From contig NZ_JAPDHX010000001.1 in the NCBI RefSeq assembly GCF_025972045.1, positions 724,787 through 788,786 of the forward strand: 64,000 nt of DNA. The letters are read 5' to 3'. The translations under genes were made by a program, and so were the position numbers. The notes beneath the pieces are model-generated. The model searched no databases. It saw only the letters and a list, made by a program, of their open reading frames with translations, and had not been told where the DNA came from. This DNA comes from Micropruina sonneratiae. GTDB lineage: Bacteria; Actinomycetota; Actinomycetes; Propionibacteriales; Propionibacteriaceae. This document shows, piece after piece, positions 1 through 64,000 of this stretch (the stretch's first letter is position 1; each line of letters begins with the position of its first letter).

Positions 1-356
1 ACCTGCCGGAGAGCTGGATCGGCCTGGTGATGATCGCCTGGATCATCGCCGGCTTCGGCATGGGCCTGCAGAACCCGAGCACCTCGCTGGCCGTGATGCA
101 GCTCTCCGATGACGACGAGCTGGGCCGCAACACCTCGTCGCTGCAGGTCGGCGAGTCGTTGGGCAGCAGCCTGTTCACCGGCCTGGCCGGTGCCTGGTTC
201 GCCCGCTTCCACGACACCGCCTCGGCGCCGTTCACCTTCGGTGGTGTGATGGTGATGATGGTGCTGGTCGGCCTGGTCGCGGTGCTGCTCGCCTTCCGGA
301 TCGGTCCAGTGGCCAACCGTTCCTCGGACGATCCCGCGGTCCAGACGCCGGGTTGA
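1..356 (+). CDS. MFS transporter, C-terminal fragment (5' end outside window)
   Basis: The reading frame is open from the window edge (frame of base 3) to a TGA at 354-356, giving 117 residues of the C-terminus. Two hydrophobic helices are visible, one at the start (GLVMIAWIIAGFGMGLQNP) and one near residues 80-100, separated by a polar loop with the DDDELGRNTSSLQ stretch. Drug-efflux MFS proteins often carry a G-rich helix followed by such a loop in the last third. The frame ends one base into the next gene, a MarR-type regulator, the usual context of a MarR-controlled efflux pump. The substrate cannot be read from this fragment. MFS assignment is an inference from the helix pattern and neighbour. 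Confidence 0.7.
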   Translation, partial: LPESWIGLVMIAWIIAGFGMGLQNPSTSLAVMQLSDDDELGRNTSSLQVGESLGSSLFTGLAGAWFARFHDTASAPFTFGGVMVMMVLVGLVAVLLAFRIGPVANRSSDDPAVQTPG

Positions 357-853
357 TGGACGAGGTCGACCGGATCATCGCCGCCTGGGAGGTCGAGACC
401 CCCGGGCTGGACACCGAGCCACTGGCGGTGCTGTCGAGGGTGAGCCGACTGGCCCGGCATCTCGACCTGGCCCGGAAGCGCTGCTTCGCCGCCCACGGCC
501 TGGAGATCTGGGAGTTCGACGTGCTGGCCTCGCTGCGCCGCGAAGGGGCGCCCTACGAGTTGTCCCCGGGCGAGCTGATCCATCAGACTCTGTCCACCAG
601 TGCCACCATGACCAACCGGATCGATCGGCTCGCCGGCCGGGGGCTGGTCGAACGCCAGGTCAACCCCGATGACCGGCGGAGCGTGCGGGTGAGGCTGACC
701 CCGTCCGGTTCTGCCCTGGTCGGCGCCGCTCTGGTCGATCTGATCGACTACGAACGCGGCGTGCTGGAGCCGCTGAACCCGTTCACCCGCCGACAATTGA
801 CCGGCTCGCTGCGCACGTTGCTGGCCAGCTTCGAGGCGTCCGGCGACGACTAG
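356..853 (+). CDS. MarR-family transcriptional regulator
   Basis: This 165-residue protein has the MarR fold layout: N-terminal dimerisation helices, a central winged helix around residues 60-115 with the typical TMTNRIDRLAGRGLVER recognition/wing run followed by the DDRRSVRVRLT wing, and C-terminal helices. Family members are dimeric repressors released by small aromatic or lipophilic ligands, commonly controlling an adjacent efflux gene. The ATG at 356 overlaps the TGA of the upstream MFS gene by one base, so the two are translationally coupled; a TTG three bases earlier is an alternative start that I consider less likely. Regulation of the upstream MFS gene is inferred from position only; the promoter lies outside the window. 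Confidence 0.88.
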   Translation: MDEVDRIIAAWEVETPGLDTEPLAVLSRVSRLARHLDLARKRCFAAHGLEIWEFDVLASLRREGAPYELSPGELIHQTLSTSATMTNRIDRLAGRGLVERQVNPDDRRSVRVRLTPSGSALVGAALVDLIDYERGVLEPLNPFTRRQLTGSLRTLLASFEASGDD

Positions 854-949
854 CGATGTGACGGCCCGGACGCGGCGGGGCGCACCTGCCCGCCACCCGC
901 TTCGTCCCCTAGGGTGAGGGCGTCCGAACGAGCGGCAAGGATCCCGACC

Positions 950-3124
950 ATGGCGTTGTCCAACCCGTACCTGGCCGAGCTGGCCGCCGAGTTCGGCATC
1001 GCCACGGAGTTCTGGGACTGGAAGGGCCGGCTCACCGAGATCCCCGACGAGACCGTGATCGCCGTGCTGGCGGCGATGGAGATCGACGCCTCGGACGAGG
1101 CCGCCGCCGCCGCGGCCGTGCGTGAACTCAGGCTGCAGCCCTGGCGCCGGGCGCTGCCGCCGTGCACCGTGATGCAGCAGGGCCGTCCCGAGGTGCTGCG
1201 GGTGCATGTGCCCGACGGCGCGGCCGCGGACGTCTACGTCCGGCTCGAGGACGGCGGCGGGCGAACCCTGCGCCAGCTGATCAACGACGAGCCCGCGCGC
1301 GAGGTCGACGGGGTGATGATCGGCGAGGCGAGTTTCGAGCTGCCCGACGACCTGCCGATCGGGTACCACCGGGTCGGCTGCCGAACCGAGCAGTGGCGGG
1401 CCGAGGAGACGCTGATCGTCACCCCGCACTTCCTCGGCTTCCCGCCCACGATGGGCAACAAGCGGGTCTGGGGCTACGCCACTCAGCTGTACAGCGTCCG
1501 CTCTGCCGAATCGTGGGGGATCGGCGACCTGGCCGACCTGGCCGACGTGGCCACCTGGTCGGCGACCCAGCAGTTCGCGTCCTACGTGCTGGTCAACCCG
1601 CTGCACGCGGCCGAGCCGATGACCCCGCTGGAGCCGTCGCCCTACCTGCCCACGTCACGCCGCTACGTGAACCCGATCTACATCCGGCCCGAGGCGATCG
1701 CCGAATACGCCGGGCTCGACCAGCGGCAACGCCACAAGGTCGCCCAGTTGCACAACGGGCTGGCCCGCACGCTGGCGGACGAGCCGCTGATCGACCGCAA
1801 CACCGTGTGGGACGCGAAGCTGTCGGCGCTGAAGGTGATCTTCGATGCCGGGCTCAAACCCACCCGGCTGATGAGCCTCAACGACTTCGTCCGCAAGGAG
1901 GGGCGCCCGCTGTCGCAGTTCGCCACCTGGTGCGCGCTGGTCAACGTCCACGGGCTGAACTGGCGGGAATGGCCGGCCGAGCTGCGGCGTCCGTCCTCAC
2001 CGGAGGTGACGGAGTTCGCTGCCACGCACGTCGGCGACATCGTCTTCTTCTCCTGGCTGCAGTGGGTGGCCGACGAACAGCTCCGCGACGCCCAGTCGGC
2101 GGCCAAGGCGGCCGGCATGCGGGTCGGCATCATGAACGACCTCGCGGTCGGGGTGAGCGCCACCTCCGCCGAGGCGTGGATGCTGGGCGACACCTTCGCC
2201 CGCGGCGTCTCGGTCGGCGCCCCGCCCGACCACTTCAACCAGACCGGACAGGACTGGGGGCAGGCCCCGTGGCGTCCGGACCGGCTGGCCGAGCTCAGCT
2301 ACGCGCCGTTCCGCAACATGGTGGCCGGCATCCTGCGGCACTCCGGCGGTATCCGGGTCGACCACATCATGGGGCTGTTCCGGCTGTGGTGGGTGCCGCA
2401 GGGGATGGGTCCCACCAAGGGCACCTACGTGCGCTACAACCACGAGGCCATGGTCGGCATCCTGGTGCTCGAGGCGCACCGCGCCGGGGCGGTCGTGGTC
2501 GGCGAGGACCTGGGCGTGGTGGAGCCGTGGGTGCGGGTCTACCTGCGCGACCGCGGCATCCTGGGCACCTCGATCGCCTGGTTCGAACGCGACGGCAACG
2601 GTCAGATCCTGCCGCCGGAGTCGTGGCGGGAATACTGCATGGCCTCGGTCACCACCCACGACCTGCCGCCCACCGCCGGGTACCTGGACGCCGCCCACGT
2701 GAAGCTGCAGCATCAGCTCGGCCTGCTGACCGAGGGGCTGGACGCCGAACTCGACCAGGCCCGGCGCGAACGCGAGGACTGGCTGGCGCTGCTGCGCGAA
2801 CGCGGCCTGCTGACCGGCGAGGAGCCGTCCACCGTGGACATCGTGCTGGCCCTGCACCGCTTCCTGGTCGCCACCCCGGCCCGGATGCTTTGCGCCGCCC
2901 TGACCGACGCCGTCGGCGACCACCGCACCCAGAACCAGCCCGGAACCACCGACGAGTACCCTAACTGGCGGGTGCCGCTGTCCGGGCTCGGCGGCACCCC
3001 GATGTCGCTGGAGGACGTCTTCCACTCCGAGCGTGCGCTTCGGCTGTCGGCGGTGATGAACGGTTTCGTGGTGCCGCCCACCGCACACCGCTCGACCTCG
3101 GAGTTCATCATCGGCCACGACTAG
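950..3124 (+). CDS. malQ: 4-alpha-glucanotransferase (amylomaltase, GH77)
   Basis: Cytoplasmic enzyme that transfers alpha-1,4-glucan segments between maltodextrins, used in glycogen and maltose metabolism. The 724-residue protein has an N-terminal extension of about 170 residues typical of actinobacterial and enterobacterial MalQ, followed by the GH77 barrel. The catalytic set can be placed: nucleophile Asp471 in GIRVDHIMGLFRLWW, acid/base Glu519 in VVGEDLGVVEPWV, and Asp571 in TTHDLPPTAGYLD. The ATG at 950 is chosen over the GTG at 914 because it has an AAGGA ribosome site about 9 bases upstream and the product begins MALSNPYLAELA. The gene is monocistronic, running toward the minus-strand XRE gene. 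Confidence 0.96.
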   Translation: MALSNPYLAELAAEFGIATEFWDWKGRLTEIPDETVIAVLAAMEIDASDEAAAAAAVRELRLQPWRRALPPCTVMQQGRPEVLRVHVPDGAAADVYVRLEDGGGRTLRQLINDEPAREVDGVMIGEASFELPDDLPIGYHRVGCRTEQWRAEETLIVTPHFLGFPPTMGNKRVWGYATQLYSVRSAESWGIGDLADLADVATWSATQQFASYVLVNPLHAAEPMTPLEPSPYLPTSRRYVNPIYIRPEAIAEYAGLDQRQRHKVAQLHNGLARTLADEPLIDRNTVWDAKLSALKVIFDAGLKPTRLMSLNDFVRKEGRPLSQFATWCALVNVHGLNWREWPAELRRPSSPEVTEFAATHVGDIVFFSWLQWVADEQLRDAQSAAKAAGMRVGIMNDLAVGVSATSAEAWMLGDTFARGVSVGAPPDHFNQTGQDWGQAPWRPDRLAELSYAPFRNMVAGILRHSGGIRVDHIMGLFRLWWVPQGMGPTKGTYVRYNHEAMVGILVLEAHRAGAVVVGEDLGVVEPWVRVYLRDRGILGTSIAWFERDGNGQILPPESWREYCMASVTTHDLPPTAGYLDAAHVKLQHQLGLLTEGLDAELDQARREREDWLALLRERGLLTGEEPSTVDIVLALHRFLVATPARMLCAALTDAVGDHRTQNQPGTTDEYPNWRVPLSGLGGTPMSLEDVFHSERALRLSAVMNGFVVPPTAHRSTSEFIIGHD

Positions 3125-3166
3125 CGGCCCGCCCCGCCGCTGGTCCGGGCTCGCGCCGGGAAGGCG

Positions 3167-3736
3167 TCAGGCGGGGGTGACGATCGTGAGCACGGCGAGC
3201 GCGCCGTCCTCGGTGCTGTAGGTGTGCACCGCGTCGCTGATCCACTCCAGCGATTCACCCGGTCCCGCGTGGCGCTGGGAGCCCTCCGGGCCCGCCAGCA
3301 GGTGACCGCGCACCACCCGGACGTGCTCGACCACGCCCGGGCCGTGCGCGGGGGAGCGCCGGACGCCGCCGGGCACCACCCGCAGCCAGAACACCTCGGT
3401 GGTCGCCCCGTCGTCATGGTGCTCGACGTGCAGCAGCCGGGCGGTCAGCTGCGAGCCGCCGCCCTCGGTGCCCGATTCGTCGCCGAGCAGGGCGGACAAC
3501 GGCACGCCCAGGGGCCCGGCGACCGCGTACAGCGTGTCGAGGGTGGGGTTGCGCCGTCCCGCCTCGAGTTCGGACAGCGACCCCTTGCCGATGCCGGCGG
3601 ACCGGGCCAGGGCCGACAGGCTCAACCCCCGCGCGGTGCGTAGTTCGCTGATCCGCGCGCCGACCTCCCTGCGCAGGTCGTCCGCGTCCCGGAACCCGCT
3701 GCGGCGCCGGCCGTCGCCATCGGCAGGGTTGCTCAC
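3167..3736 (-). CDS. XRE-family regulator with C-terminal cupin domain
   Basis: A 189-residue protein with an HTH_3 domain (about residues 25-80; LSLSALARSAGIGKGSLSELE) and a C-terminal cupin-2 sensor domain (about 115-185, GGVRRSPAHGPGVVEHVRVV). This domain pair is the PuuR/SutR-like regulator type, often controlling an adjacent transporter or catabolic gene. The start is the GTG at 3736, directly following a TAGCGT -10 box with 7 bases between, so the mRNA may be leaderless. It is divergent from the BenE-type symporter and shares a 95-bp intergenic region holding a 28-bp palindrome, probably its operator. The ligand is unknown. Confidence 0.9.
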   Translation of the reverse strand: MSNPADGDGRRRSGFRDADDLRREVGARISELRTARGLSLSALARSAGIGKGSLSELEAGRRNPTLDTLYAVAGPLGVPLSALLGDESGTEGGGSQLTARLLHVEHHDDGATTEVFWLRVVPGGVRRSPAHGPGVVEHVRVVRGHLLAGPEGSQRHAGPGESLEWISDAVHTYSTEDGALAVLTIVTPA

Positions 3737-3743
3737 CTCGCTG

Positions 3744-3749
3744 ACGCTA
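3744..3749 (-). promoter_or_regulatory. -10 box of the XRE regulator gene, leaderless arrangement
   Basis: On the minus strand TAGCGT ends 7 bases before the GTG start at 3736. That spacing puts the transcription start at or next to the start codon. No convincing -35 was seen. Confidence 0.45.
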
Positions 3750-3787
3750 CCTTTTGGGTTGCGCACGACAGGCCGGTCCGCCGATCG

Positions 3788-3815
3788 AACATCGTTCTGT
3801 TTACAGAACGATGTT
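3788..3815. promoter_or_regulatory. 28-bp perfect palindrome, probable XRE-regulator operator
   Basis: Thirteen-base arms (AACATCGTTCTGT and its complement) flank a 2-base centre; the core reads TTCTGTTTACAGAA. It lies in the intergenic region of the divergent regulator and symporter genes and covers the expected -35 region of the symporter promoter (-10 TAGGCT at 3818). This is what a self-regulating repressor of a divergent pair would use. The sequence is AT-richer than its surroundings. Confidence 0.75.
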
Positions 3816-3817
3816 GC

Positions 3818-3823
3818 TAGGCT
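3818..3823 (+). promoter_or_regulatory. -10 box of the BenE-type symporter gene, leaderless arrangement
   Basis: TAGGCT lies 7 bases before the GTG start at 3831, immediately downstream of the palindrome at 3788-3815, which would occlude the -35 region. Confidence 0.45.
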
Positions 3824-3830
3824 GCCTCGG

Positions 3831-5027
3831 GTGACCGATCGTCCGACAACCGAGATCCGCACCTCGACCGGTGAGCCCATCGTGGCCGGCGTCGTCACCG
3901 CGCTGGTCGGCTTCACGTCGTCGTTCGTGGTCGTCGTGGCGGGCCTGCGCGCCGTGGGAGCCGATCCCGCCCAGGCGGCGTCCGGCCTGCTCGCGCTGAC
4001 TTTCACGTTCGGACTCGGAACCATCGCGCTGTGCCTGCGCCACCGCGTCCCGATCACGCTCGCCTGGTCGACGCCGGGGGCGGCGCTGCTGGCGGCGATG
4101 GGGGCGAGCTACCACGCCGGCTGGGCCGCGGCGGTTTGCGCCTTCGTGGTGGTCGGGGTGTTGATCGTGGCGACCGGACTGATCCCGGCACTGGGCGAGC
4201 TGATCGGCCGGATCCCGACCCCGATCGCGCAGGCGATGCTGGCCGGCGTCCTGCTCACCCTGTGTCTCGCCCCGGTGCGGTCGCTGGGTGCGCAGCCGTT
4301 GGCGACGCTGCCCGTGCTGATCGTGTGGCTGGTGGCCACGCGGTGGGCGTCGCGGTGGGCGCTGCCGCTCGCCCTAGTGGCGGCGCTGGCGGTCATCGGC
4401 CTGCACCTGGCCCAGCACGGGATCGGTGCCGACGCGGGGACCGGGTGGTGGCCCCGGATCAGCTGGACGACGCCGAGCCTCGAGGTGTCGGCGATCATCG
4501 GCATCGCGGTCCCGCTCTACATCGTCACGATGGCCTCGCAGAACGTGCCCGGCGTCGCGGTGCTGAAGTCGTTCGGCTACCACACCCCCTGGCGAGCCTC
4601 GATGCTCGTCACGGGTGTCGGCTCGGTGGTGGGTGCGCCGTTCGGTGGGCACGCCATCAACCTGGCCGCACTGTCCGCTGCCCTGGCCGCCGGCGAGGAG
4701 GCCGGGCAGGACCGTTCCCGTCGCTGGATCGCGGGGGTCTCGGCCGGGGCCTCCTACCTGGTCCTCGCGGCGCTGTCGGGTGTGCTGGTGACCATCGCGA
4801 CCGTGGCGCCGAACGGCCTGCTCGAGTCCGTCGCGGGTCTCGCGCTGCTGGGCACCTTCAGCCAGTCCCTGCTGGGCGCCCTTCAGCATGACGAGTACCG
4901 CCTGCCGGCCGCCCTCACCTTCGTGACCGCGGCCTCCGGGATCTCCTTCTGGGGCATCGGTGGCGCGTTCTGGGCACTGGTCGTCGGACTGGCCGCCCAC
5001 GCCGCGCTGCGCACACCCCGCAGGTGA
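3831..5027 (+). CDS. BenE-family benzoate/aromatic-acid:H+ symporter
   Basis: A 398-residue, strongly hydrophobic protein with about 11-12 membrane segments, matching the BenE family: N-terminal IVAGVVTALVGFTSSFVVVV, the ITLAWSTPGAALLA segment, and the conserved region around GVAVLKSFGYHTPW and GAPFGGHAINLAALSAAL. Family members import benzoate or related acids with protons. The GTG at 3831 is chosen because the protein aligns from there (VTDRPTTEIRTSTGEPIVAG), although the frame stays open far upstream through the intergenic region. It is divergent from an XRE-cupin regulator that probably represses it. No aromatic catabolic genes are nearby, so the true substrate is uncertain. Confidence 0.88.
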   Translation: MTDRPTTEIRTSTGEPIVAGVVTALVGFTSSFVVVVAGLRAVGADPAQAASGLLALTFTFGLGTIALCLRHRVPITLAWSTPGAALLAAMGASYHAGWAAAVCAFVVVGVLIVATGLIPALGELIGRIPTPIAQAMLAGVLLTLCLAPVRSLGAQPLATLPVLIVWLVATRWASRWALPLALVAALAVIGLHLAQHGIGADAGTGWWPRISWTTPSLEVSAIIGIAVPLYIVTMASQNVPGVAVLKSFGYHTPWRASMLVTGVGSVVGAPFGGHAINLAALSAALAAGEEAGQDRSRRWIAGVSAGASYLVLAALSGVLVTIATVAPNGLLESVAGLALLGTFSQSLLGALQHDEYRLPAALTFVTAASGISFWGIGGAFWALVVGLAAHAALRTPRR

Positions 5028-5029
5028 GC

Positions 5030-5065
5030 GCGGCCTCAAATGGGGACGGTCCCATTTCAGGCCGC
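5030..5065 (+). terminator. Palindromic hairpin after the symporter gene, likely bidirectional terminator or REP-like element
   Basis: GCGGCCT-C-AAATGGG pairs with CCCATTT-C-AGGCCGC around a 6-base loop (14 pairs, one C-C mismatch). It starts 2 bases after the symporter stop codon and sits between convergent genes, so it may terminate both. No T-run follows. Its arms resemble the palindromic units of REP-like repeats. Confidence 0.6.
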
Positions 5066-5082
5066 CGGACCCACCTCGGCGG

Positions 5083-5472
5083 TCAGGACGCCGGGGCCAG
5101 CACCTCGACCCGGTTGCCGAAGGCGTCGAAGCAGTGGAAGCGCAGGTAGCCGGCAAACGTCCTCCGGTCGCCGTGTGCCACCTCGAAGCCGGACGCCGCC
5201 ACCCGGGTGGCCAGGGCGTCCAGCTCCTCGACCGTGTCGAGGACGATCGCCGGGTGGGCGCGCCGGGCCGGGACGAAGTCCGGCTCGACGCTGACGTGGA
5301 TCTCGACACCCGCGGCGCCGTCGGCGGCGAACGACCGGAACCAGCAGCCGGGCCGGTCTGCCATCGCCGGCGGCTTGGGCACCTCGACCAGGCCGAAGGC
5401 TTCCACCCAGAAGCGGCGGGCCTCGGCCTCGCCGCCGGGTGGCATCATCACCTGCACGTGGTGCAGTCGCAT
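5083..5472 (-). CDS. VOC-family (glyoxalase/bleomycin resistance fold) protein
   Basis: A 129-residue single VOC module beginning MRLHHVQVMMPPGGEAEARRFW, a typical first beta strand and helix, and ending FDAFGNRVEVLAP, the strand that carries the C-terminal metal-ligand glutamate. The family includes glyoxalases, dioxygenases and antibiotic-binding proteins, usually as dimers around a divalent metal; which reaction this one does cannot be told. ATG at 5472 has GGAG eight bases upstream and is chosen over the longer open frame reaching 5622. It is convergent with the symporter gene. Confidence 0.85.
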   Translation of the reverse strand: MRLHHVQVMMPPGGEAEARRFWVEAFGLVEVPKPPAMADRPGCWFRSFAADGAAGVEIHVSVEPDFVPARRAHPAIVLDTVEELDALATRVAASGFEVAHGDRRTFAGYLRFHCFDAFGNRVEVLAPAS

Positions 5473-5567
5473 CGTCGTCTCCTCACGCCGGGGTGGCATC
5501 ATCGCACGTTCCCGAGCGGGCGCGGCGGGCCGGCTCCCGGGCGGCGGAGCGGGCGACACCGGCCGAT

Positions 5568-5597
5568 TTGAAGCCCACGGGGCGAATGTGACAGAAT
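5568..5597 (+). promoter_or_regulatory. Putative S10 operon promoter
   Basis: TTGAAG (5568-5573) and CAGAAT (5592-5597) are 18 bases apart. Transcription from about 5604 would give a leader of about 160 nt before rpsJ. The following bases (TCAGGTTGC) recur just after the probable secY -10 box. The leader region 5604-5750 contains no recognised riboregulator. Confidence 0.5.
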
Positions 5598-5764
5598 CTT
5601 CAGGTTGCTCCGCGGCGCCCACGCCGTGGTGCCCCCCAGGCGGATGAGTCGTCAGCCGGGCCCTACCACGAACGAATTCTCGCTCGCGCGCGGCCCTGAT
5701 AGGCGCGACACGCCCGACCGCGGGGGTCGGAGCAGCCGTTATCCGACGAGCAGAAGGAAAACCA

Positions 5765-6076
5765 GTGGCGGGACAGAAGATCCGGATCCGACTCCGGGCC
5801 TACGACCACGAGGTCATCGACTCCTCGGCGAAGAAGATCGTCGACACCGTGACCCGTACCGGCGCCAAGGTGGCCGGCCCCGTGCCGTTGCCCACCGAGA
5901 AGAACGTGTTCTGCGTGATCCGTTCTCCGCACAAGTACAAGGACAGCCGCGAGCACTTCGAGATGCGCACCCACAAGCGGCTGATCGACATCCTCGACCC
6001 CACGCCGAAGACGGTCGACTCGCTGATGCGGCTCGACCTGCCGGCCGGTGTCGACATCGAGATCAAGCTCCCCTGA
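5765..6076 (+). CDS. rpsJ: 30S ribosomal protein S10
   Basis: First gene of the S10 operon; 103 residues, the usual length. S10 is a 30S head protein and also NusE in transcription antitermination. The product runs from [19 protein letters not shown] to DIEIKLP, with the family HKRLIDI.P segment near residue 80. The start is GTG at 5765 with an AAGGA ribosome site 9-13 bases upstream (GAAGGAAAACCAGTG). A long (about 160 nt) leader precedes it, where autoregulation of the operon might act. It is followed after 11 bases by rplC. Confidence 0.98.
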
Positions 6077-6087
6077 GGTCGCCGAAC

Positions 6088-6747
6088 ATGACTATTGAAC
6101 GAACTGTGAAGGGACTGCTGGGCACCAAGCTCGGTATGACCCAGACCTGGGACGCCAACAACAACGTCGTCCCGGTCACCGTGATCCAGGCCGGCCCGTG
6201 CGTCGTCACGCAGGTCCGGTCCCCCGAGAAGGACGGCTACGCGGCCGTCCAGCTGGGCTTCGGCGCCATCAAGCCGACCAAGGTCACCAAGCCCGCCGCG
6301 GGGCACTTCGAGGCCGCCGGGGTCACCCCCCGCAAGCACCTCGTCGAGCTGCGCACCGCTGACGCCAGCGAGTACACCCTGGGCCAGGAGCTCGGCGCCG
6401 ACGTGTTCGCCGCCGCCGACGTGGTCGACGTGACCGGCGTCAGCAAGGGCAAGGGCACGGCGGGCGTGATGAAGCGGCACGGCTTCCACGGCCTGCGCGC
6501 CAGCCACGGTGTGCACCGCAAGCACCGCTCGCCGGGCTCCATCGGCGGCTCGTCCACCCCCTCGAAGGTCTTCAAGGGCATGCGGATGGCCGGCCGGATG
6601 GGTGTCGACAAGGTGACCGTCCAGAACCTCACGATCCACGCCGTCGACGCCGAGCGCGGGCTGATCCTGGTCAAGGGCTCCGTGCCCGGCCCCAAGGGTT
6701 CGCTCGTCGTCCTGCGCACGGCCGCCAAGAAGGGTGCCGCCGAATGA
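6088..6747 (+). CDS. rplC: 50S ribosomal protein L3
   Basis: A 219-residue L3, early-assembly 23S rRNA binder near the peptidyl transferase centre. The family core is clear: [13 protein letters not shown] at the N-terminus, then [14 protein letters not shown] and the glutamine/serine-rich loop [20 protein letters not shown] that reaches the catalytic centre. ATG at 6088 is chosen over a long upstream open frame that overlaps rpsJ. Its stop overlaps the rplD start by 4 bases (ATGA), so L3 and L4 are translationally coupled. Confidence 0.98.
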
Positions 6748-7388
6748 GCGAGAAGCAGACCGTCAAGGTGCTGGGCTCGAAGGCCACGGCCGACCTGCCC
6801 GGCGACTACTTCGACGTCCAGACCAACGTGCCGCTGATCCACCAGGTCGTGGTGGCCCAGCAGGCCGCCGCCCGCCAGGGCACGCACGCCACCAAGACCC
6901 GCGGCGAGGTCGCGGGCGGTGGCGCCAAGCCGTGGCGCCAGAAGGGCACCGGACGCGCCCGCCAGGGTTCGCGCCGCGCCCCGCAGTGGACCGGTGGCGG
7001 CGTCGTGCACGGCCCGCAACCGCGCAGCTACGCGCAGCGCACGCCCAAGAAGATGATCGTCGCCGCCCTGCGCGGTGCGCTGTCCGACCGGGCCCGCAGC
7101 GGCAACGTGCACGTCATCGACTCGCTGGTGACCGGCGAGACCCCGTCCACCAAGGCGGCCCTCGCCGCGCTGGCCGAGGTCGGCGGCGGCAAGATCCTGG
7201 TCGCGCTGAGCCGTGACGAGGACGTGGCCTGGCTGAGCCTGCGCAACGTCGCCTCGGTGCACGCACTCGCGGTCGACCAGCTGAACGCCTACGACGTGCT
7301 CAACAGCGACGACGTCGTGTTCACCACCGCCGCCCTGGCCGCCTTCACCGGCGCCGAGGACGTTTCGACTGAGGAGGTCGGCAAGTGA
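6744..7388 (+). CDS. rplD: 50S ribosomal protein L4
   Basis: A 214-residue L4, a 23S rRNA binder whose extended loop lines the exit tunnel; in Escherichia coli it autoregulates the S10 operon, but I see no leader structure here that I recognise as its target. The tunnel loop is evident at about residues 55-90 ([21 protein letters not shown]), with [12 protein letters not shown] following. Start ATG overlaps rplC by 4 bases and the stop overlaps rplW by 4 bases. Confidence 0.98.
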
Positions 7389-7693
7389 GCGACCACAAGA
7401 TCCGCGACCACCGCGACGTGCTGCTCGCACCCGTGGTGTCGGAGAAGAGCTACGGGCTGCTCGACGAGAACAAGTACACGTTCCTGGTCGCGCCCGATGC
7501 CAACAAGACCCAGATCAAGATCGCGGTCGAGGCCGTCTTCGACGTCAAGGTCACGAACGTGAACACCATCAACCGCCAGGGCAAGAAGCGCCGCACGCGG
7601 GCCGGCTGGGGCAAGCGCCCCGACACCAAGCGGGCCATCGTGACCGTCGCCGAGGGCCAGCGGATCGACATCTTCGGCTCGGCCGGCGTCTGA
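7385..7693 (+). CDS. rplW: 50S ribosomal protein L23
   Basis: A 102-residue L23, located at the tunnel exit where it docks trigger factor and SRP. The signature is present: [22 protein letters not shown] near the N-terminus and a basic loop ([20 protein letters not shown]). GTG start overlaps the rplD stop by 4 bases. Confidence 0.98.
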
Positions 7694-7712
7694 GCGAAGA
7701 GGAGACACTGAC

Positions 7713-8549
<837 letters not shown>

Positions 8550-8570
8550 TTGGAACAGGTGAAGTAACAG

Positions 8571-8852
8571 ATGCCTCGCAGCCTCAAGAAGGGTCCCTTC
8601 GTCGACGACCACCTCGCCAAGAAGGTGGACGTGCAGAACGAGAAGGGCACCAAGCAGGTGATCAAGACCTGGTCGCGCCGGTCGATGATCACCCCCGACA
8701 TGATCGGTCACACGATCGCCGTGCACGACGGGCGCAAGCACGTCCCGGTCTTCGTCACCGAAGCCATGATCGGCCACAAGCTGGGCGAGTTCGCCCCCAC
8801 CCGCACCTACCGCGGGCACATCAAGGAAGACAAGAAGTCCCGCCGCCGCTGA
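8571..8852 (+). CDS. rpsS: 30S ribosomal protein S19
   Basis: A 93-residue S19 of the 30S head, close to the A-site and the intersubunit bridge. Family features: [15 protein letters not shown] start, the [20 protein letters not shown] centre and [12 protein letters not shown]. Standard length; 21 bases after rplB. Confidence 0.98.
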
Positions 8853-8874
8853 GCGAGCGAGAAAAGGAAGAGAT

Positions 8875-9267
8875 ATGAGCAACAAGGAGAACCGCCCCAG
8901 CCGGCGTTCCCGCCTGCTCGGCGATCGTCCTGGCTCGTACGCCATCGCGCGTGGAGTCCGGATGTCGCCGACCAAGGTGCGCCGGGTCGTCGACCTGGTC
9001 CGCGGCCTGCCCGTCACCGACGCGCTGACCGTGCTGAAGTTCGCCCCACAGGCCGCCTCCGAGCCGGTCTACAAGGTGGTTGCCTCGGCCGCCGCCAACG
9101 CCGAGTCGGTCGAGGACCTGCGCTCCGACGAGCTGTACATCAGTGCGGCGTTCGTGGACGAGGGCATGACCCTGCGCCGGATCCGCCCGCGGGCCAAGGG
9201 GTCGGCCAGCCGGATCCTCAAGCGCGGCAGCCACATCACCGTCGTCGTCGAACCGAAGGAGGCCTGA
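8875..9267 (+). CDS. rplV: 50S ribosomal protein L22
   Basis: A 130-residue L22 with the tunnel-lining beta hairpin. The family pattern [19 protein letters not shown] (residues about 27-45) and the C-terminal [21 protein letters not shown] stretch, the macrolide-constriction hairpin tip, are present. An extra 20-residue basic N-terminus ([19 protein letters not shown]) precedes the core. Two bases separate it from rpsC. Confidence 0.97.
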
Positions 9268-9269
9268 GC

Positions 9270-10088
9270 ATGGGTCAGAAGATCAACCCGAACGGCTTCC
9301 GGCTCGGCATCACCACCGACCACAAGACCCGGTGGTACGCCGACAAGGGCTACGCCGAGCACGTGGCCGAGGACGTGAAGATCCGCAAGTACCTGCACAA
9401 GACGCTGGAGCGCGCCGGGATCTCCTCGGTCGAGATCGAGCGCCGCAGCGAGCGGGTCACGATCTTCCTCTACGCCGCGCGCCCGGGCATCGTCATCGGC
9501 CGCAACGGCGCCGAGGCGGAGCGGGTCCGGTCCGAGCTGGAGAAGCTGACCGGCAAGCAGGTGCAGCTGAACATCCTCGAGGTGAAGAACCCCGAGACCG
9601 ACGCCCAGCTGGTCGCCCAGGGCATCGCCGAGCAGCTGAGCGCCCGCGTGGCGTTCCGCCGCGCGATGCGCAAGGCCCAGCAGACCGCCATGCGCTCGGG
9701 TGCCACCGGCATCAAGATCAAGTGCTCCGGCCGTCTGGGCGGCGCCGAGATGAGCCGGTCGGAGTTCTACCGCGAGGGCCGCGTGCCGCTGCACACCCTG
9801 CGCGCCGACATCGACTACGGCTTCTTCGAGGCCAAGACCACCTTCGGCCGGATCGGCGTGAAGGTCTGGATCTACAAGGGCGACGTGTCGGGCAACCGCG
9901 CCGAGCGCGCCGCCCAGCGGGCCGCCCGGGCCACCTCCGGCGGTCAGCGCCGGCCCGGTCGCGGGCCGCGTCGCGACGACCGTGGTGGCCGTGACAACCG
10001 TCCCGAGCGTGGCGGACGCCGTCGCGCCGAGGCCGCCGAGGCCCAGGCCCCCGCGGCCGAGGCCCCGGCCGAGAATGCAGGAGCCTGA
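9270..10088 (+). CDS. rpsC: 30S ribosomal protein S3
   Basis: A 272-residue S3 that forms the mRNA entry site with S4 and S5. The N-terminus [20 protein letters not shown] and KH domain ([21 protein letters not shown]) are typical. After the conserved core, about residue 212, an extra 60-residue tail rich in Arg/Gly then Ala/Glu/Pro follows ([16 protein letters not shown] and beyond), as is common in high-GC actinobacteria. Ends 2 bases before rplP. Confidence 0.98.
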
Positions 10089-10090
10089 GC

Positions 10091-10510
10091 ATGTTGATTC
10101 CCCGTAGGGTCAAGCACCGCAAGCAGCACCACCCCAAGCGGGACGGTGCGGCCAAGGGCGGTACCAAGCTGGCGTTCGGCGACTACGGCATCCAGGCCCT
10201 GGAGTCCTCGTACCTGACCAACCGTCAGATCGAGAGCGCCCGTATCGCCATGACCCGGCACATCAAGCGTGGCGGCAAGGTGTGGATCAACGTCTACCCC
10301 GACCGTCCGCTGACCAAGAAGCCGGCCGAGACCCGGATGGGTTCCGGCAAGGGTTCCCCCGAATGGTGGGTGGCCAACATCAAGCCGGGCCGCGTGCTGT
10401 TCGAACTGTCCGGCGTCGGTGAGGACGTGGCCCGCGAGGCCATGCGGCTGGCGATCCACAAGCTGCCCTTCAAGGCACGGTTCATCAAGCGGGAAGCAGG
10501 TGAGATCTGA
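10091..10510 (+). CDS. rplP: 50S ribosomal protein L16
   Basis: A 139-residue L16, a late-assembly protein contacting the A-site tRNA elbow. Signature elements: [14 protein letters not shown] at the start, [16 protein letters not shown] and [18 protein letters not shown]. Its TGA overlaps the rpmC ATG by one base (TGATG). Confidence 0.98.
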
Positions 10511-10740
10511 TGGCGAACACCACCACCGCCGCCGACCTGCGCGGCCTCAGCCGTGACGAGCTCAACGCCAAGGTCAAGGAGTTCAAGGAGGAGCTGTTCA
10601 ACCTCCGGTTCGCCGCCGCAACGGGTCAGCTCGAGTCGCACGGCCGGCTGCGTGAGGTCCGCAAGGACATCGCGCGGGTCTACACCGTGCTGCAGGAGCG
10701 CAACCTCGGCATCGTGCCCGATCCCGATCAGGACAAGTGA
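10510..10740 (+). CDS. rpmC: 50S ribosomal protein L29
   Basis: A 76-residue L29 next to L23 at the tunnel exit. The helical hairpin pattern is clear: [20 protein letters not shown] then [20 protein letters not shown]. One-base overlap with rplP; 5 bases to rpsQ. Confidence 0.97.
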
Positions 10741-10745
10741 GAGCA

Positions 10746-11012
10746 ATGAGTGAGAGCAAGCGCGAAGCAGCGCGCAAGGTCCGTGAGGGCGTCGTCGTGT
10801 CCGACAAGATGGACAAGACGGTGGTCGTGGCCGTCGAGCAGCGGGTCAAGCATCCGCTGTACGGCAAGGTCATGACCAAGACCGAGCGGCTGAAGGCACA
10901 CGACGAGGCGAATGACGCCGGCGTCGGGGACCGCGTCCGGGTGATGGAGACTCGTCCGACCTCAGCGACCAAGCGCTGGCGTCTGGTCGAGATCCTCGAG
11001 AAGGCCAAGTAA
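10746..11012 (+). CDS. rpsQ: 30S ribosomal protein S17
   Basis: An 88-residue S17, primary 16S rRNA binder. OB-fold signatures: [19 protein letters not shown] and the [19 protein letters not shown] loop. ATG at 10746 is preferred to a GTG at 10737 that overlaps the rpmC stop. Last gene of the S10 cluster proper. Confidence 0.97.
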
Positions 11013-11026
11013 GCGAGGGTTTGGAG

Positions 11027-11395
11027 ATGATCCAGCAGGAATCGCGACTGAAGGTCGCCGACAACACCGGTGCGAAGGAACTCCTGTGCATCCGGGTGCT
11101 CGGGGGATCGAAGCGTCGTTACGCCGGCCTGGGCGACAAGATCGTCGCCACGGTGAAGGACGCCATCCCGGGCGGAAACGTGAAGAAGGGCGAGGTGGTC
11201 AAGGCCGTCATCGTCCGTACGGTGAAGGAGACCCGTCGCGCCGACGGTTCCTACATCAAGTTCGATGAGAATGCCGCCGTGATCCTGAAGGGCGACGGGG
11301 AGCCTCGCGGCACCCGCATCTTCGGTCCGGTCGGCCGTGAGCTTCGCGAGAAGCGCTACATGCGCATCATCTCGCTGGCACCGGAGGTGCTGTGA
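11027..11395 (+). CDS. rplN: 50S ribosomal protein L14
   Basis: A 122-residue L14, the usual length, forming an intersubunit bridge. Diagnostic: [20 protein letters not shown] and [21 protein letters not shown] at 11027 is preferred to a TTG six bases upstream. It opens the spc operon with no visible promoter of its own, so S10 and spc are probably co-transcribed. Confidence 0.97.
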
Positions 11396-11396
11396 C

Positions 11397-11771
11397 ATGG
11401 CGAACTCGCTGCATGTGAAGAAGGGTGACCGGGTCAAGGTCATCGCAGGCAAGGACAAGGGCCTGGTCGGCGACATCATCGAGGTGCTGCCCGAGCAGGG
11501 CCGGGTGATCGTCGAGGGTGTGAACGTCGTCAAGAAGCACACCCCGGATCGCTCGGCGCAGACCGGCTCCAAGGACAAGGGCGGCATCATCACCACCGAG
11601 GCCCCCATCGACGCCTCCAACGTCCAGTTGGTCGTGAAGGTGGACGGCTCCGAGGTCGTGACCCGCGTCGGCTACGAGCGCCGCGAGGTCACCAAGCGGC
11701 GTCCGGACGGCTCGGAGTACTCCGCGACCCGCAGCGTCCGCATCGCCCGCAAGACCGGGAAGGAAATCTGA
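11397..11771 (+). CDS. rplX: 50S ribosomal protein L24
   Basis: A 124-residue L24, an assembly initiator of the large subunit. KOW motif at the N-terminus ([21 protein letters not shown]). Starts one base after the rplN stop codon; stop overlaps the rplE ATG by one base. Confidence 0.97.
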
Positions 11772-12427
11772 TGACCGCCACCGTTGCAGAAAAGACGCTG
11801 CCGCGGCTGAAGCAGAAGTACCGCGAGGAGATCGCGCCTGCGCTGAACGCCGAGTTCGGCTACGCCAACGTGATGCAGATCCCCGGCCTGACCAAGATCG
11901 TGGTCAACATGGGTGTGGGGGAGGCGGCCCGCGACTCCAAGGTGATCGACGGCGCCGTGCGCGACCTGGCCCAGATCACCGGGCAGAAGCCGCAGGTGAC
12001 CAAGGCCCGCAAGTCGATCGCGCAGTTCAAGCTGCGCGAGGGCATGCCGATCGGCGCCCACGTCACCCTGCGCGGTGACCGGATGTGGGAGTTCGCCGAC
12101 CGGCTGCTCACCCTGGCGCTACCCCGGATCCGTGACTTCCGCGGCCTGTCGGCCCGGCAGTTCGACGGCAAGGGCAACTACACCTTCGGCCTGACCGAGC
12201 AGGTCATGTTCCACGAGATCGACCAGGACCGGATCGATCGCGTCCGGGGCATGGACATCACGTTCGTCACCACCGCGACCACCGACGACGAGGGGCGGGC
12301 CCTGCTGCGCGCCCTGGGCTTCCCGTTCAAGGCGCCCGAGAACGACCCCAAGAAGGCCGTCGTCAAGAAGCGGCGTCCGCAGGGTGCTTCGAAGAGTGCC
12401 CAGAAGAAGTCCCTGAAGAGGAGTTGA
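11771..12427 (+). CDS. rplE: 50S ribosomal protein L5
   Basis: L5 of the central protuberance, 5S rRNA binder. Core strings: [19 protein letters not shown], the [18 protein letters not shown] motif and [20 protein letters not shown]. At 218 residues it is longer than the usual 180 because of a basic tail of about 30 residues ([20 protein letters not shown] and beyond). Four bases to rpsN. Confidence 0.98.
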
Positions 12428-12431
12428 CGCA

Positions 12432-12617
12432 ATGGCCAAGACAGCCCTGAAGGTCAAGCAGTCCCGCAAGCCGAAGTTCGGCGTCCGCGCCTACACCCGC
12501 TGCAGCAAGTGCGGCCGGCCCAAGGCGGTCTTCCGCAAGTTCGGCCTGTGCCGGGTCTGCCTGCGCGAACTGGCCCACGCGGGCCAGCTGCCGGGCGTGA
12601 CCAAGTCCAGCTGGTGA
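12432..12617 (+). CDS. rpsN: 30S ribosomal protein S14, zinc-binding type Z
   Basis: A 61-residue S14 with the zinc ribbon intact: CSKC and CRVC pairs ([18 protein letters not shown] then LCRVCLREL). This is the C+ housekeeping form; actinobacteria often keep a zinc-free paralogue elsewhere for zinc starvation. It is followed by an 81-base gap holding a hairpin before rpsH, the largest gap inside the cluster. Confidence 0.97.
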
Positions 12618-12643
12618 CCCACTGACCCCGTAACCCGAGCAGG

Positions 12644-12670
12644 TCAGGCGCCTGTGAGACGGCGCCCTGA
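12644..12670 (+). promoter_or_regulatory. Intercistronic hairpin between rpsN and rpsH
   Basis: TCAGG-CGCC pairs with GGCG-(C)-CCTGA across an 8-base loop, with one bulged C. It lies in the only sizeable gap of the operon, 29 bases before the S8 start. It could be an mRNA processing or S8-binding site, or just stabilise the transcript; there is no T-run. Confidence 0.4.
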
Positions 12671-12698
12671 AACCGTTTGAGAAAGAAGAACACAAGTC

Positions 12699-13106
12699 AT
12701 GACCATGACTGACCCGATCGCAGACATGCTGACGCGTCTGCGCAACGCCAATCAGGCGTACCACGACTCCACGTCGATGCCGCACAGCAAGATCAAGGTG
12801 GGCATCGCCGAAATCCTCAAGGCCCAGGGCTACATCGGCGGCTACGAGGTCAAGGAGCCCACCGAGGGCGAGGTCGGCAAGACGCTGACCCTGACCCTCA
12901 AGTACGGCTCCAACCGGGAGCGCTCGATCGCCGGCGTGCGGCGGATCAGCAAGCCCGGTCTGCGGGTCTACGCCAAGTCCAATGCCCTGCCGAAGGTCCT
13001 GGGCGGCCTGGGAATCGCGATCATCTCGACGTCCCAGGGCCTGCTCACCGACTCCGAGGCCAACGCCAAGTCCGTGGGCGGCGAAGTGCTCGCCTACGTG
13101 TGGTGA
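12699..13106 (+). CDS. rpsH: 30S ribosomal protein S8
   Basis: A 135-residue S8, primary 16S rRNA binder and, in Escherichia coli, translational repressor of the spc operon. Family strings: [20 protein letters not shown] and the C-terminal block [23 protein letters not shown] at 12699 is followed by an in-frame ATG two codons later; the first matches other actinobacterial S8 proteins. Confidence 0.97.
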
Positions 13107-13121
13107 GAGAGGAGTACTGAC

Positions 13122-13664
13122 ATGTCGCGAATCGGCAGGCTCCCGATCGCCATCCCGGCGGGCGTGGAAGTGAAGCTCGACGGCCAGGCCGTCGAGGTCA
13201 AGGGGCCCAAGGGCACCCTGACCCACACCGTGGCCGAACCCATCAAGGTGGGCCGCAACGAGGCCGGCGAGATCGAGGTCACCCGCCCCGACGACGAGCG
13301 CGAGAGCCGCTCGCTGCACGGGCTGACCCGGACGCTGGTCAACAACATGGTCACCGGTGTGACCGCGGGCTACGAGAAGAAGCTCGAGATCGTCGGCGTC
13401 GGCTACCGCGTGATCGCCAAGGGCCCGACCCAGCTCGAGTTCAACCTCGGTTTCAGCCACCCGGTGGTGGTCAACGCCCCCGAGGGTGTCACCTTCTCGG
13501 TCGAGAAGCCGACGGCGTTCACCGTCTACGGCATCGACAAGCAGGTGGTCGGCGAGGTTGCGGCAAACATCCGCAAGATCCGTAAGCCGGAGCCCTACAA
13601 GGGCAAGGGCGTGCGCTACGCCGGCGAGCGGGTTCGCCGCAAGGTTGGAAAGGCTGGTAAGTGA
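13122..13664 (+). CDS. rplF: 50S ribosomal protein L6
   Basis: A 180-residue L6 with the duplicated alpha/beta fold. Strings: [19 protein letters not shown] at the start and the C-terminal signature [23 protein letters not shown] overlaps the rplR ATG by one base. Confidence 0.98.
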
Positions 13665-14047
13665 TGGCAATCTCGCTGTCGAACAACAAGACGACGGCCG
13701 ATCGGGTCGCGGCGCGGCTGCGCCGGCAGGCGCGCGGTCGCAAGAAGATCGCCGGCAGCCCGGACCGCCCGCGGCTGGTCATCACCCGCTCGGCGCGACA
13801 CCTGTTCGCTCAGGTGATCGACGACACCGAGGGCCGGACGCTGGCCTCGGCCTCCTCGATGGAGTCCGACGTCCGCAAGGCGACCGGGGACAAGACCGAG
13901 GTCGCCAAGAAGGTCGGTTCGCTGATCGCGGACCGGGCGAAGGCGGCCGGTGTGTCGAACGTGGTCTTCGACCGCGCCGGCAACAAGTACCACGGACGGA
14001 TCGCCGCGCTGGCCGACAGCGCCCGCGAAGCCGGCCTGGGATTCTGA
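13664..14047 (+). CDS. rplR: 50S ribosomal protein L18
   Basis: A 127-residue L18, 5S rRNA binder. Strings: [19 protein letters not shown] and [27 protein letters not shown] at 13664 shares a base with the rplF stop; the GTG one codon upstream is less likely. Confidence 0.97.
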
Positions 14048-14071
14048 CGGAACTCGAAAGGTAGACAAACG

Positions 14072-14680
14072 ATGAATGGAAACCAGCGCCGCGGAGGCGG
14101 TGCCGCTGGTGGCGAGCGTCGTGGCCGCGAGGACCGTCGGGGCCAGAACGTCGCCGAGAAGGAGAAGAGCAACTACCTCGAGCGGGTAGTGGCGATCAAC
14201 CGGGTGGCGAAGGTCGTCCAGGGTGGCCGCCGGTTCAGCTTCACCGCGCTCGTCGTGGTGGGTGACGGCGACGGCACCGTCGGCGTCGGCTACGGCAAGG
14301 CCCGCGAGGTGCCGGCCGCGATCGCCAAGGGCGTGGAGGAAGCCAAGAAGGCGTTCTTCCGCGTTCCCCGCATCCAGGGCACCATCCCGCACCCCGTCCA
14401 GGGTGAGAAGGCCGCCGGCGTGGTCATGCTGCGCCCGGCGTCCCCGGGTACCGGCGTCATCGCCGGTGGCTCGGCCCGGGCCGTGCTCGAGTGCGCCGGC
14501 GTGCACGACGTGCTCGCCAAGTCGCTGGGCTCGGACAACGCGATCAACGTGGTGCACGCCACGGTGGCCGCGCTGCAGAGCCTGGAGGAGCCCGAGCAGG
14601 TCGCCAAGCGCCGTGGGCTGTCCGTCGAGGACGTCACCCCCGCCGCGCTGCTGCGCGCCCGCGAGGAGGCGAAGCACTGA
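14072..14680 (+). CDS. rpsE: 30S ribosomal protein S5
   Basis: A 202-residue S5, decoding fidelity protein at the mRNA entry. Core from residue about 33: [42 protein letters not shown] and the [16 protein letters not shown] segment. A 30-residue Gly/Arg-rich N-terminal extension ([19 protein letters not shown]) precedes it, as in other high-GC actinobacteria. Stop overlaps rpmD by one base. Confidence 0.98.
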
Positions 14681-14862
14681 TGAGCAAGATCAAGGTGACC
14701 CAGGTCAAGTCCGGCGTGGGTCGCAAGCAGAACCAGCGCGAGACCCTGCGGTCGCTCGGTCTCAAGCGGATCGGTGACTCGGTCGTGATCGAGGCCCGCC
14801 CCGAACTCGTGGGCATGGCCAAGTCGATCCCGCACCTGGTCACCGTCGAGGAGGTCGACTGA
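14680..14862 (+). CDS. rpmD: 50S ribosomal protein L30
   Basis: A 60-residue bacterial-type L30: [19 protein letters not shown] and [18 protein letters not shown] overlaps the rpsE stop by one base; one base separates it from rplO. Confidence 0.97.
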
Positions 14863-14863
14863 C

Positions 14864-15304
14864 ATGCCGTTGAAGCTGCATCATCTGCGCCCCGCGCCCG
14901 GGGCCAAGACCGAACGCACCCGCGTCGGTCGCGGTGAGGGCTCGAAGGGCAAGACCGCGGGCCGGGGCACCAAGGGCACCGGCGCGCGCAAGAACACGCC
15001 GCAGAACTTCGAGGGCGGGCAGATGCCGCTGCACATGCGGCTGCCCAAGCTCCGCGGGTTCAAGAACCCGTTCCGGGTCGAGTACCAGGTGGTGAACGTC
15101 GCCAAGCTGGCCGAGCTGTTCCCCGAGGGTGGGCAGGTCGGCCCTGCCGAACTGGTCGCCAAGGGTGCGGTCCGCGACGGCAACTTGGTCAAGGTGCTGG
15201 GCAACGGTGAGCTCTCCGTCGCCCTGCAGGTGAGCGCGCACGCGTTCTCCGCCTCGGCCAGGACCAAGATCGAAGCCGCCGGGGGCACCGCCTCGCAGCT
15301 CTGA
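14864..15304 (+). CDS. rplO: 50S ribosomal protein L15
   Basis: A 146-residue L15, central to large-subunit assembly. Strings: [20 protein letters not shown], the glycine/lysine-rich [20 protein letters not shown] and [18 protein letters not shown]. It is the last gene of this transcript: a strong hairpin follows the stop after 10 bases, and the next gene is a FadR-type regulator rather than secY. Confidence 0.98.
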
Positions 15305-15314
15305 TCCCCGAGCC

Positions 15315-15357
15315 ACGACGGACGGGACGACCCTCAGGGTCGTCCCGTCCTCGTCGT
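15315..15357 (+). terminator. Strong terminator hairpin ending the S10-spc transcript
   Basis: GACGGGACGACCC (15321-15333) and its perfect complement (15337-15349) flank a TCA loop; ACGACG/CGTCGT extend the stem after a small bulge. No U-tract, as usual for GC-rich genomes. It separates the ribosomal protein genes from secY. Confidence 0.85.
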
Positions 15358-15431
15358 TGTGGGACGTCGGCGGAGCTCCGGCGTCGAGGCAAAGGTGCGA
15401 CTATTGTGGCGGCCAACGTAAGGACACCCCC

Positions 15432-16166
15432 ATGGCTTCGGCACAACTGCACCACGCCGCCCTCGACGCGATCGGGCAGGAGATCGTGGACGGCGTGCGC
15501 CCGGTCGGGTCAGTGCTCACCCTGGCCGATCTGGAACAGCGGTTCGTCGTCTCGCGCACCGTGGCCCGCGAGATCATGCGCATCCTGGAGTCGCTGGGCA
15601 TGGTGCGTTCCAGGCGTCGGGTCGGCATCACCATCCGGCCCCGGTCGAACTGGAACGTGCTCGACCCTTTGGTGATCGGCTGGCGGCTGCGCGGCGACGA
15701 ACACGACCGGGTGCTGCTCGACGTCACCGAACTGCGCGCCGCGCTGCAGCCGATGGCGGCTGAGCTGGCCGCCCGCAACGCCACCGCCGAGCAGCGCGGC
15801 CGGCTGGTCGAGCTGGCCGATGCCATCGTGAGGCACAGCCGCCTGCCCGACGACACCGGGCTCGCCGAAGCCGAGATGGACTTCCACGCCCTGCTGCTGC
15901 GCGCGACCGCCAACGAGTTGTTCGCCGGCTTCTCCGAGGTGGTCCGGCTGGTGCACCGGCTGGACGGGCCGCCCTCGCCCGAACCGGGCCTGGTGTGGGC
16001 GCAACGCTATCGCCGGATCGCCGCCGCGATCGCGGCCGGGGACGGCAACACCGCCCGGATCGCGTCCCGCGCCCAGGTCGCCCAGGGGCTGGCCGGGATG
16101 ACCGCCCGGGTGGGCGAACGTCCGTCGATCACCGAGGCGCCCAGCGCCGAGCACTGGTCGGTCTAG
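15432..16166 (+). CDS. GntR-superfamily (FadR subfamily) transcriptional regulator
   Basis: A 244-residue regulator: GntR winged helix at about residues 5-70 (TLADLEQRFVVSRTVAREIM) and an FCD effector domain at about 90-220 with the metal-binding Asp/His framework (DFHALLLRA; HRLDG). FadR-type regulators typically sense carboxylic acids and control sugar-acid or fatty-acid metabolism. It lies between rplO and secY, an unusual place, flanked by a terminator upstream and a probable secY promoter downstream, so it is an independent unit. A TATTGT -10 candidate is at 15402. Its targets cannot be deduced; no catabolic genes are adjacent. ATG at 15432 follows AAGGA. Confidence 0.9.
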   Translation: MASAQLHHAALDAIGQEIVDGVRPVGSVLTLADLEQRFVVSRTVAREIMRILESLGMVRSRRRVGITIRPRSNWNVLDPLVIGWRLRGDEHDRVLLDVTELRAALQPMAAELAARNATAEQRGRLVELADAIVRHSRLPDDTGLAEAEMDFHALLLRATANELFAGFSEVVRLVHRLDGPPSPEPGLVWAQRYRRIAAAIAAGDGNTARIASRAQVAQGLAGMTARVGERPSITEAPSAEHWSV

Positions 16167-16183
16167 CGACCGTCCAGAACTTG

Positions 16184-16189
16184 GTAGAG
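16184..16189 (+). promoter_or_regulatory. -10 box of the probable secY promoter
   Basis: TAGAGT lies about 60 bases before the secY ATG, directly after the regulator stop. The following bases (TCCAGGTTGC) match those after the rpsJ -10 box. The -35 region is poor. Confidence 0.4.
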
Positions 16190-16249
16190 TCGTCCAGGTT
16201 GCGCGCGGGTCCCGGCGCACCGATCCATAGGCAGAGGAGATCCGGTCGA

Positions 16250-17560
16250 ATGCTGTCGGCCTTCGTGAACGCGCTGAAGACGCCTGACCTTCGCCGCAAG
16301 ATCCTGTTCACCCTCGGCATCCTGGCGGTCTTCCGGCTGGGGTCGGTGATCCCGACGCCGAACGTGAACCTGGTGAACGTCAACGCGTGCCGGCTCGAGG
16401 CGACCACCGGCGCCAACGCGGGGCTCTACTCGATGATCAACCTGTTCTCGGGTGGCGCCCTGCTGCAGCTGGCGATCTTCGCGCTCGGGATCATGCCCTA
16501 CATCACCGCGAGCATCATCCTGCAGCTGCTCACCGTGGTCATCCCGCGGCTGGAGACGCTGAAGAAGGAGGGTGCCTCCGGTACCGCCAAGATCACCCAG
16601 TACACCCGCTACCTGACGCTGGTGCTCGCGGTGCTGAACGCCACCGCCTTCGTCACCCTGGCCGTCAACGGCCAGCTGTTCCAGGGCTGCACCCGCGACC
16701 TCGTCTACGACACCGGCATCTTCGCCATCGTGGTGATGGTGCTGACCATGACCGCCGGCACCGGCCTGATCATGTGGATGGGCGAGCTGATCACCGAACG
16801 CGGCGTCGGCAACGGCATGTCGGTGATGATCTTCACGCAGATCGCGGCCCAGTTCCCGGCGTCGCTGTGGGCGATCAAGGAGAGCCGCGAGGGCGCCGCC
16901 GGCTGGCTCGCCTTCGCCGTCGTGCTCGCCATCGGCCTGCTGGTGATGCTCGGCGTCATCTTCATGGAGCAGGCCCAGCGCCGGATCCCGGTGCAGTACG
17001 CCAAGCGGATGGTCGGACGCCGGCTCTTCGGCGGCACCACCACCTACATCCCGATGAAGGTCAACCAGGCGGGCGTCATCCCGGTCATCTTCGCCTCGTC
17101 GATGCTCTACCTGCCGGTGCTGTATTCGCAGTTCCAGCCCGACAACGACATCTCGCAATGGATCCAGACCCACCTCGTGCGGGGCACCGGCCTGTGGTAC
17201 AACACGATCTTCTTCGTGCTGATCATCGCCTTCACCTACTTCTACGTGGCGATCACCTTCAACCCCGAAGAGGTCGCCGACAACATGAAGAAGTACGGCG
17301 GCTTCATCCCCGGCATCCGGGCGGGCAAGCCGACCGAGGACTACCTGGCCTTCGTGCTGTCGCGGTTGACCGCGCCCGGGTCGCTCTATCTGGCCCTGAT
17401 TTCACTCATTCCGGCGATCGCCTTCATCTTCTTCAACGCCCAGACAAACTTCCCCTTCGGTGGCACTAGCATTCTGATCGTGGTCGGCGTCGGACTGGAC
17501 ACCGTGAAGCAGATCGAGTCCCAGCTCCAGCAACGCAACTACGAGGGATTCCTGCGATAA
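16250..17560 (+). CDS. secY: Protein translocase subunit SecY
   Basis: A 436-residue, ten-helix core channel of the SecYEG translocon in the cytoplasmic membrane. Conserved parts: the N-terminal FVNALKTPDLRRKILFTLG, the plug and helix 2 region (YSMINLFSGGALLQLAIFALGI is the family pattern around residues 55-80), TAGTGLIMWMGELITERGVGNG, the cytoplasmic loop with RRIPVQYAKR and TYIPMKVNQAGVIPVIFASS, and a normal C-terminus. ATG at 16250 follows AGAGGAGA. Followed by adk after 20 bases and map, the classic trio, but detached from the ribosomal operon by the upstream regulator and terminator. Confidence 0.98.
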   Translation: MLSAFVNALKTPDLRRKILFTLGILAVFRLGSVIPTPNVNLVNVNACRLEATTGANAGLYSMINLFSGGALLQLAIFALGIMPYITASIILQLLTVVIPRLETLKKEGASGTAKITQYTRYLTLVLAVLNATAFVTLAVNGQLFQGCTRDLVYDTGIFAIVVMVLTMTAGTGLIMWMGELITERGVGNGMSVMIFTQIAAQFPASLWAIKESREGAAGWLAFAVVLAIGLLVMLGVIFMEQAQRRIPVQYAKRMVGRRLFGGTTTYIPMKVNQAGVIPVIFASSMLYLPVLYSQFQPDNDISQWIQTHLVRGTGLWYNTIFFVLIIAFTYFYVAITFNPEEVADNMKKYGGFIPGIRAGKPTEDYLAFVLSRLTAPGSLYLALISLIPAIAFIFFNAQTNFPFGGTSILIVVGVGLDTVKQIESQLQQRNYEGFLR

Positions 17561-17580
17561 CTCGACGGTGAGGTAGCGAC

Positions 17581-18156
17581 ATGCGTTTGCTGATCATGGG
17601 TCCGCCAGGGGCGGGCAAGGGCACCCAGGCCGCGGTGATCGGCGCACACTACGACATCCCCGCGATCTCCACCGGCAACATCTTCCGGCTGGCTATCACC
17701 AAACGGACGCCACTGGGCGAACGGATCAAGCGGATCATCGCCGATGGCGGCTACGTTCCCGACAGCCTGACGCTGCGGGTGGTCGTGCAGCGGCTCGAGG
17801 AAGAGGACACCAAGGGCGGCTGGCTGCTGGACGGCTTCCCGCGCACCGTCGGCCAGGTGAAGGCGCTGGACGCCGAACTCGATGGTCACGGCTACCAGCT
17901 CGACGCGGTGATCTCGCTGACCGCCGATGAGACGGCGCTGGTCGAGCGGCTGTTGAAGCGGGCCGAGATCGAGAACCGTCCCGATGACAACGAGGAGACC
18001 ATCCGCACCAGGCTCGAGGTCTACCACGAGCAGACCGACCCGCTCATCGACGTCTACCGCGAACGCGGGCTGCTTATCGAGGTGGACGGCATGGGCGAGG
18101 TCGACGAGGTGTCCGAGCGGGTGCTGGCGGCGCTCGCCGAGAAACTCGGTCGCTGA
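17581..18156 (+). CDS. adk: Adenylate kinase
   Basis: Converts ATP + AMP to 2 ADP. The 191-residue form is the short type with a minimal LID and without the zinc-binding LID insertion. Walker A GPPGAGKGTQA at residues 7-17, AMP-binding STGNIFRLA, WLLDGFPRT and the short LID near RAEIENRPDDNEETIRTRL are visible. Three bases separate it from map. Confidence 0.97.
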   Translation: MRLLIMGPPGAGKGTQAAVIGAHYDIPAISTGNIFRLAITKRTPLGERIKRIIADGGYVPDSLTLRVVVQRLEEEDTKGGWLLDGFPRTVGQVKALDAELDGHGYQLDAVISLTADETALVERLLKRAEIENRPDDNEETIRTRLEVYHEQTDPLIDVYRERGLLIEVDGMGEVDEVSERVLAALAEKLGR

Positions 18157-18159
18157 TCC

Positions 18160-18996
18160 GTGGCGGACGGTATCGAGGTCAAGGACGCCGACCAGCTGCT
18201 CGTGATGCGGCGCGCCGGCCTGGTCGTCGGACGCACCCTGCGGGCGCTGGCCGACGCCGCGGCGCCCGGCGTCAGCACCGGCGAACTGGACGCCCTGGCC
18301 CGCGAGCACCTCGCCGCGGCCAAGGCCACCTCGTCCTTCCTGAACTACGGCGGCGGCTGGGGCGTGCCGCCGTTCCCGGCGGTCACCTGCATCTCGGTCA
18401 ACGACGAGATCGTGCACGGCATCCCCGGTGACCGGGTGCTGGCGCAGGGCGACCTGGTCTCGATCGACTTCGGCGCCATCGTCGACGGCTGGCACGGCGA
18501 CGCGGCCGTGTCGGTCAGTGTCGGCGAGCCCCGGCCCGTCGACGAACGGCTCAGCGACGCCACCCGCGAGGCGATGTGGCGGGGCATCGCCGCCGCCCGG
18601 CCGGGACGCCGCGTCGGCGACGTCTCCGCCGCCGTGCAGGGCTACGTGCAGAGCCGCCGCGAGCGGTACGGGATCGTCCGCGAGTTCACCGGCCACGGCA
18701 TCGGCACCGAGATGCACCAGGCGCCCGACGTGCCCAACCACGGACGCCGCGGCCGCGGCCCGCTGCTGGTCACCGGCATGTGCCTGGCGATCGAACCGAT
18801 GCTCACCCTCGGCAGCGAGCGCACGGCGATCCGCGACGACGGCTGGACGGTGGTCACCGCCGACCGCAGCCGCGCCTGCCACTGGGAACACACCGTCGCA
18901 CTGACCGGCAAGGGCCTGTGGGTGCTCACCGCAGAGGACGGCGGCGAGTCCGAGTTGAACCGGCTCGGCGCCACCTTCGCCCCGCTCGCCGACTGA
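18160..18996 (+). CDS. map: Methionine aminopeptidase type I
   Basis: Removes N-terminal Met from nascent proteins in the cytoplasm. A 278-residue pita-bread enzyme. The five metal ligands are present: two Asp in VSIDFGAIVDGWHGDAAV, His in FTGHGIGTEMHQAP, Glu in CLAIEPMLTLGS and Glu in WEHTVALT. GTG at 18160, three bases after adk. The stop overlaps the next gene by one base. Confidence 0.96.
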   Translation: MADGIEVKDADQLLVMRRAGLVVGRTLRALADAAAPGVSTGELDALAREHLAAAKATSSFLNYGGGWGVPPFPAVTCISVNDEIVHGIPGDRVLAQGDLVSIDFGAIVDGWHGDAAVSVSVGEPRPVDERLSDATREAMWRGIAAARPGRRVGDVSAAVQGYVQSRRERYGIVREFTGHGIGTEMHQAPDVPNHGRRGRGPLLVTGMCLAIEPMLTLGSERTAIRDDGWTVVTADRSRACHWEHTVALTGKGLWVLTAEDGGESELNRLGATFAPLAD

Positions 18997-19496
18997 TGGC
19001 AGCGGACCAGCGCTGGCGGGGAGTCGTCTCGGCACTCGACGATCCCGCCCGGCGGGTGCTCTACGCCCGGATCGTGCTGGCGGCGGACGCCGGCGCCCCG
19101 CTGCATGCCGAGGCGCTCGATCCGGCCGACGCCCGGCGGCTCCGGGTGCTGACGGCGTCCGGGATCGTCACCGTCACCGGCGAGGTCCTGCTGCCCGGCG
19201 AGATCTTCGGCGCCCTGCTCAGCAGCGGGGCCCCGCGGGTGCCGAGTGGGCCGGAACGGTTCCTGATCGGTGGGCGGCTGCGCGGGCTGCCCCGGCGGGC
19301 CAGGGACCGCGCCGAGCTGTTCGGCTGGGTGGCGCGCAGGGTGCTGACGCCGGCCGAACGGCTGGGGGAGCGCGAGCTCACCGCCCGGCTGGCCGAGTTC
19401 GCCGACGACCCGGTGGCGCTGCGCCGCCAACTGGTGGACGCCGGCGAGCTGACCCGCAGCCCCGACGGCACGGACTACCGGCTGGCCGAGGCCTGA
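18996..19496 (+). CDS. DUF2087-domain protein
   Basis: A 166-residue protein of unknown function. N-terminal half looks like a winged-helix or ArsR-like region (DPARRVLYARIVLAAD); the C-terminal half carries the DUF2087 pattern: LTPAERLGERELTARLAEF, DDPVALRRQLVDAGELTR and the DGTDYRLAE end. DUF2087 proteins are usually small and possibly nucleic-acid binding. Its ATG shares a base with the map stop codon, so it is co-translated with secY-adk-map. In most actinobacteria infA follows map; here this gene takes the position. Confidence 0.7.
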   Translation: MAADQRWRGVVSALDDPARRVLYARIVLAADAGAPLHAEALDPADARRLRVLTASGIVTVTGEVLLPGEIFGALLSSGAPRVPSGPERFLIGGRLRGLPRRARDRAELFGWVARRVLTPAERLGERELTARLAEFADDPVALRRQLVDAGELTRSPDGTDYRLAEA

Positions 19497-19610
19497 GCGT
19501 GCCCCTGGGTCGCGACGGGTCACCTGGACGTAACCCATGGTGCGGGCAGGATCGGTAGCCTGACGCCACCCGGCCCGCCGGCGGTGGGGACCAAGTGAGC
19601 AGGAGGCGTC

Positions 19611-21041
19611 GTGACCATCACGCTGGCTCTCGACATTCCGTGGTGGGGCCTGCTGCCGTTCGTCGCACTGCTGGCCTGCATCGCGGTGCTGCCGCTGGTG
19701 CCCGCCACCGCCCACGCCTGGGAGCGCAACCGGGTCAAGCTGGGCGTCGGGCTGCTGCTCGGCCTTCCGGTCGCACTGTGGCTGTGGACGATGGGCGACG
19801 AGGGCGAACTGGCGGTGCTGCACGCCGTCGTCGAGTACGGCCAGTTCATCGCCCTGCTGCTGGCGCTGTTCGTGGTGGCAGGCGGCATCCACCTGGCCGG
19901 TGACATCGAGGCGACCCCGAGGGCGAACGTGCTGCTGCTCGGCGGCGGCGCGGTGCTGGCGTCCTTCGTCGGCACCACCGGCGCGGCGATGCTGATGATC
20001 CGGCCGGTGCTGCGGACCAATGCCGAGCGCAGGCACCGGATGCACACGGTGGTCTTCTTCATCTTCGTGGTGGCCAACGCCGGCGGCCTGCTCACCCCGC
20101 TGGGCGACCCGCCGTTGTTCCTCGGCATGCTGCGCGGCGTCCCGTTCGAGTGGACGTTCACGCTGTTCCCGCAGTGGCTGTTCGTGAACCTGTTGCTGTT
20201 GGCCGGCTTCTATGCGCTGGACGTCCGCAAGCACGCCACCGAGGACCGCGAGGCGCTCAGCCTGGACCACACCAACATCCAGCCGTTGAAGCTGCACGGC
20301 AGGCTCAACTTCGTGTTCCTGGCGATGATCGTCGCCGCGGTCGCGTTCGTGCCCTCGATCGACGTTCACACCCTGGCCGCGGGGCACGCCGGCTGGACGG
20401 ACTGGGTGCCGTGGCGGGAGGTGGTCTTCGCGCTGGCGGCGGTGCTGTCGCTGCGGCTGGGGGACCGCTGGGCCCGCTACGAGGGCAACGAGTTCGCCTG
20501 GCCGCCGATCCTCGAGGTGGCGGCGCTGTTCATCGGCATCTTCCTGACCATGGTGCCGGCCCTGCAGTACCTCGCCGAGGTGGCGCCCAGCCTGCCACTG
20601 AACACCGTCACGTTCTTCATCTTCACCGGCGGGCTGTCCTCGGTGCTCGACAACGCCCCCACCTACGCCACCTTCTTCGAGATGGCCAGGACGCTGGGCG
20701 AGGGCTACCCGGCCGAGGCGCTGGTGGCGGGCGTACCGACCCACTTCCTGACCGCCATCAGCCTCGGCGCGGTGCTGTGCGGGGCGATGACCTACATCGG
20801 CAACGGCCCAAACTTCATGGTCAAGGCCGTCGCCGAACACGCCGGCGTCGCGATGCCGGGCTTCGGCGGCTACGTGCTGCTCGCGCTGCGCGATCTGGCC
20901 CCGATCCTGGTCGCGCTGGTCTGCATCTTCCTGTCCGGGCAGCTGTGGGCGCAGCTGGCCGGCTGGGCGATCGTTGCGGTGCTGCTGGGCATGGCCGCGG
21001 TGCAGGTCCGGCGGACGCCGCGCGAGCCCGTCCTCGACTGA
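19611..21041 (+). CDS. Sodium:proton antiporter, NhaD/CitMHS (ion transporter superfamily) type
   Basis: A 476-residue protein with about 11-12 membrane helices. Features of the ArsB/NhaD/CitMHS superfamily: GTTGAAMLMIRPVLR in the first half, ANAGGLLTPLGDPPLFLGML (re-entrant loop signature) and in the second half GGLSSVLDNAPTYATFFEMA and GAMTYIGNGPNFMVKAVAE. These paired N-P motifs bind ion/substrate. Proteins of this look are usually annotated Na+/H+ antiporters, but organic-anion transport is possible. GTG at 19611 has AGGAGG upstream. A TAGCCT -10 candidate is at 19557. Confidence 0.82.
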   Translation: MTITLALDIPWWGLLPFVALLACIAVLPLVPATAHAWERNRVKLGVGLLLGLPVALWLWTMGDEGELAVLHAVVEYGQFIALLLALFVVAGGIHLAGDIEATPRANVLLLGGGAVLASFVGTTGAAMLMIRPVLRTNAERRHRMHTVVFFIFVVANAGGLLTPLGDPPLFLGMLRGVPFEWTFTLFPQWLFVNLLLLAGFYALDVRKHATEDREALSLDHTNIQPLKLHGRLNFVFLAMIVAAVAFVPSIDVHTLAAGHAGWTDWVPWREVVFALAAVLSLRLGDRWARYEGNEFAWPPILEVAALFIGIFLTMVPALQYLAEVAPSLPLNTVTFFIFTGGLSSVLDNAPTYATFFEMARTLGEGYPAEALVAGVPTHFLTAISLGAVLCGAMTYIGNGPNFMVKAVAEHAGVAMPGFGGYVLLALRDLAPILVALVCIFLSGQLWAQLAGWAIVAVLLGMAAVQVRRTPREPVLD

Positions 21042-21091
21042 CCGGTCGGCGAAACGGGCCCCAGTGATACCGCGATGAAACAAATCGGCAA

Positions 21092-21097
21092 TACCCT
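21092..21097 (+). promoter_or_regulatory. -10 box of the ATP-grasp cassette, leaderless arrangement
   Basis: TACCCT is followed by 6 bases and then the GTG start at 21104. No ribosome-binding site precedes the GTG. Confidence 0.45.
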
Positions 21098-21103
21098 GAC
21101 CCC

Positions 21104-22684
21104 GTGAGTGCACTGTTCTCCGACTACCAGGCTTCCGGGCCCGCCTACGACGAGATGATCTCCGCCCAAGGGGTGCGGACGGCCTACTCCTCGGCACTGC
21201 GGCAACTCGGCAAGCTCGAGGCCGACGAGGTCCGATCCCGCGCCGACTACCTGAAGAGCACCTATCTCGATCAAGGCGTCACCTTCGACATCGGTGGCGA
21301 GGAACGGCCGTTCCCGCTCGACATCGTGCCGCGCATCGTGATGGCCGAGGAGTGGTCGGTGGTCGAGGCGGGCGTCGCCCAGCGGGTCAGGGCGCTCGAG
21401 GCGTTCCTGGCCGACGTGTACAGCGACGGCAAGGTCTTCGACGACGGCGTGATGCCGCGCCGGGTGGTGGCGTCCTCACCGCACTTCCACCGGGTGATGC
21501 ACGGCGTGGTTCCGCCCAACGGCGTCCGGGTGCACGTGTCCGGCATCGACCTGATCCGCGACAACGAGGGAACCTTCCGGGTGCTGGAGGACAACGTCCG
21601 GGTGCCCTCCGGGGTGTCCTACGTGATGACGAACCGGCGGGCGATGTTCTCCGCGCTGCCCGAGGTGACCAGCCGGCACCGGATCCGCCCCGTCGAGCAG
21701 TACCCGCTGCAGCTGCTGGCCGCGTTGCGGGCCGCCGCGCCGTCCGGCATCAGCGACCCGAACGTGGTCGTGCTCACCCCCGGTGTCTACAACTCCGCCT
21801 ACTTCGAGCACGCCCTGCTGGCCCGCATGATGGGAGTCGAACTGGTCGAGGGCCGCGACCTCGTCTGCCAGGCCGGACGCGTCCGGGTGCGCACCACGCA
21901 GGGCCTGCGCCCCGTGCACGTGATCTACCGACGCCTCGACGACGAGTTCCTCGATCCGGCGACCTTCAGGGCCGACTCGATGCTGGGCTGTGCGGGGCTG
22001 ATCAACGCCGTCCGGGCGGGCAACGTGACGCTGGCCAACTGCGTCGGCAACGGCGTCGCCGACGACAAGCTCGTCTACACCTTCGTCCCCGACCTGATCC
22101 GCTACTACCTGTCCGAGGAGCCGATCATCCCCGGTGTGGACACCTGGCGGATGGAGGACCCCCACTCCCGCGAGGAGGTGCTCGACCGGCTCGACGAGCT
22201 CGTGCTCAAACCGGTGGACGGCTCCGGCGGCAAGGGCATCGTGATCGGCCCGGCGGCCAGCCAGCGCAAGCTGGACAAGCTGCGTTCCGACGTGCTGGCC
22301 AACCCGCGCGGCTGGATCGCCCAGCCGGTCGTGCAGCTGTCCACCGTGCCGACGATGATCGAGGGCACGATGCGCCCCCGGCACGTCGACCTGCGGCCGT
22401 TCGCGGTGAACAACGGCACCAGCATCTACGTTCTGCCCGGCGGGCTGACCCGGGTGGCGCTGCCCGAGGGCGAGCTGATCGTGAACTCCTCCCAGGGCGG
22501 CGGCTCGAAGGACACCTGGGTACTGGCCCGCGACGGCGTCCGGGCGCAGCGCAAGAGGGCGCGGGCCAAGGCCGTACCGATCGGCGTCCCGCTGGTCGAC
22601 ATCGCCGACGAGGAGGTCCAGCAGCAGCACGAGCAACAGCAGCAGTCCCGGCTGGAGGCTGCGGAGGGGACCGGGGCATGCTGA
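21104..22684 (+). CDS. Circularly permuted type 2 ATP-grasp protein (DUF404/DUF407 family)
   Basis: A 526-residue member of the circularly permuted ATP-grasp family (COG2308-like). Typical: N-terminal FSDYQASGPAYDEMI, the FHRVMHGVVPPNGVRVHVSG region, VLTPGVYNSAYFEHALLARM, and the ATP-binding LVLKPVDGSGGKGIVIG. Comparative genomics has proposed that this family forms amide/peptide bonds together with an alpha-E protein and a transglutaminase-like protease, but the product is not known. The C-terminus has a Gln-rich tail (EEVQQQHEQQQQSRLEA). The stop overlaps the next gene by 7 bases. The GTG follows a -10 box directly. Confidence 0.9.
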   Translation: MSALFSDYQASGPAYDEMISAQGVRTAYSSALRQLGKLEADEVRSRADYLKSTYLDQGVTFDIGGEERPFPLDIVPRIVMAEEWSVVEAGVAQRVRALEAFLADVYSDGKVFDDGVMPRRVVASSPHFHRVMHGVVPPNGVRVHVSGIDLIRDNEGTFRVLEDNVRVPSGVSYVMTNRRAMFSALPEVTSRHRIRPVEQYPLQLLAALRAAAPSGISDPNVVVLTPGVYNSAYFEHALLARMMGVELVEGRDLVCQAGRVRVRTTQGLRPVHVIYRRLDDEFLDPATFRADSMLGCAGLINAVRAGNVTLANCVGNGVADDKLVYTFVPDLIRYYLSEEPIIPGVDTWRMEDPHSREEVLDRLDELVLKPVDGSGGKGIVIGPAASQRKLDKLRSDVLANPRGWIAQPVVQLSTVPTMIEGTMRPRHVDLRPFAVNNGTSIYVLPGGLTRVALPEGELIVNSSQGGGSKDTWVLARDGVRAQRKRARAKAVPIGVPLVDIADEEVQQQHEQQQQSRLEAAEGTGAC

Positions 22685-23610
22685 GCCGGATCGCCGAGTC
22701 CCTGTTCTGGATCGGCCGCTACCTGGAACGCGCCGAGGACACCTGCCGGATCGTCGAGGTGCACCTGCAGCTGCTGCTCGACGACCCCAGCGTCGACCAG
22801 GAGGCCGCCGGCCAGTCGATGCTCGAGGTGATGGGCTACCCGCCGCCCGAGGACACCTCGGCCGACACCCAGTACGTGCTGAACGCGCTGTGCTACGACG
22901 ACGATGCCCCGGCCTCGGTGTCGGCGGCGTTGGGCGGTGCCCGCGAGTCGGCCCGCCGGGCGCGCGAGACCGTCTCGACCGAGATGTGGGAGTCGATCAA
23001 CACCACCTGGAACTCGGTGCGCGGCGGACGGCTGGCCCGGATGCGCCCGGCGACCGCCTTCAAGCACATCAGGGAACGCTGCGCGGTCATCTCGGGCACC
23101 GCCGACTCGACGATGAGCCACGACGAGGGCTGGCAGTTCCTGATCCTGGGCCGCTCCATCGAGCGCGCCGACATGACCGCGCGGCTGATCCAGTCGGCGT
23201 CCATCACCTCGGGCTCGCAGAGCGCCTGGAACAACGTGCTGCGAGGCTGTGGCGCACACCACGCCTTCCTGCGCACCTACGGCGGTGTCACCACCGACCG
23301 GGACGCCGCGGAGTTCCTGCTGCTCGACCGGCTGTTCCCGCGCTCGCTGGTGTTCACCCTGACCGCCGCCGAGCAGGCCCTGGCCGACCTGGGCCAGACC
23401 GAACGTCGCGCCGGCATCGAGGACGACGCCCAGCGCCTGCTCGGCACGGCCCGGGCGGCGCTGGAGTACCGGCCACCCGGCGAGGTGCTGTTCGACCTGC
23501 CCAGCCGGATGGCCGACCTGCAGTGGGTGTGCAACCAGGCGACGACGGCGATCAGCCAACGCTACTTCGAGGGCGCCACCGCGGCAGTGTGGCGGGGAGG
23601 CGAACAGTGA
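22678..23610 (+). CDS. Alpha-E domain protein (DUF403)
   Basis: A 310-residue all-helical protein beginning MLSRIAESLFWIGRYLERAED, the diagnostic start of the alpha-E family. Further conserved strings: WESINTTWNSVR and FLILGRSIERADMTARLI. Function unknown; it nearly always accompanies the circularly permuted ATP-grasp protein and a transglutaminase homologue, as here. ATG lies inside the end of the upstream gene (7-base overlap), and the TGA overlaps the next GTG, so all three are coupled. Confidence 0.93.
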   Translation: MLSRIAESLFWIGRYLERAEDTCRIVEVHLQLLLDDPSVDQEAAGQSMLEVMGYPPPEDTSADTQYVLNALCYDDDAPASVSAALGGARESARRARETVSTEMWESINTTWNSVRGGRLARMRPATAFKHIRERCAVISGTADSTMSHDEGWQFLILGRSIERADMTARLIQSASITSGSQSAWNNVLRGCGAHHAFLRTYGGVTTDRDAAEFLLLDRLFPRSLVFTLTAAEQALADLGQTERRAGIEDDAQRLLGTARAALEYRPPGEVLFDLPSRMADLQWVCNQATTAISQRYFEGATAAVWRGGEQ

Positions 23611-24452
23611 CCAGGCAGATCCGGATCGTGCACCACACCGGCTACTCCTACCCCGAGGCGGTCGCCGGCTCGTACAACGAGGTGCGGATGACGCCCCGGT
23701 CGAGCCGCGAGCAGTGGGTGCTGTCGTCGCGGATCGAGATCCAGCCCTCGCCGTGGGTGCTCAGCTACACCGACTACTGGGGTACCAAGGTGAACTCGTT
23801 CGAGATCCGGGAACGGCACTCCCGGCTCGGCGTGACCTCGACCGCGACGGTGGAGATCACCCGTCCCGCCGAGCGCGCCCCCGGCACCAGCTGGGAGCAG
23901 TTGCGGGAGCCGGCCTTCGAGGACCGCATGGTCGAGATGCTCACCGTCAGCGAGCACGTCGACCCGGGCGACGAGCTGTGTGACTTCGCCGCCGGCGTGG
24001 CCGGCGAGACGTCGTCGCCCGCCGAGACGGTGTTCGAGGTGGTGCAGAAGATCCGCGAACAGGTCAGCTACGTGCCGGGCGTCACCCACGTCCGCACCCG
24101 GGCCCGGGACGTCTGGGAGGCGGGGGCGGGAGTGTGCCAGGACATGGTGCACGTCGCCATCGGTGCCCTGCGCAGCGTCGGCATCCCCGCCCGGTACGTG
24201 TCGGGCTACCTGATGCCGGCCAAGGAGCCGCTGATCGGCGAGGCGCGCAAGGGCGAGTCGCACGCCTGGCTGCAGTATTGGGATGGCGCCTGGATGGGCC
24301 TCGACCCGACCAACGACTCCGCGCCCGGCGAGTCGCACGTCGAGGTCGGCATCGGCCGCGACTACTCCGACGTGCCGCCGCTGCGCGGCATCTACTCCGG
24401 CGCCGGAGAGTCCGAGATGTACGTCGACGTGGAGATGACCGTCCTGGAGTGA
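23607..24452 (+). CDS. Transglutaminase-like cysteine protease/amidase family protein
   Basis: A 281-residue protein with an N-terminal beta domain (RIVHHTGYSYPEAVAGSYNE) and a transglutaminase core. The triad can be placed: Cys in GAGVCQDMVHVA, His in GESHAWLQYW and Asp in GLDPTNDSA. In this cassette (with ATP-grasp and alpha-E proteins) the enzyme is thought to process or cleave a peptide/amide; the substrate is unknown. No signal peptide is seen, so cytoplasmic. GTG at 23607 overlaps the upstream stop by 4 bases. Confidence 0.92.
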   Translation: MTRQIRIVHHTGYSYPEAVAGSYNEVRMTPRSSREQWVLSSRIEIQPSPWVLSYTDYWGTKVNSFEIRERHSRLGVTSTATVEITRPAERAPGTSWEQLREPAFEDRMVEMLTVSEHVDPGDELCDFAAGVAGETSSPAETVFEVVQKIREQVSYVPGVTHVRTRARDVWEAGAGVCQDMVHVAIGALRSVGIPARYVSGYLMPAKEPLIGEARKGESHAWLQYWDGAWMGLDPTNDSAPGESHVEVGIGRDYSDVPPLRGIYSGAGESEMYVDVEMTVLE

Positions 24453-24466
24453 CGGTCGGGCCCCAC

Positions 24467-24472
24467 TAACCT
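24467..24472 (+). promoter_or_regulatory. -10 box of the DUF1707 gene, leaderless arrangement
   Basis: TAACCT followed by six G residues and the GTG start at 24479. Confidence 0.4.
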
Positions 24473-24478
24473 GGGGGG

Positions 24479-24850
24479 GTGGACAACCTGCCGATCTCGT
24501 CGAAGTACCGCTCCCGGCCGTTGGAGCCGCTCGGCGACACCGAACGCGAGGAACTGGCCGGACGCCTGAACGAGTCGTTCGCCCGGGGCGAGCTGGAGAC
24601 CGACGACTACCGGGAGATGCTCGACCGGGTGTTCGCGGCGTCCACGCTGGGTGAGGTGGCCGAGGTGGCCGCCAGGCTGCCCGGCAAGGACACCTTCGCC
24701 GTGCCCGCCACCATCGTCACCGGCACCAGTGCCCCCGGCGAGCTGGTGCCGGCCAAGGGCCCGGGCAACCGTGGCGCGATCATGCTGGCCGCCGGGCTCG
24801 GCACCGGCATCGCGGTCGCGATCCTGCTGCTGGTGCTGATCATCCTGTAG
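24479..24850 (+). CDS. DUF1707 (SHOCT-like) membrane protein
   Basis: A 123-residue protein. Residues about 15-65 fit DUF1707, a SHOCT-like amphipathic module (LGDTEREELAGRLNESFARG, LETDDYREMLDRVFAASTLG); the C-terminus is a single membrane helix (IMLAAGLGTGIAVAILLLVL). DUF1707 proteins are abundant in actinobacteria and uncharacterised. The GTG directly follows a -10 box, so probably leaderless. Its 3' end overlaps the convergent GNAT gene by 11 bases. Confidence 0.8.
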   Translation: MDNLPISSKYRSRPLEPLGDTEREELAGRLNESFARGELETDDYREMLDRVFAASTLGEVAEVAARLPGKDTFAVPATIVTGTSAPGELVPAKGPGNRGAIMLAAGLGTGIAVAILLLVLIIL

Positions 24851-25313
24851 TCAGGGCCCTGACCAGGATGAGCGTCGGGCCTTCCCAGTCCAGCCCGTCG
24901 AACTCGTGCATCGGCAGGAACCCGACCGCCCTGTAGAAGGCACGCGTGGCGGCGTAGCCGGCGTCCGGGAAGGACGGCCCCACGGTGTGCACCTCAAGAA
25001 GTCGGCATTCGTCGGCGCGCAGGTGGTCCGCCACGGCCGTGACCAGTGACCGGCCGATGCCCGCGGCTCGGTGATCTGCGTGAACCGCGATCAAACTGAG
25101 CTCCGCGGACTCGGGGAAGTGCCTGTCCACCAGGGCGACCCCGATGGTCAGTCCATCGACCACGGCCAGGAACGAGTCCAGCGTCGCCGACTGGTCGACG
25201 TAGCTGCGGATCGCCTCCTCGATGCCGAACCAGGCCGGCAGCGAGCGCAGGACACGGTCGACCCCCGCCGGATCGTGGCGCCGTTCGATGCGGATGCCCT
25301 GTGATTGCGTCAC
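24840..25313 (-). CDS. GNAT-family N-acetyltransferase
   Basis: A 157-residue single GNAT domain. Acetyl-CoA binding motif A is seen in LSLIAVHADHRAAGIGRSLV, with the AGIGRS loop, then RLLEVHTVGP and the C-terminal AFYRAVGF motif B. Substrate unknown. GTG at 25313 overlaps the stop of the upstream FAD oxidoreductase gene by 4 bases, so it is the last gene of the DUF4126 - oxidoreductase - GNAT operon. The start of the open frame further upstream lies inside the oxidoreductase gene and is not used. Confidence 0.87.
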   Translation of the reverse strand: MTQSQGIRIERRHDPAGVDRVLRSLPAWFGIEEAIRSYVDQSATLDSFLAVVDGLTIGVALVDRHFPESAELSLIAVHADHRAAGIGRSLVTAVADHLRADECRLLEVHTVGPSFPDAGYAATRAFYRAVGFLPMHEFDGLDWEGPTLILVRALTTG

Positions 25314-26566
25314 GGCCGGACCGCCTTGTTGGTGGGTCTGATGTCGGATCCGGTGAGGTTCTCGTGGGTGACGTAGACGGCCAGCGCCGCCGACAGCAGT
25401 TGCGCCCACGGGTCGTTACCGCCCCGGCTGGAGGCGCTGGCCGTCACCACGTTCGGCAGGGCGGTGCGCAACGCGGGTTGCCGCAGCCATGTCCGCGGCG
25501 AGCTCCAGCGGGTGCCGTACGACGCGTCCGGGACGCCGGCGGCGTGGTCGTGGGTGATCAGGCGACCGGGTAGGCGGTACTCGACCCGGACTCCGGCGGC
25601 GGTGTGCCGAACGGTCTCAAGGACAGTGTGAGTCCGGACATCGAACTCAATGTCCGGACGCACACTGTCCTCGGTGCCGGTGCTGACCCGTGGGGCCAGC
25701 GCGGGCCTGGGGCGGTTGAACAGGGGTTCGGTCGAGCCGGTGAGCCGCCGGTACTCCCAGGGGTTGATCGTCGCCACGATCGCGTCGACCGCGGTCTCGC
25801 CCTCGGCGGTGCGCACGAGGCCGGATTCGATGGCCGTCACCGGCTCGCCCAGCCGCACCTCGACGCCGCGCAGGTCCAGCCGCTCCGCGAGCAGATCGAT
25901 CAGGCCGGACGCCGGCACCGGCACGCCGTCCCGGGTCAGCTGCCAGCGCCCGAACGTGCGTTCCAGGGCGAGGCGTACGGCGACGAAACCCGGGGTGCGG
26001 GCCGGGTCGGAGCCGATCCGCCAGGCGGTCGAGCGGACCAGCGCCGCCGCCTGGGGGTGGCCGGCGTCGCGGGCCAGCGCCTCGACGCTCCGGTTGAGTC
26101 CCAGCCGCCGGCGGCGGGCCGCGGTGAGCGCCTCGTCGGTGAACTCGTCCTCCAGACCGAGCCGGCGCAGCAGCTGCCAGCGCCCGTCCAGGTCGTCGAG
26201 CAGGTCACGCCAGCGGGTCGCGGCCGGCACACCCCAGGCCTCGCCGAGCGCCGCCCACTGCTCGCCACGATCCGTCGGTAGCACGAGGGTCGAGCCGTCG
26301 GGGAAGTGGTGGGTGGCAGGCGGGGCCGGCACGAGCGCGTGACCGGTGCGGGCCAGCTCGGCGTCGAAGGGGCGTCCGGACTTGCGGAACAGGTCGCGCC
26401 ACGGCGCCGGAAGGGTGAGCACCGGCGGCAGCGCGCCCGGGTCCGCCCAGCGCCCGCCGAGTTGGTCGCGGGCCTCGAACAGCAGCACCCGGTGCCGCTG
26501 TTTGGCCAGCCGGGCGGCGGCCGCCATGCCGGGCAGCGAACCGCCCACCACGGCGATGACGCTCAT
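25310..26566 (-). CDS. FAD-dependent oxidoreductase, phytoene-desaturase/amine-oxidase-like, with internal palindromic insertion
   Basis: A 418-residue flavoprotein. The dinucleotide-binding start IAVVGGSLPGMAAAARLAKQ with the following FEARDQLGGRW is diagnostic for NAD(P)-binding-8/amine-oxidase-like proteins; the C-terminal FAD motif is weakly preserved around NVVTASASSRGGNDPWAQ. Substrate unknown. About residues 299-316 (DSVRPDIEFDVRTHTV) are encoded by a 52-bp near-perfect palindrome, which keeps the frame open and looks like an inserted repeat. ATG at 26566 overlaps the DUF4126 stop by 4 bases. Confidence 0.83.
   Translation of the reverse strand: MSVIAVVGGSLPGMAAAARLAKQRHRVLLFEARDQLGGRWADPGALPPVLTLPAPWRDLFRKSGRPFDAELARTGHALVPAPPATHHFPDGSTLVLPTDRGEQWAALGEAWGVPAATRWRDLLDDLDGRWQLLRRLGLEDEFTDEALTAARRRRLGLNRSVEALARDAGHPQAAALVRSTAWRIGSDPARTPGFVAVRLALERTFGRWQLTRDGVPVPASGLIDLLAERLDLRGVEVRLGEPVTAIESGLVRTAEGETAVDAIVATINPWEYRRLTGSTEPLFNRPRPALAPRVSTGTEDSVRPDIEFDVRTHTVLETVRHTAAGVRVEYRLPGRLITHDHAAGVPDASYGTRWSSPRTWLRQPALRTALPNVVTASASSRGGNDPWAQLLSAALAVYVTHENLTGSDIRPTNKAVRP
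25620..25671. repeat. 52-bp near-perfect palindrome inside the FAD oxidoreductase gene (REP/MITE-like)
   Basis: The 20-base arms at 25621-25640 and 25651-25670 match at 19 of 20 positions; the outer A/T and inner T/A bases also pair, leaving an 8-base centre. Because of its phase it encodes nearly the same peptide on both strands (DSVRPDIEF.. and DSVSPDIEL..). A terminator makes no sense inside a gene, so an inserted palindromic repeat unit is the best reading. Confidence 0.75.
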
Positions 26567-27153
26567 CCGGACGCCTGCCGCGTCCGCCGGTCCCGGAAGG
26601 CGCGCCAGCCGCGCCGCACCCGGCTGAACAGGAAGGCCGCCAATCCCAGCGCGCTCAGCAGCAGGACGCCGGCTATCACCGCGGCGGCCACCGGGAACGC
26701 CGCGGCGAGCGCCAGCACGCCGACCAGCGTGACGTCCTCGGCGGTCGAGGCGGCCACGTTGGTGACAGGCTCGGGGGAGGTGTTGACCGCCAGCCGCAGC
26801 CCCGCCTTGGCCAGGTGGGACAGCAGCGCGGTGATGCCGCCCACCGACGCCAGCGCGATGGTCGGCAGGTCGCCGCTCTGGCCGGCGATCAGCGCGCCGA
26901 TGGTGGCCCCGGCGATCGGCCGGATCACCGTCGAGACCGTGTCCCACGCCGAATCCAGGTAGGGGATCTTGTCGGCGACCAGCTCGACGGCGGCCAGCAC
27001 GCCCATCACGATCAGCACGTCGGTGCGCTGGAAACCGACCGGTACGCCGTCCATGCCGGCGAAGCGGCCGAGCAGGCCGAGCACCAGCACCGTCGCCCAC
27101 GCGTTGATGCCGCTCGCCCAGCCGCTGGTGAACGCCAGCGGAAGCACTTCCAT
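26563..27153 (-). CDS. DUF4126 family membrane protein
   Basis: A 196-residue hydrophobic protein with about five to six membrane segments. It matches the DUF4126 layout: MEVLPLAFTSGWASGINAWA at the start, ELVADKIPYLDSAWDTVST in the middle, the GLRLAVNTSPEPVTN motif and a basic end (FSRVRRGWRAFRDRR). Function unknown. ATG at 27153 is chosen over an upstream in-frame ATG at 27186 because the family starts there. First gene of a three-gene operon divergent from the SOS operon. Confidence 0.85.
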   Translation of the reverse strand: MEVLPLAFTSGWASGINAWATVLVLGLLGRFAGMDGVPVGFQRTDVLIVMGVLAAVELVADKIPYLDSAWDTVSTVIRPIAGATIGALIAGQSGDLPTIALASVGGITALLSHLAKAGLRLAVNTSPEPVTNVAASTAEDVTLVGVLALAAAFPVAAAVIAGVLLLSALGLAAFLFSRVRRGWRAFRDRRTRQASG

Positions 27154-27280
27154 GCGGGCAAGCGTGCCAGAGCCCGCCTGGATCATGCGGTACTGCGCCG
27201 CCCGGCTCGCCCCCGGGAGCCCTGAGCGCCAGGCCCGGGGCCGCGTCCCGGACGAAAACTGTCAGTGGCCCGCGACAGGG

Positions 27281-27311
27281 TTGACGTGTTGCCGGGATCG
27301 GGGGTTATCCT
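27281..27311 (+). promoter_or_regulatory. Promoter of the SOS mutagenesis operon
   Basis: TTGACG (27281-27286) and TATCCT (27306-27311) are 19 bases apart. Transcription would start about 27318, just before or within the LexA box, giving a leader of about 130 nt to the first gene. Confidence 0.6.
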
Positions 27312-27320
27312 GGGAACACG

Positions 27321-27336
27321 TCGAACAGATGTTCGA
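27321..27336. promoter_or_regulatory. LexA-binding SOS box
   Basis: TCGAACAGATGTTCGA is a perfect inverted repeat matching the actinobacterial SOS consensus TCGAAC-N4-GTTCGA. It overlaps the expected transcription start of the operon carrying dnaE2 and dinB, so LexA would block initiation until DNA damage. Confidence 0.92.
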
Positions 27337-27450
27337 TATATGAGTCGGGGAAGGGCTCACAGCTCCCCGGTGCGGACGGATCTCGACCCCCGTCCGCACC
27401 GGGGTCGTCCATTCCCTGGCAGGTCCGAAGGCGAAACCGGGGGTCACAGC

Positions 27451-27780
27451 GTGCGCAGGTATGACGAGACGATCGAGGTCCGGCAGGGCCTGGTCGGCGA
27501 CGACGAGGGACCGGCGGTTTTCCTGTGGCGGCACAAGGTGTGGAAGGTGACCGAGTTGCAGACCCGTTGGGTCGAGACGGCCGCCTGGTGGAACTCCGCC
27601 CAGGTGCGGGCGGCTCGTGGCGACGACACCCCCGGCGCCGAGGCCGACGACGACCTGCTCGGCGAGCAGGAGGTCTGGCGGGTGGTGGCCGCCGACGGCA
27701 GGCTGGGTGTTCCCGGGGTGTACGAGCTGGCCCGGTCGTGGGGCAGCGGGTCGTGGCGGCTGCGGGCGGCGGTCGACTGA
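27451..27780 (+). CDS. DUF6504-like small protein heading the SOS operon
   Basis: A 109-residue protein of unknown function. Aromatic-rich core: GPAVFLWRHKVWKVTELQTR and WVETAAWWNSAQVR, then an acidic linker and the C-terminal VWRVVAADGRLGVPGVYELA. The pattern resembles DUF6504 proteins, which in actinobacteria occur beside error-prone polymerase genes. No catalytic residues are evident. GTG at 27451 is chosen because the family-like sequence starts at VRRYDETIEV; the frame is open further upstream across the promoter region. The stop overlaps the next ATG by one base. Under the LexA box, so presumably DNA-damage induced. Confidence 0.7.
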   Translation: MRRYDETIEVRQGLVGDDEGPAVFLWRHKVWKVTELQTRWVETAAWWNSAQVRAARGDDTPGAEADDDLLGEQEVWRVVAADGRLGVPGVYELARSWGSGSWRLRAAVD

Positions 27781-28163
27781 TGCCCGCCGAACTGACCGCC
27801 GCCGCGGCGGCGCTGGCCGAGGCCGAGCTGGCCGAGCAGCCCGCCCAGCGCTTCCTGCTGGCCCACCTGGCCGCGCTGCGGGTGGCGGCGGTGGTGCTGG
27901 CCTGCCGGGCGTCCGGACGCGGCTCGACCCGCCCCCGCGACGTCTGGCAGGTGCTCGCCGAGGTCGCCCCCGAGTACGCCGAATGGGCCGGCTTCTTCGC
28001 CTCGTCGGCGCTGAAGCGGCGGGCCGTCCAGGCCGGTGAGGGTGCGCTGGTCAGCGCCCGCGAGGCCGACGACCTGGTCCGCGACGCCGGCATCTTCCGC
28101 GACCGGGTGGCCCGCCGGCTGGCCCGGGGCACGACCGGCACGACCGGCACGGTCGCATCATGA
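27780..28163 (+). CDS. SAV_6107-type HEPN domain protein
   Basis: A 127-residue helical protein. The run QRFLLAHLAALRVAAVVLAC followed by RPRDVWQVLAEVAPEYAEWA fits the SAV_6107 HEPN family found beside dnaE2/dinB genes in actinobacteria. HEPN proteins are often RNases or partners of nucleotidyltransferases; an R-x4-H string (R24-H29) is present, but near the N-terminus, and I do not claim it is catalytic. ATG shares a base with the upstream stop; the gene ends 4 bases into dnaE2. A role in SOS mutagenesis is inferred from the operon. Confidence 0.72.
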   Translation: MPAELTAAAAALAEAELAEQPAQRFLLAHLAALRVAAVVLACRASGRGSTRPRDVWQVLAEVAPEYAEWAGFFASSALKRRAVQAGEGALVSAREADDLVRDAGIFRDRVARRLARGTTGTTGTVAS

Positions 28164-31100
28164 GCGACCCGTTCGTGCACCTGCGAGTGGCGTCCGGCTA
28201 TTCGCTGCGCTACGGCGCCTCGCAGCCGTCCGCCCTGGTCGACGCCGCCGCCGACGCCGAGATGGACACCCTGGCGCTCACCGACCGCGACGGCCTCTAC
28301 GGTGCGGTGAAGTTCGCCCGCGCCTGCCTGCGCACCGGTATCGCACCGGTGATCGGCGTCGACCACAGCATGGCCGACGGTTCCCGGGCGGTCAGCCTGG
28401 CCACCTCGCGGCGCGGCTGGGCGTCGCTGTGCCGGCTCACCTCGCAGGTGCACCTGGCCGGCGAGCGGGGCAGGCCGCGCTGCACCCCCGAGGCGATCGC
28501 CGGCCACGACGACCTGGTGGTGATGCTGGGCGACGACTCCGACCTGGGCCGGGCGCTGGCCGCCGACGACAACGACGGCGCCGAGCGCAGCCTGCACCGC
28601 TGGCTGGACGCCGTCGACCGGCACCGGCTCGCCGTCGCGGTCACCAACCAGCACGTCGCCGGCCGCGGCGTCGGCTCGGCCGCGCTGGCCGGCCGGATGC
28701 TGGCCTTCGCCGACGCCCACGGCCTGACCGGCGTGCTCGCCAACGGCGTCCGGATGACCGGCAAGCACCTGGCACCCACCGTCGACGTGCTGGACGCCTC
28801 GCGCCGGCTGGTCCCGCTGGACGCCCGCAACGTCGACCGGCGCAACGCCGAGGGCTACCTGAAGAGCGGCAAGGAACTGTTGGCCGCCGCCGAGCAGGTC
28901 GCCGCCCTGGCCGGACGCCGCGACGCCGAGCGGCTGATCGGCGACACCCGGCTGCTCGCCACCCGGGCCAGGCTCGACCCGCGCGCCGACATCGGGCTGG
29001 GCGAGATCCACCTGCCCGAGTTCGACGTGCTCGACGTCCGCGGATCGGCGCCGGACGCGATGACCGCGCTGAAGCTGCGCTGCGAGGCCGGCGTCGCGGC
29101 CCGCTACGGCACCTCCACCCCCGCGGTCGAGGCCCGGCTGGCCGACGAACTGGCGGTGATCGAGGCCCTCGGCTTCGCCACCTACTTCCTCACCGTCGCC
29201 GAGGTGGTGGCGATGATCGGCCGGCTCGGCATCCGCTGCGCCGCCCGCGGCTCCGGCGCCGGGTCGCTGGTCAACTACCTGCTCGGCATCTCGGGCGTCG
29301 ACCCGATCCGCTACGGGCTGCTGATGGAACGCTTCCTGTCGCCGCTGCGGCAGGTGCTGCCCGACATCGACATCGACGTCGAATCGGCCCGCCGCACCGA
29401 GATCTACGACGCGATCCTCGACGTGTTCGGCGGTGACCGGGTGGCGTGCGTGGCGATGATGGAGACCTACCGCGTCCGGCACGCGATCCGCGACGTCGGC
29501 GCGGCGCTCAGCCTGCCGCCGCGCGAGATCGACGCGATCGCCAAGGCGTTCCCGCACATCCGGGCCGCGGACGCCCGGGCCGCCCTGCGCGACCTGCCCG
29601 AGCTGCGCGCCGCCGGGCTGGGCGAGCGCCGGCTCGAGGTGCTGTTCCAACTGGTCGAATCGTTGGACGGGCTGCCCCGGCACGTGGCGCTGCACCCGTG
29701 CGGGGTGCTGCTGTCCGACACCACCCTGCTCGACCGCACCCCGGTCGAGGCCAGCTTCGGCGGCTTTCCGATGAGCCAGTTCGACAAGGACGACGTCGAA
29801 GATCTCGGTCTGCTCAAGCTCGACGTGCTGGGCATCCGGATGCAGTCGGCGATGGCGCACGCGATCGAGGAGATCCGCCGGGTCGAGGGCACCGAGGTCG
29901 ACGTCGACGTCCTCGCCCCCTACGACGACCCCGACACCTACGACATGATCGGCAAGTCGGTCACCCTGGGCTGCTTCCAGATCGAGTCGCCCGGCCAGCG
30001 TGAACTGGTCGGCAAGTTCGGCCCGAGCGACTTCTCCGACATCATCATCGACATCTCGCTGTTCCGGCCCGGGCCGGTGAAGTCCGAGATGGTGGTTCCC
30101 TTCCTCGAGACCCGGCAGGGCTGGAGTCGGCCGCGCTACCTGCACCCCGACCTGGTGCCGGCGCTGGCCGAGACCGGCGGGGTGGTGGTGTTCCACGAGC
30201 AGGTCATCCAGATCATCGCGATCATGACCGGCTGCACCCTCGCCCAGGGCGACGAGGCCCGGCGGGCGCTGGGGCGTCCGGACACCCAGGCCGACGTGAA
30301 GCGCTGGTTCATGCCCACCGTGCTCGGCCGCGGGTACGACCGGACGGTCGCCGAGAAGGTGTGGTTCGTGCTCGAGTCGTTCGCCTCGTTCGGCTTCTGC
30401 AAGGCGCACGCAGCGGCGTTCGCGCTGCCCACCTACCAGTCGGCCTGGCTGAAGCGGCACTACCCGGCGCACTTCCTGGCCGGGGTGCTCACCCACGACC
30501 CGGGCATGTACCCCAAGCGGCTGATCCTGGAAGAGGCGCGGCGGTGCGGCATCGCGATCCTCGGGCTCGACGTGAACGTCAGCGACGAGGCGTACCGGGT
30601 CGAGAAGCTGACCGAGCTCTTCCCGGTTGCGTCCGGCGCCGCGGCGGATCCGCCGCCTCAGACGCACGGTTCGTTCTCGCCGGGGAACAGGACCTCTCAC
30701 CGGCTCACCCCCGGCGACGGCCTGCCGGACGGTCGCGGCTACGGCATCCGGCTGTCCCTGGCCGACGTGAAGGGGATCACCGCCGCCGAGATCGCCCGGA
30801 TCGTGGCGGGACGTCCGTACCATTCGCTGTCGGATTTCTGGCGGCGCACCGGCAATCCGTCCGACATCACCGAACGGCTGGCGCTGGCCGGCGCCTTCGA
30901 CGCGCTGTACGGCATCGAGGCGCCCGGCGCGGTGCGCCGTCGCGGGGCCGTCACCCGCCGCGACCTGCTGCTGGCGGTCGCCGACCTGGAGCGGGCCGAC
31001 CGTGCCCACGCCCGGGCGCACGGCCGGGCCCGCGGGCTCAAGCCGGCCCGTCGCGTCGAGGCCGGGGACGATCCGCTGGAGCGGGCCAGACGGCAGGCGC

Positions 31101-31894
31101 AGGGCGCCAGGCCGGTCGCCCCGCAGGAGATCCAGCTGCCGCTCGATTTCGGCGAGCCGGACGAGGCGGGTCCCGACGAGCTCGACCAGGTGCACCCCGA
31201 CCGACTGCACCCCGACCGGCGCACCCCGGCCGACGTGGCGCCGACCGGTCTGGCCGAGCTGAGCGACGCCGAACGGCTCAGTGCCGAGTTGGAGATCATC
31301 GGCCTGGACGCCAGCCGGCACCTGCTCACCGACCACCTGCCGTTCCTGGACGCCCTCGGCGTCACCTTCGCCGCCGACCTGCTCAGCCGGCGCAGCCACG
31401 GCGAGGTGCTGATCGCCGGGGTGAAGGTGGCCACCCAGACCCCGCCGGTGCGGTCCGGCCGCCGGGTGGTTTTCCTCACCGTCGACGACTCCACCGGCCC
31501 GGCCGACGCCACCTTCTTCGAGGACGCCCAGGGGCCCTACGCGGCCACCGTGTTCAACTCCTGGCTGCTGCTGGTCCGTGGCGAACTGCGGCGCACCGGG
31601 CCGCGGGGGGTGTCGGTGCGGGCCACCGGTGCCTGGGACCTGACCGTGCTGCACAGCCTGTACAGCCAGGCCCTGGCCGAGACCGGCGAGACCGACGCCG
31701 CCCTGGGCCGCGTCCGCGAGGCGATGGCCGAGGTGCCCGACGGCTTCGGCGTGGGCGACGCCGACGGACGCCGCCGGGTGCTGGTGCACGCCAGCGGCTT
31801 CCAGCAGTCGCCCTACGCCGACGTCAAGCCGGCGGGGGAGAACATCACCTCGCGCAAGCTGTGGCACACCAGCCCGGGGAGTTCCGGCCGATGA
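28160..31894 (+). CDS. dnaE2: Error-prone DNA polymerase III alpha subunit DnaE2
   Basis: A C-family polymerase for damage-induced mutagenesis. Domains in order: PHP (1-270), palm with RGSGAGSLVNYLLGISGVDP and the catalytic LPDIDIDVES (about 397-406), fingers, tandem helix-hairpin-helix (YGIRLSLADVKGI onward) and OB fold. Oddities: the PHP start reads FVHLRVASGYSL, so the second His of the usual HLH is Arg; a Pro/Ser/His-rich insertion of about 30 residues (about 823-855) precedes the HhH region and is partly encoded by an inverted repeat; total length is 1244 residues. A QLPLDF string at Q992-F997 fits a beta-clamp-binding hexapeptide. Overlaps the HEPN gene and dinB by 4 bases each. SOS regulated via the upstream LexA box. 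Confidence 0.95.
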   Translation: MSDPFVHLRVASGYSLRYGASQPSALVDAAADAEMDTLALTDRDGLYGAVKFARACLRTGIAPVIGVDHSMADGSRAVSLATSRRGWASLCRLTSQVHLAGERGRPRCTPEAIAGHDDLVVMLGDDSDLGRALAADDNDGAERSLHRWLDAVDRHRLAVAVTNQHVAGRGVGSAALAGRMLAFADAHGLTGVLANGVRMTGKHLAPTVDVLDASRRLVPLDARNVDRRNAEGYLKSGKELLAAAEQVAALAGRRDAERLIGDTRLLATRARLDPRADIGLGEIHLPEFDVLDVRGSAPDAMTALKLRCEAGVAARYGTSTPAVEARLADELAVIEALGFATYFLTVAEVVAMIGRLGIRCAARGSGAGSLVNYLLGISGVDPIRYGLLMERFLSPLRQVLPDIDIDVESARRTEIYDAILDVFGGDRVACVAMMETYRVRHAIRDVGAALSLPPREIDAIAKAFPHIRAADARAALRDLPELRAAGLGERRLEVLFQLVESLDGLPRHVALHPCGVLLSDTTLLDRTPVEASFGGFPMSQFDKDDVEDLGLLKLDVLGIRMQSAMAHAIEEIRRVEGTEVDVDVLAPYDDPDTYDMIGKSVTLGCFQIESPGQRELVGKFGPSDFSDIIIDISLFRPGPVKSEMVVPFLETRQGWSRPRYLHPDLVPALAETGGVVVFHEQVIQIIAIMTGCTLAQGDEARRALGRPDTQADVKRWFMPTVLGRGYDRTVAEKVWFVLESFASFGFCKAHAAAFALPTYQSAWLKRHYPAHFLAGVLTHDPGMYPKRLILEEARRCGIAILGLDVNVSDEAYRVEKLTELFPVASGAAADPPPQTHGSFSPGNRTSHRLTPGDGLPDGRGYGIRLSLADVKGITAAEIARIVAGRPYHSLSDFWRRTGNPSDITERLALAGAFDALYGIEAPGAVRRRGAVTRRDLLLAVADLERADRAHARAHGRARGLKPARRVEAGDDPLERARRQAQGARPVAPQEIQLPLDFGEPDEAGPDELDQVHPDRLHPDRRTPADVAPTGLAELSDAERLSAELEIIGLDASRHLLTDHLPFLDALGVTFAADLLSRRSHGEVLIAGVKVATQTPPVRSGRRVVFLTVDDSTGPADATFFEDAQGPYAATVFNSWLLLVRGELRRTGPRGVSVRATGAWDLTVLHSLYSQALAETGETDAALGRVREAMAEVPDGFGVGDADGRRRVLVHASGFQQSPYADVKPAGENITSRKLWHTSPGSSGR
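30628..30666. repeat. Inverted repeat within the low-complexity insertion of dnaE2
   Basis: TGCGTC ... GCGGCGGA / TCCGCCGC ... GACGCA form nested arms around a GATC-centred palindrome. It lies at the start of the dnaE2 insertion absent from related polymerases, so it may mark an inserted element. The arms are not fully continuous. Confidence 0.4.
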
Positions 31895-33078
31895 CGACCC
31901 CCCGGGTGATCATGCACATCGACATGGACGCCTTCTACGCTTCGGTCGAGCTGCGCCGGCGTCCGGAACTGGTCGGCACCCCGATGTTCGTCGGCGGCGC
32001 CGATCGCGGGGTGGTGCTGAGCGCCAACTACGAGGCCCGGGCCTTCGGCATCGCCGGAGGCATGCCGTCGGCGCGGGCGCGGCGACTGTGCCCGCACGCG
32101 GTCGCCGTGCCCGCCGACTTCGACACCTACGGCGAGGTGTCGGCCGGCATCGTCGCGGTGTTCGAGTCGGTCACCTCGCACGTCGAGAGCGCCTCGATCG
32201 ACGAGGCCTACCTCGATGTCACCGGCAGCCTGCGCAGCTACGGCACGGCCCGCGAGCTGGGCGAGTACCTGCGGGCCGTGGTGGCCGACGAGCAGGGCAT
32301 CACCTGCTCGGTGGGCATCGGGCCGACCAAGTTCGTCGCCAAGATCGCCTCCGGGCAGGCCAAGCCGGACGGCCTGGTCGAGGTGCTGCCCGGCGACGTC
32401 ACCTCGTTTTTGCACCCGTTGCCGGTCGAGGCCATCTGGGGGGTCGGCGAAGCCACCGCCGGCAAGCTGCATCGGCTCGGCATCAGCTCGGTCGCAGAGC
32501 TGGCGCACACCCCGGCCGGCACCCTGCAGCGGGCCTTCGGGCCGCATCAGGGGGCGCTGTTGTCCGAACTCGCCTGGGGCCGGGACGCCCGCCGGGTGGT
32601 GGCCCGGCCGGGGGAGCGCGGGGTGGGCTGCCAGGAGACCTTCTCGCGCGACACCGATGACCCGGCGCTGGTCCGCGCCGAGTTGCTCCGGGTGGCCGGC
32701 ACGGTCGCCTCCCGGATGCGCCAGTCCGGGGTGCTCGGCCGGGTGGTCACCCTGACCCTGCGGTTCGCCGACTTCCGCACCGTGTCGAAGTCGCTGACCC
32801 TGGCCAGCCCCACCGACGGCACCGACGAACTGCACGCCCAGGCGATGAGGCTGTACGCCAGGTTCGGGCTGGAGCGGCCACGCATCCGCCGGGTCGGCAT
32901 CAGGGTCGAGGGCCTGGTGGACGCCGACCAGGCCTACTGCCAGCCCACCCTGGACGCCCCCGACCGCGGTTGGCGCGAGGCCGAGCTGGCGGTGGACGCC
33001 GTCCGCCGCAAGTTCGGTCCGCACTGCCTCGAGCGCGCGGTGCTGACCAGGCACGGCTACGCCCCGCGCCGGCCCTGA
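31891..33078 (+). CDS. dinB: DNA polymerase IV (Y-family)
   Basis: A 395-residue translesion polymerase. Catalytic residues are intact: HIDMDAFYASVE at residues 8-19, YEARAFGI, SIDEAYLDVTG (acidic pair of the palm) and CSVGIGPTKFVAKIASGQAK. The HhH region (IWGVGEATAGKLHRLGI) and little-finger domain follow. This separates it from ImuB, which lacks the catalytic acids. No obvious C-terminal clamp motif. ATG overlaps the dnaE2 stop by 4 bases. Last gene of the SOS operon; a weak hairpin follows. Confidence 0.95.
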   Translation: MTTPRVIMHIDMDAFYASVELRRRPELVGTPMFVGGADRGVVLSANYEARAFGIAGGMPSARARRLCPHAVAVPADFDTYGEVSAGIVAVFESVTSHVESASIDEAYLDVTGSLRSYGTARELGEYLRAVVADEQGITCSVGIGPTKFVAKIASGQAKPDGLVEVLPGDVTSFLHPLPVEAIWGVGEATAGKLHRLGISSVAELAHTPAGTLQRAFGPHQGALLSELAWGRDARRVVARPGERGVGCQETFSRDTDDPALVRAELLRVAGTVASRMRQSGVLGRVVTLTLRFADFRTVSKSLTLASPTDGTDELHAQAMRLYARFGLERPRIRRVGIRVEGLVDADQAYCQPTLDAPDRGWREAELAVDAVRRKFGPHCLERAVLTRHGYAPRRP

Positions 33079-33088
33079 TCCGCGTCCC

Positions 33089-33121
33089 GTTGCCGCCCGG
33101 TAACGGCCCTTGCCCGGCAAC
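33089..33121 (+). terminator. Weak hairpin after dinB, possible terminator
   Basis: GTTGCCG (33089-33095) pairs with CGGCAAC (33115-33121), with a 19-base inner segment able to form further GC pairs. Starts 11 bases after the dinB stop. No T-run. Confidence 0.4.
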
Positions 33122-33226
33122 CCTCGACGGTGACTTCGCCGATCTGTTCCGTTTGGTCTGTCGCCCGCCTAGACTTGGTTCGCGCTCCAGCCTTGTGCGC
33201 CCCGTTGATAACGAAGGGAGGGTGGC

Positions 33227-33598
33227 ATGGCTCTTTCCGAGGAGGAACAGCGACTCCTGACCCAGATGGAGGAGGCACTGGCAGCTGAGGATCCCAAGCT
33301 GGCCAGTACTCTGCGTGGCACCACAACCCGGCGGTTGCACCGTCGTCGAGCCGCCATCGCCGGAGTCGGTTTCCTGATCGGCATCGCCTGCCTCGTCGGA
33401 GGCATGCAGGTGAGCCCCGCCCTCAGCATCGTCGGATTCGTCATCATGCTGGCCGCCAGCGTCGTCGCGATCACCTCGTGGCGTCACGTCGGCGACGCCG
33501 CGGCGTCCAAGCCCTCAGTGCGTTCACCGCAAGGCGAAAAGGCCTTCATGGACAAGATGGAAGAGCGCTGGCGCCGTCGTCAGGACGAGGGCCAGTAA
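33227..33598 (+). CDS. DUF3040 membrane protein
   Basis: A 123-residue protein with the DUF3040 start MALSEEEQRLLTQMEEALAA followed by DPKLASTL, two membrane helices (about residues 45-65 and 69-90) and a charged C-terminal tail (FMDKMEERWRRRQDEGQ). Function unknown; a DUF3040 gene next to dinB and upstream of the MoxR/DUF58/mraZ region is a recurrent actinobacterial arrangement. ATG at 33227 has a good GGGAGG site. It is convergent with the TgpA-like gene. Confidence 0.87.
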   Translation: MALSEEEQRLLTQMEEALAAEDPKLASTLRGTTTRRLHRRRAAIAGVGFLIGIACLVGGMQVSPALSIVGFVIMLAASVVAITSWRHVGDAAASKPSVRSPQGEKAFMDKMEERWRRRQDEGQ

Positions 33599-33615
33599 CC
33601 CCCCGCGACACCGGT

Positions 33616-35757
33616 TCAGCCCTTCCACCACAACCCCCGCCACAGCGACCGCGGGAACAGCCGTCGCCACCACGGTGGCCGGCGAACCGCCTCGATGCCC
33701 GCCCGCACCCGCTCGACGTCGGCGCCCAGTTGCCCGACGTCGCCCAGCGACTCCGCGTACCGCGCGCGTTCCACCAGCACCGCCACCCGGCCCATCGCCG
33801 CCGCCGCGTCCGGGCCCAGGTCGTCGGCCACCCGGGTGCCGATCTGCCGAGGCGACCCCTGCGGCCACTCCGCCCCGGCGTCCCAGACCGTGTCGCGCAC
33901 CTCCTCCCAGGCCGCGGCGACCGCCTGCCGCGGCTGTCGCACCACAAGTCGGCGGGTCCGTCGCAGCCGGCGCAGCAGCGCCGGGGTGACCCCGGCGGCG
34001 AGCGTGACCAGCAGCCCCGCCGCCGTCCAGCCCAGCCAGGTCAGGTCGGCCGCCACCGCCTCGGGCTCGGGCTCGTCGACGTTGGAGGTGGGCTCAGCGG
34101 TCGGCTCCTCGGTCTGCGCCGAGGGCGACGGGGTCGCGCTGGCGCTGGGCGTCGGTGCCTCCTCGGAGACCGGCAACGTGTAGGACGGTGGCGTGGCCAC
34201 CCCCGGCGTCGGCTCGAAGGCGACCCAGCCCAGGGTGCCGAAGTACAGCTCCGGCCAGGCATGCATGTCGCGGATCGACACCTCCCAGCCGTCCCCGACC
34301 CGATCGCCCGGCAGGAACCCCACCGCGACCCGGGCCGGGATGCCGACCGCGCGGGCCAGCACCGCCATCGAGGTGGCGAACTGCTCGCAATAGCCGGTGC
34401 GGTCGTCGAACAGGAACCGGGTGAGCGCCTCGTAGCCCGAGCCCGGCGCCGGCTCGGTGCTGTAGCTGAACCGCGACGAGCGCAGCCACTGCTGAATCAG
34501 CAGCGCCTTCTGCCCGTCGGTGGCGGCGTCGGCGGTGATGTTCTGCGCCAGCTCACGGATCCGCTGCGGCAGGTCGTCGGGGACGGCCGCGGTGGTGGAC
34601 CCGTCGACCGGATAGCCCGCGGCAGCGGCCCGCACCCGCTCACCGCTCGGCGTGGTGTCGATCACCGTCGCCTGGTAGCGCAGCGCGTTCGTGGCCTGCT
34701 TCTGGCCGGCCCCCGCCGCCAGCACACTCAGCGACTGCGGGTCGTGCCGCCACTGACCGGACGCCGTGAACGAGGCCGGCGCGTAGGGCAGCGGCAGCCA
34801 CTCGCTGTTGAAGTCGCCGACCGTCACGTCGATCGAGTACCGCGGGCTGTCGGCCGGCGCTCCCTGGGGCGCCGGCAGGTTGCCCTCGAACAGGTCGATC
34901 GCGTTGAGGTGGAAGCCAGTGGCGTCGAAGGCGGGCAGCGAGGTGAGCCGCAGGTACACCCCGGTGCCGGTGCTGGTGGTGTAGTCGAGCACGGGCCGGT
35001 CCACGGGCATCTGCAGGTTGCGCCGCAGGTCGAGGCTCGGGTCGCCCATCTCGACCGGGCCCTGACCGCTGAACGGTGCGCCGCGCCCGGCGTCCAGCCC
35101 GGGGGTGAAGACGCCGGCCAGGCCGGCGACCAGCAGGCCCGACAGCAGCATGGCGCCGCCGCCCAGCAGCAGGCTCCAGCGTGAGCCGTCGGCGGCCTGG
35201 AAGCGCAGCGCGCGGTTGCGGTTGGCCGCCTCGGCGAGCAGCACTCCGACGTAACCGACGGCCAGCCACAGCAGCGGCCAGAAGGTCACCAGGGCGGGCA
35301 GGGCCAGCGCGGTGACGAGGTAGGGCACGGCCAGCGGCAGCAGCGTCCAGGCCGGATGGCCGTAGCCGACGGCGAGCTGGTCGGCCAGGAAGGCGAGCAC
35401 CCCGATCGCAGCCACCGCGATCAGCCGGACGCCGGTGTTGGGCCCCATCGGCGCACTGGACAGCACCGTCCAGCGCAGCGCGTCCTGGACCAGGCCGGGC
35501 AACTGGCCCGGGCCGCTGACCCCGGACGCCGCACCGAGCACCGTCAGCGCGGCCAAGCCGGCGCCGGCCTGGAGCAGCCGGGCCGCCACGCCCGCACCGG
35601 CGACCCGCCGGGCGATGATGCCGGCCCCGCCGACGACGGCGATCAGCAGCAGCGAGTCGGAGAACAGCCGGCCGTCCTCGGTGATCGGCCCGAGGCCGGT
35701 CAGTGTCAGCGCGGTCGCCAGCATCACCGCCAGCCCCATCCGGTCGGTGTCCCTCAC
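33616..35757 (-). CDS. TgpA-type transglutaminase membrane protein (DUF3488/DUF4129)
   Basis: A 713-residue membrane protein: N-terminal block of six membrane helices (residues 1-200, DUF3488), a large extracytoplasmic transglutaminase domain, then a low-complexity Ser/Pro/Glu linker, one helix and a cytoplasmic DUF4129-like tail. The triad is visible: Cys in DRTGYCEQFATSMAVLAR, His in IRDMHAWPELYFG and the acid in WVAFEPTPG. Family members may crosslink or cleave surface proteins; the substrate is unknown. GTG at 35757 overlaps the DUF58 stop by 4 bases; third gene of the MoxR-DUF58-TgpA operon. Confidence 0.9.
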   Translation of the reverse strand: MRDTDRMGLAVMLATALTLTGLGPITEDGRLFSDSLLLIAVVGGAGIIARRVAGAGVAARLLQAGAGLAALTVLGAASGVSGPGQLPGLVQDALRWTVLSSAPMGPNTGVRLIAVAAIGVLAFLADQLAVGYGHPAWTLLPLAVPYLVTALALPALVTFWPLLWLAVGYVGVLLAEAANRNRALRFQAADGSRWSLLLGGGAMLLSGLLVAGLAGVFTPGLDAGRGAPFSGQGPVEMGDPSLDLRRNLQMPVDRPVLDYTTSTGTGVYLRLTSLPAFDATGFHLNAIDLFEGNLPAPQGAPADSPRYSIDVTVGDFNSEWLPLPYAPASFTASGQWRHDPQSLSVLAAGAGQKQATNALRYQATVIDTTPSGERVRAAAAGYPVDGSTTAAVPDDLPQRIRELAQNITADAATDGQKALLIQQWLRSSRFSYSTEPAPGSGYEALTRFLFDDRTGYCEQFATSMAVLARAVGIPARVAVGFLPGDRVGDGWEVSIRDMHAWPELYFGTLGWVAFEPTPGVATPPSYTLPVSEEAPTPSASATPSPSAQTEEPTAEPTSNVDEPEPEAVAADLTWLGWTAAGLLVTLAAGVTPALLRRLRRTRRLVVRQPRQAVAAAWEEVRDTVWDAGAEWPQGSPRQIGTRVADDLGPDAAAAMGRVAVLVERARYAESLGDVGQLGADVERVRAGIEAVRRPPWWRRLFPRSLWRGLWWKG

Positions 35758-36947
35758 AGCGGCTCACCGTCCAGGGCGGACCAGGCCTCGGGGATGCGCA
35801 GCGACAGCGCATCGCCGACGACCCGCCAGCCGTTGGCGATCAGGATCTCGGCCGGGTCGGACTCGCCGGGATCGGCCGGGTGCAGCACGATCGCCCGGCA
35901 CAGCCGCCCCTCGGGCCGCAGGTCGGTCAGGGCCACTGCGTCCGCCCGGGAGAGCCGGCCGAGGATCGCCACCAGCAGCTGGCCCCGGGCCCGCGAGCCG
36001 GTCGCCCCCGAGCGTTCCAGGCCGTCGCCGCCGGTCAGCCGGCTGTCGGTCAGGTGATCGAGCAGTGCCTCGCGCACGGTGTCGCCCTCGGCGGCCAGGG
36101 TGTGACCGTCGGCGTCGGCGAGATCGAGGTCGTAGCCGGCCTCCAGCAGGTGCACGCCGATGGACGCCGCCGCCGACACCGCCCACTCGAAGCTGGCGGC
36201 CGGACCGACGCCGGTGTGCGCAGCGCTGCGGTTGTCCAGCAGCACCAGCGCGCTGGGCTCCCAGGCGTGCTCCTCACGACGCACCATCAGCGTGCCGGTG
36301 TGGGCGGTGGAGGGCCAGTGGATGCGCCGCACCTCGTCGCGCGGCCGGTACTCGCGGATCAGGGCGTCGTCCGCGCCGAGCAGGCTGCTGCGGCGGTGGG
36401 CGGCGTCGCCGGTCAGGCCCGCCCCGGAGCCACGCAGCCGTTCGTCCAGCGGGTGGATCGCGGGGGTCACGGTGAGCAGGTCGCTGTGCGGCAACCGACG
36501 GTGGACGCCGGCGAGGCCGAGCGGGTCGGTGGTGCGCCAGTGGATCGGGCCGACCCGGTAGCGCCCGCGGACCACGGTGTCGAGCTGGTAGAAGTGCCTG
36601 CTGTGCAGCCGCCCCCAGCCCGAGGGCACGGCCAGCACGGCGCTGCCGTCGAGGTGGGCCGGCACGGTCTCCTCCACCACACTCCACGCCCCCAGCCCGA
36701 CGCTGTCGCGGAGCAGGTCGAGTTGCACCCGCACCTGCGAGCCGGCGGGGACCCGTTCGGGCAGCAGCCGGCGGTGGGCCGCTGGGCGGCGCCCGGACAG
36801 CCAGGCCACGACGGCGCCGGCGACGACCAGTCCGAGCAGCAGGCCGCCGGGCCAGGCCAGCGCCTGCAGCCCGGTGGTGCCGGCCACGATCAGCAGCGCG
36901 ACCGCGACCGTCGCCAGGCCAAGTCCCCGGGACGTCAGCCGGAGCAT
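35754..36947 (-). CDS. DUF58 domain protein
   Basis: A 397-residue protein with two N-terminal membrane helices (residues 10-50) and a C-terminal vWA-like DUF58 domain. The signature is GSGAGLTGDAAHRRSSLLGA then DALIREYRPRDEVRRIHWPS. It partners MoxR AAA ATPases in metal-dependent chaperone/activation modules. ATG at 36947; 24 bases after moxR-type gene end; overlaps the TgpA gene by 4 bases. Confidence 0.92.
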   Translation of the reverse strand: MLRLTSRGLGLATVAVALLIVAGTTGLQALAWPGGLLLGLVVAGAVVAWLSGRRPAAHRRLLPERVPAGSQVRVQLDLLRDSVGLGAWSVVEETVPAHLDGSAVLAVPSGWGRLHSRHFYQLDTVVRGRYRVGPIHWRTTDPLGLAGVHRRLPHSDLLTVTPAIHPLDERLRGSGAGLTGDAAHRRSSLLGADDALIREYRPRDEVRRIHWPSTAHTGTLMVRREEHAWEPSALVLLDNRSAAHTGVGPAASFEWAVSAAASIGVHLLEAGYDLDLADADGHTLAAEGDTVREALLDHLTDSRLTGGDGLERSGATGSRARGQLLVAILGRLSRADAVALTDLRPEGRLCRAIVLHPADPGESDPAEILIANGWRVVGDALSLRIPEAWSALDGEPL

Positions 36948-36971
36948 CGCCGGCCCCTGCCAGGCACCGGG

Positions 36972-37937
36972 TCAGTCCCGGTCCGGGATGGCGACGCTGT
37001 CGACCGCCGCCCGCACCACCTCGTCCGCCCCGCGACGAGCGAGCTGCGCGGCGGGGCTGAGCAGGATGCGGTGCGCCAGGGCCGGCACCGCCAGGGCCTG
37101 GATGTCGTCGGGGATCACGTAGTGCCTCCCCTCGAGCACTGCTCTGGCCTGACAAGCGCGGAGCAGTTGCAGGCCGGCCCGCGGCGATGCGCCGAGCCGG
37201 ACGTCGGGGCTGCGCCGGGTGGCCTCGAGCACGGCCACCAGGTAGTCCTTGATCGCCCGGTGCGCATAGATCGAGCGGGCCGAGGCGGTGAGCGCGGCGA
37301 CCGTCGCGACGTCGGTGACGGGGCGCAGCTCGGCGAGCGGGTCGCCGGCGCCGTGGTGGTCGAGCATCGCCACCTCGGCCGCGCGCACCGGATAGCCCAT
37401 CGAGATCCGCAGGGTGAACCGGTCGCGCTGCGCCTCGGGAAGCGGGTAGGTGCCCTCCATCTCGATGGGGTTCTGGGTGGCGACCACCAGGAAGGGGTCG
37501 GGCAGCGGGTGGGTGACGCCGTCGACGGTGACCTGGCGCTCCTCCATCGCCTCGAGCAGGGCCGACTGGGTCTTGGGTGAGGCCCGGTTGATCTCGTCGC
37601 CGATCACCACGTTGGCGAAGACGCCGCCCGGCTTGAACTCGAACTCGCGCCGCTCGCCGTTGAAGATCGAGACGCCGGTGATGTCGCTGGGCAACAGGTC
37701 CGGGGTGAACTGGATGCGCTGGGCGGTGCCGTCGATCGAGCGGGCCAGCGCCTTCGCCAGCATCGTCTTCCCGACGCCCGGCACGTCCTCGATCAGCAGG
37801 TGCCCCGACGAGAACAGCGCCACCAGCGCCAGGTCGACGGCCTCGGGCTTTCCTTCGATCACCGTCTCGACGCCGGCGCGGATGTCCTCGGCGACGGCGC
37901 GCAGGTCGTCGACCTCGCTGCCCGCGCTGCGCTCCAC
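36972..37937 (-). CDS. MoxR-family AAA+ ATPase
   Basis: A 321-residue AAA+ protein. Walker A in LLIEDVPGVGKTMLAKALAR (residues about 48-67), Walker B in VVIGDEINRASPKTQSALLE, sensor I in FLVVATQNPIE and the RFTLRISMGYP arginine region. MoxR ATPases act as chaperones with vWA/DUF58 proteins. GTG at 37937 is preceded by a GAGGGGGG ribosome site. First gene of the three-gene operon; divergent from mraZ with a 135-bp intergenic region. Confidence 0.95.
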   Translation of the reverse strand: MERSAGSEVDDLRAVAEDIRAGVETVIEGKPEAVDLALVALFSSGHLLIEDVPGVGKTMLAKALARSIDGTAQRIQFTPDLLPSDITGVSIFNGERREFEFKPGGVFANVVIGDEINRASPKTQSALLEAMEERQVTVDGVTHPLPDPFLVVATQNPIEMEGTYPLPEAQRDRFTLRISMGYPVRAAEVAMLDHHGAGDPLAELRPVTDVATVAALTASARSIYAHRAIKDYLVAVLEATRRSPDVRLGASPRAGLQLLRACQARAVLEGRHYVIPDDIQALAVPALAHRILLSPAAQLARRGADEVVRAAVDSVAIPDRD

Positions 37938-38013
37938 GGTCCCCCCTCGTCGTCGGTTGCAGCAACCCTACCGGGCGGTGCTGGCAAGAACAGGGGTGAT
38001 GAGGGGTGCCTCG

Positions 38014-38049
38014 GTGGAGGAAAGTGGAGTACAGTGGCGCTAAGTGGAG
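38014..38049 (+). promoter_or_regulatory. MraZ-binding repeat array upstream of mraZ
   Basis: Four GTGG(A/C)G hexamers start at 38014, 38024, 38034 and 38044, an exact 10-bp period. A TACAGT -10 candidate (38030-38035) lies inside the array. MraZ represses its own operon by binding such directly repeated boxes on one face of the helix, so this is the dcw autoregulatory operator. Confidence 0.88.
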
Positions 38050-38072
38050 GACGAGTCGAAGGGGGGTCCCCG

Positions 38073-38501
38073 GTGTTCCTGGGCACCCACACCCCGAAGC
38101 TCGACGACAAGGGCCGCTTCTTCCTGCCCGCGAAGTTCCGAGAGGAGCTGACCGGGGGCCTGGTCATCACCCGGCAGCCTGACCGCTGCCTGGCGATCTT
38201 CACCCCGGCCGCCTACCAGGCGACCGCCGACAAGTTGATCGCGGGGTCGACGAGCCTGGCGAAGGTGCGCTCGGTCCAGCGCATGTTCGCCTCCGGCGCG
38301 GAGTCCTCCACCCCGGACAGCCAGGGTCGGATCACGGTTCCCGAGCATCTCCGCAACTACGCGGGGCTGCAGCGGGAGATCGTCGTGATCGGCGCGCTGG
38401 ACCGGATCGAGGTCTGGGACGCCGAGACCTGGAACTCGTACGCGGACGCCAACGAGGAGGCCTACGCAGAGATGGACGAAGAGGTATTCGGCGCGGGGTG
38501 A
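38073..38501 (+). CDS. mraZ: Transcriptional regulator MraZ
   Basis: A 142-residue protein with two AbrB-like MraZ modules: FLGTHTPKLDDKGRFFLPAK (residues 2-21) and SSTPDSQGRITVPEHLRNY in the second half. MraZ forms octameric/dodecameric rings that bind directly repeated boxes and repress the dcw operon. GTG at 38073; the box array ends 24 bases upstream. An open frame extends further upstream but through the operator. Confidence 0.96.
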   Translation: MFLGTHTPKLDDKGRFFLPAKFREELTGGLVITRQPDRCLAIFTPAAYQATADKLIAGSTSLAKVRSVQRMFASGAESSTPDSQGRITVPEHLRNYAGLQREIVVIGALDRIEVWDAETWNSYADANEEAYAEMDEEVFGAG

Positions 38502-38523
38502 CCCGCACCGCGAAGCAACCGCC

Positions 38524-38617
38524 GCGTGCGGTGCGGCTTCAATCCGAGGGGCTCCGCCCCCTGGCGCACCTTCCCCGGTGCCAGGCGGCTCCCACGGATT
38601 GAAACCACAACGCACGC
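38524..38617 (+). ncRNA. Structured leader between mraZ and rsmH, probable mraW RNA motif
   Basis: A long imperfect hairpin of about 94 nt. Arms GCGTGCGGTGCGGCTTCAAT and GCGTGCGTTGTGGTTTCAAT (second read as complement) pair at the base, followed by CCG-AGGGGCTCCGCC/GGCGGCTCCCACGG and a top helix TGGC..ACC/GGTGCCA closing a TTCCCC loop. It lies 31 bases upstream of rsmH (old name mraW). A conserved RNA with this place, the mraW motif, is known from Actinomycetales; I match it by location and shape, not by alignment. Confidence 0.72.
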
Positions 38618-38648
38618 GACGCAGCCAGACGGGCTGGAAGGGGTCGAG

Positions 38649-39614
38649 ATGGACGGGCAGGCCGCAGCGCACGTGCCGGTGATGCGTGACCGCATCGTCG
38701 AGCTGCTGAGCGTGCCGCTGCAGGCCCCCGGCGCCGGCTACGTCGACTGCACCCTTGGCCTGGGCGGCCATGCCGAGGCGATCCTCACCGCCTGCCCGCA
38801 AGCCACCCTGATCGGCATCGATCGCGACCGGCACGCGCTGGACGCCGCCGCCCGGCGGCTGGAGCGCTTCGGCGACCGGGTGGCGCTGTTCCAGGCCCGC
38901 TACGACGAGTTGCCCGAGGTGCTGGCCGAGGTCGGCCGGCCCCGTGTCCAGGCGATCCTGGCCGACCTCGGCCTGTCCTCGATGCAGATCGACACCACCG
39001 ACCGCGGCTTCGCCTACCGCACCGACGCCCCGCTGGACATGCGGATGGACGACACCCAACTGCTGACCGCGGCGGAGCTGCTGAACACGGCGACGGCGTC
39101 CGAGCTGGCCACGATCCTGCGCCGTTTCGGCGAGGAACGGTTCGCCGACCGGATCGCCCGGCTGATCGTCGCCGAACGGACCGTCGAACCGTTCAGCGGG
39201 TCGGCCCGGCTGGTGCGGGTGATCGAGAGCGCCCTGCCGGCCGCCGCCCGGCACGCCGGCGGCGGCCATCCGGCCAAGCGGACCTTCCAGGCCCTGCGGA
39301 TCGCCGTCAACGACGAACTGGTCGCGCTGGCCGGACTGCTGCCGGCAGCCATCGACGCCCTCGCCGGCGGCGGGCGGCTCGCCGTCCTGGCGTACCACTC
39401 CGGCGAGGACCGGCTCGTCAAGAACGCGTTGCGCGACGCAGCCACCGACCGCGCCCCCCGCGGGCTGCCGGCGGTGCCGGAGCAGCTGCGGGCCCGGCTG
39501 GTGCTGCTCACCCGGGGCGCCGAGCGTCCCACCCCCGACGAAGTACAGAGCAATCCGCGGGCCGCCTCGGCGAGGCTGCGCGCGGGCGAACGGATCGACG
39601 AGGTGGCCGCATGA
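38649..39614 (+). CDS. rsmH: 16S rRNA (cytosine(1402)-N4)-methyltransferase RsmH
   Basis: SAM-dependent methyltransferase for 16S rRNA C1402. The 321-residue protein begins AAHVPVMRDRIVELL and shows the SAM-binding region YVDCTLGLGGHAEAIL (about residues 34-50), DLGLSSMQID and FRGF-like RGFAYRTDAPLDMRMD, RTFQALRIAVNDEL and the LAVLAYHSGEDRLVK block near the C-terminus. ATG at 38649 is preceded by GGAAGGGG. Preceded by a structured RNA leader; overlaps ftsL by 4 bases. Confidence 0.97.
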   Translation: MDGQAAAHVPVMRDRIVELLSVPLQAPGAGYVDCTLGLGGHAEAILTACPQATLIGIDRDRHALDAAARRLERFGDRVALFQARYDELPEVLAEVGRPRVQAILADLGLSSMQIDTTDRGFAYRTDAPLDMRMDDTQLLTAAELLNTATASELATILRRFGEERFADRIARLIVAERTVEPFSGSARLVRVIESALPAAARHAGGGHPAKRTFQALRIAVNDELVALAGLLPAAIDALAGGGRLAVLAYHSGEDRLVKNALRDAATDRAPRGLPAVPEQLRARLVLLTRGAERPTPDEVQSNPRAASARLRAGERIDEVAA

Positions 39615-40276
39615 CAGCACTCCAGACCCCCAGGCGCTCGCCGCAGCAGCCCAAACGGCGAGAGTCGTTGCGTGAGGTGCCGCCGGTGAACCGGCGGATC
39701 GCCGGGGTGCCCTTCGTGCTCGGCCTGGGGGTGCTGCTCGCGATCGGAATGCTGGGACTGCTGCTGCTCAACACGGCCCTGCAGGAGCAGGCGTTCGCGG
39801 TGCGAGACCAGCAGAAGCAGGCCGACCTGCTCGGCTACCGGGTCTCCTCGCTCGAGTCGGAGGTGACCGAGGCACGCTCCAGCAGCCGGCTGGCGATCGA
39901 GGCGACGAAGCTGGGCATGGTGCCGAACCCCTATCCGGTCTACCTGTCGTTGCCCGCCGGCACCGTGATCGGCGACCCGACCACGATGACCGGCAACGAG
40001 GTGCCCGGCATCCGTTACCGCACCCCCGAGCAGCTGGAGAAGATCGCCAAGGCCCGTGAGAAGGCCGCCGCCAAGGCGGCCGCCGAGGCCAAGGCGAAGG
40101 CGAAGGCGGCCAGGGAGGCGAGGGCCGAGGCCGCCGCCGAGGCCAAGGCCAAGGCCGAGGCGGCCAAGAAGAAGGCCGCCGCGGCGAAGAAGAAGGCCGA
40201 GGAGTCGCGCACGAAGGCCGACGCGGCCAAGAAACAGGCCGAGCAGGACAAGAAGAAGAACGGGGAGCGCGGATGA
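39611..40276 (+). CDS. ftsL: FtsL-like division protein with long Ala/Lys-rich tail
   Basis: A 221-residue bitopic protein. Short basic cytoplasmic N-terminus, one membrane helix (about residues 31-55), then a leucine-zipper-like coiled coil (QEQAFAVRDQQKQADLLGYR, 58-100) and a conserved-looking PNPYPVYLSLPAGTVIG segment. Position between rsmH and ftsI identifies it as FtsL. Unusual is the last 80 residues, almost only Ala, Lys and Glu (KAAAKAAAEAKAKAKAAREA type), which should lie outside the membrane given FtsL topology. FtsL/FtsB/FtsQ activate septal synthesis by FtsW-FtsI. Overlaps rsmH and ftsI by 4 bases. Confidence 0.82.
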   Translation: MTALQTPRRSPQQPKRRESLREVPPVNRRIAGVPFVLGLGVLLAIGMLGLLLLNTALQEQAFAVRDQQKQADLLGYRVSSLESEVTEARSSSRLAIEATKLGMVPNPYPVYLSLPAGTVIGDPTTMTGNEVPGIRYRTPEQLEKIAKAREKAAAKAAAEAKAKAKAAREARAEAAAEAKAKAEAAKKKAAAAKKKAEESRTKADAAKKQAEQDKKKNGERG

Positions 40277-42102
40277 CGGCGAAGTCCAACGGCTCGCGGC
40301 GGCTTTCGAGACTGAGCCGGGCCAGGTTGCCGCTGGCTTCGCCGATCCGCCGGATGCGGGTGCTGCTGATCGCCATCGCGGTGGTGTTCTCGCTGTGCGC
40401 CGGACGCGCGCTGCAGGTTCAGGCCCTCGACGCCCGGACCTACGCCACCGAGGCCGCCGAGCAGATGCAGCAGACGGTCGACCTGCCGGCCCTGCGCGGC
40501 GACATTACCGACCGCTACGGCGACGTGCTGGCCTACACCGAGGCCACGGTGAACGTGATCGCCGACCCGATGACGGTCACCACCAACGGCAAGATGCACG
40601 TCGAGTCGATGACCACCAGGGACAAGGAGATCGCCGCCACTGCGCCGCAGAAGATCGCCGACATCCTGGTGCGGTACCTGGGCGGCAACCCGGAGGACTA
40701 CCTGCCCCGGCTGACCAAAGCGGGCAGCTACCACCAGGTGATCCGCAAGGAGGTGCCGGCCGAGACGTTCGTCCAGATCCAGAACGAGATGACCGCGCAG
40801 GGCCTGATCGGGCTGCGGCGCGACGTCGCGCCCACCCGGCGCTACCCCAACGGTTCGCTCGCCTCGAACCTGATCGGCTGGGTGAACGAGGAGGGTGACG
40901 CCGCCGGCGGGCTGGAACTGTCCCTGGAGAAGCTGCTCAAGGGCACCGACGGCAAGGAGGTCTACGACTCCTCGCCCAACGGCAAGATCCCGCTCGGCAA
41001 CAACGTGCTGATCCCCGCCCAGAACGGCCACGACTTCAGCCTCACCATCGACTCGACGATGCAGTTGATGGCCGAGCAGCGGGTGGCCACGGCGATCGCC
41101 GAGACCGGGGCCCAGGCGGCCGCGGTCATCGTCCAGGACGTCAAGACCGGTCAGGTGCTGGCGATGGCCAACGCCCCGTCCTTCGACAGCAACGATCCCG
41201 GCAAGGGCAATCTCGACGACATGGGCAACCGGGCCGTGATGAACGTCTACGAACCCGGCTCGGTGCAGAAGATCCTCACCTTCGCCGCCCTGATCGACTC
41301 GGGCACCGTCGACCCCGACGACAAGGTGAAGGTCCCCGGCTTCATCAAGCAGGACCAGTACAAGATCACCGACTGGTGGAACCACGGCACGATCACGCTG
41401 CGGGCGCGCGGCATCTTCGCCGAGTCGTCCAACGTGGGCACCATCGTGCTGGCCCGGAAGATGACCAAGGAGCAGCTGCACGCCTACTACTCCTCGTTCG
41501 GGCTGGGCCGGCGGACCAACGTCGGCATCGGTGGCGAGGCCACCGGCTACCTGCCCAAGGTGACCATGCCCGACTACACCCGCGACGGCATCGCCTTCGG
41601 CACCAGCCTGTCGGTCACCGCGCTGCAGAACGCCACCGCGGTCTCGGCGATCGTCAACGGCGGCGTCTACCACGCACCCTCGCTGATCGCCACCATGGAC
41701 GGCAAGGCGTTCACCCCGTCCGGCCAGGACGCCACCCCGCACCGCGTCGTGTCGGAGGAGACCTCCGAGCAGGTCCGCTCGCTGATGGAGCAGCAGGCGC
41801 TGAACCAGAAGAGCGCGTCGTTCTCCATCGACGGGTACCGGATCGGCACCAAGACCGGCACCGCACGGCAGATCAGCGCCGATTGCGGTTGCTACAACGG
41901 CGAGTCGGTGGTGTCGACGGTCGGCGTCGCGCCGATCGACGACCCGCAGGTGCTGGTGTACGCGGTGGTGTGGAACCCGAAGAAGGGTGCCTCCGGCTCC
42001 ACCGTCGCCGCGCCGATCATGCACGACGTGCTGCAGGTGGCGCTGCCTCGCTACGCCGTCGCCGCATCGACCACCAAGGGCACCAAGCTCCCGCTGAAGT
42101 AG
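40273..42102 (+). CDS. ftsI: Septal peptidoglycan transpeptidase FtsI (PBP2b/PBP3 class)
   Basis: A 609-residue class B penicillin-binding protein: cytoplasmic tail, a membrane helix at about 35-55, dimerisation domain and transpeptidase domain. Catalytic motifs: SxxK at Ser330-Lys333 (EPGSVQKILTF), SxN at Ser385-Asn387 (ESSNVGT) and KTGTA at Lys527 (GTKTGTARQIS). Crosslinks septal peptidoglycan together with FtsW. No PASTA domains. ATG overlaps ftsL by 4 bases; 8 bases to murE. Confidence 0.96.
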   Translation: MTAKSNGSRRLSRLSRARLPLASPIRRMRVLLIAIAVVFSLCAGRALQVQALDARTYATEAAEQMQQTVDLPALRGDITDRYGDVLAYTEATVNVIADPMTVTTNGKMHVESMTTRDKEIAATAPQKIADILVRYLGGNPEDYLPRLTKAGSYHQVIRKEVPAETFVQIQNEMTAQGLIGLRRDVAPTRRYPNGSLASNLIGWVNEEGDAAGGLELSLEKLLKGTDGKEVYDSSPNGKIPLGNNVLIPAQNGHDFSLTIDSTMQLMAEQRVATAIAETGAQAAAVIVQDVKTGQVLAMANAPSFDSNDPGKGNLDDMGNRAVMNVYEPGSVQKILTFAALIDSGTVDPDDKVKVPGFIKQDQYKITDWWNHGTITLRARGIFAESSNVGTIVLARKMTKEQLHAYYSSFGLGRRTNVGIGGEATGYLPKVTMPDYTRDGIAFGTSLSVTALQNATAVSAIVNGGVYHAPSLIATMDGKAFTPSGQDATPHRVVSEETSEQVRSLMEQQALNQKSASFSIDGYRIGTKTGTARQISADCGCYNGESVVSTVGVAPIDDPQVLVYAVVWNPKKGASGSTVAAPIMHDVLQVALPRYAVAASTTKGTKLPLK

Positions 42103-42110
42103 GGTGAGGC

Positions 42111-43604
42111 ATGGCTGAGCACACCGTCCGGCTGTCCGACCTCGGTGCGGCGGAGATCAGCGTCACGGGGGTCGCCCTCGACTCCCGCCAGGTGCGGGCC
42201 GGCGAGTTGTACGCCGCCCTGCCGGGGCAACACACGCACGGCGCCCGGTTCGCGGGCCAGGCCCTCGCGCGGGGTGCCGTGGCGGTGCTCACCGACGAGG
42301 AGGGCCGGCAACTGGTGCCCCCCGGCGTGCCGGTCATCGTGGTCGACGACCCCCGGGCCGCGCTGGCGTGGGTGGCCGCCGCCGCCAACGGTGAACCGGC
42401 CACCTCGATGCGGATGTTCGGGGTGACCGGCACCGCCGGCAAGACCAGCACCGTCTTCCTGCTGGACGCCGCGCTCGGCGCGCTGGGCGAGACTGTCGGC
42501 ACGCTGGGCACGATCGGGTTCCGGCTCGGCGGGCGCCCGATCGAGCGCGACCGCAGCACGATCACCACCCCCGAGGCCCCCGACCTGCAGGAACTGCTCG
42601 CGCAGCTGCGGGACGCCGGCGCCACCAGCGTGGCGATGGAGGTGTCCTCGCACGCCCTGGCGCTGCGGCGGGTCGGCGGCATCACCTTCGACGTGGCCGG
42701 CTTCACCAACCTGGGCCGCGACCACCTCGACTTCCACCACGACCTCGAGGACTACTTCGCGGCCAAGAGCGAGCTGTTCCTGGACGGCCGGTCCCGCGCC
42801 TGTGTGGTCAACGTCGACGGCGAGTGGGGGGGCAGGCTGGCCGGACTGATCGGCGCCGAGGGCACCCCGCTGCTGACCGTCGGAACCGTGGGAGACGCGG
42901 CTGCCGACTTCCGCCTGTTGGCGTCCACCTCACGGGCGAGCGGCAGCGAGGTGCGTGCCGCCACCCCGGTCGGCGAGTTGAGCTTCACGGTCGGCCTGCC
43001 CGGTTCGTTCAACGCGGCCAACGCCCTGCTCGCCGCGGCGATGGTGCACGCCGCCGGGCTGGACGTCGAGCGCGCCGTCACCGGCTTCGCCACCGCCGCG
43101 GTGCCGGGCCGAATGCAGCCGGTCGCGCTGGGGAAGGGCGCGCCGCACGCCGTGGTCGACTTCGCCCACACGCCCGAGTCGGTCGCGGCCGCGCTGGCGG
43201 CCCTGCCGCAGCCCCGGATCGCGGTGCTCGGCGCGGGCGGCGACCGGGACCCGAGCAAACGGGGGCCGATGGGCGCCGCCGCCGCGGCCAACGCCGAGGT
43301 GGTGGTGGTCACCGACGACAACCCGCGCTCCGAACCTCCCGCCGCGATCAGGGCCGCCGTACTGGAGGGGGCGCGGGCCCAGGGCTCGGCCGAGGTGCTC
43401 GACGGCGGCGACCGCCGGTCCGCGATCGGGCTCGCGCTGGGCCGCGCGGGTGCGGACACCTGGGTGGCGGTGCTGGGCAAGGGACACGAGACGGGACAGG
43501 ATGTGGGCGGCGTCATCAGCCCGTTCGAGGACGTGCAGGTGATCGCCGAGGAGTGGCGCAGACTGCGTGGGCTCGATCCTGGGGGGAGTGCGACCGGTGC
43601 GTGA
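42111..43604 (+). CDS. murE: UDP-MurNAc-L-Ala-D-Glu:diaminopimelate ligase
   Basis: Adds the third stem-peptide residue, using ATP in the cytoplasm. The 497-residue Mur ligase has ATP-binding GVTGTAGKTSTVFLLD, the STITTPEAPDLQELL substrate region and the DNPR motif (VVTDDNPRSEPP), which indicates diaminopimelate rather than lysine as substrate. Whether LL- or meso-DAP is used cannot be told. The stop lies 8 bases into murF. Confidence 0.96.
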   Translation: MAEHTVRLSDLGAAEISVTGVALDSRQVRAGELYAALPGQHTHGARFAGQALARGAVAVLTDEEGRQLVPPGVPVIVVDDPRAALAWVAAAANGEPATSMRMFGVTGTAGKTSTVFLLDAALGALGETVGTLGTIGFRLGGRPIERDRSTITTPEAPDLQELLAQLRDAGATSVAMEVSSHALALRRVGGITFDVAGFTNLGRDHLDFHHDLEDYFAAKSELFLDGRSRACVVNVDGEWGGRLAGLIGAEGTPLLTVGTVGDAAADFRLLASTSRASGSEVRAATPVGELSFTVGLPGSFNAANALLAAAMVHAAGLDVERAVTGFATAAVPGRMQPVALGKGAPHAVVDFAHTPESVAAALAALPQPRIAVLGAGGDRDPSKRGPMGAAAAANAEVVVVTDDNPRSEPPAAIRAAVLEGARAQGSAEVLDGGDRRSAIGLALGRAGADTWVAVLGKGHETGQDVGGVISPFEDVQVIAEEWRRLRGLDPGGSATGA

Positions 43605-45021
43605 ACACACCATCCGGCAGGTGGCGGCGCTGGCGGGCGCCACCGGCGGCGACAGCGACGATCCGGCCGGCCCGGACGTGGTGGTCGATTCGCGGCTGGC
43701 CACGCCCGGCTCGGTGTTCGTGGCGTTGCCCGGCGAACGGGTCGACGGCCACGACTACCTGGCCGCCGCGGCCCAACGGGGAGCGGTGGCGGCGCTGTGC
43801 CTGCGGGCCACCGATGCGCCGCTGGCCCACCTGCTGGTGCCGGACGCCGTGGCCGCCCTGAGCGCGTTGGCCCGCGGGGTGGTCGCCGAAGCGAAGGCGT
43901 CCGGCCTGGAGTGCGTGGGGATCACCGGCTCGTCGGGCAAGACCAGCACCAAGGACCTGCTCGGCCAGGTGCTGGCGGCGCAGGCCCCGACGGTCAGCCC
44001 GAAGGGGTCGTTCAACAACGAGATCGGCGTGCCGCTGACGGCGCTGCGGATCGATGCCGGCACCCGTTACCTGGTCAGCGAGTTCGGGGCCCGGGGCGGC
44101 GGGCACATCACCTGGCTGAGTGGCATCGTGCCGCCCGACGTGGGCGTCGTGCTCAACGTGGGCCACGCCCACCTGGGCGAGTTCGGCTCGGTGGCGGGCA
44201 TCGCGCAGGCCAAGGGCGAGCTGGTCGAGGCCGTGCCGGCAACAGGCTGGGCGGTGCTCAACGCCGACGATCCGCTGGTGCTGGGCATGGCGCCGCGGAC
44301 CACCGCGCGGCTGGCGACCTTCGCGGCGTCCGGCCGGCCGGGACCGGGCGAGCTGCGGGTGTGGGCCGAGTCCGTCACCGCCGACGAGCTGCAGCGGCAC
44401 TCGTTCGTGCTGCGCAGCGCCGGCGCGGTCGAGGCGGCCGAGCCGGTCAGTTTGCAGGGCGCCGGCTCCCACCAGGTCGCCAACGCGCTGGCCGCCGCGA
44501 CCGCCGCGCTGGCCCTCGGCCTGCCACCCGCGGTGGTGGCCGGGGCGCTCACCGGTGCGGTGGCCCAGTCCCAGTGGCGGATGCAGCTGATGCCGCGCCC
44601 CGACGGCGTCCTGGTGGTCAACGACAGCTACAACGCGAACCCCGATTCGATGCGGGCCGCGCTGACCACCGTGGCCGGCATGCGGCGTCCGGGTGGGCGC
44701 GTGGTGGCGGTCCTCGGCGACATGCTCGAACTCGGGCCGGACGCGGCGGCCGAGCACCGCGAGCTGGGTCGCCTGGCCGCAGGGCTCGGGTTCGTCGTGG
44801 TCGCCATCGGCGACTTCGCCGAGGCGATCGCCGAGGGCGTTCGGATGGCCTCCGGCAGCGTCCGGGTGGTCGCCGATCGGGACGCGGCGGTTGCGGTGGC
44901 GGGGGCCGATCTGGAAGCGTCCGATGTTGTGGTGGTGAAGGCATCGCGCGGGCTCGCGCTGGAGGTGGTCGCCGACGCGTTGGCGTCGGGTCCGGACGCC
45001 GGGGCGGGTGAACGCCGATGA
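43597..45021 (+). CDS. murF: UDP-MurNAc-tripeptide:D-Ala-D-Ala ligase
   Basis: Adds D-Ala-D-Ala to complete the pentapeptide precursor. The 474-residue Mur ligase has the P-loop GITGSSGKTSTKDLLGQVLA, EFGARGGGHITWL, NVGHAHLGEFGS and NDSYNANPDSMRAAL. GTG at 43597 is chosen because a GGGGGGAG site ends about 9 bases upstream; GTG at 43588 is the alternative. Overlaps murE by 8 bases and mraY by 4. Confidence 0.95.
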   Translation: MREHTIRQVAALAGATGGDSDDPAGPDVVVDSRLATPGSVFVALPGERVDGHDYLAAAAQRGAVAALCLRATDAPLAHLLVPDAVAALSALARGVVAEAKASGLECVGITGSSGKTSTKDLLGQVLAAQAPTVSPKGSFNNEIGVPLTALRIDAGTRYLVSEFGARGGGHITWLSGIVPPDVGVVLNVGHAHLGEFGSVAGIAQAKGELVEAVPATGWAVLNADDPLVLGMAPRTTARLATFAASGRPGPGELRVWAESVTADELQRHSFVLRSAGAVEAAEPVSLQGAGSHQVANALAAATAALALGLPPAVVAGALTGAVAQSQWRMQLMPRPDGVLVVNDSYNANPDSMRAALTTVAGMRRPGGRVVAVLGDMLELGPDAAAEHRELGRLAAGLGFVVVAIGDFAEAIAEGVRMASGSVRVVADRDAAVAVAGADLEASDVVVVKASRGLALEVVADALASGPDAGAGERR

Positions 45022-46091
45022 GGACCATCCTGCTGGGCGGCGGCCTGGCCCTGGTGGGGACCCTGTTCGGCACCCGCTTCGCGATCAAGGTACTGGTCAA
45101 GAACGGTTACGGGCAGTTCATCCGCGACGACGGCCCGACGGCCCATCACACCAAGCGCGGCACCCCGACGATGGGCGGCATCGTCATCATCGGGGCCGTC
45201 ATCTTCGGCTACACGCTGGCCCACCTGATCACCTGGTCCCCGCCCACGGCGTCCGGGATCCTGGTGCTGTACCTGGTCGCCGGGCTCGGCCTGGTCGGCT
45301 TCGCCGACGACTGGACGAAGATCTCCAAGGCGCGCTCGCTCGGCCTGACCAGCTGGGCGAAGCTGGCCGGGCAGGGCGCGGTCGCAGTCTCGTTCAGCAT
45401 CCTCGCCTTCCAGTTCCCCAACGCCCAGGGTCTGACCCCGGCCAGCCCCGCCATCTCGTTCCTGCGCGACATCCACTGGCTGCAGTTGCCGATCTGGCTC
45501 GCGGTGCTCTGGCTGGTGCTGCTGATCGCCTCGTGGTCGAACGCGGCCAACCTGGCCGACGGGCTGGACGGCCTCGCCACCGGCGCCGCCACGATGGTGT
45601 TCGCCGCCTACGCGGTGGTGAACCTGTGGCAGAGCAACCAGTCCTGTTCGACGTCGTCGACCGCCGGCCCGCAGTGCTACTGGGTGCGCGACCCCAGTGA
45701 TCTCGCGGTGGTGTCGCTGGCCCTGGCGGGGGCCTGTTTCGGCTTCCTGTGGTGGAACGCCAGCCCGGCCAAGATCTTCATGGGCGACACCGGTTCGCTG
45801 GCCATCGGTGGCGGCTTCGCCGCGCTGTCCATCTTCACCCGCACCGAACTGCTGATGCTGATCATCGCCGGTCTGTTCCTGGTGATCACGCTGTCGGTGG
45901 TGCTGCAGGTCGGCTGGTTCAAGCTCACCAAGGGCAAGCGCCTGTTCAAGATGGCCCCGCTGCAGCACCATTTCGAGCTGCTCGGCTGGGCCGAGATCAC
46001 CATCGTGATCAGGTTCTGGATCTTCTGCGGGCTGTGCGTTGCGCTCGGGCTTGGCATCTTTTACGGCGAATGGACGGTGGGGTTGCCGTGA
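45018..46091 (+). CDS. mraY: Phospho-MurNAc-pentapeptide transferase
   Basis: Makes lipid I from UDP-MurNAc-pentapeptide and undecaprenyl phosphate in the membrane. The 357-residue protein has about ten helices. Family motifs: [15 protein letters not shown], the FADDWTK Asp pair, [30 protein letters not shown] and [11 protein letters not shown]. Overlaps murF by 4 bases; the stop overlaps murD GTG. Confidence 0.97.
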
Positions 46092-47578
46092 TCGACTGGC
46101 TGCCGGAGGCCACGCGGCTGTCGCCGTGGCCCCGGGCCACGGTGGTGGTGGCCGGGCTGGCGGCGTCCGGTTACGCGGCGGCCGACGGGCTGCTCGAACT
46201 GGGCGCCCGGGTCGTGGTGCTCGACGAGGCCGACACGCCGGCCAACCGCGAGAAGGCCACCATCCTGGAGACACTGGACGCCACCGTCCGGCTCGGCGCC
46301 GGGGTCACGGCCACGCTGCCGCCCGAGGCCGACCTGCTGGTGGTGTCGCCGGGCTGGCGGCCCACCGCGCCGCTGCTCGCCCAGGCGCGTCGCCGCGGGG
46401 TGCCGATCTGGGGTGAGGTCGAACTGGCCTGGCGGATGATGCAACCCGACCGGGTGGTGCCCTGGCTGGCCGTCACCGGCACCAACGGCAAGACGACCAC
46501 GGTGAACATGCTCGAGGCGATGCTGGTCTCGGCCGGGTTGACCACCACGGCGGTCGGCAACGTCGGTCGTCCGATCGTCGAGGCGGTGCTGGACGAGGTG
46601 GCCTACGACGTGCTGGCCGTCGAACTCTCCAGCTTCCAGCTGCACGCCACCAACTCGCTGGCCCTGCATTCGGCGGCGGTGCTCAACCTGCACCCCGACC
46701 ACCTGGAGTGGTACGCCGACCCGTCGTCGTGGGACAGCGACGCCCCCGACGCGATGGCCGCCTACGCCCGCGACAAGGCCCTGATCTTCGAGCGGGTGAC
46801 CCACAGCTGCGTGTACAACGTCGCCGACGAGGCCACCCTGCACATGGTCGAGGACGCCGAGGTGACCGAGGGTGCCCGCGCCATCGGCTTCACCCTCGGC
46901 ATTCCCGCGGTCGGCCAGCTCGGTGTCGTCGACGACCTCCTGGTCGACCGGGCGTTCGTGCCGCAGCGCCGCGATTCGGCACTCGAGCTGGCGAAGCTGT
47001 CGGACGTGCGGCCCTACGCCCCGCACAACGTCGAGAACGCGTTGGCCGCCGCCGCGCTGGCCCGGTCGTTCGGGGTGCCGGCCACCGCCGTGCGCGACGG
47101 GCTGCGGCACCTCGAGCTGGGTGACCACCGGATCCAGACCGTGGCGCAGGGTGACGGTGTGCGTTGGGTCGACGACTCCAAGGCGACGAATCCGCACGCC
47201 GCCGCATCCTCGCTGCGCGCCTTCGACTCGATCGTGTGGATCGCGGGCGGGCAGGCCAAGGGCACCACCTTCGACGAGTTGGTCGAGACCTACGCCGGCA
47301 AGCTCCGTGCGGCGGTGCTGCTGGGTGTCGACCGGGCGGTGATCGCCGATGCACTCGCCCGACACGCGCCCCAGATCCCCGTGACGGTGATCGATTCCCC
47401 CGACACTGGAGCGATGGCGCAGGCGGTCACGGCCGCACACGCCTACGCCCGGCCGGGCGACGTGGTGCTGTTGGCACCGGGTTGCGCCAGCCGGGACATG
47501 TTCACCGGGTACGACGCCCGGGGTGCCGCATTCGCCCGGGCCGCCCGGGAGATCACCGGAGCCGAGGAGAAGGGCTGA
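46088..47578 (+). CDS. murD: UDP-MurNAc-L-Ala:D-Glu ligase
   Basis: Adds D-glutamate to UDP-MurNAc-L-Ala. A 496-residue Mur ligase: Rossmann N-terminus ([20 protein letters not shown]), P-loop [39 protein letters not shown] and the C-terminal [16 protein letters not shown] with [12 protein letters not shown] at 46088 has a GGTGGGG site; an in-frame ATG at 46070 inside mraY is possible. Seven bases before ftsW. Confidence 0.95.
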
Positions 47579-47584
47579 GACACC

Positions 47585-48847
47585 GTGGCGATCCTTTCTT
47601 CCCCGCTGGATCGTAGGCAGGCGACGAAAGGTGCGACACGGCGTCCCCGGGCCACCCTGATCGCGGACGCGCTGGCCCACCCGCGCGCCAGCTTCTACCT
47701 GGTCCTGGTGCCGACGGTGCTGCTGTTGGCGCTGGGCATGATGATGGTCCTGTCGGCCTCCAGCGTGCTGGGCAGCGTCCGGTTCGACGACGCCTACTAC
47801 TTCGTCAAGCGGCAGGTGTTCTTCCTGGCCGTCGGCGGCGTCGCGGCGCTGCTGCTCTCCCGCTTCAGTCCGAAGTCGTTGAAGATCCTCGGCTGGGTCC
47901 TGGTGCTGGCCGCCCTGGGGCTGCAGATCCTGACCTTCACCCCGCTGGGCTGGGGCGAGGCGAAGGGGAACCGCAACTGGGTGCAGTTCGGCACGTCGTT
48001 CTTCCGCGTCCAGCCCTCCGAGCTGGCGAAGCTGGCGATCATCGTCTGGGGCGCCGACCTGCTGGCCCGCAAGCAGAAGTTGCTCGACCAGCCCAAGCAT
48101 CTGCTGGTGCCGTTCGTGCCGGTCTCGGCACTGCTGATCGGCCTGGTCGTGCTGCAGCACGACCTGGGCACCGGCATGATCATGGGCGCCATCGTCGTGA
48201 CGATGCTGTGGTACGTGGGCGCGTCCTGGAAGCTGCTGGCCGGCATCGGTCTGTCGGTGGTGGTCGCGGTGATCGGCCTGGTGGTCAGCTCGGGCAACCG
48301 GATGGACCGGATCGCGGGGTTCTTCAACTCCGACCACGACACCATGGGCGTCAACATGCAGCCGCTGCGCGGCATCTTCGCGCTCGCCTCCGGCGGCTGG
48401 TGGGGGCTCGGTCTGGGCGCCTCCCGGCAGAAGTGGGGGTCGCTGGCCGAGGCGCACACCGACTACGTGCTGGCGATCGTCGGTGAGGAACTCGGGCTGG
48501 TCGGCACCGTGGTCGTGCTGTCGCTGTTCCTGGTGCTGGGCTATGCCGGCTTCCGCATCGCACTGCGCTCCGACTTCGCCTTCTGCCGCTACTTGTCGGC
48601 CGGCATCACCTCCTGGCTGATGATCCAGGCGCTGGTGAACATCATGGTGGTGCTGAGGCTGATCCCGGTGCTGGGCGTCACCCTGCCGTTGTTGTCCTAC
48701 GGCGGATCGGGACTGATGGCGAACCTGGCGGCCATCGGCATGCTGCTGGCCTGCGCCAAGCTCGAGCCGGACGCCCGTAGGCTGGCCCAACGCAGCAAGC
48801 GCAAGGGCGGGAAGGCCGTGACCGTGGTCGAGTCCCGCCGCGCCTAG
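47585..48847 (+). CDS. ftsW: Septal peptidoglycan polymerase FtsW (SEDS)
   Basis: Ten-helix SEDS glycosyltransferase that polymerises lipid II at the septum with FtsI. 420 residues. Signature strings: LSASSVLGSVRFDDAYYFVK, VQPSELAKLAIIVWGADLLA, LLVVLQHDLGTGMI-like LVVLQHDLGTGMIMGA, the catalytic-region GWWGLGLGASRQKWGSLAEAH (Asp follows in HTDYVLAIVGEELG) and GVTLPLLSYGGSGL. GTG at 47585. Seven bases to murG. Confidence 0.95.
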   Translation: MAILSSPLDRRQATKGATRRPRATLIADALAHPRASFYLVLVPTVLLLALGMMMVLSASSVLGSVRFDDAYYFVKRQVFFLAVGGVAALLLSRFSPKSLKILGWVLVLAALGLQILTFTPLGWGEAKGNRNWVQFGTSFFRVQPSELAKLAIIVWGADLLARKQKLLDQPKHLLVPFVPVSALLIGLVVLQHDLGTGMIMGAIVVTMLWYVGASWKLLAGIGLSVVVAVIGLVVSSGNRMDRIAGFFNSDHDTMGVNMQPLRGIFALASGGWWGLGLGASRQKWGSLAEAHTDYVLAIVGEELGLVGTVVVLSLFLVLGYAGFRIALRSDFAFCRYLSAGITSWLMIQALVNIMVVLRLIPVLGVTLPLLSYGGSGLMANLAAIGMLLACAKLEPDARRLAQRSKRKGGKAVTVVESRRA

Positions 48848-48854
48848 GAGGACC

Positions 48855-49952
48855 ATGGCTCACGTCGTGCTGGCCGGTGGCGGCACCGCCGGGCACACTT
48901 CCCCCCTGATCGCCACCGCCGAACGCATCGCCGAGGCCGACCCGTCCGGCACCCTGGCGGCGGTCGGCACCGCCCGGGGGCTCGAGACCACCGTCGTCCC
49001 GGCCGCCGGGCTCCGGCTGGAACTCATCCCTCCGGTGCCGCTGCCCCGTTCGCTCACCCCGGAACTGCTGGCCGTGCCCTGGCGGCTGGTCCAGTCGGTG
49101 CGGCAGGCGCGCCGCATCCTGCGCCAGGAGGCTGCGGACGTCGCCGTCGGGTTCGGCGGCTACGTGTCGCTGCCGGTGTACCTGGCGGCGCGCAGCCTGG
49201 GCATACCGGTCGTCATCCACGAGCAGAACGCCCTGCCCGGGCTGGCCAACAAGGTCGCCGCCCGGTTCGCGAAGCTGGTGGCGGTGTCGTTCCCGGACAC
49301 GCCGCTGGCCGGCGCGGAGTACTTCGGGCTGCCGGTGCGCCGCGGCATCGCCGAACTCGACGTCGACGGGCGACGCGCCGCCGCGCGGACCGGGTTCGGC
49401 CTCGACGCCGATCGGCCCACCCTGCTGGTCTCGGGCGGCTCCCAGGGTGCGTTGAGCATCAACACGGCCACGCTGGGCGCCCGCGCGGCGCTGCTGGCGG
49501 CCGGCATCCAGATCCTGCACGTGCTCGGGCCGAAGAACATCACCGAAACCGACGTGGTGGTCACCGACGACACCACCGGCGCCCGCTACGTGCCGGTCGG
49601 TTACGTCGAGGCGATGGAGGACGCCTACGCGGCCGCAGACGCGATGGTGGGGCGCTCGGGTGCGGGCACCGTGATGGAGACCGCCACCGTCGGCCTGCCG
49701 GTGATCTTCGTGCCGCTGCCGCACGGCAACGGCGAACAGGCTCGCAACGCCACCTTCCTGGTCGCCGGCGGGGCCGGCGTCCTCGTCGACAACGCCGACT
49801 TCGGCGCCGACCGGATGCGCAGCGAGGTGCTCGCCCTGTTCGACGACCCCGAACGGCTGCCGGCGATGCGGGCCGCGGGCCGGGCTCTGGTGCCGCCGGA
49901 CGCCGCCGGCCGATTGGCGGCGCGCGTGCTGCAGATCGCGGAGCGGTCCTGA
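48855..49952 (+). CDS. murG: UDP-GlcNAc:lipid I GlcNAc transferase
   Basis: Converts lipid I to lipid II at the inner face of the membrane. A 365-residue GT-B enzyme with VLAGGGTAGHTSPLIATAE at the start, VGFGGYVSLPVYLAA, IHEQNALPGLANK, LLVSGGSQGALSIN and the C-terminal VGRSGAGTVMETATVGLP with FVPLPHGNGEQARNA. ATG follows AGGAGG-like AGGAGGACC. One base to murC. Confidence 0.96.
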   Translation: MAHVVLAGGGTAGHTSPLIATAERIAEADPSGTLAAVGTARGLETTVVPAAGLRLELIPPVPLPRSLTPELLAVPWRLVQSVRQARRILRQEAADVAVGFGGYVSLPVYLAARSLGIPVVIHEQNALPGLANKVAARFAKLVAVSFPDTPLAGAEYFGLPVRRGIAELDVDGRRAAARTGFGLDADRPTLLVSGGSQGALSINTATLGARAALLAAGIQILHVLGPKNITETDVVVTDDTTGARYVPVGYVEAMEDAYAAADAMVGRSGAGTVMETATVGLPVIFVPLPHGNGEQARNATFLVAGGAGVLVDNADFGADRMRSEVLALFDDPERLPAMRAAGRALVPPDAAGRLAARVLQIAERS

Positions 49953-49953
49953 G

Positions 49954-51357
49954 ATGGCGCTCGTCGAGCCCGTCCCGCTGGTCGAGGTGGACGCCCTGGG
50001 CGGCGTCCACTTCATCGCGGTGGGTGGAGCCGGGATGAGCGGCATCGCCGCCGCGTACGTCGCGCGCGGCGTCGCCGTCAGCGGCAGCGACCAGGCCGAC
50101 TCCGGGAACCTGCGGCAGCTGGCCGCCGAGGGGATCGCCGTGCACGTCGGCCACGACCCGGCCCAGCTCGGCACGGCGGGCACCGTGGTGGTGTCCTCCG
50201 CGGTTCGCGAGACCAACGTCGAGCTTGCCGAGGCGCGGCGCCGGGGCCTGCGGGTGTGGCATCGCAGTGCCGCGCTGGGGGCGCTGATGCTGGGCCGGCG
50301 CGGGGTGGCGATCAGCGGCACCCACGGCAAGACCACCACCACCGGGATGACCGCCGAGGTGCTCACCGCGGTCGGCGCCGACCCGTCCTACGTGATCGGC
50401 TCACCGTTGGCGAGCACCGGGCACAGCTCGCACCTGGGCGCGGGGGAGGCGTTCGTCGTCGAGGCGGACGAGTCCGACGGCTCGTTCCTGCAGTACCCCG
50501 CCGAGGTGGTGGCGATCACCAACATCGAGGCCGACCACCTGGACAACTGGGGCACCGCCGAGGCGTACTTCGACGGCTTCGCCGCCCTGGTGCGGCAACC
50601 GGGGGTGCGCACCGTGGTGCTGTCCGCCGACGACCCGGGCACCCGGGCGCTGCGTGGGCACGCCGAGGGCGACGGACGCCGGGTGGTCACCTTCGGCGAA
50701 TCCCCGGACGCCGAGGTGCGGCTCACCGACCTGGTGGTCGACGTGCCCGGCGCCTCGGCAACCCTGCACGCGCCCGGCGACACCGGCGCGCTGCGACTGG
50801 CCGTGCCGGGCCGGTACAACCTGCACAACGCCGCCGCCGCGTACGCGATCGGCCGGGCGCTGGGCCTGGACGGCGCGCAGCTGCGGGCCGCGGCGCTGCG
50901 GTTCCACGGCACCCACCGCCGGTTCAGCTTCGTCGGCGAGCTGGGCGGTGCCCGGCTCTACGACGACTACGCCCACCACCCGACGGAGGTGCGGGCTCTG
51001 CTGGCCGCGGCCCGGCCGCTGGCCGGGGCGGGTCGCCTGGTGGCGTGCTTCCAGCCGCACCTGTTCAGCCGGACCCGCGACTTCGCGGTCGAGTTCGGCG
51101 CCGCCCTGGCCGCCGCCGACGAGGTGATCGTGCTCGACGTGTATCCCGCCCGCGAGGACCCGATCCCGGGTGTGACCGGCGCCCTGGTCGCCGACGCGGC
51201 CCGGGCGGCGGGGGCCGCGTCGGTGCACTACGTCGCCGACAGGGCGGACGCCCCGCGCGTCCTGGCCGGACTGCTCCGCCCCGGCGACCTCGCGCTGACC
51301 ATCGGCGCCGGTGACGTCACCGCCGTCGGTCCGGCCGCGCTGGAGGTGACGCGATGA
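49954..51357 (+). CDS. murC: UDP-MurNAc:L-Ala ligase
   Basis: Adds L-Ala to UDP-MurNAc, first Mur ligase step. 467 residues: HFIAVGGAGMSGIAAAYVAR, P-loop AISGTHGKTTTTGMTAEVL, EADESDGSFLQY, NIEADHLDNWG and YDDYAHHPTEVRALLAAAR. Overlaps ftsQ by 4 bases (ATGA). Confidence 0.96.
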   Translation: MALVEPVPLVEVDALGGVHFIAVGGAGMSGIAAAYVARGVAVSGSDQADSGNLRQLAAEGIAVHVGHDPAQLGTAGTVVVSSAVRETNVELAEARRRGLRVWHRSAALGALMLGRRGVAISGTHGKTTTTGMTAEVLTAVGADPSYVIGSPLASTGHSSHLGAGEAFVVEADESDGSFLQYPAEVVAITNIEADHLDNWGTAEAYFDGFAALVRQPGVRTVVLSADDPGTRALRGHAEGDGRRVVTFGESPDAEVRLTDLVVDVPGASATLHAPGDTGALRLAVPGRYNLHNAAAAYAIGRALGLDGAQLRAAALRFHGTHRRFSFVGELGGARLYDDYAHHPTEVRALLAAARPLAGAGRLVACFQPHLFSRTRDFAVEFGAALAAADEVIVLDVYPAREDPIPGVTGALVADAARAAGAASVHYVADRADAPRVLAGLLRPGDLALTIGAGDVTAVGPAALEVTR

Positions 51358-52076
51358 CGGCGACCGGCGTCCGTGATGCCACCGGACGGATCGACCTGCG
51401 ACGCCGGCAGGGCCGGCGCCGGCGTGGGCTGCTGGCGCTGCTGTTCGCCGGGGTGATTGCGCTGATCGGCGGCCTGGGTTGGCTGGTGCTGGGCTCCGAC
51501 GTGCTCGGCGTGAAGGCCGTCGAGGTGCAGGGCAGCACGCTGGTGTCGGCCGACCGGGTCCGCGAACTCGCCGCCGTGCCGGCGGGCGTCCCGCTGGCCA
51601 CCCTCGACCTGGACGCCGTGGCCGAGCGGGTGGCCGGCCTGCCGTCGGTCGAGCGGGTCAGCGTGGCCCGGCAGTGGCCCAACACGGTCGGCATCACGAT
51701 CACCGAGCGCACCGCCCTGATCGCTGTCGAGACCCCGGGCGGCTACTGGCTGGCCGACGCTTCGGGCGTGGTCTTCGACTCGGCCACGAAGCCGCCCAAG
51801 GGGCTGGTGGTGGCCCGGGTGGCGTCCGGCGACCAGCGGCTGATCCGCGACCTGGGCACCGTCACCGGGGCACTCCCGGCGGCCCTGCGCGCGAAGGTCC
51901 AGCGGGCCGCCGCGCAGAGCGCCGACGACATCACCCTCACGCTCAGCGGAGGTGCGACGGTGGTCTGGGGCGGGGCCGAGCAGTCGGAGCTGAAGGCCCA
52001 GGTGCTGGCGGTGCTGATGAAGACCGAGGCCCGTGTCTACGACGTGTCGGCGCCGTCCCATCCGACCACCCGGTGA
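51354..52076 (+). CDS. ftsQ: Cell division protein FtsQ
   Basis: A 240-residue bitopic protein of the divisome: basic cytoplasmic N-terminus, membrane helix at about residues 24-45, then POTRA domain (VLGVKAVEVQGSTLVSADRV) and the FtsQ beta domain (RVSVARQWPNTVGITITER, GGYWLADASGVVF). It scaffolds FtsL and FtsB-type proteins. It is the end of the gap-free dcw run; a 187-base gap follows before ftsZ. Confidence 0.93.
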   Translation: MTATGVRDATGRIDLRRRQGRRRRGLLALLFAGVIALIGGLGWLVLGSDVLGVKAVEVQGSTLVSADRVRELAAVPAGVPLATLDLDAVAERVAGLPSVERVSVARQWPNTVGITITERTALIAVETPGGYWLADASGVVFDSATKPPKGLVVARVASGDQRLIRDLGTVTGALPAALRAKVQRAAAQSADDITLTLSGGATVVWGGAEQSELKAQVLAVLMKTEARVYDVSAPSHPTTR

Positions 52077-52263
52077 GGGCTCCCGGACAACCCTGAAGTA
52101 GTACTTGAGGGACGCGCCGAGGGGAGTGGCCGCGTTGGACGCGAGTGTTCGCCGCTGCGTAGCCTGTCATTCGACGTGAGTGAGTTGCCTTCCCCGTGGT
52201 CTACACCGCAACTTGAGACTTGTTGTCGGCAACAGCAGAAGCGCTATTGAGGTGGGAATCTTC
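52077..52263 (+). promoter_or_regulatory. ftsQ-ftsZ intergenic region, probable ftsZ promoter(s)
   Basis: Longest gap in the dcw cluster. One candidate pair is TTGGAC (52136) with TAGCCT about 19 bases downstream (52161); a small inverted repeat GTTG-TCGG-CAAC lies at 52223-52234. Separate ftsZ promoters in this gap are usual in actinobacteria. Individual boxes are weak calls. Confidence 0.4.
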
Positions 52264-53463
52264 GTGGGCAGTGCATCCCAGAATTACCTGGCGGTCATCA
52301 AGGTCGTCGGCGTCGGCGGTGGCGGGGTCAACGCCGTCAACCGGATGATCGAATCGGGTCTGCGGGGCGTCGAGTTCATCGCCGTCAACACCGACGCCCA
52401 GGCGTTGCTGATGAGCGACGCCGATGTCAAGCTCGACATCGGCCGCGACCTGACCCGCGGGCTCGGCGCCGGTGCCGACCCCGACAAGGGCCGGCAGGCC
52501 GCCGAAGACCACTCCGACGAGATCGAAGAGGTGCTCAAAGGCGCCGACATGGTCTTCGTCACCGCCGGCGAGGGCGGCGGCACCGGCACCGGCGGCGCGC
52601 CGGTGGTGGCCCGCATCGCCCGCTCGCTGGGCGCGCTGACCATCGGCGTGGTGACCCGCCCGTTCAGCTTCGAGGGCAAGCGCCGGGCCACCCAGGCCGA
52701 GAACGGCATCGCGGGCCTGCGCGAAGAGGTCGACACCCTGATCGTCATCCCCAACGACAAGCTGCTGGAGATGACCGACCACCAGGTGGCGATCCTGGAC
52801 GCCTTCAAGCAGGCCGACCAGGTGCTCATGCAGGGCGTGTCCGGCATCACCGACCTGATCACCACCCCGGGCTTGATCAACCTCGACTTCGCCGACGTGA
52901 AGGCCGTGATGAGCAACGCCGGTTCGGCGCTGATGGGCATCGGCTCGGCCCGCGGCGAGGACCGCGCCCGGGCGGCGGCCGAGATGGCGGTCAGCTCGCC
53001 GTTGCTCGAGGCCAGCATCGAGGGCGCGCACGGCGTGCTGCTCTCTATCGCCGGTGGCTCCGACCTGGGCCTGTTCGAGGTCTCGGCGGCCGCCAACCTG
53101 ATCGAGGAGGCGGCCCATGAGGACGCCAACATCATCTTCGGCACGGTGATCGACGACGCCCTGGGCGACGAGGTCCGGGTCACCGTGATCGCCGCCGGCT
53201 TCGACGGCGGCCAGCCGCCGCGGCGCCAGCCCGGGATCACCCGGGCGCCCGACCTGCGGCAGTCCCGGCCGACCGGGCCCGCGCCGGCCGGACGGCCCGA
53301 TCCGGCGCCGGGCCAGCCCGCTCAGCAGCAGCCGGCCGCACCGGCCTCCGAGCCGGCCCAGCAGCAGCGTCCGACCCAGGCCGAACGGCCGTCCATGTTC
53401 GCACCGCGGCCCGCGGCGCCGGCCCCCGACGACGACCTGGATGTGCCCGACTTCCTGAAGTGA
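52264..53463 (+). CDS. ftsZ: Cell division GTPase FtsZ
   Basis: Tubulin-like GTPase that forms the Z-ring. 399 residues: N-terminal [21 protein letters not shown]4 GTP loop GGGTGTGG at about 104-111, T7 loop [15 protein letters not shown], then a Pro/Gln/Ala-rich linker (about 320-385) and the conserved C-terminal peptide [11 protein letters not shown], the binding site for SepF and other partners. GTG at 52264 is chosen because a GAGGTGGG site precedes it and the family starts there; GTG at 52252 is an alternative. Confidence 0.97.
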
Positions 53464-53478
53464 GCCCACCCTCCGACG

Positions 53479-54204
53479 ATGTACCACTTCCTGCGTGACC
53501 CCGGCGCCGACGGCGTCGGGGTCGCGTTTTCGGACGCCGTGGCGGCCGACGGCTCGGTGCTCAGCCTGGGCGGTGCGCACGGCGCGGCGGGGCGTCCGCC
53601 GGGGATCGCCACCGTCGAGGCGGCGCTGGGCGTGCCGCTGGCCGTGGTCCGGCAGGTGCACGGCACCGACGTGGCGGTCGTCGGCGGGGTCGACGACCTT
53701 CCCGAGGTGGCGACGCGCAGCGCCGACGCGCTGCTGACCACCGCGTCCGGCGTCGGGCTGGCGGTCCGGGTCGCCGACTGCGTGCCGGTGCTGCTGGCCG
53801 ACGCCGGCGCCGGCGTGGTCGCGGCCGCGCACGCCGGCCGGGTGGGGCTGGCCGCCGGGGTGCTGCAGGCAACCGTGCGGGCCATGCGGGACGCCGGGGC
53901 GGCGACGATCACCGGGTGGATCGGCCCGCACATCTGCGGCCGCTGCTACGAGGTGCCAGAGGCGATGGCCGACGAGGTGGACGCCGCAGTGCCCGGCACG
54001 CGCTCGGTCACCTCCTGGGGGACGCCGTCGCTCGACCTGGCCGCCGGGGCGCGGGCGGTGCTGGCCGGGCTGGGCGTGGAGGCGGCCACGGTGGGCGGCT
54101 GCACACTGGAGGACCGCTCGCTGCACTCCCACCGCCGGGACGCCGCGGCGTCCGGGCGGCAGGCCGGGATCATCTGGCTGGACGGCGCGTGTCGGCCAAC
54201 CTAG
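53479..54204 (+). CDS. pgeF: Polyphenol oxidase / purine nucleoside phosphorylase-like protein, PgeF (YfiH) family
   Basis: A 241-residue laccase-domain protein. The zinc/copper-site residues are visible: His in VVRQVHGTDVAVVG, Cys in VRVADCVPVLLAD and His in AAHAGRVGLAAGV; the GPHICGRCYEVPEAM motif follows. The Escherichia coli relative edits peptidoglycan precursors (removing L-Ser misincorporated for L-Ala), fitting the dcw location. In many actinobacteria a YggS-type PLP protein follows; here sepF comes directly. Confidence 0.9.
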   Translation: MYHFLRDPGADGVGVAFSDAVAADGSVLSLGGAHGAAGRPPGIATVEAALGVPLAVVRQVHGTDVAVVGGVDDLPEVATRSADALLTTASGVGLAVRVADCVPVLLADAGAGVVAAAHAGRVGLAAGVLQATVRAMRDAGAATITGWIGPHICGRCYEVPEAMADEVDAAVPGTRSVTSWGTPSLDLAAGARAVLAGLGVEAATVGGCTLEDRSLHSHRRDAAASGRQAGIIWLDGACRPT

Positions 54205-54269
54205 CCGGGGGACCGCCTGCCACCATGGGTTAGGTTGCAGCAACTCGGCAGGACGACAAGGGGTTTGAG

Positions 54270-54794
54270 ATGGCTGACGCACTGAAGAAGGCGGCCGTGT
54301 GGCTCGGGCTGGTTTCCGACAACGACTACGCCCAGTACGAGTCGGGCGCCGAAGACGTCACCCAGGAGGTGCCCACCGACGACCGGCAGCGCGCCACGTC
54401 GGCGCAGCCCGCCGTCCCGCGCGCCACCCCGGCGACCCCGGTGCCGGCCACCGCTGCGGCGACCGTGACCGAGCTGGAGTCGCGGCGTCCGGCCTCGCCC
54501 GCCCCGCGCACCGCCGACATCAGCCGGATCATCACCGTGCATCCGCGCACCTACAACGAGGCCCGCACGATCGGTGAGAACTTCCGCGACGGCGTCCCGG
54601 TGATCATGAACCTCAGCGACATGGAGGACGTGGACGCCAAGCGACTGGTCGATTTCGCCGCCGGACTGATCTTCGGACTGCATGGCAGTATTGAACGCAT
54701 CACCAGCAAGGTGTTCCTGCTCTCGCCGCACAACGTCAACGTGACCGCCGAGGACAAGGAACGCATCGCCGGGGGGTTCTACAACCAGAGTTGA
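54270..54794 (+). CDS. sepF: Cell division protein SepF
   Basis: A 174-residue Z-ring membrane anchor: N-terminal amphipathic helix ([18 protein letters not shown]), an Ala/Pro-rich linker (about 40-75), and the core [71 protein letters not shown] at 54270 follows an AAGGGG site. SepF replaces FtsA in actinobacteria, which is absent here. Confidence 0.96.
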
Positions 54795-54808
54795 GTGGGG
54801 GAGCGCAC

Positions 54809-55099
54809 GTGCAGTTCGTCGGTTTGGTCCTGTGGTACGTGCTGTGGGCATACCTGGCCGTCCTGATGGTGCGTGCCGTGCTGTCCTTCGTGCCCCTGTT
54901 CGTCCGCGACTGGCAGCCGCGCGGCGTCATGCTCGTGGTCGCCGAGTTCGTCTACACCCTCACCGACCCGCCGCTGCGCTTCATGCGCAAGCTGATCCCG
55001 CCGCTGCGGATCGGCTCCACCAGCTGGGATCTCGGCTTCCTGGTGCTGTTCATCGGACTGTCGTTCCTGCAGCGGCTGATCCCGGTGATCTTCTTCTGA
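54809..55099 (+). CDS. YggT-family membrane protein
   Basis: A 96-residue protein with two membrane segments (about residues 4-25 and 70-90) and the YggT signature LTDPPLRFMRKLIPPLRIG. Found between sepF and divIVA in most actinobacteria; suggested to aid division or osmotic adaptation, without a known activity. GTG at 54809 has a GTGGGGGA site 6-7 bases upstream. Confidence 0.9.
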   Translation: MQFVGLVLWYVLWAYLAVLMVRAVLSFVPLFVRDWQPRGVMLVVAEFVYTLTDPPLRFMRKLIPPLRIGSTSWDLGFLVLFIGLSFLQRLIPVIFF

Positions 55100-55186
55100 G
55101 CCTCCTCGTTGGGGCTTTGTGCCGCCCACCGGGCAACGGCTAGCCTGGCGTGCGGTTGATCCATCCGTTCCGACACGAGGTGAAGC

Positions 55187-56302
55187 ATGACCCTGACCCT
55201 GGAGCAGGTCCGCAAGACCAGGTTCCACCTGGCCCGTCGCAACGGGTACGAGCCGGTGGACGTCGACAACTTCGTCGACAAGGTCGAGGTCACCCTCGCC
55301 CAGCTGGGCGAGGAGAACGACAGCCTGAAGAAGCAGGTGGATGCCCTGACCGCCGGCGGCGACGAGCCGAGCGCCCCCGCCGCCGACACCGCGGCCGCCG
55401 AGACCTCCGGTGCCGACACCGCTGAGCTCGACACGCTGCGGCGCCAACTGGACGAGTCGCACGCCGAGGTCGAGCGGCTGCGAGGCGAGCTCGACGGCAA
55501 GGGCCGCGAACTCGCCGGGGTGCAGGGTGAACTCGAGACCGCGCGCGGGGCCTTGTCCGAGGGCGACCAGGGCGAACTGGTGGCCAAGCTGCAGGCCGAA
55601 CTGGACGCGGCCCGCAACGAGCTCGACCAGGTCAAGGCCGAGATCGCCGGACGGGACGAGAAGCTCGCCCAGTTGACCGCCGACCTCGAGACGGCCAGGG
55701 CCGCCCAGGAGGAGCGCACCAGCAAGGTCGAGAACATCGTCGTCACCGCCGCCCCGGACGCCGCACCCGCCGTCACCAAGCTGCTGCAGATGGCCACCGA
55801 GCAGGCCGAGCGGCTGGTCGGCGAGGCCGAGACCGAGGCCGAGGAGCTGCGCAGCACCGCCCGGGCCGAGGCCGACCGGGTCACCGCCGAGGCTTCCGGC
55901 AAGGCCGACGCCGCCGTCGAGGAGGCGTCCGCCAAGGCCCACGAGGCGCTCGCGTCGGCCCGCACCCGCGCCGAGGAGATCGAGACGCAGGCCCGCACCG
56001 CGGCCGACTCGGTGACCGGTGAGGCTCAGGCCAGGGCCGAGGCGCTGCACGCCGAGATCGACGGCCGGCGGACCGAGTTGATCAAGGCTCTCGAGGGCGA
56101 GCGCGACGAGTTGCGCGGCAAGGTCGAGCAGCTCCGATCGTTCGAGGACCGCTACCGGCAGAGCCTCACCAGCCAGTTGCAGGCGCACCTGGACTCGCTG
56201 TCCGGGAAGGCCGAACCCGACGATGCTCCGGAGGTTCTCCAGGAGCATGCGCAGGCGTCCGCGACCCCCCGGCTGGACGCCTTGCTCAACGAGCAGAACT
56301 GA
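55187..56302 (+). CDS. divIVA: DivIVA/Wag31 polar growth protein
   Basis: A 371-residue coiled-coil protein. The N-terminal DivIVA membrane-binding domain is clear (TLEQVRKTRFHLARRNGYEP, VDVDNFVDKVEVTLAQL). Then an Ala/Thr-rich linker, a first coiled coil (about 80-185) and a second one (about 205-325) of Ala/Glu heptads such as AEQAERLVGEAETEAEELRS. It is longer than many homologues. It recruits the cell-wall machinery to poles and septa. Own promoter likely in the 87-base gap (TAGCCT at 55142). Confidence 0.92.
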   Translation: MTLTLEQVRKTRFHLARRNGYEPVDVDNFVDKVEVTLAQLGEENDSLKKQVDALTAGGDEPSAPAADTAAAETSGADTAELDTLRRQLDESHAEVERLRGELDGKGRELAGVQGELETARGALSEGDQGELVAKLQAELDAARNELDQVKAEIAGRDEKLAQLTADLETARAAQEERTSKVENIVVTAAPDAAPAVTKLLQMATEQAERLVGEAETEAEELRSTARAEADRVTAEASGKADAAVEEASAKAHEALASARTRAEEIETQARTAADSVTGEAQARAEALHAEIDGRRTELIKALEGERDELRGKVEQLRSFEDRYRQSLTSQLQAHLDSLSGKAEPDDAPEVLQEHAQASATPRLDALLNEQN

Positions 56303-56379
56303 GTCCTGGCAGGGCCTTCGACGGCGTCGGCGCAGGTGGTACTGTTCCCGCTCGTACCGTCACCCCGAAGGAGCGCCCC

Positions 56380-56814
56380 ATGTCAACGGCTCGCAGGACG
56401 GGTCCCATGGTCAAGGGGCCGGAAGCCATTCCCGTCGCCGACGGAGAGGACCCGTGGACGGCGGAGGAACTCGAGGAGCAGCGCGACGAGCTGACCGGTG
56501 AGATCGCGCGCCTGCAGCGGGCGATCAGTATCGCGCAGGCGGGCCTGAAGGATCTGTTCTCGGACGGCAGCGAGGGCGCGGGCCGGGACTCCGCCGATGT
56601 GGGGACCTCGAACTTCGAGCGGGACCAGGAGATGTCGCTGGCGGCCAACGCCCGCGAAATGCTTGAGCAGGCGCAACTGGCCCTGCGCTTGTTCGACGCA
56701 GGGGAGTATGGAAAGTGCGAATCGTGCGGCAGGCCGATCGGCAAGGACCGGCTGCAGGTGTTCCCGAGGGCGACGCTGTGCATGCCGTGCAAGCAGCGGG
56801 AGGAACGGCGGTAG
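56380..56814 (+). CDS. TraR/DksA-type C4 zinc finger protein
   Basis: A 144-residue DksA-like protein: helical coiled-coil hairpin (ELEEQRDELTGEIARLQRAI and NAREMLEQAQLALRLFDAGE) and a zinc finger with CESC and CMPC pairs (residues about 112-139). DksA relatives bind in the RNA polymerase secondary channel; actinobacterial members of this position are largely uncharacterised. Its 3' end overlaps the start of lspA. Confidence 0.92.
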   Translation: MSTARRTGPMVKGPEAIPVADGEDPWTAEELEEQRDELTGEIARLQRAISIAQAGLKDLFSDGSEGAGRDSADVGTSNFERDQEMSLAANAREMLEQAQLALRLFDAGEYGKCESCGRPIGKDRLQVFPRATLCMPCKQREERR

Positions 56815-57344
56815 CCGGCGCCGGCCGCCGCTACGCCGCGGTGGCGGTGGGCCTGGGCGTCCTGGGTTTCCTGGCCGACTGGCTGACCAAACGGTGGGCG
56901 CTGTCCGCGCTGTCCGATTCGACCTCCGTGCCGGTCATCCCGGGCCAGCTCTACCTGCGCCTGGTGCGCAACCCTGGCGCCGCCTTCAGCATGGGGGAGA
57001 GTTTCACCGTCGTGCTGACCTGCCTGGCCATCGCCGCGCTGGGCTTCCTGCTGCTGTGGATGGTTCCGCGCGTCAAGCACGGCGGCTGGGCGGTCGCCAC
57101 CGGCCTGCTGCTGGCGGGGGTGTCGGGCAACCTGTTCGACCGGCTGTTCCGTGAGCCGGGCGCCTTCCACGGCCACGTGATCGACTTCCTGCAGGTGCCC
57201 TGGTTCGCGGTCTTCAACGTCGCCGACATCTGGATCACCTTCGCTGCCGTCACGGTCATCTGGCTGACCATGATCACCGGGGTCAACCTGGCCGGCGAGA
57301 AGGTCGACCGACCCGGCCGGGACACCCCACCCGCGCAGCCGTGA
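56778..57344 (+). CDS. lspA: Lipoprotein signal peptidase (signal peptidase II)
   Basis: Membrane aspartyl protease that cleaves lipoprotein signal peptides. Four helices and the two catalytic Asp are present: [11 protein letters not shown] and [11 protein letters not shown]; also [10 protein letters not shown]. The start is uncertain: GTG at 56778 (188 residues, GAGGG site 7 bases upstream) is my choice; GTGs at 56715, 56724 and 56787 are in frame. In any case it begins inside the dksA-like gene. The TGA overlaps rluD by 4 bases. Confidence 0.9.
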
Positions 57345-58258
57345 GCGTCCTGCTGGTGCCGGACGGCCTGGCCGGGCAGCGCCTCGACGCCGCGGCCGCC
57401 CGGATGACCGGACTGTCCCGCAGCCGGGTCGAGGAGTTGATCGGCACCGGCCACGTCCTGCTCGACGGGCAGCCGGCCACCAAGTCGACCAGGGTGAGCG
57501 GCGGCGAGCTGCTGGAGGTGACGATCCCCAGTGGCGGGCGGTCGGTCCAGGTCACGCCGCGCGAGGTCGCCGGGGTCCGGATCGTGCACGACGACGCCGA
57601 CATCGTGGTGGTGGACAAGCCCGCCGGCGTCGCCGCTCACCCCTCACTGGGCTGGGACGGGCCGTCGGTCACCGAACACCTGGCGGCGGCCGGTTTCCGG
57701 ATCTCCACCTCGGGTGCGGCCGAGCGGCAGGGCGTCGTGCAGCGGCTCGACGTCGGCACCTCCGGGCTGATGGTGGTGGCCAAGAGCGAACGCGCCTACA
57801 CACTGCTCAAGCGCGCCTTCCGGGACCGGACGGTCGACAAGGTCTACCACACGCTGGTCCAGGGCTTCCCGGACCCGCACGTCGGCACCATCGACGCCCC
57901 GATCGGACGCCACCCGGGCCACGACTGGAAGATGGCGATCATCGACGGCGGCCGGCACAGCGTCACCCACTACGACACCCTGGAGGTGTTCCGCGGAGCC
58001 ACCCTGCTCGAGGTGCACCTGGAGACCGGCCGGACCCACCAGATCCGGGTGCACATGCAGGCCATCGGCCACCCGTGCGTGGGCGACCCGCTGTACGGCG
58101 GCGATCCGGTGCTCGCCGCCCGGCTGGGCCTGGACCGACAGTGGCTGCACGCCGTCGAACTCGGCTTCGAGCACCCGGGCACCGGTGAACAGGTGCGGTT
58201 CAGCTCGCCCTATCCGGCCGACCTGGCACACGCGCTGGAGTATTTCGGCGAGGGTTGA
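57341..58258 (+). CDS. rluD: 23S rRNA pseudouridine synthase, RluD/RluA family
   Basis: A 305-residue pseudouridine synthase with an N-terminal S4 RNA-binding domain (residues about 12-75, [20 protein letters not shown]) and a catalytic domain with Asp in [20 protein letters not shown]; also [12 protein letters not shown] and [25 protein letters not shown] overlaps the lspA stop by 4 bases. Exact target uridines are not derivable. Confidence 0.93.
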
Positions 58259-58305
58259 ATACCGATACGTCACGCCGCCGCAGCAGGATCGTCACATGGG
58301 TCCGG

Positions 58306-58311
58306 TAGTGT
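58306..58311 (+). promoter_or_regulatory. -10 box of pyk, leaderless arrangement
   Basis: TAGTGT followed by 6 bases and the GTG start at 58318; no ribosome site precedes the GTG. Confidence 0.45.
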
Positions 58312-58317
58312 CGCTGC

Positions 58318-59727
58318 GTGCGTAGAGCGAAAATTGTTGCAACCCTCGGGCCCTCAACGGACACCCTCGAGAAGGTGAAAGGACTGCTGGACGCCGGTGT
58401 GAACGTGGTGCGCCTCAACATGTCGCACGGCGACCACCAGGAGCACATGCGCCGGCTGCAGTTGGTCCGGGACGCCTCCCACGACGTGGGTCGTCCGGTC
58501 GGGGTGTTCGCCGACCTGCAGGGCCCGAAGATCCGGTTGCAGCGCTTCGAGAACGACTTCGCCGTCCTCGAGCCCGGCCAGACGTTCATCATCACCACCG
58601 ACGACGTGCTGGGCACGGCCGAGCGGGCGTCCACCACCCTGAAGAGCCTGACCCGCGACGTCCAGCCCGGCGACCACGTGCTGATCGACGACGGCAAGGT
58701 GCACCTGCGGGCCGTCGAGGTGACCGACACCGACGTGGTGACCGAGGTGATCGTCGGCGGCCGGGTGTCGAACAACAAGGGCATCAACCTGCCGGGTGTG
58801 GCGGTCTCGGTGCCGGCGCTCAGTGAGAAGGACGCCCACGACCTGCGCTGGGCCCTGCGGCACGGCGTCGACATGGTGGCGCTGTCGTTCGTCCGCAGCG
58901 CCTCCGACTACGACCGGGTGCGGGAGGTGATGGACTCGGAGGATCGGCACGTCCCGGTGATCGCCAAGATCGAGAAGCCGCAGGCGGTCGAGAACCTGCA
59001 GGAGATCGTCGACACCTTCGACGCGCTCATGGTGGCCCGCGGCGACCTGGGCGTCGAGCTGCCGCCCGAGCAGGTGCCGTCGGTGCAGAAGCGCATCATC
59101 GAGAGCGCCCGCAAGTGGGCCAAGCCGGTGATCGTCGCCACCCAGATGCTCGAATCGATGATCAGCGCCCCGCAGCCCACCCGCGCCGAGACGTCCGACG
59201 TGGCCAACGCCATCCTGGACGGCGCCGACGCGGTGATGCTGTCCGGCGAGACCGCGATGGGGGAGTACCCGATCGAGGCGGTCGAGACGATGTCGCGAAT
59301 CATCAACTTCACCGAGGGCACCGGAATGCAGAACATCCGGGGCATCGACTGGAACCCGCACACCCACTCGGGCGTGATCTCCAAGGCCGCGGTCGACATC
59401 GCCAGCCGGGTGGGGGCCAAGTACCTGGCGGCGTTCACCATCTCGGGCGACACCCCGCACCGGCTGGCCCGGTTGCGCAGCGAGATCCCCATCCTGGCGT
59501 TCACCCCGAAGCCGCGTACGGCCCAGGAACTGACCCTGTGCTGGGGGGTGCAGTCCTTCGTCACCCCCGAGTTCACCACCACCGAGGCGATGCTCGAGTC
59601 GGTGCAGGACGTGTTGATGGAGACCGGCTGGGTGACAAGTGGCGACCTGATCGTGATCGTCGCGGGCAACCCGGCCCGGCTCGGCGGGCAGACCAACGCC
59701 GTGCGCATCTACGAGTTGCACGGCTGA
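58318..59727 (+). CDS. pyk: Pyruvate kinase
   Basis: Glycolytic PEP + ADP to pyruvate + ATP. 469 residues. N-terminal RRAKIVATLGPSTDT, NMSHGDHQEHMRR, ADLQGPKIRLQRF, the catalytic VPVIAKIEKPQAVENL Lys, MVARGDLGVELP and the SGETAMGEYPIEAV region are clear. The GTG has a -10 box 6 bases upstream, so the mRNA is probably leaderless. Followed by a strong terminator. Confidence 0.97.
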   Translation: MRRAKIVATLGPSTDTLEKVKGLLDAGVNVVRLNMSHGDHQEHMRRLQLVRDASHDVGRPVGVFADLQGPKIRLQRFENDFAVLEPGQTFIITTDDVLGTAERASTTLKSLTRDVQPGDHVLIDDGKVHLRAVEVTDTDVVTEVIVGGRVSNNKGINLPGVAVSVPALSEKDAHDLRWALRHGVDMVALSFVRSASDYDRVREVMDSEDRHVPVIAKIEKPQAVENLQEIVDTFDALMVARGDLGVELPPEQVPSVQKRIIESARKWAKPVIVATQMLESMISAPQPTRAETSDVANAILDGADAVMLSGETAMGEYPIEAVETMSRIINFTEGTGMQNIRGIDWNPHTHSGVISKAAVDIASRVGAKYLAAFTISGDTPHRLARLRSEIPILAFTPKPRTAQELTLCWGVQSFVTPEFTTTEAMLESVQDVLMETGWVTSGDLIVIVAGNPARLGGQTNAVRIYELHG

Positions 59728-59741
59728 GCGCCGTAAGGCGA

Positions 59742-59776
59742 CGAAGGGGTGACGGAGCTGCTCCGTCACCCCTTCG
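59742..59776. terminator. Bidirectional terminator between pyk and the kinase gene
   Basis: CGAAGGGGTGACGGAG (59742-59757) and its perfect complement (59761-59776) flank a CTG loop: 16 uninterrupted pairs. It starts 15 bases after the pyk stop and lies 14 bases beyond the stop of the convergent kinase gene, so it serves both. Confidence 0.88.
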
Positions 59777-59789
59777 CCGGGTCAGTGGA

Positions 59790-61283
59790 TCATTCGCCGA
59801 GCTGGATGCCCGCCAAGTGATGGGCGATGTCCTTGGTCGCCGGGTACAAATCTAGGTAGTGGCCGAACAGGTCGTCGTACAGACCCTTGTTGTCGGTGTC
59901 GGGCTGGACCCTGGCCGACTCCTTCATCCACGACGTCGACTCGTCGGCGGCGCCCACGTTCTGCGCCGAGATCAGCGCGTCACCGTAGCTGGCGCCGATG
60001 GCGAGCTTGGGCAGCACCTGCTCGATGCCGCAGATGTCGGACATTATCTGCGTCCACAGCCCGCCCTTGGTGCCGCCGCCGACCGCCACGTACCGCTTGC
60101 CCTCGCCGCCGGCCTCCTTGATCGACTCCAGCAGGTGCCTGGTGCCGTACGCGGTGGCCTCGAGCAGCGCCCGGTACAACTCGGCCCGGCTGGTGCTCAG
60201 GGTGAGCCCCGCGATCACGCCGCGGGCCATCGGATCGCTGATCGGCGTCCGCTCACCGGCGAAGTAGGGCAGAGCCAGCAGCCCGTTGGAGCCGGGTGCC
60301 ACCTCGGACGCCTCCTCGGTGAGGACCGCGTACTCGGTGCCGCCGACGATGTCACGCAACCAGGTGGTCAACGCGCCCGAGGCCGACAGGCCGCCGGCCA
60401 GCGCGAACGTGTCGCGGTAGGTGCCGGTCAGCGCCCACAGGTTCGGGTGCGACATGAAGTGGTCGGCGATCAGGTCGGCCACGATCGTCGAGCCGTACAT
60501 CAGCATGACGTCGCCCGGATCCTTCACACCCACGCTCAGCGCCTCGCTGAATGCGTCGGTGCTGCCCACGCCGACCGGGATGCCCTCGGGCAGCCCGCTC
60601 AGCCGTGCGCCCTCGGCGGTCACGTGACCGGCGATCTCGTTGGAGTACTTGAGCTGCGGCAGCGGCAGGCCGGGGGCGACCAGCTCGGCCCATTCCGGGA
60701 TCCAGTCCTGGGTCTTGGGGGAGTACATCGGGTCGAACATCGAGGCCGACAGGTGGTCCAGCACGTACTCGCCGGTGAGCTTGAACGCGACGTAGGTCTG
60801 CGACATGAAGACGTACTTCGCCTTCTCCCACACCCACGGCTCGTTGCGGGCCGTCCACAACAGCTTCGGCCCCTGCGACTGCGAGGTGAGGATGTTGCCA
60901 CACTTCTCGACCAGGGCCTCCTCGCCGATCTTGTCGGTGAGTTCGGCCACCTCCTTGTAGGCACGGGTGTCGACGCCGTACAGGATGGCGGGCCGCAGCG
61001 GCTTGCCGTCGGCATCGCAGAACAGGCTGCAGGGTCCGATGCCCGAGGTGGTGATGCCGACGATGGGGCCGTCGGCCTTGCGCAGCAGGTCGCCGGTGAT
61101 GGCCAGGAAATCGGCCCACCAGACCTCTTCGGCGTCATGCTCGACGTGGCCGGGCTTCGGCATCGAGGTCCGGTGCGCCTTCTCGGAGGAAGCGATGACC
61201 TTGCCGTTCAACCGGGCCAGCACGCCCTTCGAGCTGCCGGTGCCGAAGTCGATCCCGATGACCAACCTCTTGTCCTTCGCCAT
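59790..61283 (-). CDS. FGGY-family carbohydrate kinase (xylulokinase-like)
   Basis: A 497-residue sugar kinase. N-terminal ATP-fold start LVIGIDFGTGSSKGVLARL, PKPGHVEHDAEEVWW and VGVGSTDAFSEALSVG, plus the C-terminal YVAVGGGTKGGLWTQIMSDI signature. FGGY kinases phosphorylate xylulose, glycerol, erythritol and similar; the closest general look is xylulokinase, but the substrate is not certain. ATG at 61283 with GGAG site. It is the last gene of the minus-strand polyol locus, after a 148-bp gap that holds an inverted repeat. Confidence 0.9.
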   Translation of the reverse strand: MAKDKRLVIGIDFGTGSSKGVLARLNGKVIASSEKAHRTSMPKPGHVEHDAEEVWWADFLAITGDLLRKADGPIVGITTSGIGPCSLFCDADGKPLRPAILYGVDTRAYKEVAELTDKIGEEALVEKCGNILTSQSQGPKLLWTARNEPWVWEKAKYVFMSQTYVAFKLTGEYVLDHLSASMFDPMYSPKTQDWIPEWAELVAPGLPLPQLKYSNEIAGHVTAEGARLSGLPEGIPVGVGSTDAFSEALSVGVKDPGDVMLMYGSTIVADLIADHFMSHPNLWALTGTYRDTFALAGGLSASGALTTWLRDIVGGTEYAVLTEEASEVAPGSNGLLALPYFAGERTPISDPMARGVIAGLTLSTSRAELYRALLEATAYGTRHLLESIKEAGGEGKRYVAVGGGTKGGLWTQIMSDICGIEQVLPKLAIGASYGDALISAQNVGAADESTSWMKESARVQPDTDNKGLYDDLFGHYLDLYPATKDIAHHLAGIQLGE

Positions 61284-61342
61284 TGTGGTGCTCCTTTCTC
61301 GAGCAACATTGCTCATCGCGGGGCGACCGCGGCGGTGCCGTC

Positions 61343-61385
61343 CTCCCCACACAGCACGGTATTGGATGCCGAGCCGTGTGGGGAG
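61343..61385. promoter_or_regulatory. Inverted repeat between dehydrogenase and kinase genes
   Basis: CTCCCCACAC (61343-61352) and GTGTGGGGAG (61376-61385) are perfect complements around 23 bases that can pair further (CACGG/CCGTG alternative). In the 148-bp gap it may attenuate or terminate transcription from the dehydrogenase, or be an operator for the kinase. No clear promoter seen. Confidence 0.5.
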
Positions 61386-61431
61386 TGTCCGTGAGAATTG
61401 TTTTGTGGATACTCCCACTAACGGTGAGGTC

Positions 61432-62475
61432 TCAATCGGGGATGACGGCCACCTTGATGCCCTCGCCGGAGGCCACGAACTCGATCGCCTCGGTGGCCTG
61501 TGACAGGCCGAAGGTGTGGGTGATCAGCGACTTGGTGTCGATGGCTCCGCTCTCGATCAGGGCCACGGCCCGGACGAAGCTTTCCCGCCCCGAGTTGGAG
61601 GCCCCCACCACGGTCAGTTCGCGATAGTGGATCAGGTTCGCGGCGATGTTCGACCAGCCCTCGCCGGCCAACCCGGCGAAGATGCTCACCCGGCCCCGCT
61701 TGCGGACCAGGTTCAGGCAGTCGTTGACCAGGGCCGGCACGCCGATGCACAGCACCGCGACGTCGGCGCCCTCACCGTCGGTCAGACCCCGCACGGTGCC
61801 CAGCAGGTCGCTGGCGGTCGGGTCGACCGTCAGGTCCGCACCCAGCGCCTCCGCGGTGGCCCGCCGGGTCTCAGACGGGTCGGAGACGATCACCTGGCGG
61901 GCCCCGGCGATCCGGGCGAGTTGCAGGTGGATCAGCCCGATCGGCCCGGCACCGACGATGACCACCACGTCGCCCACCTCCACCCGGTAGTTGTCCAGGC
62001 CGTTGAGGCAGCACGAGATCGGCTCGGCCAGCGACAGCTGCGCCGGCTCCAGGTGGGGGGCGGCCTTGACCAGCTGCCGGCGGGCCCGCGCCTCGCGCGG
62101 AATCAGCATGTAGTCGGCCAGCCCGCCGTCGATGTCGTAGCCGACCAAATGGACGTCCTCGCACAGGTGCTCGGTGCCGCGCCGGCACGGCCCGCACACG
62201 CCGCAGCACACCGATGGCGGCATGGCGACCAGGTCGCCCTCGGCGAACCCCTCGACGCCCTCGCCCACGGCGTCCACGTAGCCGGCAACCTCGTGACCCA
62301 GCACCGCGCCCAGCCGGACGCCCTTGGACTTCTCGCCGCGCAGGATGCGAAGGTCGGTGCCGCACACGGTGTTGGCGCCGACCCTGATGCGCAGTTCGCC
62401 GGGACCCGGTTCGGGGGTGGGCAGTTCGGTCAACTGGGCCGGCACCCCCGGGCCGGCGTAGGTGAAGCCGCGCAT
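61432..62475 (-). CDS. Zinc-dependent alcohol/polyol dehydrogenase (MDR family)
   Basis: A 347-residue medium-chain dehydrogenase. Catalytic zinc site: Cys in NTVCGTDLRIL and GHEVAGYVDAVGEG; structural zinc cysteines in CCGVCGPCRRGTEHLC. NAD-binding fold VVVIVGAGPIGLIHLQLARI, followed by SDPSETRR, where the Asp favours NAD over NADP. This group includes sorbitol, xylitol and threonine dehydrogenases. The ATG overlaps the aldolase stop by one base, so it is co-transcribed with the aldolase. Confidence 0.93.
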   Translation of the reverse strand: MRGFTYAGPGVPAQLTELPTPEPGPGELRIRVGANTVCGTDLRILRGEKSKGVRLGAVLGHEVAGYVDAVGEGVEGFAEGDLVAMPPSVCCGVCGPCRRGTEHLCEDVHLVGYDIDGGLADYMLIPREARARRQLVKAAPHLEPAQLSLAEPISCCLNGLDNYRVEVGDVVVIVGAGPIGLIHLQLARIAGARQVIVSDPSETRRATAEALGADLTVDPTASDLLGTVRGLTDGEGADVAVLCIGVPALVNDCLNLVRKRGRVSIFAGLAGEGWSNIAANLIHYRELTVVGASNSGRESFVRAVALIESGAIDTKSLITHTFGLSQATEAIEFVASGEGIKVAVIPD

Positions 62476-63260
62476 CACTGCTCCCCGTGCACGATCTGGA
62501 CCAGATCGCGGGTCGCGGCCACCGGGTCGGGGGTGTTCCACACGTTGCGGCCGAAGATCAGCCCGCGGGCGCCGGCCTCGATCGCGCCCTGCGCCGACCG
62601 GATCACGTCGTCGCGGGCACCCTCTGCGCCGCCCAGGGTGAGCACTGGGATCGCGACCGAGTCGATGATCTCGCGCATGGTGGCCGGGTCGCCGGTGTAC
62701 TCGGTCTTGATCGCGTCGGCACCGAGCTCGTAGGCCATCCGGCAGCCATGCTGCAGGGCCTCGGCGTTGTGCTTGTCGGTGTGCCTGGTGCCCCACAGGG
62801 TGGCCTCGACGATCAGCGGCATGCCGACCCGGTGCGCCTCGACGGCGGCCCGGGCGACCTGCTGGACGTTGTCGGCGAAGGTGGTGCCCTCGGCCGGGCC
62901 CAGGATCAGGTACATCACGATCGCACCGGCCCCCATGGCGTGTGCGTCGCTGGGGGACAGCATCACCTTGTAGTGCTCGCCCGAGTCGCGCTTCCAGTCG
63001 TCGTTGATGACGGTCCAGTCGGCGCGCAGCACCGGAACGGGCGCGCCGCGGTGGGCGAAGAGTTCGGCACCGGCGCGCAGCATTCCGGGCGCCAGCAGGA
63101 CGCCGTCGGGGCCGCCCTCGACGATCTTGGCCAGAACGTCGAGCGGTTTGCCGCTGGCGGCGGGCACCTTCAGGTTCGTGCCGTGGTCGTAGGCGGTGAT
63201 GAACGATCGCCCCGAGCCGGGCTGGAACAGCCGTCCGAGAGAGATCTGGGTTCCCGTCAT
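62475..63260 (-). CDS. Class I aldolase, DhnA/FbaB-LsrF-like
   Basis: A 261-residue TIM-barrel aldolase. Typical strings: SFITAYDHGTNL, GGPDGVLLAPGML, YELGADAIKTEYTGDPATM with the Schiff-base Lys, and TLGGAEGARDDVI then the phosphate-binding GARGLIFGRNVWN. Family includes class I fructose bisphosphate aldolase, LsrF and sulfofructose-phosphate aldolase. ATG at 63260 has GGAGGA upstream; an open frame continues upstream but through promoter sequence. First gene of the operon, divergent from a DeoR-type regulator. Confidence 0.9.
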   Translation of the reverse strand: MTGTQISLGRLFQPGSGRSFITAYDHGTNLKVPAASGKPLDVLAKIVEGGPDGVLLAPGMLRAGAELFAHRGAPVPVLRADWTVINDDWKRDSGEHYKVMLSPSDAHAMGAGAIVMYLILGPAEGTTFADNVQQVARAAVEAHRVGMPLIVEATLWGTRHTDKHNAEALQHGCRMAYELGADAIKTEYTGDPATMREIIDSVAIPVLTLGGAEGARDDVIRSAQGAIEAGARGLIFGRNVWNTPDPVAATRDLVQIVHGEQ

Positions 63261-63272
63261 TGCTTCCTCCTC

Positions 63273-63290
63273 ACCAGCTTCCATGCTGGT
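63273..63290 (-). promoter_or_regulatory. Small hairpin in the aldolase mRNA leader
   Basis: ACCAGC and GCTGGT pair around a 6-base loop 13 bases before the start codon, near the ribosome site; it could modulate translation. Confidence 0.3.
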
Positions 63291-63299
63291 TTCTGCGGT

Positions 63300-63359
63300 T
63301 TCTTGCAAGAAGATTAGCGGCCCGGGTTGCAGGAGGCCAACTGGAATGCGAAAGTTGGC
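63300..63359. promoter_or_regulatory. Candidate operators for the DeoR-type regulator
   Basis: Two inverted repeats flank the aldolase promoter: the perfect 12-base palindrome TTCTTGCAAGAA (63300-63311) at the start site, and GCCAACT/AGTTGGC (63336-63359, 10-base loop) over the -35 box. Both lie in the region shared with the divergent DeoR gene. Confidence 0.5.
63311..63340 (-). promoter_or_regulatory. Promoter of the aldolase-dehydrogenase operon
   Basis: On the minus strand TTGGCC (63340-63335), an 18-base spacer and TAATCT (63316-63311). The palindrome TTCTTGCAAGAA (63300-63311) overlaps the expected start site. Confidence 0.55.
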
Positions 63360-63389
63360 ATAAAACAGCATCTCTGGCATTCTGGGTGC

Positions 63390-64000
63390 GTGAATCTGCA
63401 TGCTGAACCGGCGTCCCCTCCCACCGTGGGCGGTGCGGCCCTACCGGGCGCGCGGCGCTCGTTGGTCGCCGAATACGTCCGCACCCACGGCAGCGCGACG
63501 GTGGCCGAACTGGCGGAAGGGTTCGAGGTCTCTGCCGACACGGCGCGGCGCGATCTCGACCTGCTGGACGAGCAGGGCGTGGTACGGCGCACCCATGGCG
63601 GTGCGGTGGCGATCGCGACCCCTGCGGCCGACCTCGAGAGCGTGACCGAACGCGGCACCCGGCAACTGGCCGCCAAACGGGCGATCGGAGCGGTCGCGGC
63701 CCGGCTGGTGCGTGACGGTGAGACCGTGCTGCTCAACGGCGGCACCACGGCGGTGGCCGTCGCCCGGGCGCTGGGCACCCGCGACATCGCCCTGGTCACG
63801 TGTTCGCCCGCGGTGGCACAGGAGGTCGGCGAGACCGCGACCCGCGGGGTGTACCTGCTGGGTGGGCGCTACCACGCCGCGTTCGGCGTGGTGATCGGAC
63901 CGGTGCGGCTGCCGGGTGCGGTGGGCCTGCGGGCCGACCTGCTGATCACCGGGGCGGCCGGGATCTCCGCCGGCGGCATCAGCATCGCCAACATCGAAGA
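63390..64000 (+). CDS. DeoR-family regulator, N-terminal part (3' end outside window)
   Basis: The frame is open from a GTG at 63390 to the window edge (203 codons). DeoR N-terminal winged helix: LVAEYVRTHGSATVAELAEG, then VSADTARRDLDLLDEQGVVR and RTHGGAV, diagnostic of the family. The C-terminal sensor domain starts with AIGAVAARLVRDGETVLLNG and continues. DeoR repressors sense sugar phosphates. It is divergent from the aldolase-dehydrogenase operon and presumably regulates it. A CATTCT box 6 bases upstream could be a leaderless -10. The start could also be GTG at 63426. Confidence 0.9.
   Translation, partial: MNLHAEPASPPTVGGAALPGARRSLVAEYVRTHGSATVAELAEGFEVSADTARRDLDLLDEQGVVRRTHGGAVAIATPAADLESVTERGTRQLAAKRAIGAVAARLVRDGETVLLNGGTTAVAVARALGTRDIALVTCSPAVAQEVGETATRGVYLLGGRYHAAFGVVIGPVRLPGAVGLRADLLITGAAGISAGGISIANIE

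What the first reader, a model, noticed from the sequence alone, without database searches (positions are those of the whole stretch)
25620..25671. 52-bp palindrome inserted in frame in an oxidoreductase gene
The arms match at 19/20 bases plus outer and inner pairs, far beyond chance, in the middle of a coding region where a terminator is impossible. It keeps the frame and, because of its phase, encodes almost the same peptide on either strand. This is expected for a mobile palindromic repeat (REP/REPIN or MITE type) that tolerates insertion into genes as a protein-level spacer.
Basis: partly seen in the sequence, partly recalled or inferred. Interest (0 to 1): 0.6.

Follow-up and report, generated by a model that had tools for sequence, protein, structure and literature searches.

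The report
Nuclease-linked dispersed DNA palindrome
The 52-base palindrome inside this gene is one of many scattered copies of a small repeat, and repeats of this kind also stand on both sides of an unusual nuclease gene in many actinobacteria, which suggests a partnership that resembles a known class of bacterial mobile repeats but uses a different enzyme.

Summary
The palindrome is real (25-nt arms, 92% complementary) and lies in frame in an FAD/NAD oxidoreductase gene of a Micropruina species. It is dispersed: 11 places in this genome, none for the reversed control pattern. In M. glycogenica, related palindromes stand as direct repeats around a gene for a ~315-aa protein with an AbiEi-like winged-helix part and a Vsr/homing-endonuclease fold. 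This is general: in other actinobacteria the two flanks of homologous genes carry similar repeats in 53 of 70 loci and 38 of 61 further loci, against 2 of 68 and 0 of 57 distal windows. The palindromes differ between species and match within a locus. The host genome's own nuclease gene is flanked by a second palindrome family with 15 more copies. At one syntenic site M. glycogenica has palindrome-nuclease-palindrome where this genome has one palindrome. So the dispersed-repeat reading is supported, including in-gene copies; RAYT is not (no Y1 transposase match in this genome). It is organised like a REP/RAYT pair with an unrelated enzyme. Binding, cutting and mobilisation by the nuclease are inferred, not shown; no target-site duplication was found.

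The parts
25620..25671 (.). Solo copy of the family-1 dispersed palindrome (~52 bp); outer half-sites GGACAGTGTG(A/C)G... and ...CTCACACTGTCC read on the minus strand, centre CATTGAGTTCGATG
   Evidence: 11 places in the genome; related palindromes flank a nuclease gene in M. glycogenica.
25310..26566 (-). Host gene: 418-aa FAD/NAD-binding oxidoreductase, open through the palindrome
   Evidence: orthologues in congeners.

Best explanation
The segment is a solo copy of a short dispersed palindromic element (~52 bp) of a REP-like system whose partner is not a RAYT but a chromosomal protein made of an AbiEi-like winged-helix part and a Vsr-like endonuclease fold. Shown: the copies; similar palindromes on the two sides of the nuclease gene in many actinobacteria; palindromes that differ between species but match within a locus; dispersed copies of the nuclease-flanking family in three Micropruina genomes (G000, G001, G005); presence or absence of copies between species. 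Inferred: a nuclease dimer binds the outer half-sites through the AbiEi-like part (AbiEi of S. agalactiae binds a palindrome of similar geometry), the Vsr-like domain acts near the centre, and cutting or nicking helps copy the palindrome to new places, which persist where harmless: just downstream of stop codons, or in frame in variable linkers such as this one. Family 1 in this genome seems to have outlived its nuclease, which M. glycogenica still has.
For: 11 places of family 1, 0 for the reversed control. Direct-repeat palindromes around the nuclease gene of M. glycogenica. Flanks alike in 53 of 70 loci against 2 of 68 distal windows, 0 of 70 mispaired, 0 of 70 shuffled; new set 38 of 61 against 0 of 57. 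The palindrome flanking this genome's own nuclease gene has 15 further places; the one of G001 has 7 further single places and a pair in G001, and 8 places in G004, one inside the same oxidoreductase gene. Palindrome-nuclease-palindrome in M. glycogenica against one palindrome here at a syntenic site. In-gene segment of L194 absent from two orthologues; family-2 palindrome absent from four syntenic places. Fold: AbiEi 6y8q, then I-Bth0305I/Vsr. AbiEi binds 23-bp-arm inverted repeats (PMC3985639, passages). Palindrome similarity rises with nuclease identity.
Against: No target-site duplication. No binding or cutting data exist. The nuclease gene of three congeners is at one syntenic place, so the gene itself is not seen moving among them. 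No family-1 nuclease was found in this genome (1 homologue in all at E 1e-10, with family-2 flanks). 17 of 70 and 23 of 61 loci do not pass the flank-similarity test. The correlation comes mainly from pairs with nuclease identity of 50% or more and includes a few near-identical loci (Spearman 0.19, Mantel r 0.38).
Confidence: 0.62

Rival explanations
1. Operator/regulon: the palindromes are binding sites of an AbiEi-like regulator that represses its own gene, and dispersed copies are regulatory sites; the nuclease does not spread them.
For: AbiEi antitoxin represses its promoter by binding inverted repeats of 11 bp, 27 bp apart, extending to 23-bp arms (PMC3985639, passages); one palindrome lies upstream of the nuclease gene.
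Against: A second copy lies just downstream of the gene; 16 of 23 dispersed copies outside genes lie at gene 3' ends (my reading) and at least 3 of 26 inside genes; no AbiEii gene among the 10 downstream neighbours scanned.
Confidence: 0.12
2. IS-like unit with solo leftovers: the mobile thing is palindrome-nuclease-palindrome, and single palindromes are what recombination between the two direct repeats leaves, as solo LTRs do.
For: G000 has one palindrome exactly where M. glycogenica has the whole unit.
Against: G000 has 26 solo copies and one whole unit; in three congeners the unit is at one syntenic place; not found on 72,556 plasmid records.
Confidence: 0.13
3. Bidirectional transcription terminators or RNA-stability hairpins kept by selection, with only chance resemblance to mobile repeats.
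For: Stable hairpin; 16 of 23 copies outside genes lie within 60 bp of a gene 3' end (no background control made).
Against: Sequence, not only pairing, is conserved among copies; in-gene copies; pairing with the nuclease gene.
Confidence: 0.05
4. Classical REP/REPIN moved by a RAYT, or a MITE of an ordinary IS.
For: Short, palindromic, dispersed, mostly near gene ends, at times inside genes, as described for REPs (PMC3733652, passages).
Against: No Y1_Tnp match in G000; no target-site duplication; the gene found between matching palindromes is the nuclease gene. Other transposase families were not searched for.
Confidence: 0.04

Closest known systems
REP-RAYT pairs (REPtrons)
   Same: Short dispersed palindromes, species-specific, flanking a chromosomal enzyme gene; mostly downstream of genes, at times inside genes (PMC3733652, passages; PMC8266576, abstract).
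   Different: RAYTs are HUH Y1 transposases; here the gene encodes an AbiEi-like/Vsr-like protein, Y1_Tnp is absent from this genome, and the palindrome is ~52 bp without a GTAG tag at its ends.
Rickettsia palindromic elements (RPE) and CGTC REPs
   Same: In-frame insertion in protein genes; CGTC REPs are described as lacking a dedicated transposase (PMC10969869 and PMC3733652, passages).
   Different: RPEs are ~150 bp and no linked nuclease is mentioned in the passages seen; sequences were not compared.
AbiEi antitoxin of type IV AbiE systems
   Same: N-terminal part has the AbiEi fold (6y8q, Z 9.0, rmsd 4.3, 177 aligned); AbiEi binds a palindrome of similar geometry (PMC3985639, passages).
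   Different: Fused to a Vsr-like domain; no AbiEii gene among 10 downstream neighbours scanned; dispersed copies of the palindrome.
Vsr endonuclease / I-Bth0305I homing endonuclease / DUF559
   Same: C-terminal fold (3r3p Z 12.2, rmsd 2.5, 96 aligned; 3hrl 11.7; 1cw0 10.7); DUF559 in 27 of 56 members.
   Different: Fused to an AbiEi-like part and bracketed by palindromes; a linked methyltransferase or intron was not searched for.

Membership tests
REP/RAYT (REPtron) | RAYT (Y1 HUH transposase) gene in the genome | tested here: not met
   PF01797: 0 candidates in G000; found in G003 and G005 only, of 6 genomes.
REP/RAYT (REPtron) | GTAG tetranucleotide at one end | tested here: not met
   Arm consensus of families 1 and 2 shows no such tag at the ends.
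REP/RAYT (REPtron) | Dispersed palindrome that also flanks its enzyme gene | tested here: met
   With a nuclease gene in place of a RAYT.
MITE | Target-site duplication | tested here: not met
   No excess of matching flanks for lengths 2-9 at any boundary tried, 26 copies.
MITE | Parent IS with the same terminal repeats | tested here: inconclusive
   A 1.1-kb palindrome-gene-palindrome unit exists, but its gene is not a known transposase.
Rickettsia palindromic element | In-frame insertion in unrelated protein genes | tested here: met
   Oxidoreductase (window), glycoside phosphorylase (L194), esterase (L231); not filed as RPE because sequence and length were not compared and differ from the ~150 bp quoted.
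AbiE type IV toxin-antitoxin | AbiEii toxin gene next to abiEi | tested here: not met
   0 of 10 downstream neighbours scanned are AbiEii; upstream neighbours were not scanned.
AbiE type IV toxin-antitoxin | AbiEi fold | tested here: met
   Pfam AbiEi_4 in 48 of 56; 6y8q by fold.
Vsr-like endonuclease | Vsr fold | tested here: met
Vsr-like endonuclease | DNA cutting or nicking activity | not testable with these tools
   Invariant acidic and Cys residues suggest it; no assay.

The most novel reading that the evidence does not exclude
A distinct class of bacterial mobile repeat: ~50-bp palindromes spread by a chromosomal AbiEi-like/Vsr-like endonuclease that recognises them (outer half-sites bound by the AbiEi-like part, centre cut by the Vsr-like domain), widespread in Actinomycetota, evolving as fast-changing enzyme-palindrome pairs and now and then writing new in-frame peptides into genes; some 'AbiEi antitoxin' annotations would be these enzymes.
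Probability: 0.45. Interest if true: 0.9.

Novelty: new variant of a known kind. Interest (0 to 1): 0.74.

Why it matters
Short palindromic repeats are common in bacteria, and outside RAYT-linked REPs the spreading enzyme is often unknown (CGTC REPs are said to lack one; PMC3733652, passages). A nuclease gene family with similar palindromes on both sides gives a concrete, purifiable candidate outside the HUH transposases and makes the question testable. It also warns that proteins matched by PADLOC or Pfam as AbiEi can be something other than an antitoxin, and it offers a natural series of enzyme-palindrome pairs for studying how DNA recognition changes.

Tried and rejected
RAYT/REP: tested and rejected for this genome. 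Target-site duplication: none found. Rfam: no match in 25000-26300 at E up to 1. Plasmid and phage records: no DNA match to the 91-bp region; the nuclease protein is in none of 72,556 plasmid records at E 1e-8 and in one of 50,697 phage records at E 1e-5. Broken nuclease gene in G000: first suspected from a TGA, rejected, since the TGA lies before a GTG start. Extra 310-aa ORF at L234 as a hidden nuclease: rejected (HMM score -3.8; membrane-like by eye). Palindrome pair at G001 C391: no nuclease match among its ORFs. A strict codon-bias test found only L194 and L231 open through the element with coding signal on both sides and missed the window's own gene on one side, so the in-gene count is a minimum. 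The tblastx synteny screen was noisy (many G+C-rich hits of 30-60%) and its printout was cut; I used only long hits of about 70% identity or more. NCBIfam gave no shared family. Foldseek hits below the first ranks were weak; folds not listed are not excluded. Literature: searches listed no paper that I recognised, from titles and abstract starts, as linking an AbiEi/DUF559/Vsr-like gene with flanking or dispersed palindromes; preprints and most subscription journals are not in that library.

Full report
Observation. The inverted repeat at 25620-25671 heads the list for the window (25-nt arms, 92% complementary, 2 nt apart), its inner pattern is unique in the window and it folds far better than shuffles (z -6.9). 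It lies in frame in a 418-aa FAD/NAD oxidoreductase gene on the minus strand, and nearly the same peptide is encoded on both strands.

It is one of many. A whole-genome search with the 91-bp region found further diverged copies. The pattern GTGTGAG-N6-CATYGA-NN-TCRATG-N6-CTCACAC with up to 3 mismatches gave 11 places in the 3.5-Mb genome and none for the reversed control. Conservation falls off about 25 nt from the centre. Among 196 genomes, this one included, the exact outer arms (CAGTGTGAG, 14-44 nt, CTCACACTG) occur in two, this one and G005, 3 places each.

The host gene. Among orthologues, G001 (75% identical) lacks the segment; G005 has a related palindrome and G004 a different one in the same linker. 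The linker varies in length in the other homologues aligned, so the boundaries are not clean.

The partner gene. In M. glycogenica two related palindromes stand 1,063 bp apart, start to start, as direct repeats around an open frame. Its protein P0002 has an AbiEi_4 N-terminus. In a search of 63 genomes 38 have homologues, 74 match rows in all. I examined 70 loci covering 71 of those rows; three rows were not fetched. Palindromes on both sides were plain in many. Left and right flanks (about 260 bp) are alike, local score 25 or more in either orientation, in 53 of 70, against 2 of 68 pairs of windows 630-900 bp away, 0 of 70 shuffles and 0 of 70 left flanks paired with another genome's right flank. 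A palindrome scoring 12 or more is upstream in 36, downstream in 41 and on both sides in 25 of 70, against 1, 0 and 0 of 68 distal. Flanks of 24 oxidoreductase homologues gave 0 upstream, 2 downstream and 1 alike. A scan of named genomes kept the best 80 of 273 relatives; 13 repeated the first set, 67 were new, 61 had enough flank: 38 of 61 alike against 0 of 57 distal; palindrome upstream 28, downstream 32, both 21 of 61, against 1, 1 and 0 of 57. Record titles include Nocardioides, Gordonia, Microlunatus, Kribbella, Nakamurella and Terrabacter. In four loci a third or fourth copy lies nearby (L120, L122, L252, L261).

What the protein is. The 56-member alignment has invariant E201, H212, D230, E241, D256, D260, C284, C306 and C309, among others. 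Pfam: AbiEi_4 in 48 and DUF559 in 27 of 56; the PADLOC families shared by many members are AbiEi. The model (pLDDT 94.8) matches AbiEi 6y8q over residues 8-193 (Z 9.0, rmsd 4.3, 177 aligned; Foldseek E 5.5e-6) and, over 198-299, I-Bth0305I 3r3p (Z 12.2, rmsd 2.5, 96 aligned), 3hrl (11.7) and E. coli Vsr 1cw0 (10.7). Caulobacter VsrA also holds a DUF559 domain (PMC12907096, passages). None of 10 downstream neighbours scanned is AbiEii.

The genome's own pair. G000 has one homologue at E 1e-10, C1:37627-38556, intact from a GTG start, flanked by another palindrome (family 2, TCCAGATCGGGCACCGA...). That family has 17 places in G000: the two flanks and 15 more. The G001 nuclease palindrome has, beside its two flanks, seven single places and a pair at C391 in G001, and 8 places in G004, one of them (C118:13632) inside the G004 oxidoreductase orthologue. 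Thus two palindrome families have entered the same linker of this gene in different species.

History. The nuclease genes of G000, G004 and one of the two of G005 share both neighbours while their palindromes differ: vertical descent with fast palindrome change. The solo family-1 copy at G000 C17:31836 (L011) lies where M. glycogenica has palindrome-nuclease-palindrome: flanks L011 1583-2031 / L094 864-1311 and 2099-3445 / 2447-3793, 82-83% identical. So G000 probably lost that nuclease, or M. glycogenica gained it. At a convergent-gene site a family-2 palindrome is in G000, and a diverged one in G005 that I saw by eye and in the blastn alignment (the palindrome score did not flag it); it is not in the syntenic stretches of G001 (two loci), G003 and G004, which hold other repeats; G002 aligns on one flank only. 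At another place G000 and G004 both have palindromes with a near-identical core and different outer arms, which could mean repeated insertion or an old insertion changed in concert. Across 71 loci palindrome similarity rises with nuclease identity (Spearman 0.19; Mantel r 0.38, 0 of 2000 permutations); the rise is small below 60% identity, and a few near-identical pairs contribute.

Where copies lie. Of 26 dispersed copies in G000 (11 + 15), at least three are inside genes: the window's; L194 in a glycoside phosphorylase gene, whose G004 and G002 orthologues lack the segment in a gappy alignment; and L231 in an esterase gene, orthologues not compared. By my reading, 16 of the other 23 have the 3' end of a high-GC3 frame within 60 bp of the centre; no background was computed.

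How it may work. AbiEi of S. agalactiae represses its promoter by binding inverted repeats of 11 bp, 27 bp apart, extending to 23-bp arms (PMC3985639, passages). Family 1 has a like layout: conserved outer half-sites and a conserved centre with a more variable stretch between. I infer that a nuclease dimer binds the outer arms and that the Vsr-like domain works near the centre. How this would make new copies (break- or nick-driven copying, or capture of a hairpin single strand) is open. No target-site duplication was seen.

Known parallels. REPtrons are closest in organisation (PMC3733652, passages; PMC8266576, abstract) but use HUH transposases; Y1_Tnp has no match in G000. The same source reports different REPs at about the same site of recB in two Xanthomonas species, much like the two families in this oxidoreductase linker. 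RPEs insert in frame likewise (PMC10969869, passages). My literature searches listed no such nuclease-palindrome pair.

Noticed in passing
window 59739-59779 and 61343-61385: Two further strong inverted repeats (20-nt arms, 95% and 85% complementary), not compared with the element.
   Followed up: no
L238 193-1254 (G001 C391): Two palindromes of the G001 nuclease family lie on either side of a 296-aa frame that looks like an alpha/beta hydrolase (by eye), not a nuclease: neighbouring insertions or a composite unit.
   Followed up: partly
L331 about 2530-2940 (G005), L333 and L335: Another repeat family (GGGGACGGTTCC / GGAACCGTCCCC) at the same convergent-gene site; G003 and G005 have a Y1 transposase match, so this may be a true REP family.
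   Followed up: no
L330 about 2570-2810 (G004) and L332 (G001): Repeats of the type CGTCATCCCGG...CCGGGATGACG at that site, reminiscent of CGTC-tagged REPs (resemblance by eye).
   Followed up: no
L246 (JAGROY010000004.1): A contig labelled Verrucomicrobiia MAG carries the M. glycogenica nuclease locus at 99% identity with its palindromes; probably a binning error.
   Followed up: partly
phage record MT835975.1, 8488-9417: The one phage record of 50,697 with a nuclease homologue (35% identity, 93% of the query); flanks not examined.
   Followed up: no
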